Shown here piece by piece: positions 1-64,000 of a DNA stretch of 64,000 nt. Each line of letters begins with the position of its first letter. The first letter of the stretch is position 1. The position numbers were made by a program, and so were the translations under genes. The notes beneath the pieces were generated by a model that searched no databases, was not told the origin of the DNA, and saw nothing but the letters and a program-made list of their open reading frames with translations. The DNA comes from Cladocopium goreaui (Eukaryota > Sar > Dinophyceae > Suessiales > Symbiodiniaceae): assembly GCA_947184155.2 (NCBI GenBank), contig CAMXCT020000254.1:202001-266000 (forward strand), in the 5' to 3' direction.

Positions 1-1765
1 CGGTAGGTGAATAACACCCGGAGCACAATGATCAACCCGTCCCACGTTGAAGCTTAACTTTCAGCATTAAAACAATTAATGCTAAGTTGAACTTGGCATT
101 TGCTATTAAATAGTACTGATTAAATACTAAGTTTAACCATGGTCTTGTTTTTTGCCGGAAATGTGTGTTCTGGGCTCTGGGATTGGTTTCTCTGGGCCGA
201 AGTACTGTGCAGGATCGGTCAGCTGGGATAGACTTAGCTCTTCACGTGTAAACTTAGCATGGGTAAACTTAGTATTTCACGGATATGTCACGCAACTTCA
301 CGGGCACTTCACGATAACATTTTTGGGGGGCACCGTCTAGGATCGATGTAGGTTCAATCTAGGATCGAAGTATGTCAGCTCTTCCGCCCGATACACTGCT
401 TCGCATGAATATTGACAAGTCAATGGGATTCGGGCTGCAGAAATATGCAGGAATCAAAGACATGAACCTAGCAATTGAATTGCCATCCGGACTGCAGCCT
501 CTCCCGAGGGCACAAGGGCAAAAAACACCCTATAGAGGTGGAAAAAAAAAAAAAACTATGCGCATGGGGGGATGTGCAGCGGTGGCCCTTCAGGCAAAAA
601 GGGATGGCAAAAGAAAAACAACCACAAGGGCGACGGGATGCCCGGGCTCTTAGAGGCGGACCAACTAAAAAAAAACTACAAAAAGCAAACCCCGAACTCA
701 CTTGGCACGCCGATTGTGCCGTTTCATCCTGTCCCCGCCGCAAGGACAGGCACGAGCGTGGTCACCCCATCGGTCTGCAATCCCGTCGCAAAAATGGCAA
801 TGCCCATCGTTGCTGGCAACAGGAAGACGGAGCCGGAGACGGAGTAAAACCTGAAACATGGAGTTGTCAAGCTTAAGCCCCAAGGGTTCCGATGCCGCGG
901 CAACAAGCCAGGCACCAGCTCCGGGTTGTTGGACGAGCTGAAGGTGTGCTCGGGACGACTCATCCGGTGCGCGGGCACACAAGGATTGCAGCGGGCTTGG
1001 TCGATGGCGTGGGAGAGATCTTGATGAGTATCTTCCGGCTTAACAGGTTCTGCCAGGGAGAGACGGGGGGCCCACCATGGTTAAGCTTACTGTAGTATTT
1101 CTGTATGTCGATGTTAAACTTTCTGTTTGAAGGCCTGGGCATATACGCATATATAATATAATTTGTATATACCTCCGACAAAATCATCAACCAAGTATAT
1201 CACGTATCAATCATGTCCCCATATAGCATCATATAGATCCATATGGTTGATGCTTGAAACCCCTAAAAATGATGGTTAAATCCTCAACATCATGAATCAA
1301 CCGCAACCAATGGCGGTTTTTTCAAGCAGCCGCTGGATCTCGCCGAAAAAGAGCTGTTTCCGGCATCTTCGAATAGCTCCTCGATCATTGCGGAGGCATT
1401 CCTTGCTCCGATTCGAGGATGGCTGTGGGTAGATTATATATATTATATATAATAAATGTAGATGAAATGGATAAGTATAGTGGCAAGTTATGGGAATATT
1501 ACGGGATAAAAATGGGATGTAATGGGATTAGTTTGGATAGTTGCCATCAGATTATTTAGCAGTTCGCTATGGAAAACAGCCTATTTACAGATGATTTATC
1601 AGATTTACTATCAAACTAGACGACGGATGGCCCGAGAGCGTAGAGGAGCAGGGTCTTCTCTTGTTAGTATGGAGACACCATATGACAAAACAATATTAAA
1701 GATGTATTATAGGCAGACAAGAAGAGGAGTATCAAGACAATATAGCACAAGTACACGACAATAAT
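1..1765. other. Non-coding stretch, possible old TIR element
   Basis: I recognise no gene here. A perfect 8-bp hairpin (AGCATTAA / TTAATGCT, 5-nt loop) lies at 63-83. Sequence around 123-143 (ending in TTTAACCATGGT) resembles the reverse complement of 1074-1099 (starting ACCATGGTTAAGCTT), so 123-1099 could be a decayed inverted-repeat element. Its termini are imperfect and I see no target duplication. Short AT microsatellites lie near 1140-1170 and 1430-1460. Confidence 0.35.
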
Positions 1766-3045
1766 TTGCATCACAAACACTTTTACACACAGAAACTTTT
1801 ACACACAAAAGCTTTTACACACAAACGCTTTTACACACAGAAGCTTTTATACAGAGGCACTTTCACACACAGACGCTTTTGCACACAGGCGCTTTTACAC
1901 ACAGACACTTTTACACACAAACACTTTTACACACAAAAGCTTTTACACACAGAAGCTTTTACACAGAGGCACTTTCACACACAGACGTTTTTACACACAG
2001 ACGCTTTTACACACAGACGCTTTTACACACAAACACTTTTACACACAAACGCTTTTAAACACAAAAGCTTTTACACAGAGACGCTTTTACACACAGACGC
2101 TTTTACACACAAACGCTTTAACACACAGACGCGTTTACACACAAACACTTTTACACACAAAAGCTTTTAGCCACAGAAGCGTTTACACACAGAAGCTTTC
2201 ACACACAGACGCTTTTACACACAGACGCTTTTACACACAAACACTTTTACACACAAAAGCTTTTACACCACAGACACTTTTAAACACAAACGCTTTTACA
2301 CACAGACGCTTTTACACATAGAAGCTTTTACACGCCGCATACGCTTTTACACACAGAAGCTTTTACACACAGACGCCTTTACACACAGACGCTTTTACAC
2401 ACAGACGCTTTTACATACAAATACTTTTACACTCAAACACTTTTACACACAGATGCTTTTACACACAGACGCTTTCACATACAGAAGCTTTTACACACAG
2501 ACACTTTTTCACACCGACGCTTTTACACACAGACGCTTTTACACAGAGACGCTTTTACACACAGACGCTTTTACACACAAACGCTTTTACATACAGACGC
2601 TTTTACACAAACACTTTGACACACAGACACTTTTGCACACAAAAGCTTTTACACACAGGCGCTTTTACACACTAACACTTTTACACACAGACGCTTTTAC
2701 ACACAGACGCTTTTACACATAGACGCTTTTACACACAAACGCTTTTACACACAGACGCTTTTACACACAGACGCGTTTACACACAGACGCTTTTTTACAC
2801 AGACGCTTCTACACACAAACACTTTGACACACAGACACTTTTGCACACAAAAGCTTTGACACACAAACACTTTTGCACACAAAAGCTTTGACACAGAGAC
2901 GCGTTTACACACTAACACTTTTACACACAGACACTTTTACACACAGACGCTTTTACACACAGACGCTTTTACACACAGACGCGTTTACACACAGACGTTT
3001 TTACACACAGACGCTTTCACACACAGACGCGTTTACACACCGTTT
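1766..3045. repeat. 16-bp satellite (acacacagacgctttt type)
   Basis: About 80 degenerate copies of a 16-bp unit, acacacagacgctttt, with variants such as aaagctttt and aaacactttt. Because 16 is not a multiple of 3, each frame cycles through a 16-residue pattern every 48 bp and long stretches stay open by chance. These open frames should not be read as proteins. A related satellite lies at 24136-24960. Confidence 0.9.
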
Positions 3046-3050
3046 TTGAC

Positions 3051-3295
3051 GATCGAACCTCATTTCGTGCGGAAGGGTTCGCGGGACATGAAATCGCAAT
3101 TTTACCTCAGTTTTTGTCGATCGAACCTCGTTTCGTGCGAAAGGGTTGCGGCAGACACTTTGAAATCGCAATTTTACCTCAGTTTTTGGCGATCGAACCT
3201 CGTTTCGTGCGAAAGGGTTGCGGCGGACACTTTGAAACCGCAATTTTACCTCAGTTTTTGGCGACCGAACCTCGTTTCGTGCAAAAGGGGTGAAG
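3051..3295. repeat. 72-bp tandem repeat, four copies
   Basis: Units start at 3051, 3119, 3191 and 3263 with GATCGAACCT (GACCGAACCT in the last), so the spacing is 68, 72 and 72 bp. The shared core includes CGTTTCGTGCGAAAGGGT and GCAATTTTACCTCAGTTTTT. The array joins the 16-bp satellite on its left and a different 16-bp satellite on its right with no spacer. Confidence 0.85.
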
Positions 3296-4086
3296 ATGTG
3301 AGGATGTGAAGATGTGAAGATATGAGGATGAGAAGATGTGAAGATGAGCAGATGTGAAGATGTGAAGATGAGCAGATGTGAAGATGAAAAGATGTGAAGA
3401 TGTAAAGATGTGAAGATGAGAAGATGTGAGGATGAGAAGATGCGAAGAAGAGGGCAAGAGGGCAAGAGGCCAAGAGGGCAAGAGGAGAAGATGTGAGGAT
3501 GAGAAGATGTGAATATGAGCAGATGTGAAGATGTGAATTTGTGAAGATGATGAGAAAATGTGAAGAGGAGAAGATGTGAAGATGAGCAGATGTGAAGATG
3601 AGCAGATGTGAAGATGAGAAGATGTGAAGGTGAGCAGATGTGAAGATGAGAAGATGTGAAGATGAGAAGATGTGAAGATGAGAAGATGTGAAGATGAGAA
3701 GATGTGAAGATGAGAAGATGTGAAGATGAGCAGATGTGAAGATGAGAAGATGTGAAGAGGAGAAGATGTGAAGATGAGCAGGTGTGAAGATGAGCAGATG
3801 TGAAGATGAGAAGATGTGAAGGTGAGCAGATGTGAAGATGAGAAGATGTGAAGATGAGAAGATGTGAAGATGAGAAGATGTGAAGATGAGCATATGTGAA
3901 GATGAGCAGATGTGAAGATGAGAAGATGTGAAGATGAGCAGATGTGAAGATGAGAAGATGTGAAGATGAGAAGATGTGAAGATGAGAAGATGTGAAGATG
4001 AGAAGATGTGAAGATGAGAAGATGTGAAGTGAGAAGATGTGAAGTGAGAAGATGTGAAGATGAGAAGATGTGAAGATGAGAAGATA
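3296..4086. repeat. 16-bp purine-rich satellite (gatgagaagatgtgaa)
   Basis: About 49 copies of gatgagaagatgtgaa, built from two 8-bp half units (gatgagaa or gatgagca, and gatgtgaa). The plus strand is almost free of C. The long minus-strand open frames rich in Ser, His, Leu and Phe are a by-product of the repeat. Confidence 0.9.
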
Positions 4087-4665
4087 AGATGCAGACCCCC
4101 ACTATTGGAAGAACCCTGCGCTCAGACGCTCCCGGGAAAAATGTGATTGTCCATGTTTGCGTCAGATAACCAGAGGGTAATCATCAAAAATTAAAGGACC
4201 GGATAACCCCACAAGTCAACTTCTTCCAATAATGAGCAACAAATGTTGTGGCAGGGAGGGGGGAGGAAGGAAAGACAAAGGAGGTGGTGGAGGATCGAGA
4301 AGTAAAACAAGTATAAACAAGTTGTATGTGAAGAGTTGTGTGTGACAAAGTGGTATGTGAAAGATGGTGTGCGACGAAGAAAATGTTGTATGTGACAAAT
4401 TTGTGTGTGAAAGATCGTGTGTGTGAAAGTTGTTTGTGAAAGATGGTGTGTGACAAAGCGGTGTGTGAAAGATGGTGTGTGGCAAAAGAACAAGGTGCAG
4501 GGTCCCAAGATGCCGTGTAGAGACATCAAAGCATGTCACTTACAGATGTGACTGCACAAAACGAAAAGTTCATTGCTGGATAAGAAAATGTAAACCGGCA
4601 CAAAACATAAACTGAGTTCCAGGTAGGCACTGACATGCGGCATCACTGCAGACATTTTTATTGAA
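4087..4665. repeat. Unique spacer with a short 15-bp repeat block
   Basis: 4320-4490 holds degenerate copies of a roughly 15-bp unit (gtgtgtgaaagatgg / gtgtgtgacaaagtt) that recurs at 8305-8660, 9416-9535 and 14166-14625. The flanking bases 4087-4319 and 4491-4665 look unique. A small inverted pair, CTATTGGAAGAA and TTCTTCCAATAATG, lies at about 4105 and 4220. I see no gene. Confidence 0.7.
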
Positions 4666-6083
4666 ATCAGCACCGGCAACACCTGCCACGCGAAACGAAG
4701 ATCGATGTCGCCAAGTGCCACGCCTGCCACCCCTGCCACGCAAAATTGGGCCGCGTCACCGGCGAACAAGCGCGCCCCAGCGCGCCACCAGAGCCAGCCC
4801 AGTGCCATATATGCCACGCCTGCCACGCAAAACTATAATAAGGTGAATGTGACCAAGTTCCAAACCTGCCACGCGAAACGAAGGTGGATGTCGCCATGAA
4901 CATGGAAGTGACCAAGCCACGCAGAACGCAGGTGGATGTAGACAAGTGCCACAGCCACGCGAAACGAAGCTGGATGTCGCCAAGTGCCACGCCTGCCACG
5001 CAAAGTTGGGCGGCGTCATTGGCGACCAAGCGTGCCCCAGCGCGCCCAAGCGCGCCACCAGAGCCATCCGTGCCACCCTTGCCACGCGAAACGAAAGTGA
5101 ATGTGACCAAGTGCCACACACCTGCCACGCGAAACGAAGGTGGATGTCGCCAAGTGCCACACCTGCCACGCGAAACGAAGGTGGATGTCGCCAAGTGCCA
5201 AAGTGGAAGTGACCAAGTACCACGCCTGCCACGCAGAACGCAGGTGGATGTAGACAAGTGCCACAGCCACGCGAAACGAAGATGGATGTCGCCAAGTGCC
5301 ACGACTGCCACGCAAAGTTGGGCGGCGTCATTGGCGACCAAGTGTGCCCCAGCGCGCCCCAGCGCGCCACCAGAGCCAGCCCAGTACCATAAGTGCCACG
5401 CCTGCCACGCAAAACGAAGCCCAGTGCCATAAGTGCCACCCCTGCCACGCGAAACGAAAGTGAATGTGACCAAGTGCCACACACCTGCCACGCGAAACGA
5501 AGGTGGATGTCGCCAAGTGACACGCCTGCCAGGCAAAGTTGGGCGGCGTCACCGGCAACCAAGCGCGCCCCAGCGCGCCAGAGCCAGCCCAGTGCCATAA
5601 GTGCCACATCTGCCACACAAAACGACGGTGAATGTGACCAAGTGCCACACCTGCCAAGCGAAACAAAGGTGGATGTCGCCAAGTGCCACACCTGCCACGC
5701 GAAACGGACATGAATGTCGCCAAGTGCTAAAGTGGAAGTGACCAAGTGCCACGCCTGCCACGCAGAACGCAGATGGATGTCGCCAAGTGCCACACCTGCC
5801 ACGCGAAAAGAAGTTGGATGTCGCCAAGTGCCACGCCTGCCACGCAAAGTCAGTGCCATCAGTGCCACGCCTGCCACGCAGAAGTGGATGTCGCCAAGTG
5901 CCACACCTGCCACGCGAAACGAAGATGGATGTTTAAGTGCCACGCCTGCCACACAAAGTTGGGCGGCGGTCACCGGCGACCAAGCGCGCCCCAGCGCGCC
6001 CAAGCGCGCCACCAGAGCCAGCCCAGTGCCATAAGTTCCACGCCTGCCACGCAAAACGAAGGTGAATGTGACCAAGTGCCACA
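4666..6083. repeat. 41-bp satellite array, first block
   Basis: Tandem units of about 41 bp with the core aagtgccacgcctgccacgc followed by gaaacgaaggtggatgtcgcc. They are interspersed with a longer module (aaagttgggcggcgtcac ... ccagagccagcccagtgcc), so higher-order units are present. The 442-aa minus-strand open frame over this region repeats the same roughly 14-residue phrase and is an artefact. The array continues at 7807 after an inserted element. Confidence 0.9.
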
Positions 6084-6564
6084 CTGGGTGCCCCCCCCTA
6101 GTTACATTAGTTATAAGTCGCGCAACTTAATTTATAACATAGGTTGAGCAGCTTATAAGTTGGAGTAACTTACTTATCTTCTGTTGGAACTTACATCTTA
6201 GATGCTCCAGATAGATTAACTATATGTGAATTATAAGTTTGCAACCTTAAAACTTAGTAAAAAGTTACAGAACTTAGCCTTTTTTATTTTGATTTTTCGT
6301 TGATTTATTGATTTCCGTATGTTTTCGTAGCCAGAAAGACTCTTTTTGACTGCATTGTTGTTTTCGGATCCAGAAACAGGTTCTCGATTGATCCATCTGT
6401 CTTTTCAAGTTGAATTTGGCGAAACTTTGTACGAAACTATAGTTTTATATATATATGTATATATATATTTATATGTGCAAGAACCTGTACATACATTTGT
6501 ATACTATGCACATGTTATTCAACCGATATCATAGTTACAAAAAGTAATATCATATATAGTAGTT

Positions 6565-6780
6565 GCTGCGTTGTTTCTTTAACAACAACAGCGACGAAAG
6601 AACGAAAGGAGAAGTAGAAGAACGGGTCATCGTGCTGCTGCGCTGTTTCTTGAACAAAAACAGCGACAAAAGAAAGAAAGGAGAAGTAGAAGAACGGGTC
6701 ATCTGGCTGCTGTGTTGCTCTTTGACAACAACAGCAACGAAAGAACGAAAGGAGAACGAGAAGAACGGGCCATCGTTTTT
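6565..6780. repeat. 72-bp tandem repeat, three copies, in the TIR element
   Basis: Units begin with GCTGCG or GCTGTG at 6565, 6637 and 6709, exactly 72 bp apart. Each contains a short inverted pair around tgtttctt(t/g)aacaa and the core gaaaggagaag. The length is a multiple of 3, so one frame stays open for 77 codons and gives a repeated 24-residue phrase. I see no sign that it is translated. Confidence 0.85.
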
Positions 6781-6938
6781 TGGTAGTGCCTCTTGATTTT
6801 GAGCACAAGCACGTAGCCGTTTCGGGCTCCGGATATAGTTTCATGCTAAATGGATTGTATCTTTAGAGGTTCATATGGATGAGGTGGTAGTATTGTCATC
6901 ATGTTTCTTATTATTTAGAAATTCTATACCCACATCCA

Positions 6939-7067
6939 CCCACATAAAACCACAAATGCCCACAGCGGTGGAAATGTGTGGAAATTTGTGGGTGGCCTTT
7001 AGCCAAGACTACACCCACAGCCACCCACAAATTTCCACAACGGTGGAAATCTGTGGTTTGATGTGGG
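6939..7067. repeat. Imperfect inverted repeat, 47-57 bp arms
   Basis: The left arm (6939-6995, starting cccacataaaaccac) matches the reverse complement of the right arm (7021-7067, ending ggtttgatgtggg), with a gap of about 9 bases in one arm. The 25-base loop lies at 6996-7020. It sits in the middle of the 1.7-kb TIR element and would form a long hairpin. Confidence 0.75.
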
Positions 7068-7806
7068 CAACATGATTTGTAAATTTTGATTTGAGCATTT
7101 TGTTTCCTGTCCGGCCCATGTTGGGTCATATGATGCTTTTTGCGCTCATGCCATTCGGGGATTTAAATCAGGCCCATGTTGGGCATGCTAGGTCCCTCGG
7201 TATAGCGGGCCTATAGAAAAGGAAGTCTGTATAGGGAAGGTTTGATTTCCAATCGCAAAATCTCTTGTTGAGGTTTCTTCTGATTTGGAGGCGCCGCTGC
7301 TGGAAACCTACTCGCCTTCGTCACGAAAATCGACCTGTATTTACTACCATAACATGTGTACAGTGTACATTAATTTATTTAATATTTATAACTATATGTG
7401 TATATAATATATACATATTTGAAAAAATATGTATATACAGTTTTCATGTAATGTTTACACAGGAGCAAAACAATAGTATCTTCACATTAGGCTCATGATT
7501 TCATTTTGATTCTGCGAACAGGCCAAAATGAGAACGCTCATATAGACAAAACGGCTGTTTGACTAAAAAAGTACGAAAAAAAGTTAAATAAACTACACTT
7601 TTCCAAAGAAACCACAAAAAGTAGAAAAGCAACGAGAACTATCAAAAAAACTGTTCAAAAAACAACCAAAATAAGTTACGGAACTTAAAACTTAGTTGTA
7701 AATTCAGTAACTAATTTACAAGTTACTCGCTATAAGTTACTTATAACTTCATTCCAACTATCTTATGTCTCGCAACTTAGTTACAACTAGAGGGGGGCAC
7801 CCAGCA

Positions 7807-8304
7807 CCTGCCACGCGAAACGAAGGACGTCGCCAGGGCCAAAGTGAAAGTGACCAAGTGCCACGCCTTCCACGCAGAACGCAGGTGGATGTAGACAAGT
7901 GCCACAGCCACGCGAAACGAAGATGGATGTCGCCAAGTGCCACGCCTGCCACGCAAAGTTGGGCGGCGTCATTCGCGACCAAGCGTGCCCCAGCGCGCCC
8001 CAGCGCGCCCAAGCGCACCACCAGAGCCAGCCCAGTGCCATAAGTGCCATCCCTGCCACGCGAAACGAAGGTAAATGTGACCAAGTGCCACACACCTGCC
8101 ACGCGAAACGAAGGTGGATGTTGCCAAGTGCCACGCCTGCCACGCAAAGTTGGGCGGCGTCACCGGTGACCAAGCGCGCCACCACGCCTGCCACGCAAAA
8201 ACGAAGGTGAGTGTGGCCAAGTGCCACACCTGCCACACGACACGAAGGTGGATGTCGCCAAGTGCCAAAGTGGAAGTGAGCAAGTGCCACGCCTGCCACG
8301 CAGT
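7807..8304. repeat. 41-bp satellite array, continuation
   Basis: The same 41-bp family as 4666-6083 resumes directly after the inserted element, including the module with the ccagagccagcccagtgcc core. Orientation is unchanged, as expected for one array split by an insertion. Confidence 0.9.
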
Positions 8305-8757
8305 GTGTGAAAGTTGGTGTGTGACAAAGATGGTGTGTGAAAGATGGTGTGTGACAAAGTTGGTGTGTGACAAAGTTGGTGTAACAAAGTTGGTGTGTGA
8401 CAAAGTTGGTGTAACAAAGTTGGTGTGTGACAAAGTTGGTGTGTGACAAAGTTGGTGTGGCAAAGTTGGTGTGTGACAAAGTTTGTGTGTAAAAAATGGT
8501 GTGTGAAAGATAGTGTGTGAAAGAGGATGTGTGAAAGATGGTGTGTGAAAGTTGGTGTGTGAAAGGTGGTGTGTGACAAAGTTGGTGTGTGACAAAGATG
8601 GTGTGTGAAAGATGGTGTGTGGAAGTTGGTGTGTGACAAAGTTGGTGTGTGAACGTTGGTGTGTGAAACGGAGGAGGCGGAGGAGGAGGAGGCGGAGGCG
8701 GAGGAGGCGGTGGGATACAGGATCAAAAACAAGAACCCCACGCAAAGATGTGGGGAA
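8305..8757. repeat. 15-bp repeat, GGA-rich tract and short hairpin block
   Basis: Units gtgtgtgacaaagttg and gtgtgtgaaagatg run to about 8665. They are followed by a ggcggaggaggagg tract (about 8670-8712) and a unique tail with ccccacgcaaagatgtgggg (8736-8755), which can fold as a 7-bp stem with a 6-nt loop. The same order recurs at 14166-14713, so this is a duplicated higher-order block. Confidence 0.8.
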
Positions 8758-9285
8758 TAAACATGCCCGAGAAGAAGGTGGTTAAACATGCCGGAAAATA
8801 AATCATGCCGAAGCATGACAAACTTAAACAAGCCGAAAGAATAAACATGCCGAGGAACAAGGTGGTCAAACATGCCGGAAAATTAAACATGCCGAAACAT
8901 GACAAAATTAAACAAGCCGAAAGAATAAACATGCGAAAGCTTGACGCTGTTTCCACGTCAGCGCTGCTCAGCGCTGCTCAAGACGCAGAAGAAGGTAGTT
9001 AAACACACCGGAAAATAAAACATGCCGAGGTATGACACAAGTAAACAAGCTGAAAGAAGAAACATGCGGAAGAAGAAGGTGGTTAAAAAACATGACACAG
9101 GTAAACAAGCCGAAAGAAGAAACATGCCGAAGAAGAAGGTGGTTAATAAACATGCCGGAAAATAAAACAGGCCGAAACATGACAAACTTAAACAGGCCGA
9201 AAGAGTAAACATGCCGAAGCAGAAGATGGTGAAACATGCCGGAAAATTAAACAGGCCAAAACACGACAAACTTACACAGGCCGTG
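8758..9285. repeat. Tandem repeat with aaacatgccg core
   Basis: Degenerate units of about 30 bp, such as aaacatgccgaagaagaagg, tggttaaacatgccggaaaa and acatgacaaacttaaacaag, group into larger units of roughly 90 bp. The minus-strand open frames here (phrases of Phe-Gly-Met-Phe) follow from the repeat and are not supported as genes. Confidence 0.8.
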
Positions 9286-9415
9286 TAACTGAAACATTGC
9301 GCAATGCAACTGCTACTTCAACTGGACTGACTATGCTAGAACACGCAGGTTTGTTGTCTGCAATTTCTGCTTGGGCCAAAACGACCAAAGCAGAACTACA
9401 TGATACGAGTACCGT

Positions 9416-10330
9416 GAAAGATCGTGTGTGAAAGCGGGTGTGTGACAAAGTTGTGTGCGAAGTGCGTGGCAAAGTTGTGTGTGAAAAAGATGGTGTGTGA
9501 AAGTTGTGTGTGACAAAGATGGTGTGTGGCGACCAAGAGCCAGCACGATAAGACAAGTGCCATGCCTGCCACGCAAAAACGAAGGTGAATGTGACCGAGT
9601 GCCACACGTGCCACACCAGCCATGCAAAACGAAAGTGGATGTGAGCAAGTGCGACTCCTACCGCGCAAAACGAAGGTGGATGCCACGCAAAACGAATGTG
9701 GATGTCACGCGCGTCACCGGCCCAGAGCCAGCCCAGTGCCCTAATTAAGTGCCACGCCTGCCACACAAAACGAAGGTGGATGTCTCCAAGCGGCACGCCT
9801 GCCACGCAAAACGCAGGTGGATGTCGCCAAGTGCCACGCCTGCCACGCAAAACGAAGGTATATGTAACTAAGTGCCATGCCTGCCACATGAAACGAAGAC
9901 ACATGTCGCCAAGTGCCACGCCTGCCACGCAAAGTGCCGCGGTGTCACCGGAGACTAATCCGGTCCAAGCGCGACAACACACCCAGCCCAGTGCCCTAAG
10001 TACCACGCCTGCCACGCGAAACGAAGGTGGATGTCGCCAAGTGCCATGCAAAAGGTACAGTATATGTTACTAAGACTAAGTGCCACGCCTGCCAGGTGAA
10101 ACGAAGACACATGTCGCCAAGTGCCACGCCTGCCACGCAAAGTGCCGCGGCGTCACCGGCGACTAATCCGGTCCAAGCGCGCCACCAGAGCCAGCCCAGT
10201 GCCCTAAGTACCACGCCTGCCACGCAAAACGAAAGTGGATGTCGCCAAGTGCCACACCTGCCACGCAAAGTGCCGTGGCGGCACTGGCGATTAATTCCAA
10301 GCGTGCCACCAAAACCAGCCCAGTGCCCTA
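9416..10330. repeat. 15-bp repeats followed by 41-bp satellite, second array
   Basis: 9286-9415 is unique sequence with no gene. A short 15-bp block (9416-9535) is followed by the 41-bp family. This array carries a variant higher-order module (aaagtgccgcggcgtcacc ... ggcgactaatccggtcc ... cagtgccctaagtacc) that differs from the first array. It is interrupted at 10331 by a TIR element. Confidence 0.85.
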
Positions 10331-10496
10331 CTAAGACCACAAAATGCAGATATTTTCACTTTAGGCACTTAATGAAGATATTAGTAGTTATATGAACTTA
10401 TCATAGAAGTGATTTTTCCTTATTTTGACTAATTTTCACTTATTTTCACTTATTTTCACTTATTTTTTTAGGATCAGATTTGATTATAGACGATGT

Positions 10497-10800
10497 ATTT
10501 TTCTTTTATACGTTTTTTTGATGTTTTGGTTGGGGGTTGTTTTTTTTTGTGTGTTTTTTTTGTTTGGGTTTTGGTTGTTTTTGTGGGTTGTTTTTTGTGT
10601 TGTTTGTGTTTTGTGTTTTGTTTGTTTGTTTTGTTGTTTTTTGTATTTTGTTTTTTTTTGTCGTGTTTTTTTTTTTTTTTTTTTTTTTTTGTTTTTGTTT
10701 TTTGGTTTGCTTTCTTTATTTGTGTTTTTTTTGTGGGTGTTTTTGAAATTAGCCGTCGGTTTTTTTTCCTTTGGAATAAATGATATGTTTTGTCTTTCTT
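10497..10800. repeat. G/T-only strand-asymmetric tract
   Basis: About 300 bases in which the plus strand is nearly all T and G, with a 20+ base T run near 10668-10690 and few A or C residues. The long plus-strand Phe/Cys/Val-rich open frame and the minus-strand Lys/Asn/Thr-rich frame here reflect composition only. Confidence 0.8.
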
Positions 10801-11530
10801 TCAGGAAAGGTATGCTGTCAGGAAAGGACACTTTCTGTAGTGAACAGTTTCTGGGAAATATAATTTAAGGAAAGGACAGTTTCTATATTGAAAACTTCCT
10901 GTGAAATATAATTTAAGGAAAGGACAGTTTCTGTAGTGAACAGTTTCTGTAAGGTATACTGTCAGGAAAGGACAGTTTCTGTAGTGAACCATTTCTGATG
11001 AATATAACTTAAGGAAAGGTTAGTTTCTATAATGAAAACCCCCTATGAAATATAATTTAAGGAAAGGACAGTTTCTGTAGTGAAAACTTCCTGTGAAATA
11101 TAATTTAAGGACAAAACAGTTTCTGTAGTGAACAGTTTCTGGAAAATATAATTTAAGGAAAGGACAGTTTCTGTAGTGAATAGTTTCTGTAAGGTATACT
11201 GTTAGGAAAGGACAGTTTATGTAATGAAAACTTCCTGTGAAATATAATTTAAGGACAAAACAGTTTCTGTAGTGAACAGTTTCTGGAAAATATAATTTAA
11301 GGAAAGGACAGTTTCTGTAGTGAATAGTTTCTGTAAGGTATACTGTTAGGAAAAGGACAGTTTATGTAGTGAAAACTTCCTGTGAAATATAATTTAAGGA
11401 AAGAACAGTTTCTGTAGTGAACAGTTTCTGGAAAATATAATTTAAGGACAAAACAGTTTCTGTAGTGAACAGTTTCTGGAAAATATAATTTAAGGAATTG
11501 ACAGTTTCTGTATTGAATAGTTTCTGGAAA
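10800..11530. repeat. Tandem repeat of about 48 bp (ggacagtttctgtagtgaa)
   Basis: Degenerate units combine ggaaaggacagtttctg, tagtgaacagtttctg and gaaatataatttaagg in varying order, with a period near 48 bp. Runs of several hundred bases recur almost unchanged (about 11090-11210 against 11230-11350), indicating recent local duplication. Confidence 0.8.
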
Positions 11531-12700
11531 ATTCAGAAAATTCAGAAAATCCAAAAAATCAGAAAATTCAGAATCCAGAAAATTCAGAAATCTTAAAAAT
11601 CTAGATTCCAGAAGATTTAGAAACCAAAAAAAGAATCTGGAAAAAATAGAAAATCCAGAATCCAGAAAATTCAGAAATCTTAAAAATCTTGATTTCAGAA
11701 AATTTAGAAACCAAAAAAAATGAATCTAGAAAATTCAGAATCCAGAAAATTCAGAAATCTTAAAAATCTAGATTCCAGAAATTTAGAAACCAAAAAAAGG
11801 AATCTAGAAAATTCAGAATCCAGAAAATTCAGAAAATTCAGAAAACTCAGAAAATTTCAAAAATTTAGAAATTCAGAATTTTCAGAAATTTCAGAAAATT
11901 CAGAAAATTCAGAAAATTCAGAAATTCAGAAAATTCAGAAAATTCAGAAAATTCAGAAAATTCAGAAAATTCAGAAAAGTCAGAAAATTCAGAAAATTCA
12001 GAAAATTCAGAAACCCAGAAAATTCAGAAAATTCAGAAAATTCAGAAAATTCAGGAAATTCAGAAAATTCAGAAAATTCAGAAAATTCAGAAAATTCAGA
12101 AAATTCAGAATTCAGAAAATTCAATAAATTCAGAAAATCCAGAAAATTCAAAATCCACAAACAAAAATAGAATCTGGAAAACATAGAAAATCCAGAACCC
12201 AGAAAATTCAGAAATTTATCTAAAAAAAACAGAAAATTTAGAAACTAAAAAACTGGAATCTAGAAAATTTAGAAAATTCAGAAGCCAGAAAAATTTGAAA
12301 CCTTAAAAATCTAGATTCCAGAAAATTTAGAAACCAAAAAAAAAGAATCTGGAAAAAATAGAAAATTCAGAATCCAGAAAATTCAGAAATCTTAAAAATC
12401 TAGATTCCAGAAAATTTAGAAACCAAAAAAAAATGGAATCTGGAAAAAATAGAAAATCCAGAATCCAGAAAATTCAGAAATTAAAAAAAAATAATCCAGA
12501 AAAAAATATAAAAACAAAAAACAATAGAATCCAGAAAATTCAGGAAATCAAAGAAAAATAGGCTCCAGACAATTTAGAAAATCCTAAAGAAAATAGAATC
12601 CATATTTTTGTAGAAAACCTAAAAAAATAGAATTCAAAAAATCTAGCCAAAACAAGTTAGAATCCAGAAAAATTAGAAAACCAAAAAAGAAAGAGAATCT
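11530..12700. repeat. A-rich gaaaattca repeat
   Basis: A 9-bp unit (cagaaaatt) is almost perfect around 11880-12120. It is flanked by longer units containing agaatctggaaaaaatag and aaatcttaaaaatctag. C is nearly confined to the cag/cca positions. 12700-12940 is a short less repetitive patch with a 76-codon open frame that I do not recognise. Confidence 0.85.
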
Positions 12701-13029
12701 AAATTTTTGATTTTTCTTCTTTTGGTTCATCATATTCATGCCAATGTGTCAAAGTTGCCAGAAGCAGATGAAGATGACTTTCAACAGTTTGATTCATTCT
12801 TGCATTTTTTTTCTGCAGCTGCAACTCTAAGCTTCTTTGCTTCTTCTGTGCAAGAAAGGTTGTTGAGAGAATTTTTTAGCCTGACATCGTTTCATATCCA
12901 GGAAGCATGCACTCCAGAACTTTATCTATTCTTTTAAAACTTCATGACATTTCCAAAAACGATCCTTCACAGGAAATGTTCTTAACACAAAACATTTTTT
13001 TCTTGGGAGGAACTATACCACCAAAAAAA

Positions 13030-13245
13030 AAAATATGGCAGTATTTTTCAGAGAATAGTTCCCTATAAGAAAATATTTTTCCAGGCAGTAACCGGCAGAG
13101 AACTGTTCCCTACCAGAAAAATAAAAAAAAAAACAGGCAGTACCCTTGAGAGAACTGTTCCCTAAAGAAATAAATCTTTCCAGGCAGTATCCTGCAGAGA
13201 ACTGTTCCCTACAAAAGAAACTCTTTCCAGGCAGTATCCGATCAC
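13030..13245. repeat. Tandem repeat of about 52 bp (gagaactgttccct)
   Basis: Four to five units contain ccaggcagtat, a variable gap, agagaactgttccct and aagaaa. It lies near the right end of the 3.2-kb TIR element, ahead of the (cacttatttt)n block at 13310-13365. Confidence 0.75.
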
Positions 13246-13573
13246 ATCTACATTCCTGTAAATCATCCATGAAAAATGCCGAAAAAAAGAAAACATCCTT
13301 ATTTTCTCTTATTTCACTTATTTTCACTTATTTTCACTTATTTTCACTTATTTTCGCTTCGTTTAACTTACTTGCAAATAATAACCGCCTATATTTGCTT
13401 ATATCTTCATTATTATGTTATAAGTTCACCTAAAAATTTAGAGGAACTTAAAAGAACATATTTTCAGATCTCATATTTAAACAAGATATTAGGAGGATAA
13501 TAGTAACTTATAGTATACTTATAAGTTCATTAAGTGCCTGAAGTGCAAATATCTGCTTTTTGTGGTCTTAGTA

Positions 13574-14165
13574 AGCACCACGCCTGCCACTGCCACGCAA
13601 AACCAAGGTGAATGTCGCCAAGTGCCACGCCTGCCACGCAAAGTGCTCCTGCGTCACTGGCGACTAATCCGGTCCAAGCGCCACCAGAGCCAGCCCAGTG
13701 CCCTAAGTGCCACGCCTGCCACGCAAAGTGCCGCGGTGTCACCGGAGACTAATCCGGTCCAAGCGCGCCACCAAAGCCAGCCCAGTGCCCTAAGTACCAC
13801 GCCTGCCACTCAAAGTGCCGCAGCATCACCGGCGAATAATCCGGTCCAAGCGCACCACCAGAGCCAGCCGAGTGCCCTAAGTGCCAAGCCTGCCATGCAA
13901 AACGAAGGTGGGTGTCGCCAAGTGCCACGCCTGCCACGCAAAACGAAGGTATATGTCACTAAGTGACACGCCTGCCAGGTGAAACGAAGACACATGTCGC
14001 CAAGTGCCACGCCTGCCACGCAAAGTGCCGCGGCGTCACCGGCGACTATCCGGTCCAAGCGCGTCACCAGAGCCAGCCCAGTGCCCTAAGTACCCAAGCG
14101 CGCCACCAGAGCCAGCCCAATGCCATAAGTGACACGCCTGCCACGCAAAACGAAGGTGGATGTCA
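13574..14165. repeat. 41-bp satellite, second array, continuation
   Basis: The satellite resumes after the 3.2-kb insertion with the same variant module (gcgtcacc ggcgactaatccgg, agccagcccagtgcc). Repeat order and strand match 9536-10330. Confidence 0.88.
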
Positions 14166-14713
14166 CGAAGTGAAAGATGATGTGTGACAAAGTTGTGTGT
14201 GAAAGATGATGTGTGACAAAAAGTTGTTGTGTGACAAAGTTGTGTGTGAAAGATGATGTGTGACAAAGTTGTGTGTGTGTGACAAAGTTGTTGTGTGAAA
14301 AAGCTGTGTGTGAAAGATGATGTGTGACAAAGTTGTGTGTGAAAGATGATGTGTGACGAAGTTGTTGTGTGACAAAGGTGTGTGTTTGTGTGTGTGAAAG
14401 ATGATGTGTGACAAAGTTGTGTGTGACAAAGCTGTGTGTGAAAGATGATGTGTGACAAAGGTGTGTGTGAAAAGATGATGTGTGACGAAGTTGTGTGTGA
14501 CAACGTTGTGTGTGAAAGATGATGTGTGACAAAGTTATTGTGTGACAAAGGTGTGTGTGAAAGATGATGTGTGACAAAGTTGGGTGTGAAAGATGATTTG
14601 TGACAAAGTTGTTGTGGGACAAAGGAGGCGGAGGCGGAGGAGGAGGAGGCGGAGAGGAGGAGGAGGCGGGATACGGAATCAAAAACAAGAACCCCACACA
14701 AAGATGTGGGGAA
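14166..14713. repeat. 15-bp repeat, GGA tract and hairpin block, second copy
   Basis: Units gtgtgtgaaagatgat and gtgtgacaaagttgt run to about 14625. They are followed by a GGA/GGC tract (14626-14668) and then gaatcaaaaacaagaacccc and a hairpin ccccacacaaagatgtgggg (14692-14711, perfect 7-bp stem). The order is the same as 8305-8757. Confidence 0.8.
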
Positions 14714-16029
14714 TGAATCAAAATGGTGGTATGCTGGCTGGTGATAATAACCCAGTTATGTCTGGAATTACCGAAATTAGAGGACCTCTTCAGAAGGCTT
14801 ACTAACCACTAAGCGGGATGATCCGCCAAGTATCATGCAAATCATGATAGGGGTGGTCTTCCAGCTCGGAATATGGATCACATATGCACGCAGCCCACTT
14901 TTGGTACATTCGCATATAAGGGGTTGGTTTAGGGTTGGATTAAGGTATCGATCTATCCAATCAAAGTCTTCCTGGATTTTGTTTACCCCAATTAATCAAA
15001 CACTAATCAATCACAGTTTCCTTGCAGCCACTTGCCATTACATGCTGGTTGGGTTTCTGATGCCTGTGGTTCAACAGCCCTTTCTACCAGATTCTTGCAG
15101 CTTGGATTCAGTGTCTGAACCCATCTGCTCGTTGACGATGATGCTGGGGACACTGGGGCGTCCATGCCGACAAGCGACGGCAGTCAATACCGCAAGGTTT
15201 CGTGAGAAGCCAAAAGGGCTGTAGCGTTGAGAGGAAAATCACAGGTGGTCAAAATTTTGAAGCGACATATGGTGACACTAGCAAGGTGGGTGCTGCATGC
15301 ACAAAGAGTTCTCAGTCGGGCTGTGATGTGGGATTGACCCCATCAGGACTACTCCCTAACATGCAGGTATGGGTCAAAATTGGATGCCCCAAAGCAGGAA
15401 CCCCTAGCTATCTATAGTTTACTACTCAATACAAACCAACAACTGCGGTCCCCTGGGTCATGTATCCGTTACCATTTGTGTGTGTGTTTGTCCATGTTGG
15501 TGCGTGCTCGGAAGGCAAGGTATTTGCATAATTTCCCCTAATGATAAACGTCCACAAACCACCCTGGTTTATATAGGGAATCTGCTCGTTCAGGGGACCA
15601 GCATGATTGGACAATGTTTCTCATAGGTTTTCAAATTGCTGTGGGTTGACGGTTGGCCGAACAAGCACATTGATTCCAACAGTGGCTTGGTTCAAAATGT
15701 TTGCAGCCCTCATGTTCAAGCTGCAGGCATTAGAATCACTGCGGTTCCAGTCATTTTTCTCAAGACAAACCTTTGAGCTATCTATGTGCTTGACAGCACC
15801 ATGTCAATCTTCGTTCACGCATGTATTTGCAATATATGCTTACCAGTAGTACCGCACAAGGCGGTGGCGGAAGTTTCAGAATAGGAAACCTATAGGAGAG
15901 CTTGGTTACCGGCTGTTGTGAATCACGGATGGCAGAGCGATTCCGCTTATGGACTGAAAGGTGGTTGGAGTTGTGTTTTTTGGAATGGTTACAATGGTTG
16001 CAGTGGACACCTGGCCGGTCACCTCACAC
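14714..16029. other. Unrecognised sequence with dispersed-repeat fragments
   Basis: I find no supported gene. 15092-15166 resembles 52630-52701 (shared TTCTTGCAGCT, TGAACCCAT and GTTGA..ATG), so this is part of a dispersed repeat. 15850-15880 contains accgcacaaggcggtggcgg, which resembles 23607-23628 (cccgcacaaggcgggtggcgg). Confidence 0.4.
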
Positions 16030-16485
16030 ACAACTGCTGGATGCAGTGTGGTGTAGCGCAGCTGTAGTTGTAGCGTAGTGGAGTTGTAGTTGTGGTGTAG
16101 TGTAATTAGTGTAGTGTAGTTGCAATTGAATTTGTGAAGGTGTAATGAGTGTAGTGTACTGTAATGTAATGTAGGTAGCCTACTGTAGTGTAGTCTAAAG
16201 TAGCGTAGTTGTAGTTGTAGTTGTAGTTAGCGTGGTGTAGTGTGGTGTGGTGTGGTGTAGTGTGGTGTCTTGTAGTGTAGTGTGTAGTGTAGTGTAATGC
16301 GTAGTGTAGAAGTATAATAGTGTAGTAGTGTAGTGTAGCGTAGTGTAGCGTAGCGTAACGTAGTGTAGTGTAGTGTAATTGAATGTAATGTAGCGTAGCG
16401 TAGTGGAATGGAGTGTAGTGTATGTAGTGTAGTGTAATGAAACTAGTGTAGTGTAGTGTAGTGTAGTGTAATGCAGCGCACAGCG
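16030..16485. repeat. GTGTA-type microsatellite
   Basis: Degenerate pentanucleotide repeat (tgtag, gtgta, cgtag) with interruptions. A second tract of the same type lies at 17235-17785. The minus-strand open frames rich in Thr, Leu, His and Tyr are repeat artefacts. Confidence 0.9.
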
Positions 16486-16801
16486 AAACCACTGTTTAAG
16501 AACCTACTGCAATGAGAACTTCAGGGGCTGGATTGCTGGACACCCTTTCTGTCAACTAATTGGCATAAGAACCCTAGGGTACCCTGGAATTCTAGCTACT
16601 GGTTCTTACTCTACTCGCCTTTAACGGGTATACACATACCAAACATTATCAAATAGTGATTATTTTTGAAAAAATTGGTTGCGCGGATGCCTTTCTTCTT
16701 CCCTGTTCCTTGAGAGGGAACATCCAACTCGTGTACTGCAGACAAAGAAAACTCAAGAAAAGCTAAAGCTGAAATCATGTATGTTCCGCATAGTGCAAGA
16801 T

Positions 16802-16876
16802 GCCCTGTACAAATCGATCTCCCGACCTCCCGCTTATTAGGTTGACGCTCTACCAACTGAGCTATTGACCCTCCGG
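16802..16876 (-). mobile_element. tRNA-derived SINE head or tRNA pseudogene
   Basis: On the minus strand there is a good RNA polymerase III A box, TAGCTCAGTTGG (plus positions 16853-16864), followed 33 nt later by a near-consensus B box GATCGATTT (16811-16819, last base C to T). Between them is an anticodon-arm-like segment with loop CTAATAA, which would be anticodon AAT (Ile). The acceptor stem does not close: the bases before the A box do not pair with those after the B box. It is therefore not a working tRNA and fits a SINE head better. I see no second copy in the window and cannot define the tail. Confidence 0.5.
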
Positions 16877-17234
16877 CCTTGGTGTCTGCCAACCCTTTAA
16901 CGCTTTGACCTATGTTTTCTACGGCTGCGCCGCAACAAATCCCTTTCTCCATGTGTTGGCGCGTGTGCTTTTCAGCCCGTGCTGCCTCTGTTTTGGGTGG
17001 CTGCTCTGTTTTGGATTCGCTGCTTGCAGAGCTGTCTCCGGAGGCACTATTTCCACATAATTCTAAATTGGGAAATTACTAAGAATTTGCAAAGCCCTCA
17101 CCATATGAACCCTTTAAGAACTGACCCGTTAAGAACTTGAGGGTGCCCTCGTTCATACTTCCCATATTTTGCACCTATAGCACTTAAGAACCCCAAGGGT
17201 AGGTCGGAAAATTCCTAATCGGTTCTTATCTAAC

Positions 17235-17785
17235 TGTTCCGCTGTAGTTGTAGTTCTAGTGGAGTGTAGTGTAGTGAAGTGTAGTGTATAATGTAGTGTA
17301 GCGTAGGGTAGTGTAATGTAATTAGTGTAGTGCAATGTAATTAGTGTAGTGTAGTGTAATGCAAGTGTATTGTAGTGCAAATGTACTTGTAGTTGTAGTG
17401 TAGTGTAGTGCAATTGAGTGTAGTGTAGCGTAGCGTAGTGTAGTGTAATGTTATTAGTGACGTGTAGCGTAGTGTAGTGTAGTGTAGTTGCAGTTGTAGT
17501 TGTATTAATATAGTGTAGTGTAGTGTCGTGTGATTATGTGTAATTAATTAATTAATTAAGTGTAGTGTAGTGTAACGTACTTCGTGTAGTATAGTGTAGT
17601 GTAATTAGTGTAGTTGTAGTTGTAGTGGTAGTGGTAGCGTAGAGTAGTGTAATGTAATCAGTGTAGTGTAGTGTAGTGGTAGCTGTAGTTGTAGTTGTAG
17701 TAGTTGTTGTAGTTGTAGTGTAGTGCAGTGTAGTGCAGTGTAGTGCAGTGAAGTGATGTGGAGTGTAGTGTAGTGGTGGTTGTGG
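17235..17785. repeat. GTGTA-type microsatellite, second tract
   Basis: Same tgtag-type family as 16030-16485, with patches of tagttg and one (attaatta)n insertion near 17540-17560. I see no gene between the two tracts apart from the tRNA-like fragment. Confidence 0.9.
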
Positions 17786-17856
17786 TTGAAACTGCGACAA
17801 AACCCTCACGTTTTGCTCACTTTTGGCAAGGTGCAGAATCCCCACGCAAAATCACA

Positions 17857-18205
17857 TCTGAACCTTCAAAAGTGGTCCTGTTGTGTTTTTAACATGTTGA
17901 CTTGGAAATGTGCTTCGCGCCACAACGGCGTGCACTTTTTCGACATCGCAACTTCCAAAAGTGGTCCGAGAATGGTGTGTTTTGTACATTTTGGCTTGGA
18001 CATGTGCTTCGCGCCACAACGGCGTGCACTTTTTGGACATGTCAACTTCCAAAAGCGCTCCGACACTGAGGTGCTTTGTACGTTTTGACTTCGAAGCGTG
18101 ATTTGCGCAACAAACGCTTGCACTTTTTCGACAACTCCACTTCCAAACGTGGTCCGAGACCACCAGTTTTTAACACTTTTGACTTCCAAATGTGCTTTAG
18201 CGAGC
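17857..18205. repeat. 94-bp tandem repeat, about four copies
   Basis: The marker ACTTCCAAAAG recurs at 17951, 18045 and 18139 (variant), 94 bp apart, with an earlier diverged copy at about 17860. Units contain gtgcttcgcgccacaacgg, cgtgcactttttcgaca and gtggtccgag. Divergence rises toward the right end. Confidence 0.85.
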
Positions 18206-18279
18206 CTACTTTTCGACCCTCCGGAGCCACAAATCAATGTAAAAACGCTGTGAATCACGACTTTGCTACCTTTTCGCGC

Positions 18280-19080
18280 ACCTGCATCTTCTTTCTTCTC
18301 ACTCTTTCTCTTCTCTCATCTTCTCTCTTCTTCTCTTCTCCTCTCTGACTCTTCCCACCTCTGCTTTTCCATCTGTCCATATTGTCGGAAGTTTGACATC
18401 TAAACTTCCTTCGATAATTTGTTTGTCAGGGAACTCCGTGCAAAATTGGAAGGTCTGAGCATCCAAACGTCCAAAACATTCCAAAACTATACAACAACAG
18501 GTTCAGCTGAGACTGGCCGCCAGACCTTTTGAAAGCTCTGGGTGTGTCGCAAATACCGTGTCATGTTCACTTCGTTTCACTTCCAGCTGCAACGGAATGG
18601 ATTGCATGGCCAAATACACCCCTGAAATGTACTTGGAACGCAGAACCCAAATAACGGCGTATAGTATATATAAATAATCAAATATAATCAATAATAATCA
18701 TCACATGTAACATGAACGATGATTTGCCATATTTATTAGGACTCCTGGCGATTCACTTTGGGTTCCAGGCTTTAATCCTTTTGACTTGGGGGTCAAAATG
18801 CATAGAGGCCGGCAGGATCGTGAAACTGTACATTGGACGCTTTCCATCTGGCTGTGCCAGGGGAAAGTTGCCAAACCTTGACGAGTGGTGAAGGGCTAAT
18901 CCCATCCCCCCGTTCATATTAAGCACCCCCTGAATGGTCCCAATTCTGTGGAAATTCCCTTCTAAACGATGGTTTCTTGATATTTCTAGAGTGCCTTTAA
19001 TAGTTACATAAGGGTTTTCAGGCACCGTTTGTGTCGGGTGAATCTGGTCCCTTCTCCCGACTGTTGTTTTCCCCATTTTC
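18280..19080. other. Pyrimidine-rich tract and unrecognised sequence
   Basis: 18283-18350 is a CTT/CTC-rich tract. 18360-19080 has minus-strand open frames of 60-107 codons, but none has a motif I recognise or convincing codon structure. I list no gene. Confidence 0.4.
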
Positions 19081-19084
19081 TTTG

Positions 19085-20105
19085 GCTTGCTAGGGTTGGT
19101 TCAGATGAAGTTTTGATAGCGCTGCTGTAGGTTTTGTTTCGCGTTGGTTCAAGGTATTTGGGAGTAGTTGGAGGGGAGATTATCTAGAATCTTTTCAGGG
19201 TTGGTTTTAAGATTTTCCTTAGGCTTGGTTTGGGGATGCAGGTAAGTAGGATTGAACATTTTTTGAAGTTGAGTATTAGCTTACGCTGTTCTTTAGGTTT
19301 ATTTAGGGTTGCTGTAGTGTTCATTTAAGGTTTGTTTTGGGTTTTATTTAGGGAATCTCTCTCGGGTGTTTTTATTTGCTGTCTTTCCGGTTGGTTTGAG
19401 TCAATGTTTCGGATCGGGTTGATCTAGGATTGGTGCAAACTTTCATTTAGGGTCGGCTAAAAGTTGGTTTGGCTGCTTAAGAATGTATTTGGGGTTGATT
19501 TAGGGTTTGGTTGGGTAGGGTTGGGTTAGGGTGTTGCTTAGGGTTGGTTTAGGATTTTATTTATGGTTGGTTTAGGTTCTATTTGACGCTGCTTCAAGAT
19601 TTAGTTGGGTTTGGTTTAAGGTTTTATTCAGGGTCGGTTCAACAAGTGCTCAACACTGTTTGATGGTCTTATTGGAGGTTGGTTGGTTGAGGGTTTATTG
19701 GCAGTTTGGGTTGGTTCACAGTCTTATTCAGGGTTGGTGTGAGTTGGCTTGAGATTTTGTTCAGGGTTGGTTCCAATTTTTGCTATATCCAGGGTTGGTT
19801 TGGGGTTGGTTTAAGGTTGAATTTAGGGTTGGTTTAGGATTTTTGTCGAGGCTGGTTGAAGGCTTTATTTATATAGGGTTGCTTTAAGATATATTGTGGT
19901 TGGTCTAGGGCCAGGGTTGATTTAGGATTGGTTGGCTCAGGGTTTCTTTGCTTGTAGGGTTGGCTTAGTGTTGGTTTAGGGTTTATTTCTGATTGATCCA
20001 AGGTCGGTTGAATTCTCGGTTTAGGGTTGGTTTAAGGTTTTATTAAGGTTTGCTCAATATGTTTCAAGAGTTGATTTAGGGATGATCTTGGGTCGCATTG
20101 GGTTT
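19085..20105. repeat. Degenerate telomere-like G/T tract (TTTAGGG / GGTTGG)
   Basis: About 1 kb is dominated by phrases such as agggttggtttaggg and gattttatttagggttgg. At least eight exact TTTAGGG heptamers occur, all on the plus strand. The tract is too degenerate to be a functional telomere array. It could be an old interstitial telomeric tract or an independent G/T-rich repeat. Confidence 0.6.
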
Positions 20106-20156
20106 TCATGTTGAGTTGGTTTGTGGTTTTATGTGGCGCTGGTTTTTTCAATCTTC

Positions 20157-20253
20157 CTGGTTGGTGGTTTCAACCCCGCAGCAAAATATTAGTCCATGGG
20201 AAGGATTATCCCATGTATTATGGAAAATAAAAATGCTTGAAACCACCAACCAG
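20157..20253. mobile_element. Palindromic MITE, copy 1
   Basis: The ends CTGGTTGGTGGTTTCAA and TTGAAACCACCAACCAG are perfect inverted repeats. The interior contains ttagtccatgggaaggatta and gaaaataaaaatg. The same layout occurs at 42423-42523, 42549-42658 and 53011-53113. There is no coding capacity. The length of 97 bp and near-complete palindromy fit a miniature inverted-repeat element. Confidence 0.85.
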
Positions 20254-21560
20254 TTTCAAAGGTTTGTTTTTTCGGGTCGGTTTACGGAGCACAGCCCTTT
20301 TTGCGAAAAACATATACCAGATTTTCAGGTGGCTATGGAGCAACATGATCAACCCAACATGGATCGTGGATAATTTAATTTTCCAATCAAAAGAATCCAA
20401 AAGGTGGGTCAGTGGGTCGAAGAAGACCACTAAAGATATCTAAAGATTACATCCTTTTCTGGATCCACCTGTTTTTGTGGGTCGAACCGATCCACCAGAC
20501 TCGGATCGCGTCCGCATTTGTCTTCCGCGGCGCTCTGCAATCTCTGACAGCAAAAATCATTGGCACCCTGATAACTGGACGGTTAAAGAAATCGGGAATT
20601 TTCATGAATTTTCATTGCTAAACGTAGAGAATCCGCAATATTTTTCTGTCGGAGGAAAGACAGGGTACTTGTAGTATATAAGGAGTTTCCTGATTTTCCC
20701 GTAATTCCGCCAAAAAAAACGGCGGAGTTTAAGAATTCTCTGCTATTGTTTGTTACAGGGGTTCGGGAAAATATACAAAAACAGGATTCGTTATAAACAT
20801 CCCCTTTTGGAATCCCCGACCACTATTTCACCCCTAAGAAGTGATGTTGAACCTCCAAAATGAAGAAATACCAGGGCGACCCCCAGGGACTGCCAGGGAC
20901 TGGTGCCTTTTATTGGACGTTCAAAGCCAATAGCCTTCCAAGACATTCCATGACCATCACGAGATTGACCAGATCAACGGCCGCTATCCCGCAGCGCAGG
21001 TAGTGGCGAGTCACAAAAATATACAAAAATCCATGCAATTTCCTGCGCGCCAACTGATTGTGTTGGATTTTTTTGCAGCAGGCACACGTGCTAAGACATG
21101 CCAAGCCAAAGCCCTAAGCTTCGAAGAACGTCATGTTTCAGGGGCCGGGTAGCAAAGACATATAGATATCATCAATGAAACTTCGAAATGACAGCCGTTC
21201 ACCGGCTGCCGGTGGTTTCAGGAGATCGCCACAAAGACTCTGCCCGCAGCATCTAGGGTTTCGTCGAGGTATGCTTGGATCAAACCTCATTGGGGTGGAA
21301 GAAAACGATGGAAAATCTTCAAGCATTGGGTATGTCATTGGTTTTAACGTACTTGCGATTCCTGGGTGTGTAAATAATCATAAGAAGAAGAAGAATTAGA
21401 ATAAGAACGCAAAAATAAAAGTTAGAATCCTGGAAAGCCAAAAACACAAAATGTTCTGGTCATTATCGGAAAAAGCAGTAATGAACATTTTTTTTTGTAA
21501 AATATTGTTTTTACCCGTAATGACCAAAAAAAATGGTCAAATCAAAGAACATTGCAGTCC

Positions 21561-21718
21561 TACCCGTAGCAAAACCGTATTTTTTCAATATTTTGTTGGA
21601 AAAAAGACGTAAAAAACCATAGCAGCTCTCACGCAAGCCTACCCGTGGCGAAACCGTATTTTTTCGACATTTTGTTGAAAAAAGGCCGTAAAACGCCGTA
21701 GCAACTCTCACACAAGTG
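21561..21718. repeat. 79-bp tandem duplication
   Basis: Two copies start with TACCCGTAGC (21561) and TACCCGTGGC (21640). They share aaaaccgtattttttc and ttttgttg and end with tctcacgcaag / tctcacacaag. Flanking copies of aatgaccaaaaa.aatggtca lie on both sides (about 21519 and 21740). Confidence 0.75.
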
Positions 21719-22267
21719 GCTCCAGACGATCAAAGCCGTAATGACCAAAAAGAATGGTCAAGGCCGTTTGACCAAAAAAAATGGGACTATGGCTTTCCAG
21801 GATGATAATGATCATAATGGTAATAATGAAAATAACAATAATAAAAATAATAAAAAATGTATAGTAGATTCATTGAAGTATGTCCCGCTGAATTGCGTAG
21901 GGTCGCGCCCTGTAAGTAAATGATCATGCACTAATCACTAATTCCAGGGATCTTCGCTGGTCGCTGAATGAATCTTAAAAGAAACACAAGCCGGTTGAGC
22001 AATGGCTAGGAACACCCATTTGGGTGTCTGAAATTGGGGTAAAGTAAGCAGTATATATACCCAAACAATTGCCTTTTTAATGGGAAAACGTATAATATAC
22101 CTTGTGGTAATTCTATTGAACATGGCCATGTGGATTCACCTATAAAACTTGTATTTTTTTCTATGGCTATGTTAGTTTACCAGAAGGTATTCCATGGGAA
22201 TTCGGGGTGCACCATTTTAAGACAAACCCATTTTCGGACAATGTCTCTGAGGACTTGCTGTGTTGCC

Positions 22268-22440
22268 CACTGAGATCTGGAGCTCGCGGTTGAAGTCCGG
22301 CAATGCACACAGAGATCTGGAGCGTGCGGTTGGGGTCCCGGCAGTGCTCACTGAGATCTGGAACGTGCCGTTGAGGTCCGGCAGTGCCCACTGATCCGGA
22401 ACATTCCGGAACTCGCAGTTGAGATCCGAGGCTGCCGGAG
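22268..22440. repeat. 40-bp tandem repeat, about four copies
   Basis: GAGATCTGG recurs at 22272, 22312 and 22353. Each unit reads gagatctggagc, gtgcggttg, ggtccggcagtgc and cac. The last unit is decayed (gatccgg, gttgagatccg). Confidence 0.75.
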
Positions 22441-23705
22441 GAGAAGAAGGAGAGGGAGAAGGAGGCATTCGGCATTCTGATAAAATCTAGACCCCTTCAC
22501 CTGGCAGATGGGGAAGAAGTGAACATCATCTAACCATGGTGGTTTTCATGGGACAATTATATAGAGTATAGATGTGATTTTCCCATCATAAATGGTCGTT
22601 TAGCTACAAACGGTATCTATAAATGGTAGGTTACATTGAATTGTCTGTAAGTGCTAGGTTTCGATGGTCATTTCATCCTATGAAACCATGGTTTCTGAAG
22701 GGTGTTCAATACCGGGGGGATAGGACTGAATCAGCTAAACTGATAATAAGTTAGTTGTAGTTACATCCCGTTAAATCCCATTTTTTGTTGGTTTAATCAT
22801 GTTTAATCCCTATTCTTGCTGGTTAAATCCTGTTAAGTTTGTTTTAATGAAGGTTTTATCAGGGGTGCCAACCATCTCTGCAGCTTGGCAGCTTCGAGCA
22901 TAAGGATGTTCATACGCCTCTGCTTGCCTTGGGTCACCAGGGATCAGTGGATCGGCTTGGGGAAATATAGAGGAAACCCAACGTCCTTTTGGAATTCTGG
23001 ACAACATATTGGTAAAGCATGTTGAAAAAAACTTATGGTATCTTATGGTAAAACCAGGAGATGTTCCTGCAGACTTTCCCTTCATCCAATTCGGGGAAAG
23101 GAAGGGCTATCTCAACTTCAACTTGAAAAGGAAATGCGATTTCAACTTTATGGTCCGGCATTCAATGTTCAAGGAATGCTACATGAAAGCAGAACAATGC
23201 CAACTCTTCAAAACTTGTGACAACAAATTCTTAAAGTCCTAAAGACCATGCAACTGTCCAAACTATCCCTGTCTCTCCACGATTTTGATATAATTTACAC
23301 TCGGGTAGTTTTCATAATCTTTCACTGAACTTTGGCACGAGGGATGATTCCGAGTATCCGAGCGCTGATCCAAGCGACAAAGAGGCATGTACTTGATCTG
23401 GTGGACCCTGCAGACATGCCACGATTCCTGAGAGACCAGGAATCCCTTTAAGCGATAAAAACAATTCCACAAACCTCCTGATGTTTGTTGTAGTTGCCTC
23501 GTGTTGGCGGTAAATGTGGATGAACAATGACTATATAAAATCAATAAATATATATCATTAAGTATACATGTAATATAATGACATAAGTTAACCTAATACA
23601 AGTAGAACCCGCACAAGGCGGGTGGCGGAAATTTCCAGGTTTAAGAAGTGTAACATAGTGTAACGCTATAGGATCCAAAGACAAGGTTTGCCTATAGGAG
23701 ATGCA

Positions 23706-24135
23706 GCGGACCCCCACAGCTTCTCAACTCTGTTCTTTGAATTCGTCGTCATTCTGCCTCACCCCTTTTCAATTGTGACCACCACTTCTCAACTCTTCTC
23801 AGGCCATCTCAGCTCTTCTCAATTTTGCAACTCTTTTCAACAGCTCTCAAAGTTGTTCCATCTCTTCCCACCTCAGCTCAACTCTTTTCACCTCTTCCCT
23901 GCTCTTCCCAACTCTTCTCAAGGACTCTCACCTCTGTCCACCTGGTCTCAACTCTTCCTCTGCCCACCTGGTCTCAACTCTTCTCAACTCGTCTCAACTC
24001 TTCTCACCTCTTGCCACCTCTTCCACTCTTCCCACCTCTTCTCACCTCCGCTCAACTCATCTCACCTCTTTCTCAGCTCATCTCAACTCTTCTCACCTTG
24101 GCCACCTCTTCTCAACTCTTCACCTCCTGTCACAG
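23706..24135. repeat. Pyrimidine-rich tctcaactct repeat
   Basis: Degenerate 10- to 12-bp units such as tctcaactct, tctcacctct and tcccacctct make up the tract. Plus-strand G is rare. It leads directly into the aagctttt satellite at 24136. The 489-codon open frame spanning both is not a supported gene. Confidence 0.85.
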
Positions 24136-24960
24136 AGATGCTTACACACAGAGCAAGCTTTTGCACACAGCAAGCTTTTACACACAGCAAGCTCTTACAC
24201 AGAGAAACTCTTGCACACAGAAGCTTTTACACACAGCAAGCTTTTACACGCGCACAGAGAAGCTTTTACAGCAAGCTTTCACACAGAGAAGCTTTTACAG
24301 CAAGCTTTCACACAGAGAAGCTTTTACACAAAGCAAGCTCTCACACAGAGAAGCTTTTGCACAGAGCAAGCTTTTACACAGAGAAGCATTTACACAAAGC
24401 AAGCTTTCAGACACAGCAAATCTTTAAACAGAGAAGCTTCACATCAAGCTCTTACACAAAGAGAAACTTTTACACAGCACAAGCTTCTTCACAAAGCACG
24501 CATTTGCACAGAGAAGCTCTAACACAGAGAAGCTTTTACACAAAGCGAACTTTTCCACAGAGCAAGCTTTTGCACAGAGGAGCTTTTACACAAAGCAAGC
24601 TCTCACACAGAGAGCTTTTGCACAGAGAGCTTTTGCACAGAGAAGCTTTTGCACAGAGAAGTTTTTACAATCTTTTACACACAGCAAGCTTTTCCACAGA
24701 GCAAGCTTTTACACAAAGCAAGCTCTCACACAGAGAAGCTTTTGCACAGAGAAGCGTTTACAATCTTTTACACACAGCAAGCTTTTACACAGAGAAGCTT
24801 TTACACAAAGCAAGCTCTCACACAGAGAAGCTTTTGCAGCACAGAGAAGCTTTTACACACAGCAAGCTTTTAAAAATTTTACACAGAGAAGCTTTTACAC
24901 AAAGCAAGCTTTTGCACAGAGAAGCTTTTACACACAGCAAGCTTTTACACAGAGAAGCTG
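24136..24960. repeat. 15-16 bp aagctttt satellite
   Basis: Units are of the type acacagagaagctttt and acacaaagcaagctttt (AAGCTT in most). The layout resembles the satellite at 1766-3045 (acacacagaagctttt variants), so the two arrays probably share an origin. Confidence 0.88.
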
Positions 24961-24989
24961 CTGCACAGGATGCGCCAAAACGGAAAAAT

Positions 24990-26290
24990 ATCCCTTGCCA
25001 AAGCACCATTCGCAACTTATCATGCTGCCATGACAATGCGATTTACGATTCTCAGCTGGAAAACACAAAAGTATTACGCACCCAGTCGCGGCAGCGAGGA
25101 ACCTTGACGCAGCCATTCCACTGTGATCTGCAGAGACTGAGATGCAAAGCGCAATAGAATCATACGCACATCGGCTACACAAATTGCAGCTCCAAAACCG
25201 GATCTCGACGCCCAAGCGGAGGAACGACGAGTTTGAAGCACACTTTAGACTCTTTATAAAGAATTTGCAAAGAAAATCATCAACACCACACCCAATAGAT
25301 CAGGTTTGGCAATTTCCTGCCGAAAAATTCCGAAAAGGTAATTAATTCCTTATCTTAGACAAAAATAACTATTAGTTTTTTTTGTCCTTACCTAAACTAG
25401 TCAATTTTTCTTGCCTTAACTATAATTTTTTACTTAACTTTCAACGAAAGTTTGCACGCAAACTTTCAACCCCGCCTCGCCAGTTTGCATGCACACTTTC
25501 AACCTCCCCTCGCAAGTTTGCAGGCAAACTTTCAACCCCCCACGCAAATTCGAGTGTAAACTTGCACCACCATTTGCCTGCAAATGCTTGCATGCGTGTC
25601 CAAGGGCGCAAATTTGCTTGCAAACTTCCAGCCCCGCCTCGCGAGTTTTCGCGCAGACTTTCAACCCCGCCTCGCAAGTTTGCGCGCAAACTTTCAACCT
25701 CCCCGCGCAAGTTTGCATCCAAACTTTCAACCTCGTCGCGCAAGCTTGCATGCAAACTTGCAGCCCCGCCTCGCAAGTTTGAATCACTTTTTAAAAAGAA
25801 TTTGCAAAGGAAAATCATCACCAAAATGAAGAAAAATGTTGCCAAAGCACCATTCGCAACTTATCATGCTGCCATGACAATGCGATTTACGACGATTTAC
25901 GATTCTCAGCTGCAAAACAAAAAAGTATTTCGCACGCAGCCGCAGCAGCGAGGAACCTTGACGCAGCCATTCCACTGTGATCTGCAGAGACCGAGATGCA
26001 AAGCGCAATAGAATCATACGCACATCGGCTACACAAATTGCAGCTCCAAAACAGGATCTCGACGCCCAAGCGGAGGAACGACGAGTTTGAAGCACTCTTT
26101 AAATGTTAAAAGGAAAATCACCAGCACCAACATGGAAAAAAACTGATGCCAAAGCACAATTCGCAACTTTCACGCTGCCACATTACAATGCGAATTACGA
26201 TTCTCAGCTGCAAAACCGAAAAGTATTGCGCACGCAGCCGCAACAGCGAGGAACCTTGACGCAGCCATTCCGCTTGTGATCTGCGCAGAC
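24990..26290. repeat. Three partial copies of a roughly 300-bp repeat
   Basis: The segment containing gccaaagcaccattcgcaac, atgcgatttacgattctcag, gaggaaccttgacgcagcc and ggatctcgacgcccaagcgg occurs at about 24990-25290 and 25838-26110. A shorter, diverged third copy lies at about 26145-26290. Conservation is high, but frames differ and no protein family is recognisable. Confidence 0.8.
25440..25790. repeat. 33-bp tandem repeat with internal palindrome
   Basis: About ten units contain cgcaagtttgc.tgcaaact and ttcaacc(c/t)c. Each has a near-perfect palindrome of the type AGTTTGCGCGCAAACT. The array lies between two copies of the roughly 300-bp repeat. Confidence 0.85.
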
Positions 26291-27530
26291 TGAATTGCAC
26301 AACACAAAAGAATTGCATCACACTACTTTACAATACATCGCTTTGATGCACCAGTTTCAATGCACAAAGTGTTTCAACACATGCCACATGCAAAACACAA
26401 TAGCACAGCATCAACAAAGAAGAGAAAAAGTCACCCGCAACCCTCAATTCCACTGCGCGCGCAAATCAAGCAAGATTCCATTGCAAAGCGGCGATGCCGG
26501 AACCGTCGCGCGCGCGAGACAACTTTTCTCCGCAACGGAACCTCCGTTTTCCCCAACAAAAACAATGTTTCGTGCAAATCCCAACATTCAAATCGCATCC
26601 ATGATGTAGCAGTTGCCATGTGATCTGCCAAGAATGACTTGCAAAAGACAATCAGAATCGCAAGACAGGATTGGAGAACAAGTACCCTTCGACAAGCCTT
26701 GGCGCAGCCGTTCCACTGCGATCTGCACAGACTGAATTAGCACAACACAAAAGAATTGCAACACACTACTGTAGAACACATCGCTTCGATGCACCAGTTC
26801 CAATGCACAAAGTGTCTCAAGACATGCAAAACACAATAGCACAGCATCAACAAAAAAGAGAAAAAGTCACCTGCAACCCTCAGATCCACTGCGTGCGCAA
26901 ATCAAGCAAGATTCCACGGCAAAGCGGCGACGCCCGGAACCGTCGCGCGCGCGCGAGCCAACTTTTCTCCGCAACGGAACCTCCGTTTTCCCGAAAAAAA
27001 AACCATGTTTCGTGCAAATCCTACGAGTAACATTCAATTTGCATCCATGATGTAGCAGTTCCAATGCGATCTGCCAAGAATGACTTGCTAAAGACAATCA
27101 GAATAGCAACACAGGACTGGAGAACAAGTACCCTTCGACAAGCCTTGGCGCAGCCATTTCACTGCGATCTGCACATACTAATTTAGCGCAACACAAAAGA
27201 ATTGCAACACACTACTGTGGAACACATCGCTTCGATGCACCAGTTCCAATGCACAAAGTGTCTCCAGCATCAACAAACAAGAGAAAAAGTCACCTGCAAC
27301 CCTCAGATCCACTGCGTGCGCAAATCAAGCAAGATTCTATAGCAAAGCGGCGACGCCCGGAACCGTCGCGCGCGCGAGCCAACTTTCCTCCGCAACGGAA
27401 CCTCCGGTTACCCGAAAAAAAAAGTAATGTTTCGTGCAAATCCCAACATTCAAATGGCATCCACGATGCAGTTGCCATGTGATCTGCCCAGAATGACTTG
27501 CAAAACACAATCAGAATTGTAACTTCTCTG
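26250..27530. repeat. 444-bp tandem repeat, three copies
   Basis: Units are anchored at cagcc(a/g)tt(c/t)c near 26262, 26707 and 27150, giving periods of about 445 and 443 bp. Each contains agaattgcaacacactact, atgcaccagttccaatgcac, a (CG)n run and gcaacggaacctccg. The third copy is truncated at its right end by a CT-rich tract (27530-27740). Confidence 0.85.
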
Positions 27531-27740
27531 CTCTACTCGTCTCTTCCGTACTCTACTTTTCTCAACTCTACTCTATTCAACCTATACCCAACTTCTACTC
27601 TACCGCTACCTCTACCTGTACGCCTGCTCCGCTTCTACTCAGCTCTGCTCTACTCTATAATCTCCTCTACTCTACTCTACTCTCCTCTATTCTCTACTCT
27701 ACCATCTTCCGTAGTCTACCTCTACTCCACCTCTACGCAG
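27530..27740. repeat. CT-rich ctctactcta tract
   Basis: Degenerate repeats of tctactctac and tctcctctac separate the 444-bp repeat from the 64-bp repeat. There is no coding signal. Confidence 0.8.
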
Positions 27741-27746
27741 GTGCAG

Positions 27747-28365
27747 ACTGGACACAATGATATTTGGGGTAATGAGAATGTAACTTCTTGATCTCTTGGG
27801 GCCCATGCCAACTGGACACAATGCTCCCTGTGCTAATGAGAATGTAACTTCTTGATCTCTTGAGGCACATGCCAACTGGACACAATGATCTTTGGGCTAG
27901 TGAGAATGTAACTTCTTGATCTCTTGGGGCACATGCCAACTGGAGACAATGCTCTCTGTGCTAATGAGAATGTAACTTCTTGATCTCTTGAGGCACATGC
28001 CAACTGGACACAATGATCTTGGGGCTAGTGAGAATGTAACTTCTTGATCTCTTGGGGCACATGCCAACTGGACACAATGCTCCCTGTGCTAATGGGAATG
28101 TAACTTCTTGATCTCTTGGGGCCCATGCCAACTGGACACAATGCTCTCTGTGCGTATGAGAATGTGACTTTATGATCTCTTGAGGCACATGCCAACTGGA
28201 CACAATGATCTTTGGGCTAGTGAGAATGTGACTTCATGATCTCTTAAGGCATATGCCAACTGGACACAATGATCTTTGGGCTAGTGAGAATGTGACTTTA
28301 TGATCTCTTAAGGCACATGCCAACTGGACACAATGATCTTTGGGCTAGTGAGAATGTGAAAGTCC
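27747..28365. repeat. 64-bp tandem repeat, ten copies, constant period
   Basis: The marker ACTGGACACAATG occurs at 27747, 27811, 27875, 27939 (one substitution) and onward to 28323. The distance of 576 bp from first to last is nine periods of exactly 64 bp. Units contain gagaatgtaacttcttgatc and ggcacatgcca. The few variants (cttgggg/cttgagg, ctccctgtgctaat/ctttgggctagt) alternate between units, suggesting a partial two-unit higher-order repeat. Confidence 0.92.
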
Positions 28366-29341
28366 GTAACCCGGAGTTTCCTCCATGAATTTTCCTTTGA
28401 CACTATAATGCAATGTCAAAATAGCATATTCTTAAACATAAAGCAAAACAATACAATATACAGTTTACGATAACTTACAGCATAAAATTGTACAATGCAC
28501 ATACAATTACACTTGCAATCACAAGACAGAAATATAATACAATAAACATTGATATCACACAACATAATATATGTAATTCAATATATGACCAAAAACAAAT
28601 AACATAGCTGAAGGTTATTTTGCAAACATAAAAACATGTGATGTACTGAATTAAAAGCAAATGGCTTATCATACAACATCTTGTCAAATAATATCAAATA
28701 AAATAAGTCAATATAGTAAATAGAACATACTTCAAGAAACTGTAATATAGTAATGCGAACCAATATATCACAGAAACGCATAATGTCAAAAATAAAAATA
28801 AAATAACATTATGTGGCTTGCAATACAAAGGTACATGTTGTTAAACAATATTATAATAATTAAAAACTATTTTTGTTGTCATATATTGCATTACATGTTA
28901 TGCTTTTGTAATAGTTTGAAGCAAGCTATCTTCTTTGATATCATCTTACATTATTCTTTGTTAGAGTTATATTATATCCACGCATCTTTCAATATATTCA
29001 TATATTATTGTAAATTCTCAAATATGCCTTTGAGTGATCGTTGGAAACAATGTTGGGGGATGATCTCAAAGATCCTCGAAGATCCACAAGTGGGGTTCAC
29101 ATTCAAAGGCCTAGGGCAATGCATCATTGGGCATTGAAGTTATTTAGATTGTTTATAAATTACCAGCGTGAATTCCCCCAATCTATCCAAACAAATTGGG
29201 CGAAATAGCTACTATACTTACTATATCTTACTATAATGATACATTATCATATATTTGATACAATTTGGTAAGCTCCCGACAATGAAATCCACCGAACGGT
29301 CCTAGGTCGTCACTATCATCTTTCTGGTGACGTCGCCGACA
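28366..29341. other. AT-rich unrecognised sequence
   Basis: A strongly AT-rich segment with short open frames on both strands and no motif I recognise. Around 29160-29330 the sequence becomes more balanced ahead of a small open frame. Confidence 0.35.
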
Positions 29342-29650
29342 ATGAACAACGCAATGCACGTGAATATAGGACTGCTCATCCTAGATAAGATGGAAAATGA
29401 AGAAGTAATTTATAGAAAACTTACAGACCTTAAAACCGATGAGCATAGATACTCCAAGTTGTTGGTTGATGAGAGCTGTTGGCCTAGTTGGAGGATTTCC
29501 CTGGATAGTAGGATAGTCATCGACGACCGGCTTTTTCAAGTTTTCTTGCTTCGCCACGATGAAAGTTACCCATTCTGCTGGGCAAGACTAAATGAACACA
29601 TGTTCAAAGTTCAAAGTTCAGATCAACAAATATGGATTAAACACTATTAA
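29342..29650 (+). CDS. Hypothetical 102-aa open frame
   Basis: This frame is open from ATG at 29342 to a TAA at 29650. The product has an acidic and basic mix (ENEEVIYRKLTDLKTDEHRY) and several Trp and Cys residues, so it is less compositionally skewed than the surrounding chance frames. I recognise no domain, signal peptide or membrane segment. It may be a fragment of an exon or a chance frame. It lies just upstream of the LTR retrotransposon insertion and is not cut by it. Confidence 0.2.
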   Translation: MNNAMHVNIGLLILDKMENEEVIYRKLTDLKTDEHRYSKLLVDESCWPSWRISLDSRIVIDDRLFQVFLLRHDESYPFCWARLNEHMFKVQSSDQQIWIKHY

Positions 29651-29969
29651 ACATGTACTACAAGATGCTAAGAGTAAACGTCGAATGCAGCATCTACTGC
29701 ATTCTGTCCACGTGCGGCCGAGTTTCTTTCCTTGATCCGATCTCGCGTAATTTTTCGAGGCCGATGGTGACCTTCACTGTTACTGTTCCGTATCGTTGCT
29801 TGTATTTACAGATGGTTCCAAGGACAGGACTCTGCAAGATATTGGATGACACACAGGACAAGGTATTATTCCTCTTCAGTTGCAATAACCCTACCATCAT
29901 CAACACTCATCTAAATTTATGCAAAACCGCAACTTCACTTTCTGTGAACTGTTGAAACTTGCAACGGCA

Positions 29970-29974
29970 AATGC
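29970..29974. other. Target-site duplication AATGC, left
   Basis: AATGC directly precedes the left LTR and is repeated exactly at 38773-38777 after the right LTR. A 5-bp duplication is the usual footprint of copia-type integrase. Confidence 0.93.
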
Positions 29975-30287
29975 TGTCACTGCGACACTGGTAGCACAAG
30001 ACAACAGCAAGTGGTGCACGTTGCACCCAAAGAAACTTGTTGCACTTCTCGATTTGCTGTCACTCCTTTTCAGCCAATCCTCACGAACGGCTTCTTGCCA
30101 CCAGTATGGCGTCGCAGGAGGTGCAACTGCTTGCACCAAAAGAAAACAGTAGCCGCAGAGTCTAACGTTTGTTAGACAGGCTGAAGGGGTCCCTTTTGAG
30201 ATGTAAAAGGAACGTCACAAACATATGAATGACATGTTCTGCCAACGGAAGTGAAATGTTCAAATGGCTGAACCATGAAAACTGACA
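29975..30287 (-). repeat. 3' LTR (left)
   Basis: 313 bp, TGTCACTGCG...AACTGACA on the plus strand. It differs from the right LTR by A/G within acaagacaacag (plus side near 30003) and T/A within ggcttcttgcc. The stop of the pol frame (30172) lies inside this LTR. The preceding AAACCTTTGGGGCA on the minus strand is a weak polypurine-tract candidate. Confidence 0.95.
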
Positions 30288-33200
30288 TGCCCCAAAGGTT
30301 TTCGCTGTAGTTGGTAGAATCATGTCGTTGGATGAGCTGTTGCCACGTCAAGTCAGACGGTGGTTCAGCAAAATCATCTAAAATCTTCTCAGAAAGCCCT
30401 TTGGCCTTCTTACGCTTTGCTGCAATGAACTCCGGGTCATACTTCACCACCCACAATTGGCCTCGTTGAAGGAAATGAAGTAGGGCTTCCGCAGCGACTG
30501 CTTTGGTAAGGCCGTCAGCCAATTGAGCATCCGATGCTACCCAGAGAAGTGGTGTGTTCTGTTTTCTGAGGTTCTCTGTGATGGCCATTAAATCCAGCGC
30601 TGCATATTTTTCTTTCATAGAAAAAGCTGATGAAGCTCCCTCGCCCTTGTAGAAGGCGTCATAGACGGACTTCGCATCGATGATCACAGCGCCTGGGATT
30701 TTTGAAGTTGCCAACTCAGGCTGTCGAAGGTTGAGCTCATAGCCAGTCAGCTCAGCCCATTCAGCACTGATGTACATGAGCTCCTGCTCGCCATCACCTA
30801 GGGCCTGTATTTCGGCCGACAACGAAGACTTCGCCACCCGGCCAAGTTTTCCACTCTTCCATGAAATAGGGTTTGCCACACCTTTCTGCCCATTGAGGAA
30901 GGCAGAATGCACCATTGCAACCATGTAGCCTCCAGTTGAAGACATATCAGGCCTATTGCCAACGGCTGCGTCTGTCCAACATGCAAATGCTATGTCTTCG
31001 TCTCTTTGGATTCCAAGGTTCTTGATGGCAATGGACTGAAAACGTTGAGCGTGGCATTCTCGGCAGAGCTTGTTGATCTGGTGCAAAATGTCCTTAGAGC
31101 CTCGGGGCAATGCGGACTGCAACCAAGAAAGTTTTGCCGAGTGCTGGGGCCCAGTTTGAATTGCTCTCCATTGTATGGCGCCCAACACGGCGCGAGCTTG
31201 GGTCATCTCCTCTGGGGAAATGTGGTCCACCTTGTCATTGATGGTGATCTGGTTGATCTGCTCCACGTAGTTGCTGTGGTTAAACGTGAAACTGTAATCT
31301 GCGTTTTGCTCCAGAGCAACACCACAATGAGCAAAAGATTGCTCTTCCCAGGGGCTCCACACAAAGGCCTGCTTGAAGAGCTCCACAGTCTTGATCCATT
31401 CTGGATTCTCCCACTCGCCGGCCACCAAGAAGTCATCAACGTGGCTGGCAAAGTAGCCAATGGTCCTTCCAGACCGGGCATCCTGTTTGATCCAGATGCA
31501 AGGGTCTGTCTTGAGCCTCTTCATGGCACATTTATTGGCGGCCACTTCATCCACCTCGCCAAACCATTCACGAGGGGCAGAGACCAAACCATATGCGGCC
31601 TTCAACATGCGAGCTCCTTCACCGGGAGGAATGCCCATTGATTGGGCCAATTCGGCCACTGGAGTGATGAAGATGTCCCTGTGCTTTTGGGTCTGACGAC
31701 CTTGTAGAAACGCAGATTTGGCATCAGCTTTGTAGGTCTTCCAGCGTCTCACAGTCGACAGGGAAAGGCACAGTTGGCGGGATCGCCGGCTCAAGGTTGG
31801 GGCGGCGGTCTCCAGGTTGCCAAGGTCAGGGTCAGTGAAACCCAGCAGCACAATTCGTGCTTTGCACTTCACCTTTGTCTCATCATCATCAACCGACTTG
31901 AAAACCAAAACCCATCGAGTTCTCATCAAACGACTCGGTGGAATAACCCCTTTGAAACGCTCGCAAACTTTCTGCTGCACCCATTGGGAAACTTCCAACT
32001 GCTTTGCCTCAGCCATCGCAGCACGTTGCGTAGCATTGAGTTTGTGCCAGGCAACTTCAGCACCTTTCGATACTGACTTTGCTGCAAATTTGGCAGGGTT
32101 CTTCAGGACCTTTTTCCACTCCGTCTCATCCTTGGGCATGTCGATGATGACACCAAAGATGTCATTCTCGGAGTCGTCCATTACCCAAAAATTGGAAGCA
32201 GGTGGTCCAGCAGCGGGATCTCCAAGTTGTTTCATCACATGAAAAGGGCGGTCAGCCATCTCATGAGATCTCCGGAGGTTTGCAAACTCAGTCCTCCTTC
32301 TCTTCAGCTCTTCATCTGCAATTGTTCTCATAGGCATGTAGCGAGGATCTTCCAAAAGACGATCCACATCAAGGTCTTCTGGCCTTTCTTCACCTGGAAC
32401 TTCTGCAGAAGGTTGATCTTGTTCTGAATCTCGTTGATCTTCAGGAGGTAGTTCATCATCAGCGGGGATCAACTCTTCATCAGAGTCCACCATGTCAGGC
32501 TGAGTGGGTTCAGGTGAATCTGCAGGTCTGGAAGCTGAAGCAGAAGAGGTTGCATCTCGCTTGGGCTTGAAGATTGTGACCTTTGGTTTGTTGAGAGAGC
32601 CAGGAGGTCGTCCTCGTCGAGGCGGCTCTTTGGTCAAGTCCTCATATTCACCTTTCTGCAAGGTTCGTCCCAGGGAAGTAAATGTCCAGGGCAATGTTGG
32701 TGCCTCTGTGGCTTCAGCGATAAGCTTTTCACGCTCACTGGCATGGCGCAATTGGCTTGAGTGGGTCTTCTTGAGACGCCCTTGAGAAATAATCCAAACC
32801 ACATTTGATGGAGCACGTGTCGCTCCTTCATCCAAAACTCTGGTCTCGGACGCCAAAACACGTCCAGGTCCAAACCACCTTGACACTTTCATAGAAGGCG
32901 TGTCAAGCAAGGCATGAGCAGGGGTATCTGCTGGGGTCTTGAACCTTTTGTAGTAGACCAGGTCACCAGGGATGAACTGTGTGGATTTCTGGACCTTTGC
33001 ATTGAGGGCTCGAGAAATCTTGGCTTGTGCTTGAAGTTCACGATAGCGACCTTCAGCTCGTAGTCGTCGTTGAAGACTGCGATGCATCTCAGATGAGGGA
33101 TCGCTCTGAGCACTTGCAAGAGCCAAGTTATCTCTTTCATCCACATCACGGCCAAAAGCCCATTGGTTGGGAGCATAGCCTCCAATCCGTGCAATGCGAT

Positions 33201-33813
33201 TGTGAGCACCACACATTTCAGCAGCGGCTTCAGAGGGAGACGAGTCGGCCTCATTCCGCAAGTAAGCGGTCATCTTCTTCTTCAGCTCACCCACACTACG
33301 TTCAACTTCTCCAATTGATTCATGATGTTCTGCAGGACATAGTGTGAGTTCTATTCCGCGTTCCTTGCAAAAGATCTCTAAAAGATCACCTCTGAAAGCG
33401 CCTTCAAGATCGCATCTGATCCTGTGAGGCATGCCAAAGTACTGAAACCAGCACTGTTGAAGGATCTCCAGGGTCTCGGCAGTGGTGATGTTCTGGTGGT
33501 CCTCGTCACTGTGAACTGAGAACTGTTTCACCACCGAAAAACCTGAGGCTTCATCCAGCATAAGGAGGAAGTGGTGGACTTGGTCGCCGTACTTGAAGTA
33601 GAAGGTGTCCATTTGCAAAGTCCTCCAAATCACTTCTTCTTTCTCCAATGCCACTTTGGTGGAAGGCTTGGTCATTTGACCTTCCAAACATTCCATGCAG
33701 TTGAGCTTTTCCGCAACGGCCAAAGTTCGGCCATCAGCACCTCGAGCAGCCAAGGTTTTCATCAAAGCCCGATTGCCAGGATGGCCACAGGAGTCGGTGT
33801 AATTTGAGAACAC
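30172..33813 (-). CDS. pol: Pol frame: integrase, reverse transcriptase, RNase H
   Basis: This frame encodes the integration and reverse-transcription enzymes of the retrotransposon. Numbering from the first open codon (GTG at 33813), the zinc-binding end of integrase has H11, C39 and C42. The catalytic core has D69, D135 and E171 (D,D35E). The copia-type RT spans about 590-830 with HVDD at 791-794, where YVDD is usual. RNase H follows from about 940, with D948 in CWTDAA. There is no ATG start. The sequence continues the upstream gag-pro frame after a +1 shift at about 33815, where the phrase LQHLSQSV joins FSNYTDSCGHPG. The last 38-39 residues are encoded by the 3' LTR and have no known role. 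The two open frames overlap by about 80 bp. Confidence 0.92.
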   Translation of the reverse strand: MFSNYTDSCGHPGNRALMKTLAARGADGRTLAVAEKLNCMECLEGQMTKPSTKVALEKEEVIWRTLQMDTFYFKYGDQVHHFLLMLDEASGFSVVKQFSVHSDEDHQNITTAETLEILQQCWFQYFGMPHRIRCDLEGAFRGDLLEIFCKERGIELTLCPAEHHESIGEVERSVGELKKKMTAYLRNEADSSPSEAAAEMCGAHNRIARIGGYAPNQWAFGRDVDERDNLALASAQSDPSSEMHRSLQRRLRAEGRYRELQAQAKISRALNAKVQKSTQFIPGDLVYYKRFKTPADTPAHALLDTPSMKVSRWFGPGRVLASETRVLDEGATRAPSNVVWIISQGRLKKTHSSQLRHASEREKLIAEATEAPTLPWTFTSLGRTLQKGEYEDLTKEPPRRGRPPGSLNKPKVTIFKPKRDATSSASASRPADSPEPTQPDMVDSDEELIPADDELPPEDQRDSEQDQPSAEVPGEERPEDLDVDRLLEDPRYMPMRTIADEELKRRRTEFANLRRSHEMADRPFHVMKQLGDPAAGPPASNFWVMDDSENDIFGVIIDMPKDETEWKKVLKNPAKFAAKSVSKGAEVAWHKLNATQRAAMAEAKQLEVSQWVQQKVCERFKGVIPPSRLMRTRWVLVFKSVDDDETKVKCKARIVLLGFTDPDLGNLETAAPTLSRRSRQLCLSLSTVRRWKTYKADAKSAFLQGRQTQKHRDIFITPVAELAQSMGIPPGEGARMLKAAYGLVSAPREWFGEVDEVAANKCAMKRLKTDPCIWIKQDARSGRTIGYFASHVDDFLVAGEWENPEWIKTVELFKQAFVWSPWEEQSFAHCGVALEQNADYSFTFNHSNYVEQINQITINDKVDHISPEEMTQARAVLGAIQWRAIQTGPQHSAKLSWLQSALPRGSKDILHQINKLCRECHAQRFQSIAIKNLGIQRDEDIAFACWTDAAVGNRPDMSSTGGYMVAMVHSAFLNGQKGVANPISWKSGKLGRVAKSSLSAEIQALGDGEQELMYISAEWAELTGYELNLRQPELATSKIPGAVIIDAKSVYDAFYKGEGASSAFSMKEKYAALDLMAITENLRKQNTPLLWVASDAQLADGLTKAVAAEALLHFLQRGQLWVVKYDPEFIAAKRKKAKGLSEKILDDFAEPPSDLTWQQLIQRHDSTNYSENLWGMSVFMVQPFEHFTSVGRTCHSYVCDVPFTSQKGPLQPV

Positions 33814-36800
33814 TCTGACTCAAGTGCTGCAGCTCTTGATCTGTCATTTGTTTGAGACCTTCACGGTCCACTTCCATCTCCAAAGCTCCAAATGCAGCGC
33901 CAGCTCTTTGATCTTGAAGATAAGCATGGCATACTGTTTGGCATAGCCGTGGAGTATAGAGGGCAGAGTGCTTGGTGCGATTGCCACCCATTGTAGGTAC
34001 ATGTTGATGTCCTCCAGGGCATTGTCTTGCCATCGAGGTGAAGACACCCACCTTTGAGCAACGTAGGCACCAAGGCTTTTTGAGAAAACCTTCAGGCACT
34101 TGAAGACCATAGCAGCAACCATCCAACAAAACGTCTTCCCAAGGTTCACGAACTCCAAGAGCTTGCCAAAACTCTAAGATCTCGGGAAACTTCCAAGCTT
34201 TGTTGAACCTGGGCCATTCTTGGACGATTTGTCCTCCTTCAAGAACCTGAGCTTCCAAAACTCTGATCCCATTTCTCACAAGCTTCCGTGAGCGGCGAAC
34301 TCGTTCACGGCTTTTGCGTTTCCCCTCTTCCGTCAGCTCATTCAAAGCCTGTATCGGAGAGGTCGGCCCACATGGAAAACTGGCCCAAAGAAGCTTCGGC
34401 TTCAAGCGTCTCACAGCTGCAATGGCCAGCTGCGTTCCAAAAAGACCAGCTCTGAAAGCTGTGCCTCCACCTTTCTCCATGTAGGTGGACAGCAGGCTGT
34501 CCTTTTCACAGCAAAGCTCCATAAGGTCAAGTTGACGATGTTGATCGCTATGAGCTATCAAGTTGACAAAGCACTCCTCCAAATCTTCATAGTGGCAGTG
34601 CAGGGCCTCGTTCAACATCTTCTTCTCACAGGGCTCCATCTGGTCAAAGGTTGCGTTGGTCATCCACGCTTCTTCAACATCCATGTTGAAGTCATAGTCA
34701 TCCATGTCGTCCTTCTTGAAGAACGCCTTGTTGTCAAAGTCCTGAACGTGGAACTTCGGGTCAACCTTTGCCTCATAGTTGAGCTCATTCAGGGAGTCGA
34801 TGTCGGCGGCGTTCCAGCCACCTCGCTCCAAGACTGTGTGGAGCGGCCGTCGTACTCCAGTTGTTCGGCTGTCGCCTCTGGTCTCCGAGCTTTTCTTCCA
34901 GGTGTTGTTCCCATCTCCTCGGAGTACTGGGCAATTGGCGTCAATGGAGGAACTTCCGACGCCGTTGCTCCTGTCGAATTGGTCATTGGGCTTCCTTCTT
35001 TCTGCTGTTTCATCCAAGCGGCTTTCTGGGCACGCACCATCTCCAGCTTCTTCTCTGCTAACACTTCCGCTGCATCCAAGGCAATGCTGCGGTCCTTCAT
35101 CTTGTCGTTGTAGCCAGCATTGTTGGGACCCACCTTGGACACCATGTTGGCTGTGTCCGAAGGTAATGGTCCTGCTTTGCGATGGAGCGCATGGGCTCCG
35201 AAGGCCGGAGTGTATGACAGCCTCAGTAGGCACTTCTCGCATGCCTCCCACGAGCCGTGGGCATTGCTGCCCGATGGTGACCCGCGGCCGGGTTTGGCCG
35301 TCACATGGCTGCCGTAGCACGGAGCTCCTTGGCAGCGGGGGTCCCTCACATCTGGTCCCGTGGTGCGAGAGGCATCGTACTTGGTGTCCCAGCTCACCTT
35401 GGTTTTCGGCTTTGCAGCCGGTTTCGCAGCCACTTTCGGTGTCGCAGCGATCTTGGCCGTCGGCTGCGCCATGAACAGCAAGAAGTGAGGTGGAAGCCAG
35501 GAGGGCTAGAATCCTCAAGCTCATTGCTTGGTCTTGGTCCGCTGAATGATGAGGCGGTAAGAGCATTGAGGTTCTGGCTCCACTGGAACTTGAAGAACGT
35601 GACATGTGAGATGTAGTACTGGAAGTGGTCATGTTCATGTTCTGAAATTGCACTGTTTCGTCATGAACTTGCATCAAACTTGAATCATCAAAAACCACAA
35701 AAACATCATCAAACTCAGCTCGGTTGTTGTAGGTGAAGGTGTGCGCAACGATGTCAATGTCCGCGCACGAGTGAGGTGCTGTAGGTGATGAACTTGACTG
35801 CTGAAAACTTTCCACCTCATTACCTTTCACCTTCTCAAAATCATTCCAAACTCCATCAAAGCTCACGACATTGAACGCTTTTTCCTCAACCGACATGGGA
35901 GAAATCTCGGTCTGGAACAGGATTTTGGCACCACCATCGAGCCAATTGGAACACAAATCCAAAAGAAGGTGTCCGGTCGGAGACCTTTTCAAAGGGACTA
36001 CCAGGGTCGGGTCGACCGTCTTCATCACCAAGAAACCTTGCTTGGTGTCTAAGATCGCACCTAACCTCTCAAGGGTTCTTATCCCCAGCAGCAGGGGCAC
36101 TCCTGACGCATCTATCGTATACGCGCCCAACTTGATCTCATGGTTTCCTACCTGCTGCTTCAAATAAACGAAACTTTCTGATTGTTGTGTTTGACCATTA
36201 CCAAACCTAAAAACTTTCCCCGGACCCGGAACAACTTCAACATGATCTGTGTGACCCAACAATTCTGTCCTTCGCCTGTGAATGGCTTCCAATGCAGCCA
36301 GCGAAGTCACTGTCTCCGTTGCGCCAGTGTCCAAAACGGCGTGTCCACGGAGATCTGGATTCGCCACATGAGCAGCCCAGGCATCTTCGATCGATGAAGG
36401 CCTGGTCGAAGAAGACGGCATAGCCACAGCTGCTGTCTCCTCCACATCGGTCACCATGTAGATTCCACCCTTGGCGGTCGAAGGTTTCCCTTTTCCACCG
36501 CGCTGAGGGCAAGAGCGGAAGTCATGAGACTTGCTTCCGCACACAAAGCATCCAGTGTAGCCAGGCTGGCCAACAGATGCAAGCACATCACTCGGCTGGT
36601 TCTGGAAGAACGTCTGTCCAGCCGATGAAGATGGCTTGGACTTCCCTTTTCCCAAGCCTTTGCCTTTGCCTTTTCCAAAAGGCTTGCCACCTTTGTAGTA
36701 TCCTCTGCTGGCGCCCTTGTTGCGCAGCAGCTCACGGGATTCCATGAAAGAGCGGATCTTCTGGTCGTAGGCAGCGAAGGCGTCATTGATCTCCTTCTGC

Positions 36801-38197
36801 TGCTCCGGCGAGGCACTCCACCATGCAGCCTCCTCCATGAACTCAGGCCATGTCCAGTAGACGCCGTCGTCGTCCATGGTGTAGTACTCGCCATCTTGAT
36901 GCTGTGACCAGAAGGTGAATTGGCCCCACTCATCTTGGAACCAGTACCCATTTGAAACTGAAGTCCATTTGGGCTCAGCAGGCATAGGATGGCTTGAGGT
37001 CGTCGAAGGCGGTGAAGTCGATGTAGCCCCATAGATGGTGGCAATGTCTTTGCCGACCCAGTGGACATCATCCAGACTTCCTTCCAGGAATTCAGCTTCA
37101 TCTGCAGCTAGCAATCCCCATTCTCCACCTTCTTCGATCCAAAAGTTTGGGCGGTTGATGGATCTGCCACCCTTGCCCTTTCCTTTGGCATCTTCTTGAA
37201 CTCGTAGTTCATCTTCGGCACCTCTCAGCGCATTCTCGATGTCCTCCGCCTTCAGCGAGTTGCCGGTGGTGCTCAAGATGTTGAGCCTTTGTTGAGCTGT
37301 GAGGTTGCAGCGCCTCAACATCAACCAACCCAGCAGTTCTGTAGGAAGAACTTCTGGAAGGCCGGAGTCCATCTCAGACCACTGCTTCATATGCCAAGCA
37401 GTGCCACCATCAGAAGACGAACTGGAGTCTTCTGCGGCTTTGCGCTTTCCAGAGCGCGACTTGGAGGGCGATTCAAACCTTTTTCCCATGCCCTTCGCAA
37501 CGCCACGTTGGAAGGACGTTTCCCCGGTGATGGGGTCTTCTCCAAACTCTTCAACTTCTTCTTCATCTTCTGCTCCATCTCCATGAGGTTCTGCTGAAGC
37601 AGCTTGTGCCTGACGTTCTGGAGTCGGCATCTGCTCTGGTTCTGGCACTGTGCCAGCTGAAGCTCTGCGGGATCGCCTCGAAGGTGAAGTCGCTGAAGAG
37701 CCAGGTGTCGGGGTCCCAAGAGTTTGCCCATCCCTTCGCAAAGTGGAGGGCGAAGGAACCATTGAGCTCTCACGGCCTGGGCTAGTCGGCGCTTGTGATG
37801 CCGGCCTCGCCCTCTTGAGAGCCCTTTGCAACTTCCTGTAGGACTCCCTGACAGTTGCGCACCAGGTAGCCATCGTCATCCCAGGTGGTCGGCGAAGACG
37901 AACTAAAAGTTCTTCTGCACGAACACCTGCGTCAGGTACTGGTACTCGGGCGAGCTTCTCCTCCAAGAAGTCCACGAGGTACCGAGCACCATCAGGCTGA
38001 GTCAGCTTGATGTGGTCGATCTCCTGGGTAATGACCCATGCACGGCCTGTCAATTGGGCCACGAGATCGGGGCCAAGGTGTTTGCGGCGCCTCCGTCTCG
38101 TCTTTTCGAAGATCAACCTCACCCGGCGCACATAGTCTGGGAAGGTACTGATGTCGCCATCCCAGCCACATCGAAATTCCTTGTCTTTGTCACCCAT
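33734..38197 (-). CDS. Gag-protease-methyltransferase-like polyprotein
   Basis: I place the start at ATG 38197 because the frame is open farther upstream only with non-ATG codons. The roughly 1,487-residue frame has: a gag region; a Gly/Lys-rich stretch; a CCHC zinc knuckle at 550-563 (CFVCGSKSHDFRSC); an aspartic protease with D623 in LDTGATET; a Ser-rich linker; and about residues 1220-1400 resembling a Rossmann-type methyltransferase, with MELCCEKDSLL at 1226, a Gly-rich turn and FPCGPTSPIQ with Cys1276. The PC dipeptide resembles the catalytic motif of C5-cytosine methyltransferases, but other motifs are unclear. Between about 35480 and 34790 this frame is low-quality and another frame looks real (separate entry). 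The end overlaps pol, and the last roughly 29 residues are out of frame with the integrase zinc finger. Confidence 0.88.
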   Translation of the reverse strand: MGDKDKEFRCGWDGDISTFPDYVRRVRLIFEKTRRRRRKHLGPDLVAQLTGRAWVITQEIDHIKLTQPDGARYLVDFLEEKLARVPVPDAGVRAEELLVRLRRPPGMTMATWCATVRESYRKLQRALKRARPASQAPTSPGRESSMVPSPSTLRRDGQTLGTPTPGSSATSPSRRSRRASAGTVPEPEQMPTPERQAQAASAEPHGDGAEDEEEVEEFGEDPITGETSFQRGVAKGMGKRFESPSKSRSGKRKAAEDSSSSSDGGTAWHMKQWSEMDSGLPEVLPTELLGWLMLRRCNLTAQQRLNILSTTGNSLKAEDIENALRGAEDELRVQEDAKGKGKGGRSINRPNFWIEEGGEWGLLAADEAEFLEGSLDDVHWVGKDIATIYGATSTSPPSTTSSHPMPAEPKWTSVSNGYWFQDEWGQFTFWSQHQDGEYYTMDDDGVYWTWPEFMEEAAWWSASPEQQKEINDAFAAYDQKIRSFMESRELLRNKGASRGYYKGGKPFGKGKGKGLGKGKSKPSSSAGQTFFQNQPSDVLASVGQPGYTGCFVCGSKSHDFRSCPQRGGKGKPSTAKGGIYMVTDVEETAAVAMPSSSTRPSSIEDAWAAHVANPDLRGHAVLDTGATETVTSLAALEAIHRRRTELLGHTDHVEVVPGPGKVFRFGNGQTQQSESFVYLKQQVGNHEIKLGAYTIDASGVPLLLGIRTLERLGAILDTKQGFLVMKTVDPTLVVPLKRSPTGHLLLDLCSNWLDGGAKILFQTEISPMSVEEKAFNVVSFDGVWNDFEKVKGNEVESFQQSSSSPTAPHSCADIDIVAHTFTYNNRAEFDDVFVVFDDSSLMQVHDETVQFQNMNMTTSSTTSHMSRSSSSSGARTSMLLPPHHSADQDQAMSLRILALLASTSLLAVHGAADGQDRCDTESGCETGCKAENQGELGHQVRCLSHHGTRCEGPPLPRSSVLRQPCDGQTRPRVTIGQQCPRLVGGMREVPTEAVIHSGLRSPCAPSQSRTITFGHSQHGVQGGSQQCWLQRQDEGPQHCLGCSGSVSREEAGDGACPESRLDETAERRKPNDQFDRSNGVGSSSIDANCPVLRGDGNNTWKKSSETRGDSRTTGVRRPLHTVLERGGWNAADIDSLNELNYEAKVDPKFHVQDFDNKAFFKKDDMDDYDFNMDVEEAWMTNATFDQMEPCEKKMLNEALHCHYEDLEECFVNLIAHSDQHRQLDLMELCCEKDSLLSTYMEKGGGTAFRAGLFGTQLAIAAVRRLKPKLLWASFPCGPTSPIQALNELTEEGKRKSRERVRRSRKLVRNGIRVLEAQVLEGGQIVQEWPRFNKAWKFPEILEFWQALGVREPWEDVLLDGCCYGLQVPEGFLKKPWCLRCSKVGVFTSMARQCPGGHQHVPTMGGNRTKHSALYTPRLCQTVCHAYLQDQRAGAAFGALEMEVDREGLKQMTDQELQHLSQSVLKLHRLLWPSWQSGFDENLGCSRC
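34789..35472 (-). CDS. Alternate-frame segment with CxxC motifs in the polyprotein
   Basis: This frame is offset +1 from gag-pro and shares its phase with pol. It begins at ATG 35472 and runs to 34789. It encodes a Cys-rich motif (DPRCQGAPCYGS, then NAHGSWEACEKCLLRLSYTP) that could bind zinc, followed by a helical, Lys/Glu-rich stretch (AAEVLAEKKLEMVRAQKAAW). Its composition looks more protein-like than the overlapping gag-pro frame. I infer that the ancestral polyprotein used this frame here and that two compensating shifts, near 35490 and 34800, separate it from the frames on either side. Confidence 0.55.
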   Translation of the reverse strand: MAQPTAKIAATPKVAAKPAAKPKTKVSWDTKYDASRTTGPDVRDPRCQGAPCYGSHVTAKPGRGSPSGSNAHGSWEACEKCLLRLSYTPAFGAHALHRKAGPLPSDTANMVSKVGPNNAGYNDKMKDRSIALDAAEVLAEKKLEMVRAQKAAWMKQQKEGSPMTNSTGATASEVPPLTPIAQYSEEMGTTPGRKARRPEATAEQLEYDGRSTQSWSEVAGTPPTSTP

Positions 38198-38446
38198 CGT
38201 GATGAGGAGGACAATCGGGCCAAACTCCGTCACACGAGCAATGATTGCACCACTATGTGGATATTCTGCACCCCTCGAGCTCTGATTGCGTCGCCAACCA
38301 AAGAAGGCAAAGTTCTAGGCTCAAGCAGTGATTGCAGCAAAGCCAGGTCCAAGAGGTTCTGCTTGCCACACGCAGTGAGGCTCACCCCAAGGCCCTTGCA
38401 GACCTTCCACTCCGCGTTGCCACTCTCGCGGAAGATCTCAGGCAGC

Positions 38447-38458
38447 GCTCCGCTACCA
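38447..38458 (-). other. Primer-binding site next to the 5' LTR
   Basis: One base inside the 5' LTR the minus strand reads TGGTAGCGGAGC. It begins with TGG, complementary to a tRNA CCA end. It matches 10 of 12 bases of the complement of a typical eukaryotic initiator-Met tRNA 3' end as I remember it (TGGTAGCAGAGG). Use of initiator tRNA is usual for copia elements. Confidence 0.7.
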
Positions 38459-38459
38459 G

Positions 38460-38772
38460 TGTCACTGCGACACTGGTAGCACAAGACGACAGCAAGTGGT
38501 GCACGTTGCACCCAAAGAAACTTGTTGCACTTCTCGATTTGCTGTCACTCCTTTTCAGCCAATCCTCACGAACGGCTTCTAGCCACCAGTATGGCGTCGC
38601 AGGAGGTGCAACTGCTTGCACCAAAAGAAAACAGTAGCCGCAGAGTCTAACGTTTGTTAGACAGGCTGAAGGGGTCCCTTTTGAGATGTAAAAGGAACGT
38701 CACAAACATATGAATGACATGTTCTGCCAACGGAAGTGAAATGTTCAAATGGCTGAACCATGAAAACTGACA
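38460..38772 (-). repeat. 5' LTR (right)
   Basis: 313 bp with the same TG...CA ends as the left LTR and two substitutions. As the upstream LTR for the minus-strand genes it should hold the promoter. I can identify no clear TATA box. The target duplication AATGC follows at 38773-38777. Confidence 0.95.
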
Positions 38773-38777
38773 AATGC

Positions 38778-41700
38778 TTAAGCGATAAATTTTGAGATGA
38801 CATACCAGTTCAAACAATTCGAACACCAAACCGTCCATATCGTACCAAATATAGCTCATAGATGCTCATAGTTTTTAGCAGCAGAACTTATCCAGGAGCA
38901 CTAACATTCCGGGATTCTCCATCTCCTATCACAAGCCATTTCTGGGTACATTATCTGTAGAATCTAGTCTGAATGAACCTAATCCACCCCATGATCATCG
39001 TACTGTTGTCATTGCTGTAGTTCCTGCGCGCCTCACTGTGTGATTCCTGTCAAAACCGGGAAGAGGAATTTATGCCGGCCTGTCTTGCAATCTTTCCTAT
39101 TACCGTAATTCTTCGTCTAGAACCTAGGTGTTTGGCATCTACAAGGCATAGACACTGCAAGCAATCATATTTGGAAGGTGTAGGAAGCAAACATCACTCC
39201 CACATGAGCCCCTTTCTGGAAACTGGAGGTAAGAAATCCATGGTTGATACGTACCATTCACTAAAGGGGCATGTCACATTCAGCAATTTGACCTATGAAT
39301 CCAGCACAGGACCTGAGCTTGGCTGTCTCTGGTGCTCCAAATGACCTCAGCCCGCAGCTCTCAAAATGACCCAACATTGATGCTCAAATCAGAACCTAAA
39401 GGAAGTTCAACTTGGAACATTTTGGGTGTCCCCCGTACAAACTATATCCTCTTGTAGTATTCAACGATTTGCTATGGAAAATGGCTCATTTACTTCAATG
39501 ATATATACCAATCAAGCATGATTGTCCATAGGAAACTGTTAAATTACTAAAAACCAATTGCATCTATTCACACAGCCTTCCATGAGATTCATTGCTGGGT
39601 ACTACAAATCCTGATGGTTTCAACCTATCCCAAACATATGAAAGTCAAAAAAACCTAGGGAACCTTGATCCTACGAAGTTGTAGGACATGAACTGAAACC
39701 TCGGCTTTTCCCACCTGCTTGATGAATACCCCGGGTTTTCCCCAAAAACCCTGGGTTTTTCAAGAAACACTTTCCAGAAGGGCCAGAAAAACCGCTTTGT
39801 TGGAATTGCGCCATCTCATATCAGAAAACCGTCACGTGGGGGCTCAAAAGATCAAGACTATGGAAGCCTCATCTGATGGAATGATCGATACAAGAAATCA
39901 TCAGGTCATATAGCCTTTGGATGCCTTTGGACATGTGCCCCATGGACGGGCGCGATCCTAGACAGAAGCTGTGAGAGCTTCGGCACATTGTTTACCAACA
40001 AAATTCAGGAAACATAGTTAAGGATGGCACGACTTTCCGATGCAAATATCAAAATGGGCGTGGAAAAGCAATTGAGTGGGTTGTTGTTGTTGTAGTTCCA
40101 TGGTTTGCCTTCAAATCCTTCTGACTCACAGCCCATTAGAAAATGGTGATTGTGTGGAGAAACATCCTTTCAACGTCTCTAAGGGGGAAATATCTCTAAT
40201 TGTTCGCCTTCCCACGCGTTTCAAATTTGAACGTAAACTTACAAAGGAAATCCACATTGTTTCCGGGATTTAGGGGTCCCGATGCCAAATGTTCTTTTCC
40301 ATGATGGGAAACTATGGTTCCTTGATGGTGCAATTCAGAACCCGTAGAAAAGCCGTTCGTTGTAAACCGTAGAAAACCCGTCCTAACCGTAAAATTCTGG
40401 GTTTCCAAAAAAAACTTGGATTTTCAAACCCGTAGGAAACCCGCAGAAAACCTGTAGAAGCCCGGAGAAAAAAGATTGGTTTCCAGGGTGGTGTTTGAAG
40501 GCAACTCCAATGGGCCAAACGAAGTTGGCCGATACTTTCTTTTTGTAGGCCAATGTCAATCGACATAAGTAAAAGCTGGGTTTCTGGGTTTGTGCCTTTA
40601 GCTATCTGGACATGTTCGCACATGACATGCTTCTGATCAAAATTTCCATGTCCCAAGAAAAGATCCCGAAACTACTGTTTCCAGGAATCAGCTATGCTGC
40701 CTTGAACCTTGCACAGAGGTATAGATTTACACGCATATCGAATATGAATGTATACCATAAACGATGCATATGTATATCATTCATATGTATATTATCTAAA
40801 TGAATGTGTGTGCTATGTGTATGTAGCTGTTTATGCATAATTCTATATATATATATATATATGTGTGTGTGTGGAATATGTAATATGTAATTATGTACAC
40901 ATATATATATATATATGTACACGTATGTGTATGTGTATGTGTGTGCATATTTATGCATATATGTATGTAAACAAGAAAAAACTGTGAATGGCCATGTATA
41001 TGTTAGATATGGTGTGTGTGTGTTATATGTTGTATTCACATAATATGTTTGTATCTGTTGTATATGTTCCCAATGTATCTATGGGATTCTATGGGTGGAA
41101 TACGTCGTTTGCGGCTTAGTGTGCAATAATATATGTTATATACATATGATGTCTCGTACGGCATGGCATGGTACCGCGAGGCAAGGCACGTCATAGAATG
41201 CAATGCAATGTAAATCTAGAAATCAATGAATGAATATGTAGACCTATAAAGGTATACTATAATGTTTGAAATCATGATATTATATAATCATATTATATAT
41301 ATATAGAGTATAGTTATAGATAGTTATAGACACAGTCCTGATTGTCGGACCGAAAAAGGCCATGCCAGGACAGCGTTATCTTCGATTCCACATAACATTG
41401 ACCGCAGATTCCGACCTAAGCCAAACTCAGCACGAGGCGCAGTATGGACATGCGCTTCCATGTACAGAACCCATTGCAGAGTTAAAGAACACGCAAGGAT
41501 TACCTTGGATTGGCTTGGCAAAGGCTAAAAAAATGTATGGGTTTGTCCTGAATAAGGAATATCCCGAAAATAAGGCAACTTCAATGGGGTGAATAATGAT
41601 CAATCATGATATTTTGGGGACCCTAATGAACTTCGTTCTCAGACAACCCCACATGGTGCGCATGGAAGCTCATTAGTGTCAATTTTCGCTTGTAAAACCA

Positions 41701-42422
41701 AGCTCTGCAGCTTTCATGCAAAATCTCAGGGGTCTTCCCTCAAAAGGGTAATGATATGAACCAGCAAAAAATGCATCCTGATTTTGACATTGAAGTAGGC
41801 GGAATTTATCGATGTTCGTCCACAAAAAAAACCTGGGATCTCGACGGTCTTGATCCATCCCCAAGAGGGTTTCTTTGGGCAACAAAACAGGAAACAATGC
41901 AAAAACACCGCAGCCAAAATGGTATATGATGAAAGGGACCAAATATTTACCCAACTGATTCCCAATATACAGATGTAATATGATGTAAACAGCCTGAAAG
42001 CCTACATTTCAATAACTTTCCCAGCAAGAAATGAGAGAAAAAGCACTGAAACCAAGCCGGAAGTAACACGTGACATTCCTATGGTCCTGGCAACGCTGAA
42101 GGGCCACAGATTCAGAGGCCCCTGTGATGCAATGCATCAAAATATCATCGTGTCTTTGGGCGCCCCAATCATACAAATTACAACAATATCCAACAATCAC
42201 TCCGCAATATATAATGCTATATATATATATATGTAATTATATGGTTATGTGTATATATATATATGGCATGTTTGAATAACATTGCCCCCAGGAAATGGAA
42301 CAGAACAGCGCACTCTACAACCGACGTGATCCAGCCGTGACCCAGCCTGCGGCTCCAACACTGCCTGGAGTAAAATCCTCTGAGGTTGACCTGTCACTGG
42401 CGGATGTGCCATGAATTATAAT
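38778..42422. other. Unrecognised sequence with AT microsatellites
   Basis: I find no supported gene. 40845-41335 holds (AT)n, (TATG)n and (GT)n microsatellites with patches of balanced sequence. Short open frames of 60-115 codons occur on both strands but have no recognisable motif. An (AT)n patch lies at 42213-42265. Confidence 0.4.
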
Positions 42423-42523
42423 CTGGTTGGTGGTTTTAACCATCTTGAAAAATATTAGTCAATGGGAAGGATTATCCCATATAATTATGATGGAAAATAA
42501 AAAATGTTTGAACCACCAAACAG
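42423..42523. mobile_element. Palindromic MITE, copy 2
   Basis: The ends CTGGTTGGTGGTTTTAA and TTGAACCACCAAACAG are inverted repeats with small mismatches. The interior aatattagtcaatgggaagg and gattatcccat matches the other copies. TAAT lies on both sides (42419-42422 and 42524-42527), a possible target duplication. Confidence 0.85.
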
Positions 42524-42548
42524 TAATCGTCTAAAAATGTGCTATGTA

Positions 42549-42658
42549 ACTGGTTGGTGGTATACCTACCCCTCTGAAAAACATGAGTTCGTCAGTTGGG
42601 ATGATGACATTCCCAATATATGGAAAAATAAAAGCCATGTTCCAAACCACCAACCAGT
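42549..42658. mobile_element. Palindromic MITE, copy 3
   Basis: The ends ACTGGTTGGTGGTAT and AAACCACCAACCAGT are inverted repeats. The interior is more diverged (agttgggatgatgacattcc) but keeps the gaaaaataaaa.gccatgtt segment. It lies 25 bp from copy 2 in the same orientation. Confidence 0.8.
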
Positions 42659-44040
42659 GTAATGTCGCCATTAATATGGATATGACGTCATATGGCACAA
42701 ACATTTTTTTTTAAAAAAAAGTCTAAAATTACACATTTGACGTACCCTGTTACAAACTTACGCAGTGTTTAGCTGGGTAAATTAATGAAATAGTGCCGAA
42801 AGATAAGTACGAGCATTTATTCACATCTATTAACCTGCCTTTTCAAAGGTTGTCCAAATTTTACCGCTTACTTTCCAAAGTTGTGTCATGCCTGCGCCGG
42901 CACACAGGCGCTGGTCAACGGGCACCCCGAAAGGTCAGAGGTGGCCCTTCAAGAAAGCTGGCTCGACTCTTTGATGTAGCAACCCACGGCAAGACATACT
43001 TTCTGAGACATATGCTTATTATATCCATAGTTGGATATGCTGATTATAACCACAGTTGATCATAGTTGGATATGGTGATTAATTTTTAACCATAATAGTT
43101 ATATATAGTTAGATGCGGAATTTGGGATGTCGCCCTCTAGAAATGACTAACAGTTTGCCCTGGAACATCAAAAAAATATCTGATAGGTAAACCACCTAAA
43201 AATATCCACAAATTTCCAAATTGAACACTGCTGAATTACCAGATGGTACTTAGCATGTACTTAGCTTTACCATTTGGGATCCACAAATGGGGGTGCCCCT
43301 TTTTTCTATGGCGTGGCAAGTGAACATAAACAATGTTGAATTTAAATGATGTTATGGTAATTACAATAATTACACGCTAATTACCATATTTTATACACAA
43401 ACCCATTTGAGGGCTGCATGATCCCAAAACATTGCAGCATATGATGAGTGAGTTTGCCCCTTGCCATGCCATGAACATTTTTCCGGCAATTCTAAACTTC
43501 CATGCGCGACGAATCCCAATCCTATTGAACTTGACTATTAAATGGACCTACAACCTATGAAGGAACGACCAACCAAAGGGTGGTCATCCCCTGCCCTGTC
43601 TAACCGTCTACCCCTTGGTGATGTTCAATTGCTGTGGAACTATGGAACTGTGGAATGTTTTTTCAATGCGGCAATGAATTCTCCCACAGATTGAAGTACT
43701 CCGCCGCCGGGTATCCCTTTTGGATCCCTCTTCGGTTGCTCCAAAAGGCCACCACGAAGAAATTTTGACCCATTTGCCCTTGGCTATCACTAGGTCACTA
43801 GGATTTGCCTAAAACAGATTCCAAAACAAAACATAGATTTCAAAATGTGAAATTCCGCTAAGTGGTGGGTCAACCAATCAGAAAATACCGTGGTTGTTTC
43901 TCAAGTCATGCGGGGTCCCCGTCAGCACCTTCATCCAGGGCGAACCCAGGGCATAGCCAACCTGCCAGAAATGGAGCGGTAGCTAAACCACTGGCTACAC
44001 GCACTAGTCACTAAAAGAAATGTGTTCGTAATCACATGTG
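42659..44040. other. Unrecognised sequence, no supported gene
   Basis: Mixed-composition DNA. A 267-bp plus-strand frame at 42793-43059 lacks an ATG start and any known motif. Repeated phrases tagttggatatg(c/g)tgatta occur near 43028-43080. I see nothing else. Confidence 0.35.
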
Positions 44041-44930
44041 TCTCTTATATATTACATATATGCATACCTATGTATGTATATGTAAGATGCAAATTCTTTT
44101 TTTTTTTAAGATATACATTTATACACCTATTGTGTAATTGTGCATATATATATATATATACATATAAGAAGACAAACAAATATCTACATATCTAGTCTAT
44201 GCAAATGCAACTCCAGAGGCATGTGGGTGCCACCTCCATATAAGATGGTGTGCATACATATATATATATATATATATATGCATGTATGTATGAATGAATG
44301 TATGTATGAATGTATGAATGTATAAATATGTATAAATGTATGTATGTGTGTATGCATGTATGCATGCATGCATGCACGCATGGATGCAAGCACGTAAGCA
44401 TGTATACATATGTACGTATGTATATATATATATATGTATACGTATACGTATATGTACGTATTCGTATGTATACGTTCGTATACGTGTGTATGCGTATGTA
44501 TGCGTATGTATGCGTGCATATATATATATATAAATAAATACATACACGTATGATTACGTATGTATACGTATGTATACATGTGCATACGTATGTATACGTA
44601 TGTTTACGGGTGTATTGCGTGTGTATGTATATTACAGGTATGTATCATACGTATATATATATACGTATGTATACTGTATATGTATGTATGTATACGTACG
44701 TATGTATGCTTTTTTGTGCATGCATACATGCAAATATGAATATGCCTATTTCTCTTTCCCTATTTACATGTACATACATGTACACATGTATACATGGTGC
44801 ATGTGTGTAAAATACATGCATATGTACATATTCTGCATATGCATGCATTGAATAAACAGAGGCACGCAAACACACGCACACGCACACACACACATATATA
44901 TATATATATATGTATGCATATACGCATGAA
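44040..44930. repeat. ATGT / CGTATGTATA microsatellite field
   Basis: Alternating purine-pyrimidine repeats dominate: (AT)n, (ATGT)n, tacgtatgta and tgcatgcatg. Open frames rich in Tyr, Ile, His, Met, Cys and Val occur on both strands as by-products. Confidence 0.85.
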
Positions 44931-45563
44931 TTATCATGGATGGGTATGCCTGCAAGTACTGTACCTCATGGGAAACACCTGTAATGTTTGTTGATATTGG
45001 CATGCCACACGACGCCACACGAATTTCAACACAACCCAGGAGCCCCAATAATACATTACATAATGCCTCATTGAGGGGAGTATCTACGACTATCTTATCT
45101 AACATGTGCCTCTTCAATCTACCATCGGACAATAGTGGACGCGTCCACATGTAAAGTCCATCCAAGAACAAGGGGAGAAAACAAACCTTGGAATGATATC
45201 AAACAACCAATTCTTGGAATATTAATTCGAAAAAAATGAGTGTCAACTACTACCAATTATTGCACATGGCATGCTAGAGGCTGGTATGGAGTTGATTTTG
45301 ACTGATATTTGTACGTTCTGCGAGACAGTTCATGGCGACCTGTAGCGCCCTTGTGCAGTCGTATCTGAGTAACTTGGACCTCCTTCATCTGTGCTGTTCG
45401 GCGCAATCTCGTCCAGTTCATTCGCTATACACCTGTTCCTCAGCGGTGCCATTGACACTGCTATTACTTGCCTGGAAATGCTCTTACTTGTCTGTACACT
45501 GGTTAGCGATTTCAACATCAACAAAAACACAGTGATAAACACTGGTTTTCCGATATCCCCAAT

Positions 45564-45622
45564 GATCCCCAATGATCAACATGTAAACCAGCAAAACATC
45601 AATATGCTGATCATTGGGGATC
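45564..45622. repeat. 19-bp stem hairpin
   Basis: GATCCCCAATGATCAACAT (45564-45582) pairs with ATGCTGATCATTGGGGATC (45604-45622) with one mismatch, leaving a 21-nt loop. A partial direct copy of the arm (atccccaatgatcccc) lies just upstream. It is about 280 bp outside the left end of the three-gene transposon. Confidence 0.75.
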
Positions 45623-45903
45623 ATCCCAAATATGATTTCACCAAGAACCTGTGACAAGCCTACTGAAATCGTGATCCGTTCTGTGATTTGTTGGCTACAC
45701 ATATCTAATCAACTTACCTTTTACCAGCAAATATCCACTAAGGTATATATAAATAAAAAAATAAATCTGGCTGAATGTCGTCATAATCAGCAATCGGAAA
45801 AAAAAGGCGAAAGCGTGCCAGGAGTTACCCTTACAAGCGTTTACTAAGCATCATTTCTAGTGACCACCTGATTTCATATTCCCATATATATATATATATA
45901 TAT

Positions 45904-45925
45904 GGTACCCCCCCCCAAGACCTAC
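45904..45925 (+). repeat. Left terminal inverted repeat
   Basis: GGTA, nine C, AAGACCTAC. It matches the right end except for the second base and one C in the homopolymer. The outer flank is (AT)n at 45883-45903. Confidence 0.78.
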
Positions 45926-46067
45926 CAATTTCACAAAAGTACTGGTATTTACAGTAAAATTTGCTATTTTTGGTATGTAATTTTGGATTCCGGGATTTGG
46001 GGGATGTTATATAGTGTATATATACATATATATATATACATAGAGGATTCAAGCCTTGAATCCAACC

Positions 46068-46642
46068 CTTGTGGGAATCTTGGATCTTGGATCTTGAATC
46101 TTGCAAAGAATGCATTCAGAATGCATTCTTTCGGCAGGATTCAAGATTCAAGATTCAAGATTTCTGAGGACTCTTTGGAGCAAATCTTGAATCCACCCCC
46201 TGGATTCAAGATTCAAGATTCAAGATTTCTGGGGACTCTTTGGGGCAAATCTTGAATCCGGATTCAAGATTTGCTGGGGACTCTTTGGGGCAAATCTTGA
46301 ATCCTGGATTCAAGATTGAAAAGAGTCCCCAGAAATCTTGAATCTTGAATCCTGGATTCAAGATTTGCTGGAAAGAGTCCTCAGGAATCTTGAATCTTGA
46401 ATCCTGGATTCAAGATTTGCCCCAAAGAGTCCCCAGAAATCTTGAATCTTGAATCCTGGATTCAAGATTTGCTGGAAAGAGTCCTCAGGAATCTTGAATC
46501 TTGAATCCAGGGGGTGGATTCAAGATTTGCTCCAAAGAGTCCCTAGAAATCTTGAATCTTGAATCTTGAATCCTGCCGAAAGAATGCATTCTGAATGCAT
46601 TCTTTGCAAGATTCAAAATCCAAGATCCAAGTTTCCCACAAG
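46068..46642. promoter_or_regulatory. 575-bp imperfect palindrome upstream of the genes
   Basis: The arms run from cttgtggg at 46068 inward and from cccacaag at 46642 inward. Both contain, in mirror order, gaatcttgcaaagaatgc, attctttcggcaggattc, aagattcaagatttct and gactctttgg.gcaaatcttg. The region is built from attcaagattc-type units. It lies between the left end of the transposon and the first gene. It may be a transposase-binding or promoter region, but its role is inferred from position only. Confidence 0.7.
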
Positions 46643-46648
46643 ACTTTT

Positions 46649-46918
46649 GATCAAAATCTTGGATTTCTAAAGAAGTTTCATAGGGACTAGTAAGAGTATT
46701 CTGGCAAATTCCAAACCCAAGATTTGCACAAGACTTCTCCGCAATTCTTAGACCTTGGATCTTAGATCTTGGGAAGAATGCATGATCAAAATCTTGGATT
46801 CCTAAAGAATTTTCATAGGGATTGGTAAGAGTATTCTGGCAAATTCCAAACCCAAGATTTGCACAAGACTTCTCCGCAATTCTTAGATCTTGGATCTTAG
46901 ATATTGGGAAGAATGCAT
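46649..46918. repeat. 135-bp tandem duplication
   Basis: GATCAAAATCTTGGATT recurs at 46649 and 46784. The units share ttcatagggact.gtaagag, tattctggcaaattccaaac and gcacaagacttctccgc, and are about 95 percent alike. It directly precedes the first gene of the transposon. Confidence 0.85.
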
Positions 46919-47059
46919 TATGGATGCATTCCTTTAGGCTGGAAAAGACATAAATACAATTCCTGCCATCCATTGTCACTGCTCCATTCTTGCAATCCAT
47001 TGTCACTGCCCCAGTGCCATTCTTGTTCTCAGCTTTCATCGCTTCCCCTCTTATTTGCC

Positions 47060-47788
47060 ATGGCGTTCTTCAACGTGACCGGCACGGTGAATATGTCGCA
47101 AGGCAAGGCCATCATGACATTGACACCAGAGCCTGACATCAAAGTGACCATGACTCGACCGTCAACATCTCAGCTCCTGGAAAAAATCGGAGCAGGAACA
47201 GTCAAGGTTCATGACAGCCGCCATCCAGTTGCAAAGAGAGACCTGACGACTATGATGGACACGATTCAAAGGCAACTGCGCCTGCGTCCGGGAGGTGATG
47301 GTGAATGGAGTGCAGATGCCCAGCAGCGCTTAGAAAACTTACTGGCCAATCCGAAAAGGAGCACTGCAACTGTGCAATTGGCCTTGGAAGATGTGAAGCC
47401 ATCATCCTCCAGTTCCACTTTGGAAGAGAAGAAGCCAGCATCCTCGTCTTCCACATCCGATTCCGATTCGGATTCATCATCTTCCGAAGGTCCACAACAT
47501 CAGGCAGATGCTGAACTCGAGAAGAAAAGCAAGGAAGTGATCAAATGGAAAGAGGAGTTTGAGGGGATTTTCTCGGCATTGCATCACACCTCTTGCGAGC
47601 TTGCGAAGGCAACCGCTCAGATTGAGGAGCAGAATGAGATCATCGCAGGGCTGTCTCAGGAAAATGCCGCTTTGCGGCGCCGGCTACAGCCGGAAAACGC
47701 CGCGGATATCCCTATGGATATGGGTGAATCTTTGGCTGCTGAAGCTTCGTCTCCTGACTCTTCTGATCATGAAATGGCATCCGATTGA
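47060..47788 (+). CDS. Ser-rich coiled-coil protein, transposon gene 1
   Basis: 242 residues from ATG 47060, chosen because it is in a GCCATGG context and the upstream in-frame extension runs into the repeat region. Residues 1-113 form a mixed N-terminal region (MAFFNVTGTVNMSQG...) that I do not recognise. 114-150 is a Ser/Asp-rich acidic linker, and about 152-208 is a coiled coil (IEEQNEIIAGLSQENAALRR). There is no membrane segment. It is the first gene of the three-gene transposon. The stop at 47786-47788 overlaps an ATG-initiated frame (47769) that leads into the ATPase gene. The function is unknown; an adaptor or DNA-binding partner is a guess. Confidence 0.7.
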   Translation: MAFFNVTGTVNMSQGKAIMTLTPEPDIKVTMTRPSTSQLLEKIGAGTVKVHDSRHPVAKRDLTTMMDTIQRQLRLRPGGDGEWSADAQQRLENLLANPKRSTATVQLALEDVKPSSSSSTLEEKKPASSSSTSDSDSDSSSSEGPQHQADAELEKKSKEVIKWKEEFEGIFSALHHTSCELAKATAQIEEQNEIIAGLSQENAALRRRLQPENAADIPMDMGESLAAEASSPDSSDHEMASD

Positions 47789-47885
47789 TGTCGCTGAGAC
47801 AAGGGCATGCGGGTTGAAAAAGATGTATCTCTCATTGTGTCCGCTTGATGCACACTGAAAAGAAAAGCAGTCTGGCACTAGAGCC

Positions 47886-49787
47886 TTGAGCCTTAGTAAG
47901 GCAATCCAAGCATTGGGAAAGAAACCGTTATATCTACGACCCTTGGAAGAAGCCAAATGTGGGATTGTCGAAGTGGAAGAGCCCATCACATGCATTGGAT
48001 TCACCACTGATGCGTGCAGACCTTTGCAAAAGGGTGTGAAATCCATTACAGTTCTCTTTGATTTCCACAACGACATACCCTCATGTGGCGAACCAGTCGA
48101 CATTGGCCAGATCGCTATGCAATATCGATGGGATGATTTACCTGAACCCATCCGTTTCAAAGGCACTCCTCCGAGTACAACCAAAATGGACTTCGTGCAT
48201 GTGACCATGGCGAATGGAAACGTAGATGTTCTCAAAGTGCTCTATCTGCCACGTCCGATGTCCTTTCAAGCTGCCGAAGCTTTGTGCAGTGGGAAAGCTT
48301 ATATTCCAGTCTTTAGATCGGGGCCCTGGAACATCAAAAAGGGAGTGCAGTGGCTTCTCAATCATTTGGGAGGGTATCAACTTAGATGGTTTGCCCTTGA
48401 AGAGAAGACCCAGGCGGAGCATTCCTCAAAACCTACCTGGTCACCATCAAGGTCTGAGCTGGAAGAAGGCATCTACCATATCAATGCATTTGCCCCAGAA
48501 TGTGACGCTCTCAACGAGCAAACACTGTGGATCCTGCTCAACATCAAGCCTGACTCAAGCACACCTATTGCAGGATGGCCGGAGGCGAAGGTACGGCAAA
48601 TGTGCCAAAACAAAAGCAAGGGGCTTGGAGGTGCTGTGAGTATGACCGAGTTTCCCCTCACAACCTATAGCCTGAAGCCATTCTTGCACACTATCTTGCT
48701 ACCATACTTGTATCCACTGCTCATCAACTTTGGCCTCTTGCTGCTGGGTTGTCCTGGTGTGGGGAAAACGCCCTTTGTGATCACTCTGGCAATGGCGCTT
48801 GGTCGTTACCACGTTCGTCGATCTGGATGTGAAGGCCTGAAGGCTGGTTGGCGCCGAGCCAAATCCCTGGACAACTTCAGGCACAAAGCCCCTCAGGTTC
48901 AAGAGGCTCTCTTTCTAGACGACCCCGATCGAAGCAAGGTGCGCATAGCCGACCTGAAGAGTTTCCTTACATGTGATGAGGATGGAACGGTTGAGTCCAG
49001 GTACAACGATACCAAGATGTTACGGAATCAAATGAGGGCCTATGCGTCCAATGACTTGGCAGAAGAAAGACTTGATTGCAATGCAGGTGACACAGTGACT
49101 TCTGAAGCCAACTTCTTTAGCTTGCTTGATGAATTCTTCCGCCGTGACAGAGAGAAAGATGTCTTGGCAGTACTGAAACGCTCCATTGTCTTCATGTTCG
49201 GCAACCACGCTCTCTACCTTCGTTTGCCAAGTGCACATAGAGATGCCATTGTGCATCGGATTTGCCTGGAGGACGTGCATCTTGACTTGCTAGGTGAGCG
49301 GGACAAACCTTTGTATGGAAAGTACAAGGGAGGTACGATGGAGACTGGATCAAACTTTGATGCAGAGATTCTCCAGGAACAGGAAATCTTGGAGGAAGGA
49401 TTTCAGAAGATTGCAGGATATGAAAACCTGCAGGATTATGTTGCTTATGTGAACCACAAGCTTCAGGACAAACTTCTTTTCCGCAGTGCCCATGTTGTGC
49501 CACCATCATCCTGCCCTTCTACTCCAGAAGCCAATATGGATGTGGTCTGCCCTGTGCCTCCCATTGGCACTCAACCCTCGGGGCGTCGCCGTGGCAATTT
49601 CGTCTATCCCGATCGTCGACTACGGGCCAAGACTTCTCCACCACCATCGCAGCACATTGAGGAGTTGGCTGAGGATGCAGAAGCTGCATACCAAGATCCC
49701 ATGGAAGCGGAGCCTGAGGAACCGAAGAGTATGGATTTAGAGGCTGATGAAGAGGCAGCCCACTACATGGGACTGAATGGCATGTAG
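47886..49787 (+). CDS. P-loop ATPase (SF3/AAA+-like), transposon gene 2
   Basis: 633 open codons, numbered from 47886. Walker A is GCPGVGKT at 288-295. Walker B is ALFLDDPD with D345-D346. A segment CDEDGTVESRYND precedes RAYASND, where N389 sits in the sensor-1 (motif C) position. This order resembles SF3/Rep-type helicases and AAA+ ATPases. The N-terminal roughly 280 residues are unrecognised, and the C-terminus is acidic (about 590-633). The frame has no ATG at its start. The same phase is open from ATG 47769, with plausible coding (IDVAETRACGLKK), but is broken by TGA at 47856-47858. This could be a CGA-to-TGA mutation, an intron or a true boundary. By analogy with MuB, TnsC or IstB the protein may assist the transposase (inference). 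Confidence 0.75.
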   Translation: MSLSKAIQALGKKPLYLRPLEEAKCGIVEVEEPITCIGFTTDACRPLQKGVKSITVLFDFHNDIPSCGEPVDIGQIAMQYRWDDLPEPIRFKGTPPSTTKMDFVHVTMANGNVDVLKVLYLPRPMSFQAAEALCSGKAYIPVFRSGPWNIKKGVQWLLNHLGGYQLRWFALEEKTQAEHSSKPTWSPSRSELEEGIYHINAFAPECDALNEQTLWILLNIKPDSSTPIAGWPEAKVRQMCQNKSKGLGGAVSMTEFPLTTYSLKPFLHTILLPYLYPLLINFGLLLLGCPGVGKTPFVITLAMALGRYHVRRSGCEGLKAGWRRAKSLDNFRHKAPQVQEALFLDDPDRSKVRIADLKSFLTCDEDGTVESRYNDTKMLRNQMRAYASNDLAEERLDCNAGDTVTSEANFFSLLDEFFRRDREKDVLAVLKRSIVFMFGNHALYLRLPSAHRDAIVHRICLEDVHLDLLGERDKPLYGKYKGGTMETGSNFDAEILQEQEILEEGFQKIAGYENLQDYVAYVNHKLQDKLLFRSAHVVPPSSCPSTPEANMDVVCPVPPIGTQPSGRRRGNFVYPDRRLRAKTSPPPSQHIEELAEDAEAAYQDPMEAEPEEPKSMDLEADEEAAHYMGLNGM

Positions 49788-50052
49788 ACAAGTAGCCTAT
49801 AATTCGAATGCAGTAGATTCGTACAATAGCAAGATAGACTTGCGAAGTCGTGTCCGAGGGGAGAAGAAAAAAAAAGGAACATAGCCATCGCACGAAAAGG
49901 TTATGTTGTCGGTGTTGTGCAATCAAGGTCCGCTGTCTCCATCGAAGCACAAGTAATTGCAAGCGAAGCGAGCATCCATTCATGCATATTGCACTGCAGC
50001 ATACAGCTCAACTCTTGTGTTCCATATAGCCATCACTCAAGGCCATTGCGCT

Positions 50053-51294
50053 ATGCGTTCCAAATTCAATCCATTCCCGGCACCAAAGAAGGGCAAATCT
50101 CGTATGGTCTTGAAACGCCCAGCTTCTCAGAAGACGAAGGCAAAGTCTTGGCAGAATGTACCGTATACAAGGGGTGCTGCGGATGTTGGTCCGCGGGGTC
50201 TTCGCATGGACCAGACAAAGTGGAAGAGGTCCTTGCCAGACATCCTCCATGCGACCGACAAGGGGATCGTGCAGATGTTGATGCAGGACGGCTTGTTGCC
50301 TGATTGGCGTGGCAAAACTTGTCCTCGGTGTGAGAAGGGGAAGCTACGCGGTTGGGTGCAGAAGCCTGGTGACTCATCCCCTAAGCTTCGCTGCAATTCC
50401 AGGGGGTGCCAGGTCTACTTCAATCCGCATCACTTGCACCCTCTGTTTACAGAAGGTTATGGTGTGGCAGGTAGCCCCTTGCAGACTCAGGCTGCCCTAT
50501 TACTTCTCAAAATCAACAACATTCCAAACTCCACCATCCACAGGCTCATGCATGTGAATCACAAGGCCATCGAGGACTTGGACAAGCGATTGGCTTTACT
50601 ACGCAAGGAGTATGTGGAGGAGAAGGAGAAAGAGATTGTCTTCGGCAACGGAGCAGCGTGGCAGGATGTCGAGGCAGACGAAACTACATTCGACAAGAAG
50701 ACTATCACTGATGTGTCAGAGCTGGGCAACACCAAGAAGCCAATTGAGTGGGAACAATGGTGTGGTATTGTTCAGCGAGGGAAGCCGGAGTCGTTGGTCT
50801 TGCATCGTCTGAAGCCTGTTCGTACAGATGCACGTGCACCGGGACGCGGTGCAGTACGCAAAGTCGAGTGGCGTCCCCTTGCTGACCATTGGCTGAAGAA
50901 CAGAAAGGTTGTGTTGCACACGGATTCTGCCAAGAGTTATAGGGTCCGTGTTGCAGGGGTGTTGCACGATCGAGTAGTCCATTGCAAAAAACGCGTGAAA
51001 GTACGCGGCAAATGGAAATGGCAGGCGCCACGATATGTCAAAGTAGTGGAACACAAGCTTCCAGGCACAAAAAAAAAGATCCGTGTGAAAGCTGGCACCC
51101 AAGTGATTGACCGCTGCTGGCGTTTCTTAAAGGAGCGTCTCAGCCTTAATCAAAATACAAAAGCCGGGTCGAGCCTGCTGAGATCCAAACTCCGATCTGC
51201 TCAGTATCAGTATTGGTACAAAAATGCAGACATGTGGGTGGCGACCGGATCTCTGTTCCAATGGGCCGCAAAGCGCCTTATGGGCAAGAAGTGA
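50053..51294 (+). CDS. IS1595/ISXO2/Merlin-type transposase, transposon gene 3
   Basis: 413 residues from ATG 50053; the longer open frame starts with TTG. The N-terminus is basic (PAPKKGKSRMVLKRP). A zinc ribbon has C90, C93, C114 and C119, followed by a helix-turn-helix-like region. The RNase-H-fold core has VEADETTF with D209, HTDSAKSY with D291, and VIDRCWRFLKERL with D353. The last aligns with the family motif containing N..E..W..LK, so the third acidic residue is Asp where Glu is usual. The spacing D291-D353 is long because of a Lys/Arg-rich insertion (about residues 308-345). Near-terminal SLFQWAAKRLMGKK is basic. It should cut and join the element ends. The frame is intact. Confidence 0.85.
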   Translation: MRSKFNPFPAPKKGKSRMVLKRPASQKTKAKSWQNVPYTRGAADVGPRGLRMDQTKWKRSLPDILHATDKGIVQMLMQDGLLPDWRGKTCPRCEKGKLRGWVQKPGDSSPKLRCNSRGCQVYFNPHHLHPLFTEGYGVAGSPLQTQAALLLLKINNIPNSTIHRLMHVNHKAIEDLDKRLALLRKEYVEEKEKEIVFGNGAAWQDVEADETTFDKKTITDVSELGNTKKPIEWEQWCGIVQRGKPESLVLHRLKPVRTDARAPGRGAVRKVEWRPLADHWLKNRKVVLHTDSAKSYRVRVAGVLHDRVVHCKKRVKVRGKWKWQAPRYVKVVEHKLPGTKKKIRVKAGTQVIDRCWRFLKERLSLNQNTKAGSSLLRSKLRSAQYQYWYKNADMWVATGSLFQWAAKRLMGKK

Positions 51295-51510
51295 GCCGTA
51301 GAGCTTTGGGGAAAAATGCATTGCAATATATTGCTTCGGGTCTTCCGTGTTCACAATCGTGCCGAGAGCTTCTTTTTGATCCAATTTCTGCCAAGTCTTC
51401 TTCATGGAATATGTCTCGATTGGTGTCTCGTTGTTCCTCGGTCCAATTGAGTTATGCGCTATGATAATGCTACACATGGGCTCATGCATCCAAAGCAATA
51501 CATTCTCTGT

Positions 51511-52150
51511 CCTTTCCCACCCACCCAGGTGCTCTCAGTGTTCATGCACCTACGTGGTCAGTTTCTTCACATGTGCTATGCTACAGCTACATATGTGGGC
51601 AAGATGTGTCCAGGTGCATGCGTACAAGCTACTTTCCTGATGCAGTGTTACAATAGGTGAGAAGATAAGGAGAAAGACAAGGCAGTCAAGGACATATCTG
51701 GTACACAAAATGTCTCGTGTCTTGTTTGTCCTTTCCCACCCACCCAGGTGCTCTCAGTGTTCATGCACCTACGTGGTCAGTTTCTTCACATGTGCTATGC
51801 TACAGCTACATATGTGGGCGAGATGTGTCCAGGTGCATGCGCATAAGCTACTTTCCTGATGCAGTGTTGCGATAGGTGAGAAGATGAGAAGAAAGACAAG
51901 GCAGTCAAGGACATATCTGGTACACAAAATGTCTAGTGTATTGCTTGTCCTTTCCCACCCACCCAGGTGCTCTCAGTGTTCATGCACCTACGTGGTCAGT
52001 TTCTTCACATGTGCTATGCTACAGCTACATATGTGGGCGAGATGTGTCCAGGTGCATGCGCACAAGCTACTTTCCTGATGCAGTGTTGCAATAGGTGAGA
52101 AGATGAGAAGAAAGACAAGGCAGCCAAGGACGTACCTAATACAAAAAATG
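51511..52150. repeat. 219-bp tandem repeat, about 2.9 copies
   Basis: CCTTTCCCACCCACCCAGG starts at 51511, 51730 and 51949, exactly 219 bp apart. Units contain catgcacctacgtggtcag, gctatgctacagctacatat and a gaagat.ag.agaaagacaagg tail. The third unit runs into the right terminal repeat. This is the subterminal region of the transposon next to the transposase gene. Confidence 0.9.
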
Positions 52151-52170
52151 TAGGTCTTGGGGGGGGTAGC
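52150..52170 (-). repeat. Right terminal inverted repeat
   Basis: GTAGGTCTTGGGGGGGGTAGC, the reverse complement of the left end with one substitution and one fewer homopolymer base. The outer flank is (AT)n from 52171. Confidence 0.78.
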
Positions 52171-52235
52171 ATATATATATATATGTGTGTGTGTGGTCAA
52201 ATATATATATATATACATATATATATATATGGTCC

Positions 52236-53010
52236 TGTGTCTCGTGTTCACGGCCCCACCCCTTCCCCCCATATGGTATGGGAGCTACCCCCCGTGAAGA
52301 TAGGCACTAGCGTCTAGTATAGATCAGCTAGGGCGTCTTCCCAAGACAGCTTCACACCCTTTTGACTCACGGCGATTGCCAGTCGGTGCGGTGTCCACAG
52401 GATTACTCTATATCTCTCTTTTGAGCCTTGACCAGCTCAATACTCACGCATGCCTTCCCAGCCCAATGTTCAGCCGCTATCATGTCACGGAAGTCATGGA
52501 AAAAAGCCATCAAGTAGCAGGATAGCAACATCATGTATTGCCAAAACAGGGCGCGTTCCTATCATTGAATGCCAAGGTCCATCCAGTCAGCTAGCGTTCT
52601 GTTTTTGTGAGTTTTAGCCAATGTTCAGCTTCTTGCAGCTAGGACTCAAGGTTTGAACCCATTGGCTTGTCGTTGATGCCGGGGACGCGGGAGCGCTCAT
52701 GTAGCACGATGGACAGACGGCTGGTTTTTTTCCAAGCCAATAGTGGCTGAGAGAAAACATTGACACTGCAAAACACTGTGTGGCACTGTGAATGATCAGC
52801 AACAGATTTCAAAAGACACCCCGAAAACTTCCAACACATTACAGAATTCGAAAGAGTTTCCCTCTGGTGACTAGTTGAAAACCATGACATGTCACGGCAC
52901 TCGAGAGGAGATAAGAGATCAGCCCAAATGCCCAAAAATGCTGGGCAATCTCAAGCCCAGCAAACTGTTGGTAATCCAGGGATTTCCTTTGAAAATAACA
53001 TACAATCACT
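52236..53010. other. Unrecognised sequence with a dispersed-repeat fragment
   Basis: There is no supported gene. 52630-52701 resembles 15092-15166 in the same orientation. Mixed AT/GT microsatellites precede it at 52171-52235. Confidence 0.4.
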
Positions 53011-53113
53011 ACTGGTTGGTGGTTTTAAACATCTTGAAACATATGAGTTAGTCAATGGGAAGGATTATCCCATATATTATCGAAAATAAAACATGTTTCA
53101 AACCACCAACCAA
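53011..53113. mobile_element. Palindromic MITE, copy 4
   Basis: It starts ACTGGTTGGTGGTTTTAA and ends CAAACCACCAACCA, with the interior gagttagtcaatgggaagga and gaaaataaaacatgtttc. The right tip is slightly decayed (CCAAACT instead of CCAGT). Confidence 0.82.
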
Positions 53114-53604
53114 ACTAATTACGGGATACTCCCGGCACTTCATCAGCTCATTGCCCCAGGAGCTGCATTTTGTCTTCATGAACTGGGCACTGCTTGCACA
53201 CGCGCAGGCGGCGCAGGCGGCGCAAACGGCGCAGGGGCAGTTGTTCAAACCTGGATCCACAACTGCTGGGTGAACCCTCGGGGTGCTCAACCTTTGGAAA
53301 CCCATGGCATCCCATGGCACTCGAGAAATTCACTGGGCTGGCTTACGAGATTTTTTAAAAAGGAAACCCAGGCTTCTCCCGTGCAGAATTAAGGTTCCTG
53401 TAGTCTTTACCGCTGTGCGATTCTGGGACTCATGTGAATGGCGGACAAAATTATTGTACTTGTTCATTTTGATGCCATGCGCAAGTTTGGGTCGTCCCCT
53501 ATCGGTAGTGAGGATTTCTGCGTTTACAGACTTTGAGGCGACTCATGCAAAACAGGGGTATCGGTATAGGGTCGTCCCCTATCAGTACTGACTTAGTTAA
53601 AGTT

Positions 53605-53820
53605 TATACAGTATCTATTCTATCTGTCCTATCTATCCTATCTATCCTATCTATCTTATCTTTCCTATCTATCCTATCGAAGTATCATGAATTATCGTAT
53701 CTAATGATCCTATCTATCCTATCTATCCTGTATATCCTATCTATACTATCTATCCTATCCTTTCCCATCCTACCCTATCCTATCCTGCCCTATCTTATCC
53801 TATCATATCCTTTTTATCTT
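53605..53820. repeat. CTATCTATCC microsatellite
   Basis: Degenerate tatctatcc/tatcc repeats make up the tract. Just upstream, gggtcgtcccctatc occurs twice, 79 bp apart (about 53489 and 53568). Confidence 0.85.
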
Positions 53821-53949
53821 GGGCTATGATCCCATCAATGAATAAGCCCTGACGAGAGATTACCTCTTAAATATTGAGAAATGCTCCTACAAATTGCTAC
53901 CCCCTCTTACTAATCTGTGGATGACTAAGCCTCGGTTACTATTGTAAAT

Positions 53950-54115
53950 TGTAAGATTACACACGCACACACGCACATATATATATATATATATGTATAA
54001 TGCATATATATATATAATGTATATACATATATATAATATAATATAATATAATATAATACAATACAATACAATATAATATAATATAATATAATATATATAT
54101 ATATATATATATTTG
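53950..54115. repeat. (AT)n and ATAAT microsatellite
   Basis: (CACACG), (AT)n, (ATAAT)n, (ATACA)n and (AT)n follow each other. Confidence 0.85.
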
Positions 54116-57100
54116 TTTAATATACAGATCTACATCAACCCCAGGGTTACATCATGTGCAGCTTTTCTCAACATCGGCTGCCTTCCGTGGCACAAAGATC
54201 CATCCGCTCAGCCTGCACTGGGGAAAAGAGGTCATCCAGGATCATGCTGAGGTCCCCCAGTGACAAAAAAAAAACTTCTGAATACGGTTTCGTTATATTG
54301 TGATTATATCCACCATAAACCCAGTTAACCAAGTTATACATAAGCATCGCTTGACCAAGTGTCATATGATGCTGACATGAACCAAAATCGAGAAGATGTT
54401 CACTCAGGCTAAACTGTCGCCTTGGCTAAACATGGCTATACTATTTGAGATGATCACTCAAATATGGCGCACTAATGTGCGTCACATTTCTAGTAATTAA
54501 GCCGAATCTTAAAAACAAAACGTAGAACCATGTAGGTATGGGTTAGGTATGGCTCAACAATGTGGAACTTGTCATGTTTTAGATGGTCTTACTATCTAGA
54601 ATCCTTCCTGGTCGGTGATTTCTGGGATGGGGTGAAACATGGTGAAACTACTCACGAGAATCTAATCCAATGGGCCACCACAGGGCAAATAGTCACCCGA
54701 AATACCCGATATTGCCGTTGCTGAAGTTCAACATAGTTCAACCCTTGCATAGCGTTGATATTAGTTGCGATGTCGATGTCCTTCGCCATTTCCGATGGCC
54801 CGTCACGGGTCCGTTGGGATCGTCCCTATAGGGTACTGGCAACGACAGGGGCAGGCCTGAACCTTGCGAGCCATCTGTGGCGACGATACCAGCGACTTCC
54901 TTGCGGGTCAACACGTGGCGTCAAGCGGCAAACATGTGGAGGGTGTTGACCATAAGTGACCAATAGAAACTGCGCCTGTCATGCCAAATGTTGGTTCCCC
55001 ATAGGTTATCCTATTGGTTCCCCATAGATTCATAATGATTCATAGATCCAACACTTTAAAGCAGGGCTTCCAAGGGGAGCTTTCGGTGAGGATGCCCATC
55101 TCAACATGTGCACTACCATCACTTCAACGGCTCTCCGTGAAGCCTATATCAGTCTCCTACTTCAATAAACATGCTACCTGCCAACACCCACACTACCAAA
55201 AAGGCCCGTGGTGACTTAGAAACAAAACGGGTGGCCCAGAAAAATGGTGGCCGTTCTCCTTTCCCCCTTGACGGATGGTGAGTTCACTTGACGGATGGTG
55301 AGTTCATATGGTGCCCTTGATTCAGGGATAGCAATAATTTCTGGAGAATGAGTGCTGCGTAAGTTGCCAACAAAATTTCACACAGACCTACAAGCATGTC
55401 TGAGTCTCAGCCAACGTTGCTGATTTGATTTGGATGAGTTCCAGAAAATCTCAGGCCTCGTTTGAACCCTGGCTTCCAGTATCAATGATCCTTCGGGCTA
55501 GATTGTTGGGGCCTCGCAAATCATCCAAACATTCCACATTTGTGGACTTGAAAGGGGCTAATCGCAAGACATTTCGGGGGCAACAAATCAATTTATATAG
55601 TTCACTGCATACTGTGATCTCCCTGCGGGTGTTTGGGGAGCCCCATTGGTGAAGTGGTTCACTTGTTTGACCCCATGGTACAACTAAGTACCCACGATGC
55701 GATGATTCACTGGTTGAGTATGGTTGTGTTCTTTCTATAGGTGAATTACCTGGCGAAATGGTTTTCTATGGTTTTCTTGTAATTTAAGAGTTTCTTGGGT
55801 ATAGATGACCCATGATGACCCATTGAGTTCGGTGAACTACATGGCCTTTCCTCAAGGAATGGTGATTTCTCGGGCAAAATGTTAGTCATTACCATTACCA
55901 AAGGCAAGCAGATCCACATCTGAGCCCCCCAAACGGTGGGATCAACCAAATGGCACGCTCTCTAGCGGGATCCTGACCCAACATGGGTACCAACTCAATG
56001 GCTCCATGGACGGTTGAGTGTCAACAAGTTGTGTTCCAAAAGATATCAACCATGCCCCAAGAGAGGCTATTGGGGCTGGTAAGTTTGCATTTCACGGACT
56101 CAAAAGTGACCTTGGAGGATTTGGCGAGTCAATTTGGCCATGTTCAAGGGATCCACCCAGGAACATGAGTATATGAATCAAGACAAATCAGATAAATCAA
56201 CGGGGTAGTTGTTCATGGTTGTTCATGGTTGTTGTGATAACCCTTCCAACAATGCGTATATCAACCTACCAAACAACAAAATAAATCAACACCCGGGTCA
56301 GTTGAGATCATCAAATGATTTCGAACTATTCATATGTTTGCCACAAATCTGAAACAACTATATAGATCAAAGGTCTATATATGTTTATATGTCAATAATC
56401 TGGATTAGCAAAAAATTGAAGTTGAAGATGCCTATTTAGTCTGTTTTCCCTATGGTTTTCCACTGAAACTTTAAAAGTCACTGTTTTGCACTGCCAGGTG
56501 AGCATGCCTGGCAGGCGGATACGTCAAAAAATGAACGATGAGACGCCCACAAGGGATATGGCTTAAATACGCTTAAATTGGATAATTTAGTTCAAATAAA
56601 GTACCATAGTGTATAGTAATAGTTATGGGAGTTGTACTGATGGTAGCAATTCCAATAATTCCAGCGTGAAGGATTGAAATTAAATCTCGTGCCATAGCAT
56701 ATTCCCTTGGAAAGCGAATTCCTGCATCAATCCAAGGAGTTGGGACTCGCAATCTACGAAGGGTATATGGCACCACCAGGCACCCGGTCAGATGGTCGAG
56801 TTTTGAAGGGTTAGGTATAGCCACATTCGGTCAATTTCCCAATTTCTGGCGAACCTCAATTTTCACAATTTGGTAAATGAACCTCAGCGATCTTCTCGCA
56901 AGACTTCGACCAAGGGGTTCCTTGATCCTTGCACTGTTCATGGCGCTATAAAATCAATGGGCATGTTGAACGGGAAAATCTTCACCGGAAACCAAAATTT
57001 TTACCACCGGGTTTCCTGCAGGTTTTCACCGAAAGCAATTGCTGAGCCATGAGACATTGAAGTTCCCCCAGTACGAAAAACACTGATGTAAATGTACAGT

Positions 57101-59490
57101 ACCTCAGCACTCAGTACCTGCCCCAAACGAATCCCAAAATCCATTGTTAGGTTTGATAGTCAAATCGAAAAGCAATCCAGTTTTTTGTCAGTCAAATCAA
57201 AACCTCTAGTTTTGATGGTGACATTGTTTCAGATCCGAGCAAAGCAACTTTGTATGAAAATATGCACCGAACTCCCAAGTAAAAAAAAAAGTTTTTCCTA
57301 AAAAGTTGCCATATTCTGTCAGAAAAGGATGGTTCGAGTATAAAATGTGGTAAACCCAATTTGTCATGAATCTTCACTTTCGAGGGTTTAAATCCCAGCC
57401 ATTTTGGGTGAGTCACTGGGGAGCCCAATTTTAGACACACCCAATCCCATTGAATCCCAAGAAAAGCAAAAACATGGTTGGTTGTTTTTTTTTTACATAT
57501 TATGTCTTATTTTCAGACACGCCACAGCATCTTATGAAGTTAGTGGCAACTGTATACACATGCGTGTTTAAAGAATAGACTATATTGTGTGTATATATAT
57601 ATATACATATCCAACTAATATCTCTACCAAATATATATATATAAATTATATATCTCAGTAATCATCACCCCCGTTTCAATGGTTAATGTTTTAGCATGTT
57701 TTAATATGTTGGCGGCGTTTTAACATGTTTTAACCGAGCCCCGATCCCTCATTCCCCCGTAGGGGCCTCCTGAACTTTCAAGCGAATTGGTAGACCAGGC
57801 ACGGCCCTTGGGCCGCCCACGGGCCGTGAAGTATCCTGCCTGAGAAGTGTTGGGGGCCCTGGAACGGATCATGGGGATGTACATTACGAAAACTATGGGA
57901 TATAATTCATTCATATTTACAGACAGGAAATATCGATATATGGGATATAGAAATGGGATTAATATACTATACTATGGAAAAAAAATGTCCCAGAAATAAA
58001 ATTCTGCTTAAGGTAAGAAATATAGATATGGAATAATGATAAGAACAGATACTCTTACGAAATGTTGGGAGAAAACATGTGGAAACAAATAGACATGTTT
58101 AAAAAAAGTCAACAACAATATGTCTGGGGTTCCCACAAATGGCGATGTTTGTGGCAACATCGGCAAAACCAAACCGGGGTGCTAGGGGGCCATATGTTCA
58201 AAATCCGTATGATATATATATATATATGGGATGATAGGGGGAAATCGATGACAAAGAATGAGGCAAAAGCCATACTTTGATATGCGTACCACTTAATAAT
58301 ACTTAATAGATGATGAACCGGGGTTTGCCGACTGGGATGAGCATCCAAATGCCCCCTTACCAGTTGGTTTACCCAACTCTCTCCATAAGCTGCACTATCC
58401 ACTGCCACACATTTGGGTTTGGGGAAATATTGACGAATGAAAGCAAACATGCATTCATTGTAATACCACTACAAGAATAAATCGGTTATATATATTATAT
58501 TTTTAATTATATATCTTTTTATTTCAGAAATATTAATGTTGTGCAATGAACAAACAAATGAATAAATAATAATAAATATAGATAAATCATATATATATTA
58601 TATTATATATGTAATTGTATATATATATGATCATAATTGATTATATCATTAATGATGAAAACACATCAACTGAGTTCGTGGCACCCCGGGATGGCCCTGG
58701 CCTTGATGCTCGACAGCTGGAACAACCAGATCCTCGCGAGGACACTTTCCGAAAAACTATGGAGAGGGGCTATCCCCGGTGATCCGCGGAAATCATGGTA
58801 AATCAATATCCAAATCATGAGACATATCACTACATTTCATAAATTACTATATTGAGCTTGGTACCACACCATGAATACCATGAATAAACTGGGGGGGTAC
58901 TGGGTCAACATTGAGGCTAGTGGTGCCGCAGTGAGGTCGTAATTCATCACTTGTTTTGCTTTTTGAAGATGCCAGTTGGCCAATACCACAATGTGTCCCA
59001 ATACGATACAAACTTGTTGCCATCACAAGGTGGGAAATAAGAGTTCTGAATAAATCAACCAGACTGCGGATACTGTTATCTGAGGGCTATCTGGTCCAAA
59101 ATGATTGAATCTTGAATGGGTATACGAGCAACAACGTTGACAACACCTGGCGATTCACGTCGTAAGCTCAGTGATGGGGATAACATTCTATTGTTGTCTT
59201 CTAGTCGCCATCAAGTATGATAGCCCTTCTCAAGGCATCCCCAAACGAAAAAATCACAGGAAACTTAACCATCTGGCAATACGCATGATCTAAACCCGAG
59301 CCGCTTAGCCCACCATAGCCCACCTTTCTGCAGGCATGCCTTGCCGAGGAATGAGACGTTTGTCTGGCTTTTGTTTCATCCGAATAGGTGAAAAAGGTGA
59401 AAGTGTGAAAGTGCCTTTTGCCAACTGAAACCATTTAAAGAACGCAGTGAACCCACGTAAAACCACAAAAACAAACATACAGTTTATAGT
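54116..59490. other. Long unrecognised stretch, no supported gene
   Basis: Both strands show only open frames under about 115 codons without motifs. Seen: a 20-bp tandem duplication (acttgacggatggtgagttc) near 55265-55305, short AT patches near 57590-57655, 58215-58225 and 58490-58640, and repeated short phrases (ggttgttcatggttgttc near 56210). If host genes with short exons lie here, I cannot detect them. Confidence 0.4.
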
Positions 59491-59496
59491 AAAAAT

Positions 59497-60440
59497 GTGT
59501 GTATGCATGTATGCATGCATGCATGTATGAATGCAATTGAATGTGCATATGTATTCACATGTGCATATGTATGGATGTATGTCTGTCTGTCTGTCTGTAT
59601 ATGTATGTATATGTCTGTATATGTCTGTCTGTCTGTCTGTATATGTATGTATATGTATGTATATATATGTATATGTATGTATATGTATGTATATGTATGT
59701 ATATGTATGTATATGTATGTATATGTATGTATATGTATGTATATGTATGTATATGTATGTATATGTATGTATATGTATGTATATGTATGTATATGTATGT
59801 ATATGTATGTAGATGTATGTATATGTATGTATATGTATGTATATGTATGTATATGTATGTATATGTATGTATATGTATGTATATGTATGTATATGTATGT
59901 ATATGTATGTATATGTATGTATATGTATGTATAGGTATGTACATGTATGTAAATGTATGTAAATGTATGTGTATTTGTATGTGTATGTATATGTGTATGT
60001 ATATGTAGGTATATGGATGTATGGGTATGTATGTGTAGTATGTGTAGGATGTTATATATGTGTATGTATGTGTATTAGGGTTATGTTAGGGTATGTATGT
60101 GTAGTATGTGTATTGTATGTAGGTATTGTATGGGTATGTATGTGTCATGATATGTGTATGTAGTGTGTTAGGGATGTGTATGGGTCTGTGTATGTGTATG
60201 TGTATGTGTATGTGTTGTGTAGGTGTATGTTGTAGTGTATGTGTTAGTGTCGTGTATGGGGATGTGTAGTATGTGTGTATGTATGTAATGTATGTATGTT
60301 GTATGTATGTATGTATGTATGTATGTATGTATGTATGTATGTATGTATGTATGTATGTATGTATGTATGTATGTATGTATGTATGTATGTATGTATGTAT
60401 GTATGTATGTATGTGTGTATGTGTATGTGTATGTAACTAT
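59497..60440. repeat. ATGTATGT microsatellite
   Basis: 59640-59960 is an almost perfect 12-bp repeat (atgtatgtatat), giving open frames in several phases. 60290-60415 is perfect (ATGT)n. Between them is degenerate tgtatgtgtatg. The Met/Tyr/Val/Cys-rich open frames are artefacts. Confidence 0.92.
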
Positions 60441-61233
60441 GTCATCTAGTGATGTACATTTTTGACATACCTTACCCCATGAAAAAAAAATGCCTCACCA
60501 GGCAGGCACCTGTGAGGCTAGGGTCATGCCAGGCACAGTCCCTGACCTGCGAGCGTGGCTGCAATCATTTGCGTCTGTGGTGGCTCTGTCAAAAAAATAA
60601 AATGCCAACCGTTTTTTTCTTGGTTTTTGAGATGCTGGCATATGCTGGCTATTGCGGGCGGCTACTGTAAGTCAAAGTATGTCGACGACTAACGAACTTG
60701 ATTTCCAAGAGTTTCCAAGAGTTTCGGTTGAAACAAAAATACCAAACTGTGAGTCAATTCTTTCACCAACAGTGCTGAACACAGTCTCCGTGGCGATTCA
60801 AAGTCCCCTGCTTTTCGATCAATCGCTCGTCTTTTACATGGCATCATTGCAGGATTTCCATGGATTTCCCATCTTGGGGTCGCAACAACGCCCACTGCGC
60901 CTACGAAAACTTTGGGTCTGAGAAAGGAGACCTAACCTGGGCGAAGGCGCCAAATTCGATGCTGAATCGTGGATTCATTTTGACACTTCTTCCTGACGTT
61001 AAATCATAAATCATGTCAAATCAAAATCCCCCCAAAAATGGTTGAGCTCAGGCAAAAATTCCCAGTTTTGTTGCTGATCTGCAAAATCCCGCCCAGAAAC
61101 TGGGAAGCCGTGAGGCTGACGCCTGCAACATTTTTTTGGATCGGCCACAAAGGCGGTCTGGTGGTCATGAATCCAGGTGCCCTCTGAGAAATGTGCTCGT
61201 CAGTTTGGATCAGTCCCCCTTCTGTTCTGGTAG
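60441..61233. other. Unrecognised sequence
   Basis: No gene supported. An 89-codon plus-strand frame (60652-60921) has no motif I recognise. No repeat is apparent. Confidence 0.4.
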
Positions 61234-63316
61234 GGTTTATAGATTTTTTATTGATGTTTATAGATGTTTATAGATGTTTATAGATGTTTATAGATGTCTA
61301 TAGATGTTTATAGATGTCTATAGATGTTTATAGATGTCTATAGATGTTTATAGATGTCTATAGATGTCTGTAGATGTCTATAGATGTTTATAGATGTCTT
61401 TAGATGCTGATAGATGTTTACAGATGTTTATAGATGTCTATAAGATGTTTATAGATGTTTATAGATATTTATTGGTGTTTATAGATAGAGATGTTTAAAG
61501 ATGTTTATAGATGTCCATAGATGTTTATAGATGTTTATAGATGTTTCTGGATGTTTATAGATGTTTATAGATGTTTATAGATGTTGATAGATGTCTATAG
61601 ATGTTTACAGATGTTTACAGATGTTTACAGATGTTTATAGATGTTTATAGATGTCTATAGATGTTTACAGATGTTTACAGATGTTTACAGATGTTTATAG
61701 ATGTCTATAGATGTTTATAGATGTTTATAGATGTTTATAGATGTTTATAGATATAGATGTTTATAGGTGTTTTTAGATGTCGATAGGTGTCTATAGATGT
61801 CTATAGATGTTTATAGATGTTTATAGATGATTATAATATGTTTATAGATGTTGATAGATGTTTATAGATGTTTATAGATGTTTTTAGATATAGATGTCTA
61901 TTGATGTTTATAGATGTTTATAGATGTTTATAGATGTTTATAAGATGTTTATAGATGTTTATAGATATTTATTGGTGTTTATAGATAGAGATGTTTAAAG
62001 ATGTTTATAAATGTCCATAGATGTGTCTAGATGTTTATAGATGTTTATAGATGTTTATAGATGTCTATAGATGTTGATAGATGTTTATAGATGTCTATAG
62101 ATGTCTATAGATGTTTATAGATGTTTATAGATGTTTATAGATGTCTATAGATGTCTATAGATGTCTATAGATGTCTATAGATGTCTATAGATGTCTATAG
62201 ATGTCTGTAGATGCCTATAGATGTTTATAGATGTCTTTAGATGCTGATAGATGTTTACAGATGTCTATAGATGTTTATAGATGCCTATAGATGTTTATAG
62301 ATGTTTATAGATGTTTATAGATAACTATAGATGTTTATAGATGTTTATAGATGTTGATAGATGTTTATAGATGTTTATAGATGTTTATAGATGTTTATAG
62401 ATGTTTATAGATGTTTATAGATATTTATTGGTGTTTATAGATAGAGATGTTTAAAGATGTTTATAGATGTTCATAGATGTGTCTAGATGTTTATAGATGT
62501 TTATAGATGTTTATAGATGTCTATAGATGTTTATAGATGTCTATAGATGTTGATAGATGTTTATAGATGTCTATAGATGTCTATAGATGTTTATAGATGT
62601 TTATAGATGTTTATAGATGTTTATAGATGTTTACAGATGTTTATAGATGTTTATAGATGTTTATAGATGTTTTTAGATGTCTATAGATGTTTATAGATGT
62701 CTATAGATGTCTATAGATGTTTATAGATGTTTATAGATGTTTATAGATGTTTATAGATGTTTATAGATGTCTATAGATGTCTATAGATGTCTATCGATGT
62801 CTATAGATGTCTATAGATGTCTATAGATGTCTGTAGATGTCTATAGATGTTTATAGATGTCTTTAGATGCTGATAGATGTTTACAGATGTTTATAGATGT
62901 CTATAGATGTTTATAGGTGTTTTTAGATATAGATGTCTATTGATGTTTATAGATGTTTATAGATGCTGATAGATATAGATGTTTATAGGTGTTTATAGAT
63001 GTCTATAGATGTCTATAGATGTCTATAAGATGTTTATAGATGTTTATAGATATAGATGTTTATAGGTGTTTTTAGATGTCGATAGGTGTCTATAGATGTT
63101 TATAGATGTCTATAGATGTTTATAGATGATTATAATATGTTTATAGATGTTTATAGATGTTTATAGATGTTTATAGATGTTTATAGATGTTTATAGATGT
63201 TGATAGATGTCTATAGATGTTTACAGATGTTTACAGATGTTTACAGATGTTTATAGATGTTTATAGATGTCTATAGATGTTTATAGATGTTTATAGATGT
63301 TTATAGATGTTTATAG
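61234..63316. repeat. 10-bp satellite (tagatgttta)
   Basis: About 2.1 kb consists of the 10-bp unit tagatgttta / tagatgtcta with occasional 6-, 9- and 11-bp shifts. Longer blocks containing gatatttattggtgtttata, gatagagatgtttaaagatg recur near 61465, 61970 and 62430, so there are higher-order duplications of roughly 460-510 bp. Confidence 0.93.
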
Positions 63317-64000
63317 GAAAATGTTATTTTGAACCACCAACTGAGCTGTGGTCAAAAGGTCTTGTCTTTCTGAAGGCGCTAAGGGAATGCTTACGCTGGA
63401 GCTTCCGCACTGCTGACCCGTACATGGTTTTAGCTTACACGCAGGATGGTTACGCGGCCCCTTCGCATACCAGGGTTTTGCTTACGCGAGGTCCTTATTG
63501 CCTCTCCCTTACTACAAATGAACAACTGGGTTTTGAACGTGGCTCAACTAGTTCCGGCTTCAACCGGAAAAAACCAACATCATCCACATGCTCCATGGTG
63601 CATCATAGTGCTGGAATTTGAAACCAACATTTGCCACAAGAAATCACCCAGTCATCTAGGGAAATGAACAAGCACCATGGAGCATATGTATGGGTAATTT
63701 CTGGAGATATGGACGTAGCATGATATGTCCGCAACAAGGGTGCTAACCGTGAAAAGGGATATAGTATGATATAAATTGATAAGAAATTGATAATAAATTG
63801 ATAATCTAAATATATATATATATATCATATTGTATATACATTATTATATATATACAGTATATTAATCTATATATAATATGCATCACCCATCGCAAAAGAG
63901 CACTATATAGATCTGTAAGATTGTCCCAAGATATCGCCATGGAATGTATAGGACGGTCAGCCAATGACGGATTACCATCCCCAGACGCTGGACAAAATGT
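63317..64000. other. Unrecognised tail with a MITE end
   Basis: 63329-63345 (attttgaaccaccaact) resembles one end of the palindromic MITE; the partner end is missing or buried in the 10-bp array. (AT)n microsatellites lie at 63800-63885. A 104-codon plus-strand frame at 63307-63621 has no recognised motif. Confidence 0.45.

Follow-up and report, generated by a model that had tools for sequence, protein, structure and literature searches.

The window, a 64,000-nucleotide stretch of a Cladocopium goreaui contig, contains a transposon of 6.3 kb that spans positions 45904–52170. Its outer edges, both read directly, are a 5′ terminal inverted repeat, GGTACCCCCCCCCAAGACCTAC (45904–45925, plus strand), and a 3′ terminal inverted repeat, GTAGGTCTTGGGGGGGGTAGC (52150–52170, minus strand). 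Three genes are arranged on the plus strand between these ends. ORF1 (47060–47788) encodes a 242-residue protein with an N-terminal part, a serine-rich linker and a C-terminal part that looks coiled-coil-like by eye; ORF2 (47886–49787, 633 codons as listed) is the open frame of a predicted P-loop ATPase, the true start of which has been lost here; and ORF3 (50053–51294) encodes a 413-residue transposase with a zinc ribbon and a putative D-D-D catalytic domain of the IS1595-like type. The 5′ border of the element therefore lies ~4 kb upstream of the transposase, past the two other genes. Repeats occupy the space between genes and ends. The 5′ subterminal block (46068–46917), which is variable between copies, comprises a 154-nt inverted repeat (97%) with units of 52 bp, plus a direct repeat of 135 bp, while the 3′ subterminal repeat (51503–52159) consists of three 219-bp units whose number varies, the positions of the 3′ ends shifting in steps of ~220 among copies. 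The sequence-only reading of this locus had described inverted ends of 21–22 bp, intervening repeats and three genes on the same strand, and all of these are found at the positions given above; as to its coiled-coil gene, ORF1 is present, with the coiled coil judged by eye and not computed.

The borders are defined by comparison with other copies. In copies whose flanks differ, homology sets in at 45904, and the 3′ edge at 52170 is the same in sibling copies. A search of the 1.17 Gb genome with the 26-mer adjoining the 5′ end (≤2 mismatches) located this end at 30 places, with none in the control; as a separate observation, 172 spliced-leader copies, also with a control of 0, mark the genome as that of a dinoflagellate. 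An (AT)n tract lies on both outer sides of the element. The sequence ATATATAT directly abuts it at 45896–45903 and again at 52171–52178, a probable 8-bp target duplication whose length is not provable within an AT microsatellite at this site, and which is supported by a flank comparison of 20 copies. The two 8-base flanks are identical in 16 of these, being ATATATAT in 15 and the non-repetitive ATTATAAT in one. This last duplication is explicit (copy L008/L058, in which the inner portion of the 5′ repeat is missing); in most other copies the duplication is hidden because of the AT repeats. The remaining flanks are either without a match (L021, L087) or one base off (L003, L007). Six internally deleted copies of 1.5–2.2 kb have lost most of the inside and kept both ends. 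The copies with shared ends, different flanks and 8-bp duplications that the earlier reading would have expected of a mobile unit thus exist.

The copy in the window is a damaged member of its family. The gap between ORF1 and ORF2 measures 101 nt here as against 355 in 15 other copies, and a 254-bp deletion, with its junction at 47896–47897, has removed the start codon that the ATPase of the siblings possesses. The element had been called complete, which needs correcting for these 254 bp. An intron linking ORF1 and ORF2 was considered for the window copy and rejected, in view of this deletion and of the ordinary ATG seen in the two siblings read at the deletion site (L074 and L075).

Genome-wide, the three genes travel together. 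Searches returned 71 rows for ORF2, 102 for ORF3 and 125 for ORF1. ORF3 follows within 3 kb downstream in 66 of the 71 ORF2 rows, mostly 267–354 nt apart, and ORF1 lies upstream in 60 of them; conversely, the ATPase is upstream in 85 of the 102 ORF3 rows, so that a linkage of ATPase and transposase of the Tn7, IS21 and Mu kind is seen across diverged members. Exceptions are 17 ORF3 rows with no ATPase row upstream, five ORF2 rows with no ORF3 row, and 65 of the 125 ORF1 rows, which adjoin none of the 71 ORF2 rows. Gene order is constant across eight families, at identities of 19–74% for the ATPase and 39–65% for the transposase. The ATPase of family F shares 69–74% identity with its counterparts in G and H, whereas the F transposase reaches only 41–42%; a grouping of the F transposase with G+H receives p = 0.058 in an AU test and is not firmly excluded. 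Between families, ATPase and transposase are under similar constraint (ORF2, pN 0.22–0.29 versus pS 0.75–0.81 in two pairs; ORF3, pN 0.25–0.32 versus pS 0.74–0.84 in four pairs), and ORF1 evolves faster (pN 0.34–0.50, two pairs). Within family A, where changes are few, the pooled dN/dS of ORF3 is 0.68 and that of a part of ORF2 is 1.07, values that indicate no strong constraint. In this one dinoflagellate genome, many transposon families combine a transposase with a conserved ATPase, frequently accompanied by a coiled-coil protein. Ends, copies and gene co-occurrence strongly support the proposal of one transposon with three genes; homology breaking off at other positions, or genes occurring separately, would have spoken against it, and this check, with the exceptions among the gene rows, came out mostly on the side of a single unit.

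Merlin/IS1595 transposases carry a zinc ribbon, and their elements begin with 5′-GG and finish with CC-3′. Four cysteines (C90, C93, C114 and C119) are invariant in eight aligned transposases, as are D209, D291 and D353. The N-terminal zinc ribbon that had been claimed is borne out by these cysteines, with zinc-ribbon profiles giving weak matches only. The catalytic domain of the window protein scores poorly against PF12762 (E = 0.13; 12.6 bits, cut-off 27), and two of the eight relatives, C3 and G3, match the IS1595 model NF033547 of NCBIfam far below its cut-off of 75 bits (32.2 and 31.1 bits; E = 9.2e-8 and 2e-7). The 8-bp duplications of the family A copies agree with Merlin/IS1595. At the 5′ side, families A, B, C, E, F and H start with GG (this being the only side seen for H) and family G with GT; at the 3′ side, families A, B, D, E, F and G finish with GC, no 3′ end having been found for C and H. 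Support for the label “Merlin/IS1595-like” comes only by way of the two relatives, and we class the transposase as IS1595-like, short of proven membership; for Merlin itself, the sequence gives weak support.

The class of the ATPase rests on motifs because no significant database match was obtained (Pfam, PDB, PHROG, NCBIfam; the best, to AAA with E = 0.0094, is below cut-off). ORF2 contains a Walker A motif (GCPGVGKT), a Walker B motif (FLDD) and an invariant Asn 43 residues on; the columns invariant in seven sequences include G285, G290, K291, D342, D343, R369, R381 and N386. We infer a P-loop NTPase of AAA+/SF3 grade. By sequence, no IstB, TnsC or MuB family appeared among the matches of the seven ATPases (Pfam, NCBIfam) or of their profile (PDB), and the N-terminal part contains no recognised domain. 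A viral origin was considered and discarded, no relative being present among viral contigs or phages; none was found in plasmids either, or, by a pattern-based scan, in prokaryote genomes.

The same ATPase family also adjoins other transposases. One partner is the unclassified transposase-like J protein, which resides in elements that have their own ends and show 8-bp duplications, AAATTGAT and AAAAAGTT among them. In the 13 longest J-protein rows, read together by eye, an ATPase is upstream in every case, and the J ATPase is sister to those of families F–H (support 96/96). A further partner, K, is another IS1595-type transposase, for which element ends were looked for at the locus and not found. 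Profile comparison revealed no link between the window-type transposase and either K, where the alignment was thin and included one stray fragment, or the J protein. Families A, B, C, E, F and G are located in (AT)n, although their ATPases are as low as ~20% identical, whereas J elements are absent from perfect (AT)n runs, as judged from few sites (three duplications, all A/T-rich). In the families read, target preference tracks the type of transposase rather than the ATPase, and the ATPase is therefore probably a general helper and not a target chooser.

We put at roughly 80% the probability that the unit belongs to a large group of multi-gene cut-and-paste transposons in which the ATPase acts as a general helper, the window copy being a damaged member. 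The transposase would bind the terminal C-run repeats, cut, and join the element to the DNA of AT microsatellites. The ATPase would assemble on DNA and activate or remodel the transposase–DNA complex, and ORF1, where present, may tether it to the transposase via the coiled coil. The choice of target would remain mainly with the transposase and the ends.

A different role for the ATPase, as a target selector in the manner of TnsC, IstB or MuB that would attach to AT-rich DNA and lead the transposase to (AT)n microsatellites, seems unlikely to us. It would account for the gene order and co-occurrence of the two genes and for ATATATAT flanking 15 of the 20 family A copies at either end, as against 96 starts of this sequence in the 57,680 window positions outside the element; yet the (AT)n preference is common to families with alike transposases and strongly diverged ATPases, and the J elements, whose ATPase is related but whose transposase is a different one, depart from it, albeit at few sites. 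The likeness to Tn7, IS21 and Mu drawn by the sequence-only reading is thus reasonable as a way of working, but weakened in the form in which the ATPase selects the target. We give no better odds to a replication-type, SF3-like helicase that copies or unwinds the element during a replicative or episomal step. The motif set, with Walker A, a Walker B with DD and an Asn-containing motif ~43 residues on, presumably resembles that of SF3, and the K ATPase gives a sub-threshold hit to PF00910 (RNA_helicase; E = 0.14). Against this, no nuclease or primase family is named in the three window proteins, the N-terminal part of the ATPase is devoid of a recognised domain, and defined ends with 8-bp duplications are typical of DDE cut-and-paste elements.

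Even less probable is that ORF1 and ORF2 are passengers outside transposition, for example countering silencing or helping the host. The faster evolution of ORF1 and the lack of any tblastn hit to it in the family E, F, G and H stretches would suit such a role, but the ATPase is kept in fixed order beside at least two kinds of transposase, including every one of the longest J-protein rows. A chance neighbourhood or segmental duplication can be practically dismissed. Some copies do have common flanks (L009/L015, L019/L020, L029/L030 and, on the 5′ side, L012/L017), but among 29 3′ ends from the A, B and E families there are 26 distinct 45-nt flanks, which refutes this explanation, and the explicit 8-bp duplication and the six deleted copies that retain these ends speak against it as well.

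Beyond the general-helper reading, we lean towards the view that dinoflagellate genomes harbour a mobile helper cassette of ATPase, with or without the coiled-coil protein, that has been partnered with at least two, and perhaps three, different types of transposase (the window type, another IS1595 type and the unclassified J type), the transposases being swapped while the ATPase is conserved.

Multi-gene transposon designs are better known from bacteria. In IS21 (IstA/IstB), Tn7 (TnsB/TnsC) and Mu (MuA/MuB), a DDE-type transposase and a P-loop ATPase are encoded side by side. Elements of the window type likewise keep the two genes as a pair, but their transposase appears IS1595-like rather than Mu/IS21-like, their host is a eukaryote, no sequence link between the ATPases was found, and in the families read target choice does not go with the ATPase. 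Closer hosts are offered by the Merlin families of Symbiodinium (Lopes et al. 2021, PMC8101967), also from dinoflagellates, with which the window element has in common the 5′ GG, 8-bp duplications and a putative IS1595-like catalytic domain. One of them, Sy.m_F1 (2.57 kb), is described there with 52-bp tandem and inverted repeats near its 5′ end, a poor IS1595 domain score and no clear TSD consensus. The families are presented with a transposase, plus, in Sy.k_F1, an overlapping antisense frame attributed by the authors to chance; the words “ATPase” and “helicase” do not occur in the main text. The window element, at 6.3 kb, is larger than Sy.m_F1, and in contrast to the elements as described there it encodes an ATPase and ORF1, ends in GC rather than CC and targets (AT)n. 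Among eukaryotic DNA transposons, the Academ lineage includes members with a helicase (AcademH; PMC10045372); according to that source, Academ has a TSD of 9 or 10 bp rather than 8, and the transposase superfamily is another one. Our literature search, with most subscription journals and bioRxiv outside its scope, turned up no ATPase reported for Merlin or for dinoflagellate transposons.

For some dinoflagellate Merlin copies, the earlier work (PMC8101967) could not locate a 5′ border, and a true border as distant as the one seen here might, as a guess, explain why. Naturally swapped pairs of ATPase and transposase would provide a way to ask what such ATPases do, with (AT)n insertion as a simple readout for tests. 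If the helper role is true, eukaryotic DNA transposons have evolved or kept the two-component logic of Tn7, IS21 and Mu, in which a DDE transposase works with a dedicated ATPase; and if the cassette reading holds, these elements would be a eukaryotic equivalent of the bacterial systems in which transposase and ATPase are combined in modular fashion.

The window (G000, contig C254, 202001-266000) is part of a 1.17-Gb assembly in which the spliced-leader core occurs in 172 exact copies (reversed control, 0), marking the host as a dinoflagellate. The element under study carries, on the forward strand and in this order, genes for a coiled-coil-like protein (ORF1), a putative P-loop ATPase (ORF2) and a transposase (ORF3). 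Its edges had been placed by the sequence-only reading at 45904 and 52170, and direct inspection shows both to be exact: the 5′ end (GGTACC...AAGACCTAC) and the 3′ end (GTAGGTCTTGGGGGGGGTAGC) each lie against an AT repeat. The window copy is not intact. Its ORF1 and ORF2 matches are 101 nt apart, compared with 355 nt in 15 other copies, and it lacks the ORF2 start stretch present in two siblings read, which begins ATG GCT GGA ACA TTG ATG GAT AAG.

Searches of the same genome, whose row counts are lower bounds, returned at least 102 rows for the ORF3 transposase, the first 21 at 98-100%. As had been proposed as a check, other copies with both ends and different flanks are present: homology around the ORF3 rows ends at one common 3′ edge, with 26 distinct 45-nt flanks among 29 such ends (families A, B and E; the window element belongs to A), and the 5′ edge is identical among copies where it was found. 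The 26-mer adjoining the 5′ end occurs at 30 places in the genome (at most two mismatches; control, 0). As for the anticipated 8-bp duplications, the two flanks are identical over 8 bp in 16 of the 20 copies (15 long, 5 deleted) compared at both edges, 15 with ATATATAT and one, L008, with ATTATAAT; the two sides differ by one base in L003 and L007 and do not match in L021 and L087. This comparison leaves out L002 and L017 (one edge without sequence), L006 (5′ edge GGCACC), L015, L019 and L020 (flanks in common with a listed copy or each other) and L088 (unmatched 3′ pattern). In a scan of 57,680 window positions beyond the element, ATATATAT starts at 96, so the elements do prefer (AT)n. Common flanks identify L009/L015, L019/L020, L029/L030 and, on the 5′ side, L012/L017 as segmental duplicates. 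The inner stretch of the 5′ repeat is gone from L008, and six copies (L087-L092) retain both termini, by alignment or motif, without most of the genes, their deletion breakpoints differing from copy to copy. From where their 3′ ends fall, L001-L021 seem to differ in how many 219-bp subterminal units they carry, from about one to five.

That the three genes travel as one unit is well borne out from the side of the ATPase: ORF3 lies downstream of 66 of the 71 ORF2 rows (same strand, within 3 kb), and ORF1 upstream of 60 of the 71 (within 3.5 kb). Conversely, a first pairing joined 65 of the 102 ORF3 rows to an ORF2 row, and comparison of the other 37 with ATPase rows that further searches added to the first set (within 4.5 kb) yielded 20 more, giving 85 of 102 with an ATPase upstream, C1410 entering this count as two rows. 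The exceptions are the 17 ORF3 rows without an ATPase row upstream within 4.5 kb, among them a deleted copy (C5862) and, at C47, the second piece of a unit already paired, and the 65 of 125 ORF1 rows with no row of the first ORF2 search upstream or adjoining. Some of the latter are second fragments or lie near more distant ATPases (C3999, C1424, C1444, C4290).

The class assignment of the transposase as Merlin/IS1595-like stands in part. The transposases of families C (57% identical to that of the window) and G match the NCBIfam IS1595 model with E-values of 9.2e-8 and 2e-7, but both are below the curated cut-off, and the other six of the eight family transposases gave no such match. Catalysis is putatively assigned to D209, D291 and D353, a set in which these transposases carry Asp where IS1595 has Glu. 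For these reasons ORF3 is filed as IS1595-like. The ATPase, which we call a P-loop NTPase of AAA+/SF3 grade from its sequence, has residues invariant in seven sequences that include G285, G290 and K291 (Walker A), D342 and D343 (Walker B), R369, R381 and N386. A PDB profile search gave no named match, the best Pfam hit was AAA (E = 0.0094, below cut-off), PHROGs and NCBIfam named no family, and no relative was found among viral contigs, phages, plasmids and prokaryote genomes at the sensitivity used.

Eight families (A-H) with this type of transposase were compared. Identity between them is 19-74% for the ATPases and 39-65% for the transposases; for both proteins, silent sites are saturated while amino acids are kept. 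Families A, B, E and F begin with GGTAC(n) and end with G(n)TAGC or GGCTAGC; only the 5′ end was found for C and only the 3′ end for D, the ends of G are GTTCAGCGGCCCCCCC...GCTGAGC, and the 5′ end of H is GGTCACCCCCCCCC. Sequence adjoining these ends, where read, is (AT)n or TATAT. At L023 (2955-2975) and L025 a family B element is followed head to tail by a second such element, TATAT alone separating the two, and family G has an extra open frame inside its ends, downstream of the transposase (L067:6312-6797). In family F (L066, C5874:68500-75500) the ATPase is of the G/H type (69-74%) and the transposase of the B/C type (64%), probably through a module exchange, a transposase-tree test of which is borderline (p = 0.058).

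The same ATPase family also stands beside two other partners. At C675:138117-145400 (L084 and L077), an ATPase 30% identical to that of the window (E = 3e-61) is immediately followed by K, a different transposase of IS1595 type (NF033547, E = 3.8e-8, 42.7 bits, below the cut-off of 75), in which DDE motifs were recognised by eye. No ends of this unit were found when looked for, and BLAST detected no likeness of K to ORF3; since both point to IS1595, K may represent an old divergence from ORF3 rather than a swap. Two further IS1595-type transposases (L079, L081) have an ORF1-like protein downstream, serine-rich and with a coiled-coil-like tail, the likeness resting on blastp for L079 (E = 8e-7, one-sequence search) and on the eye for L081. 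The second partner, J, is an unclassified transposase-like protein of 417/418 residues carrying DDACHF...FHMKNHKC, downstream of the ATPase at C3999 (L093, 3500-12500) and C6104 (L094, 715500-722500). Pfam offers no meaningful match for it, and a profile comparison shows no resemblance to ORF3; in L093 an ORF1 homologue lies downstream. All 13 J-protein rows matching at least 394 residues are preceded by a same-strand ATPase row, as read by eye. The J elements have ends of their own, CAGAAAGG...TCCC, and among the six with both ends read (a seventh gave no 3′ end) three have 8-bp duplications (AAATTGAT, AAAAAGTT, AAAAAAAA); the other three have none, one of them having its 5′ flank in common with a matching copy. 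In the ATPase tree, where E and K are flagged as long branches, J pairs with F-H as its sister group (96/96) and K with A-D (99/99), and J and K as one group are rejected (p = 0.00015). On the evidence of these units the transposase partner has probably changed at least once under a conserved ATPase.

Merlin has been described in Symbiodinium (Lopes et al. 2021, PMC8101967), in a paper whose main text does not contain the word "ATPase", and a literature search largely outside subscription journals and bioRxiv returned no report of a Merlin or dinoflagellate transposon paired with an ATPase. Families whose transposases are alike share insertion into (AT)n even though their ATPases differ widely; at J sites, perfect (AT)n was not seen. 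The simplest reading is that the transposase and the ends would set the target, and that the ATPase would be a general helper when the transpososome is assembled or remodelled.
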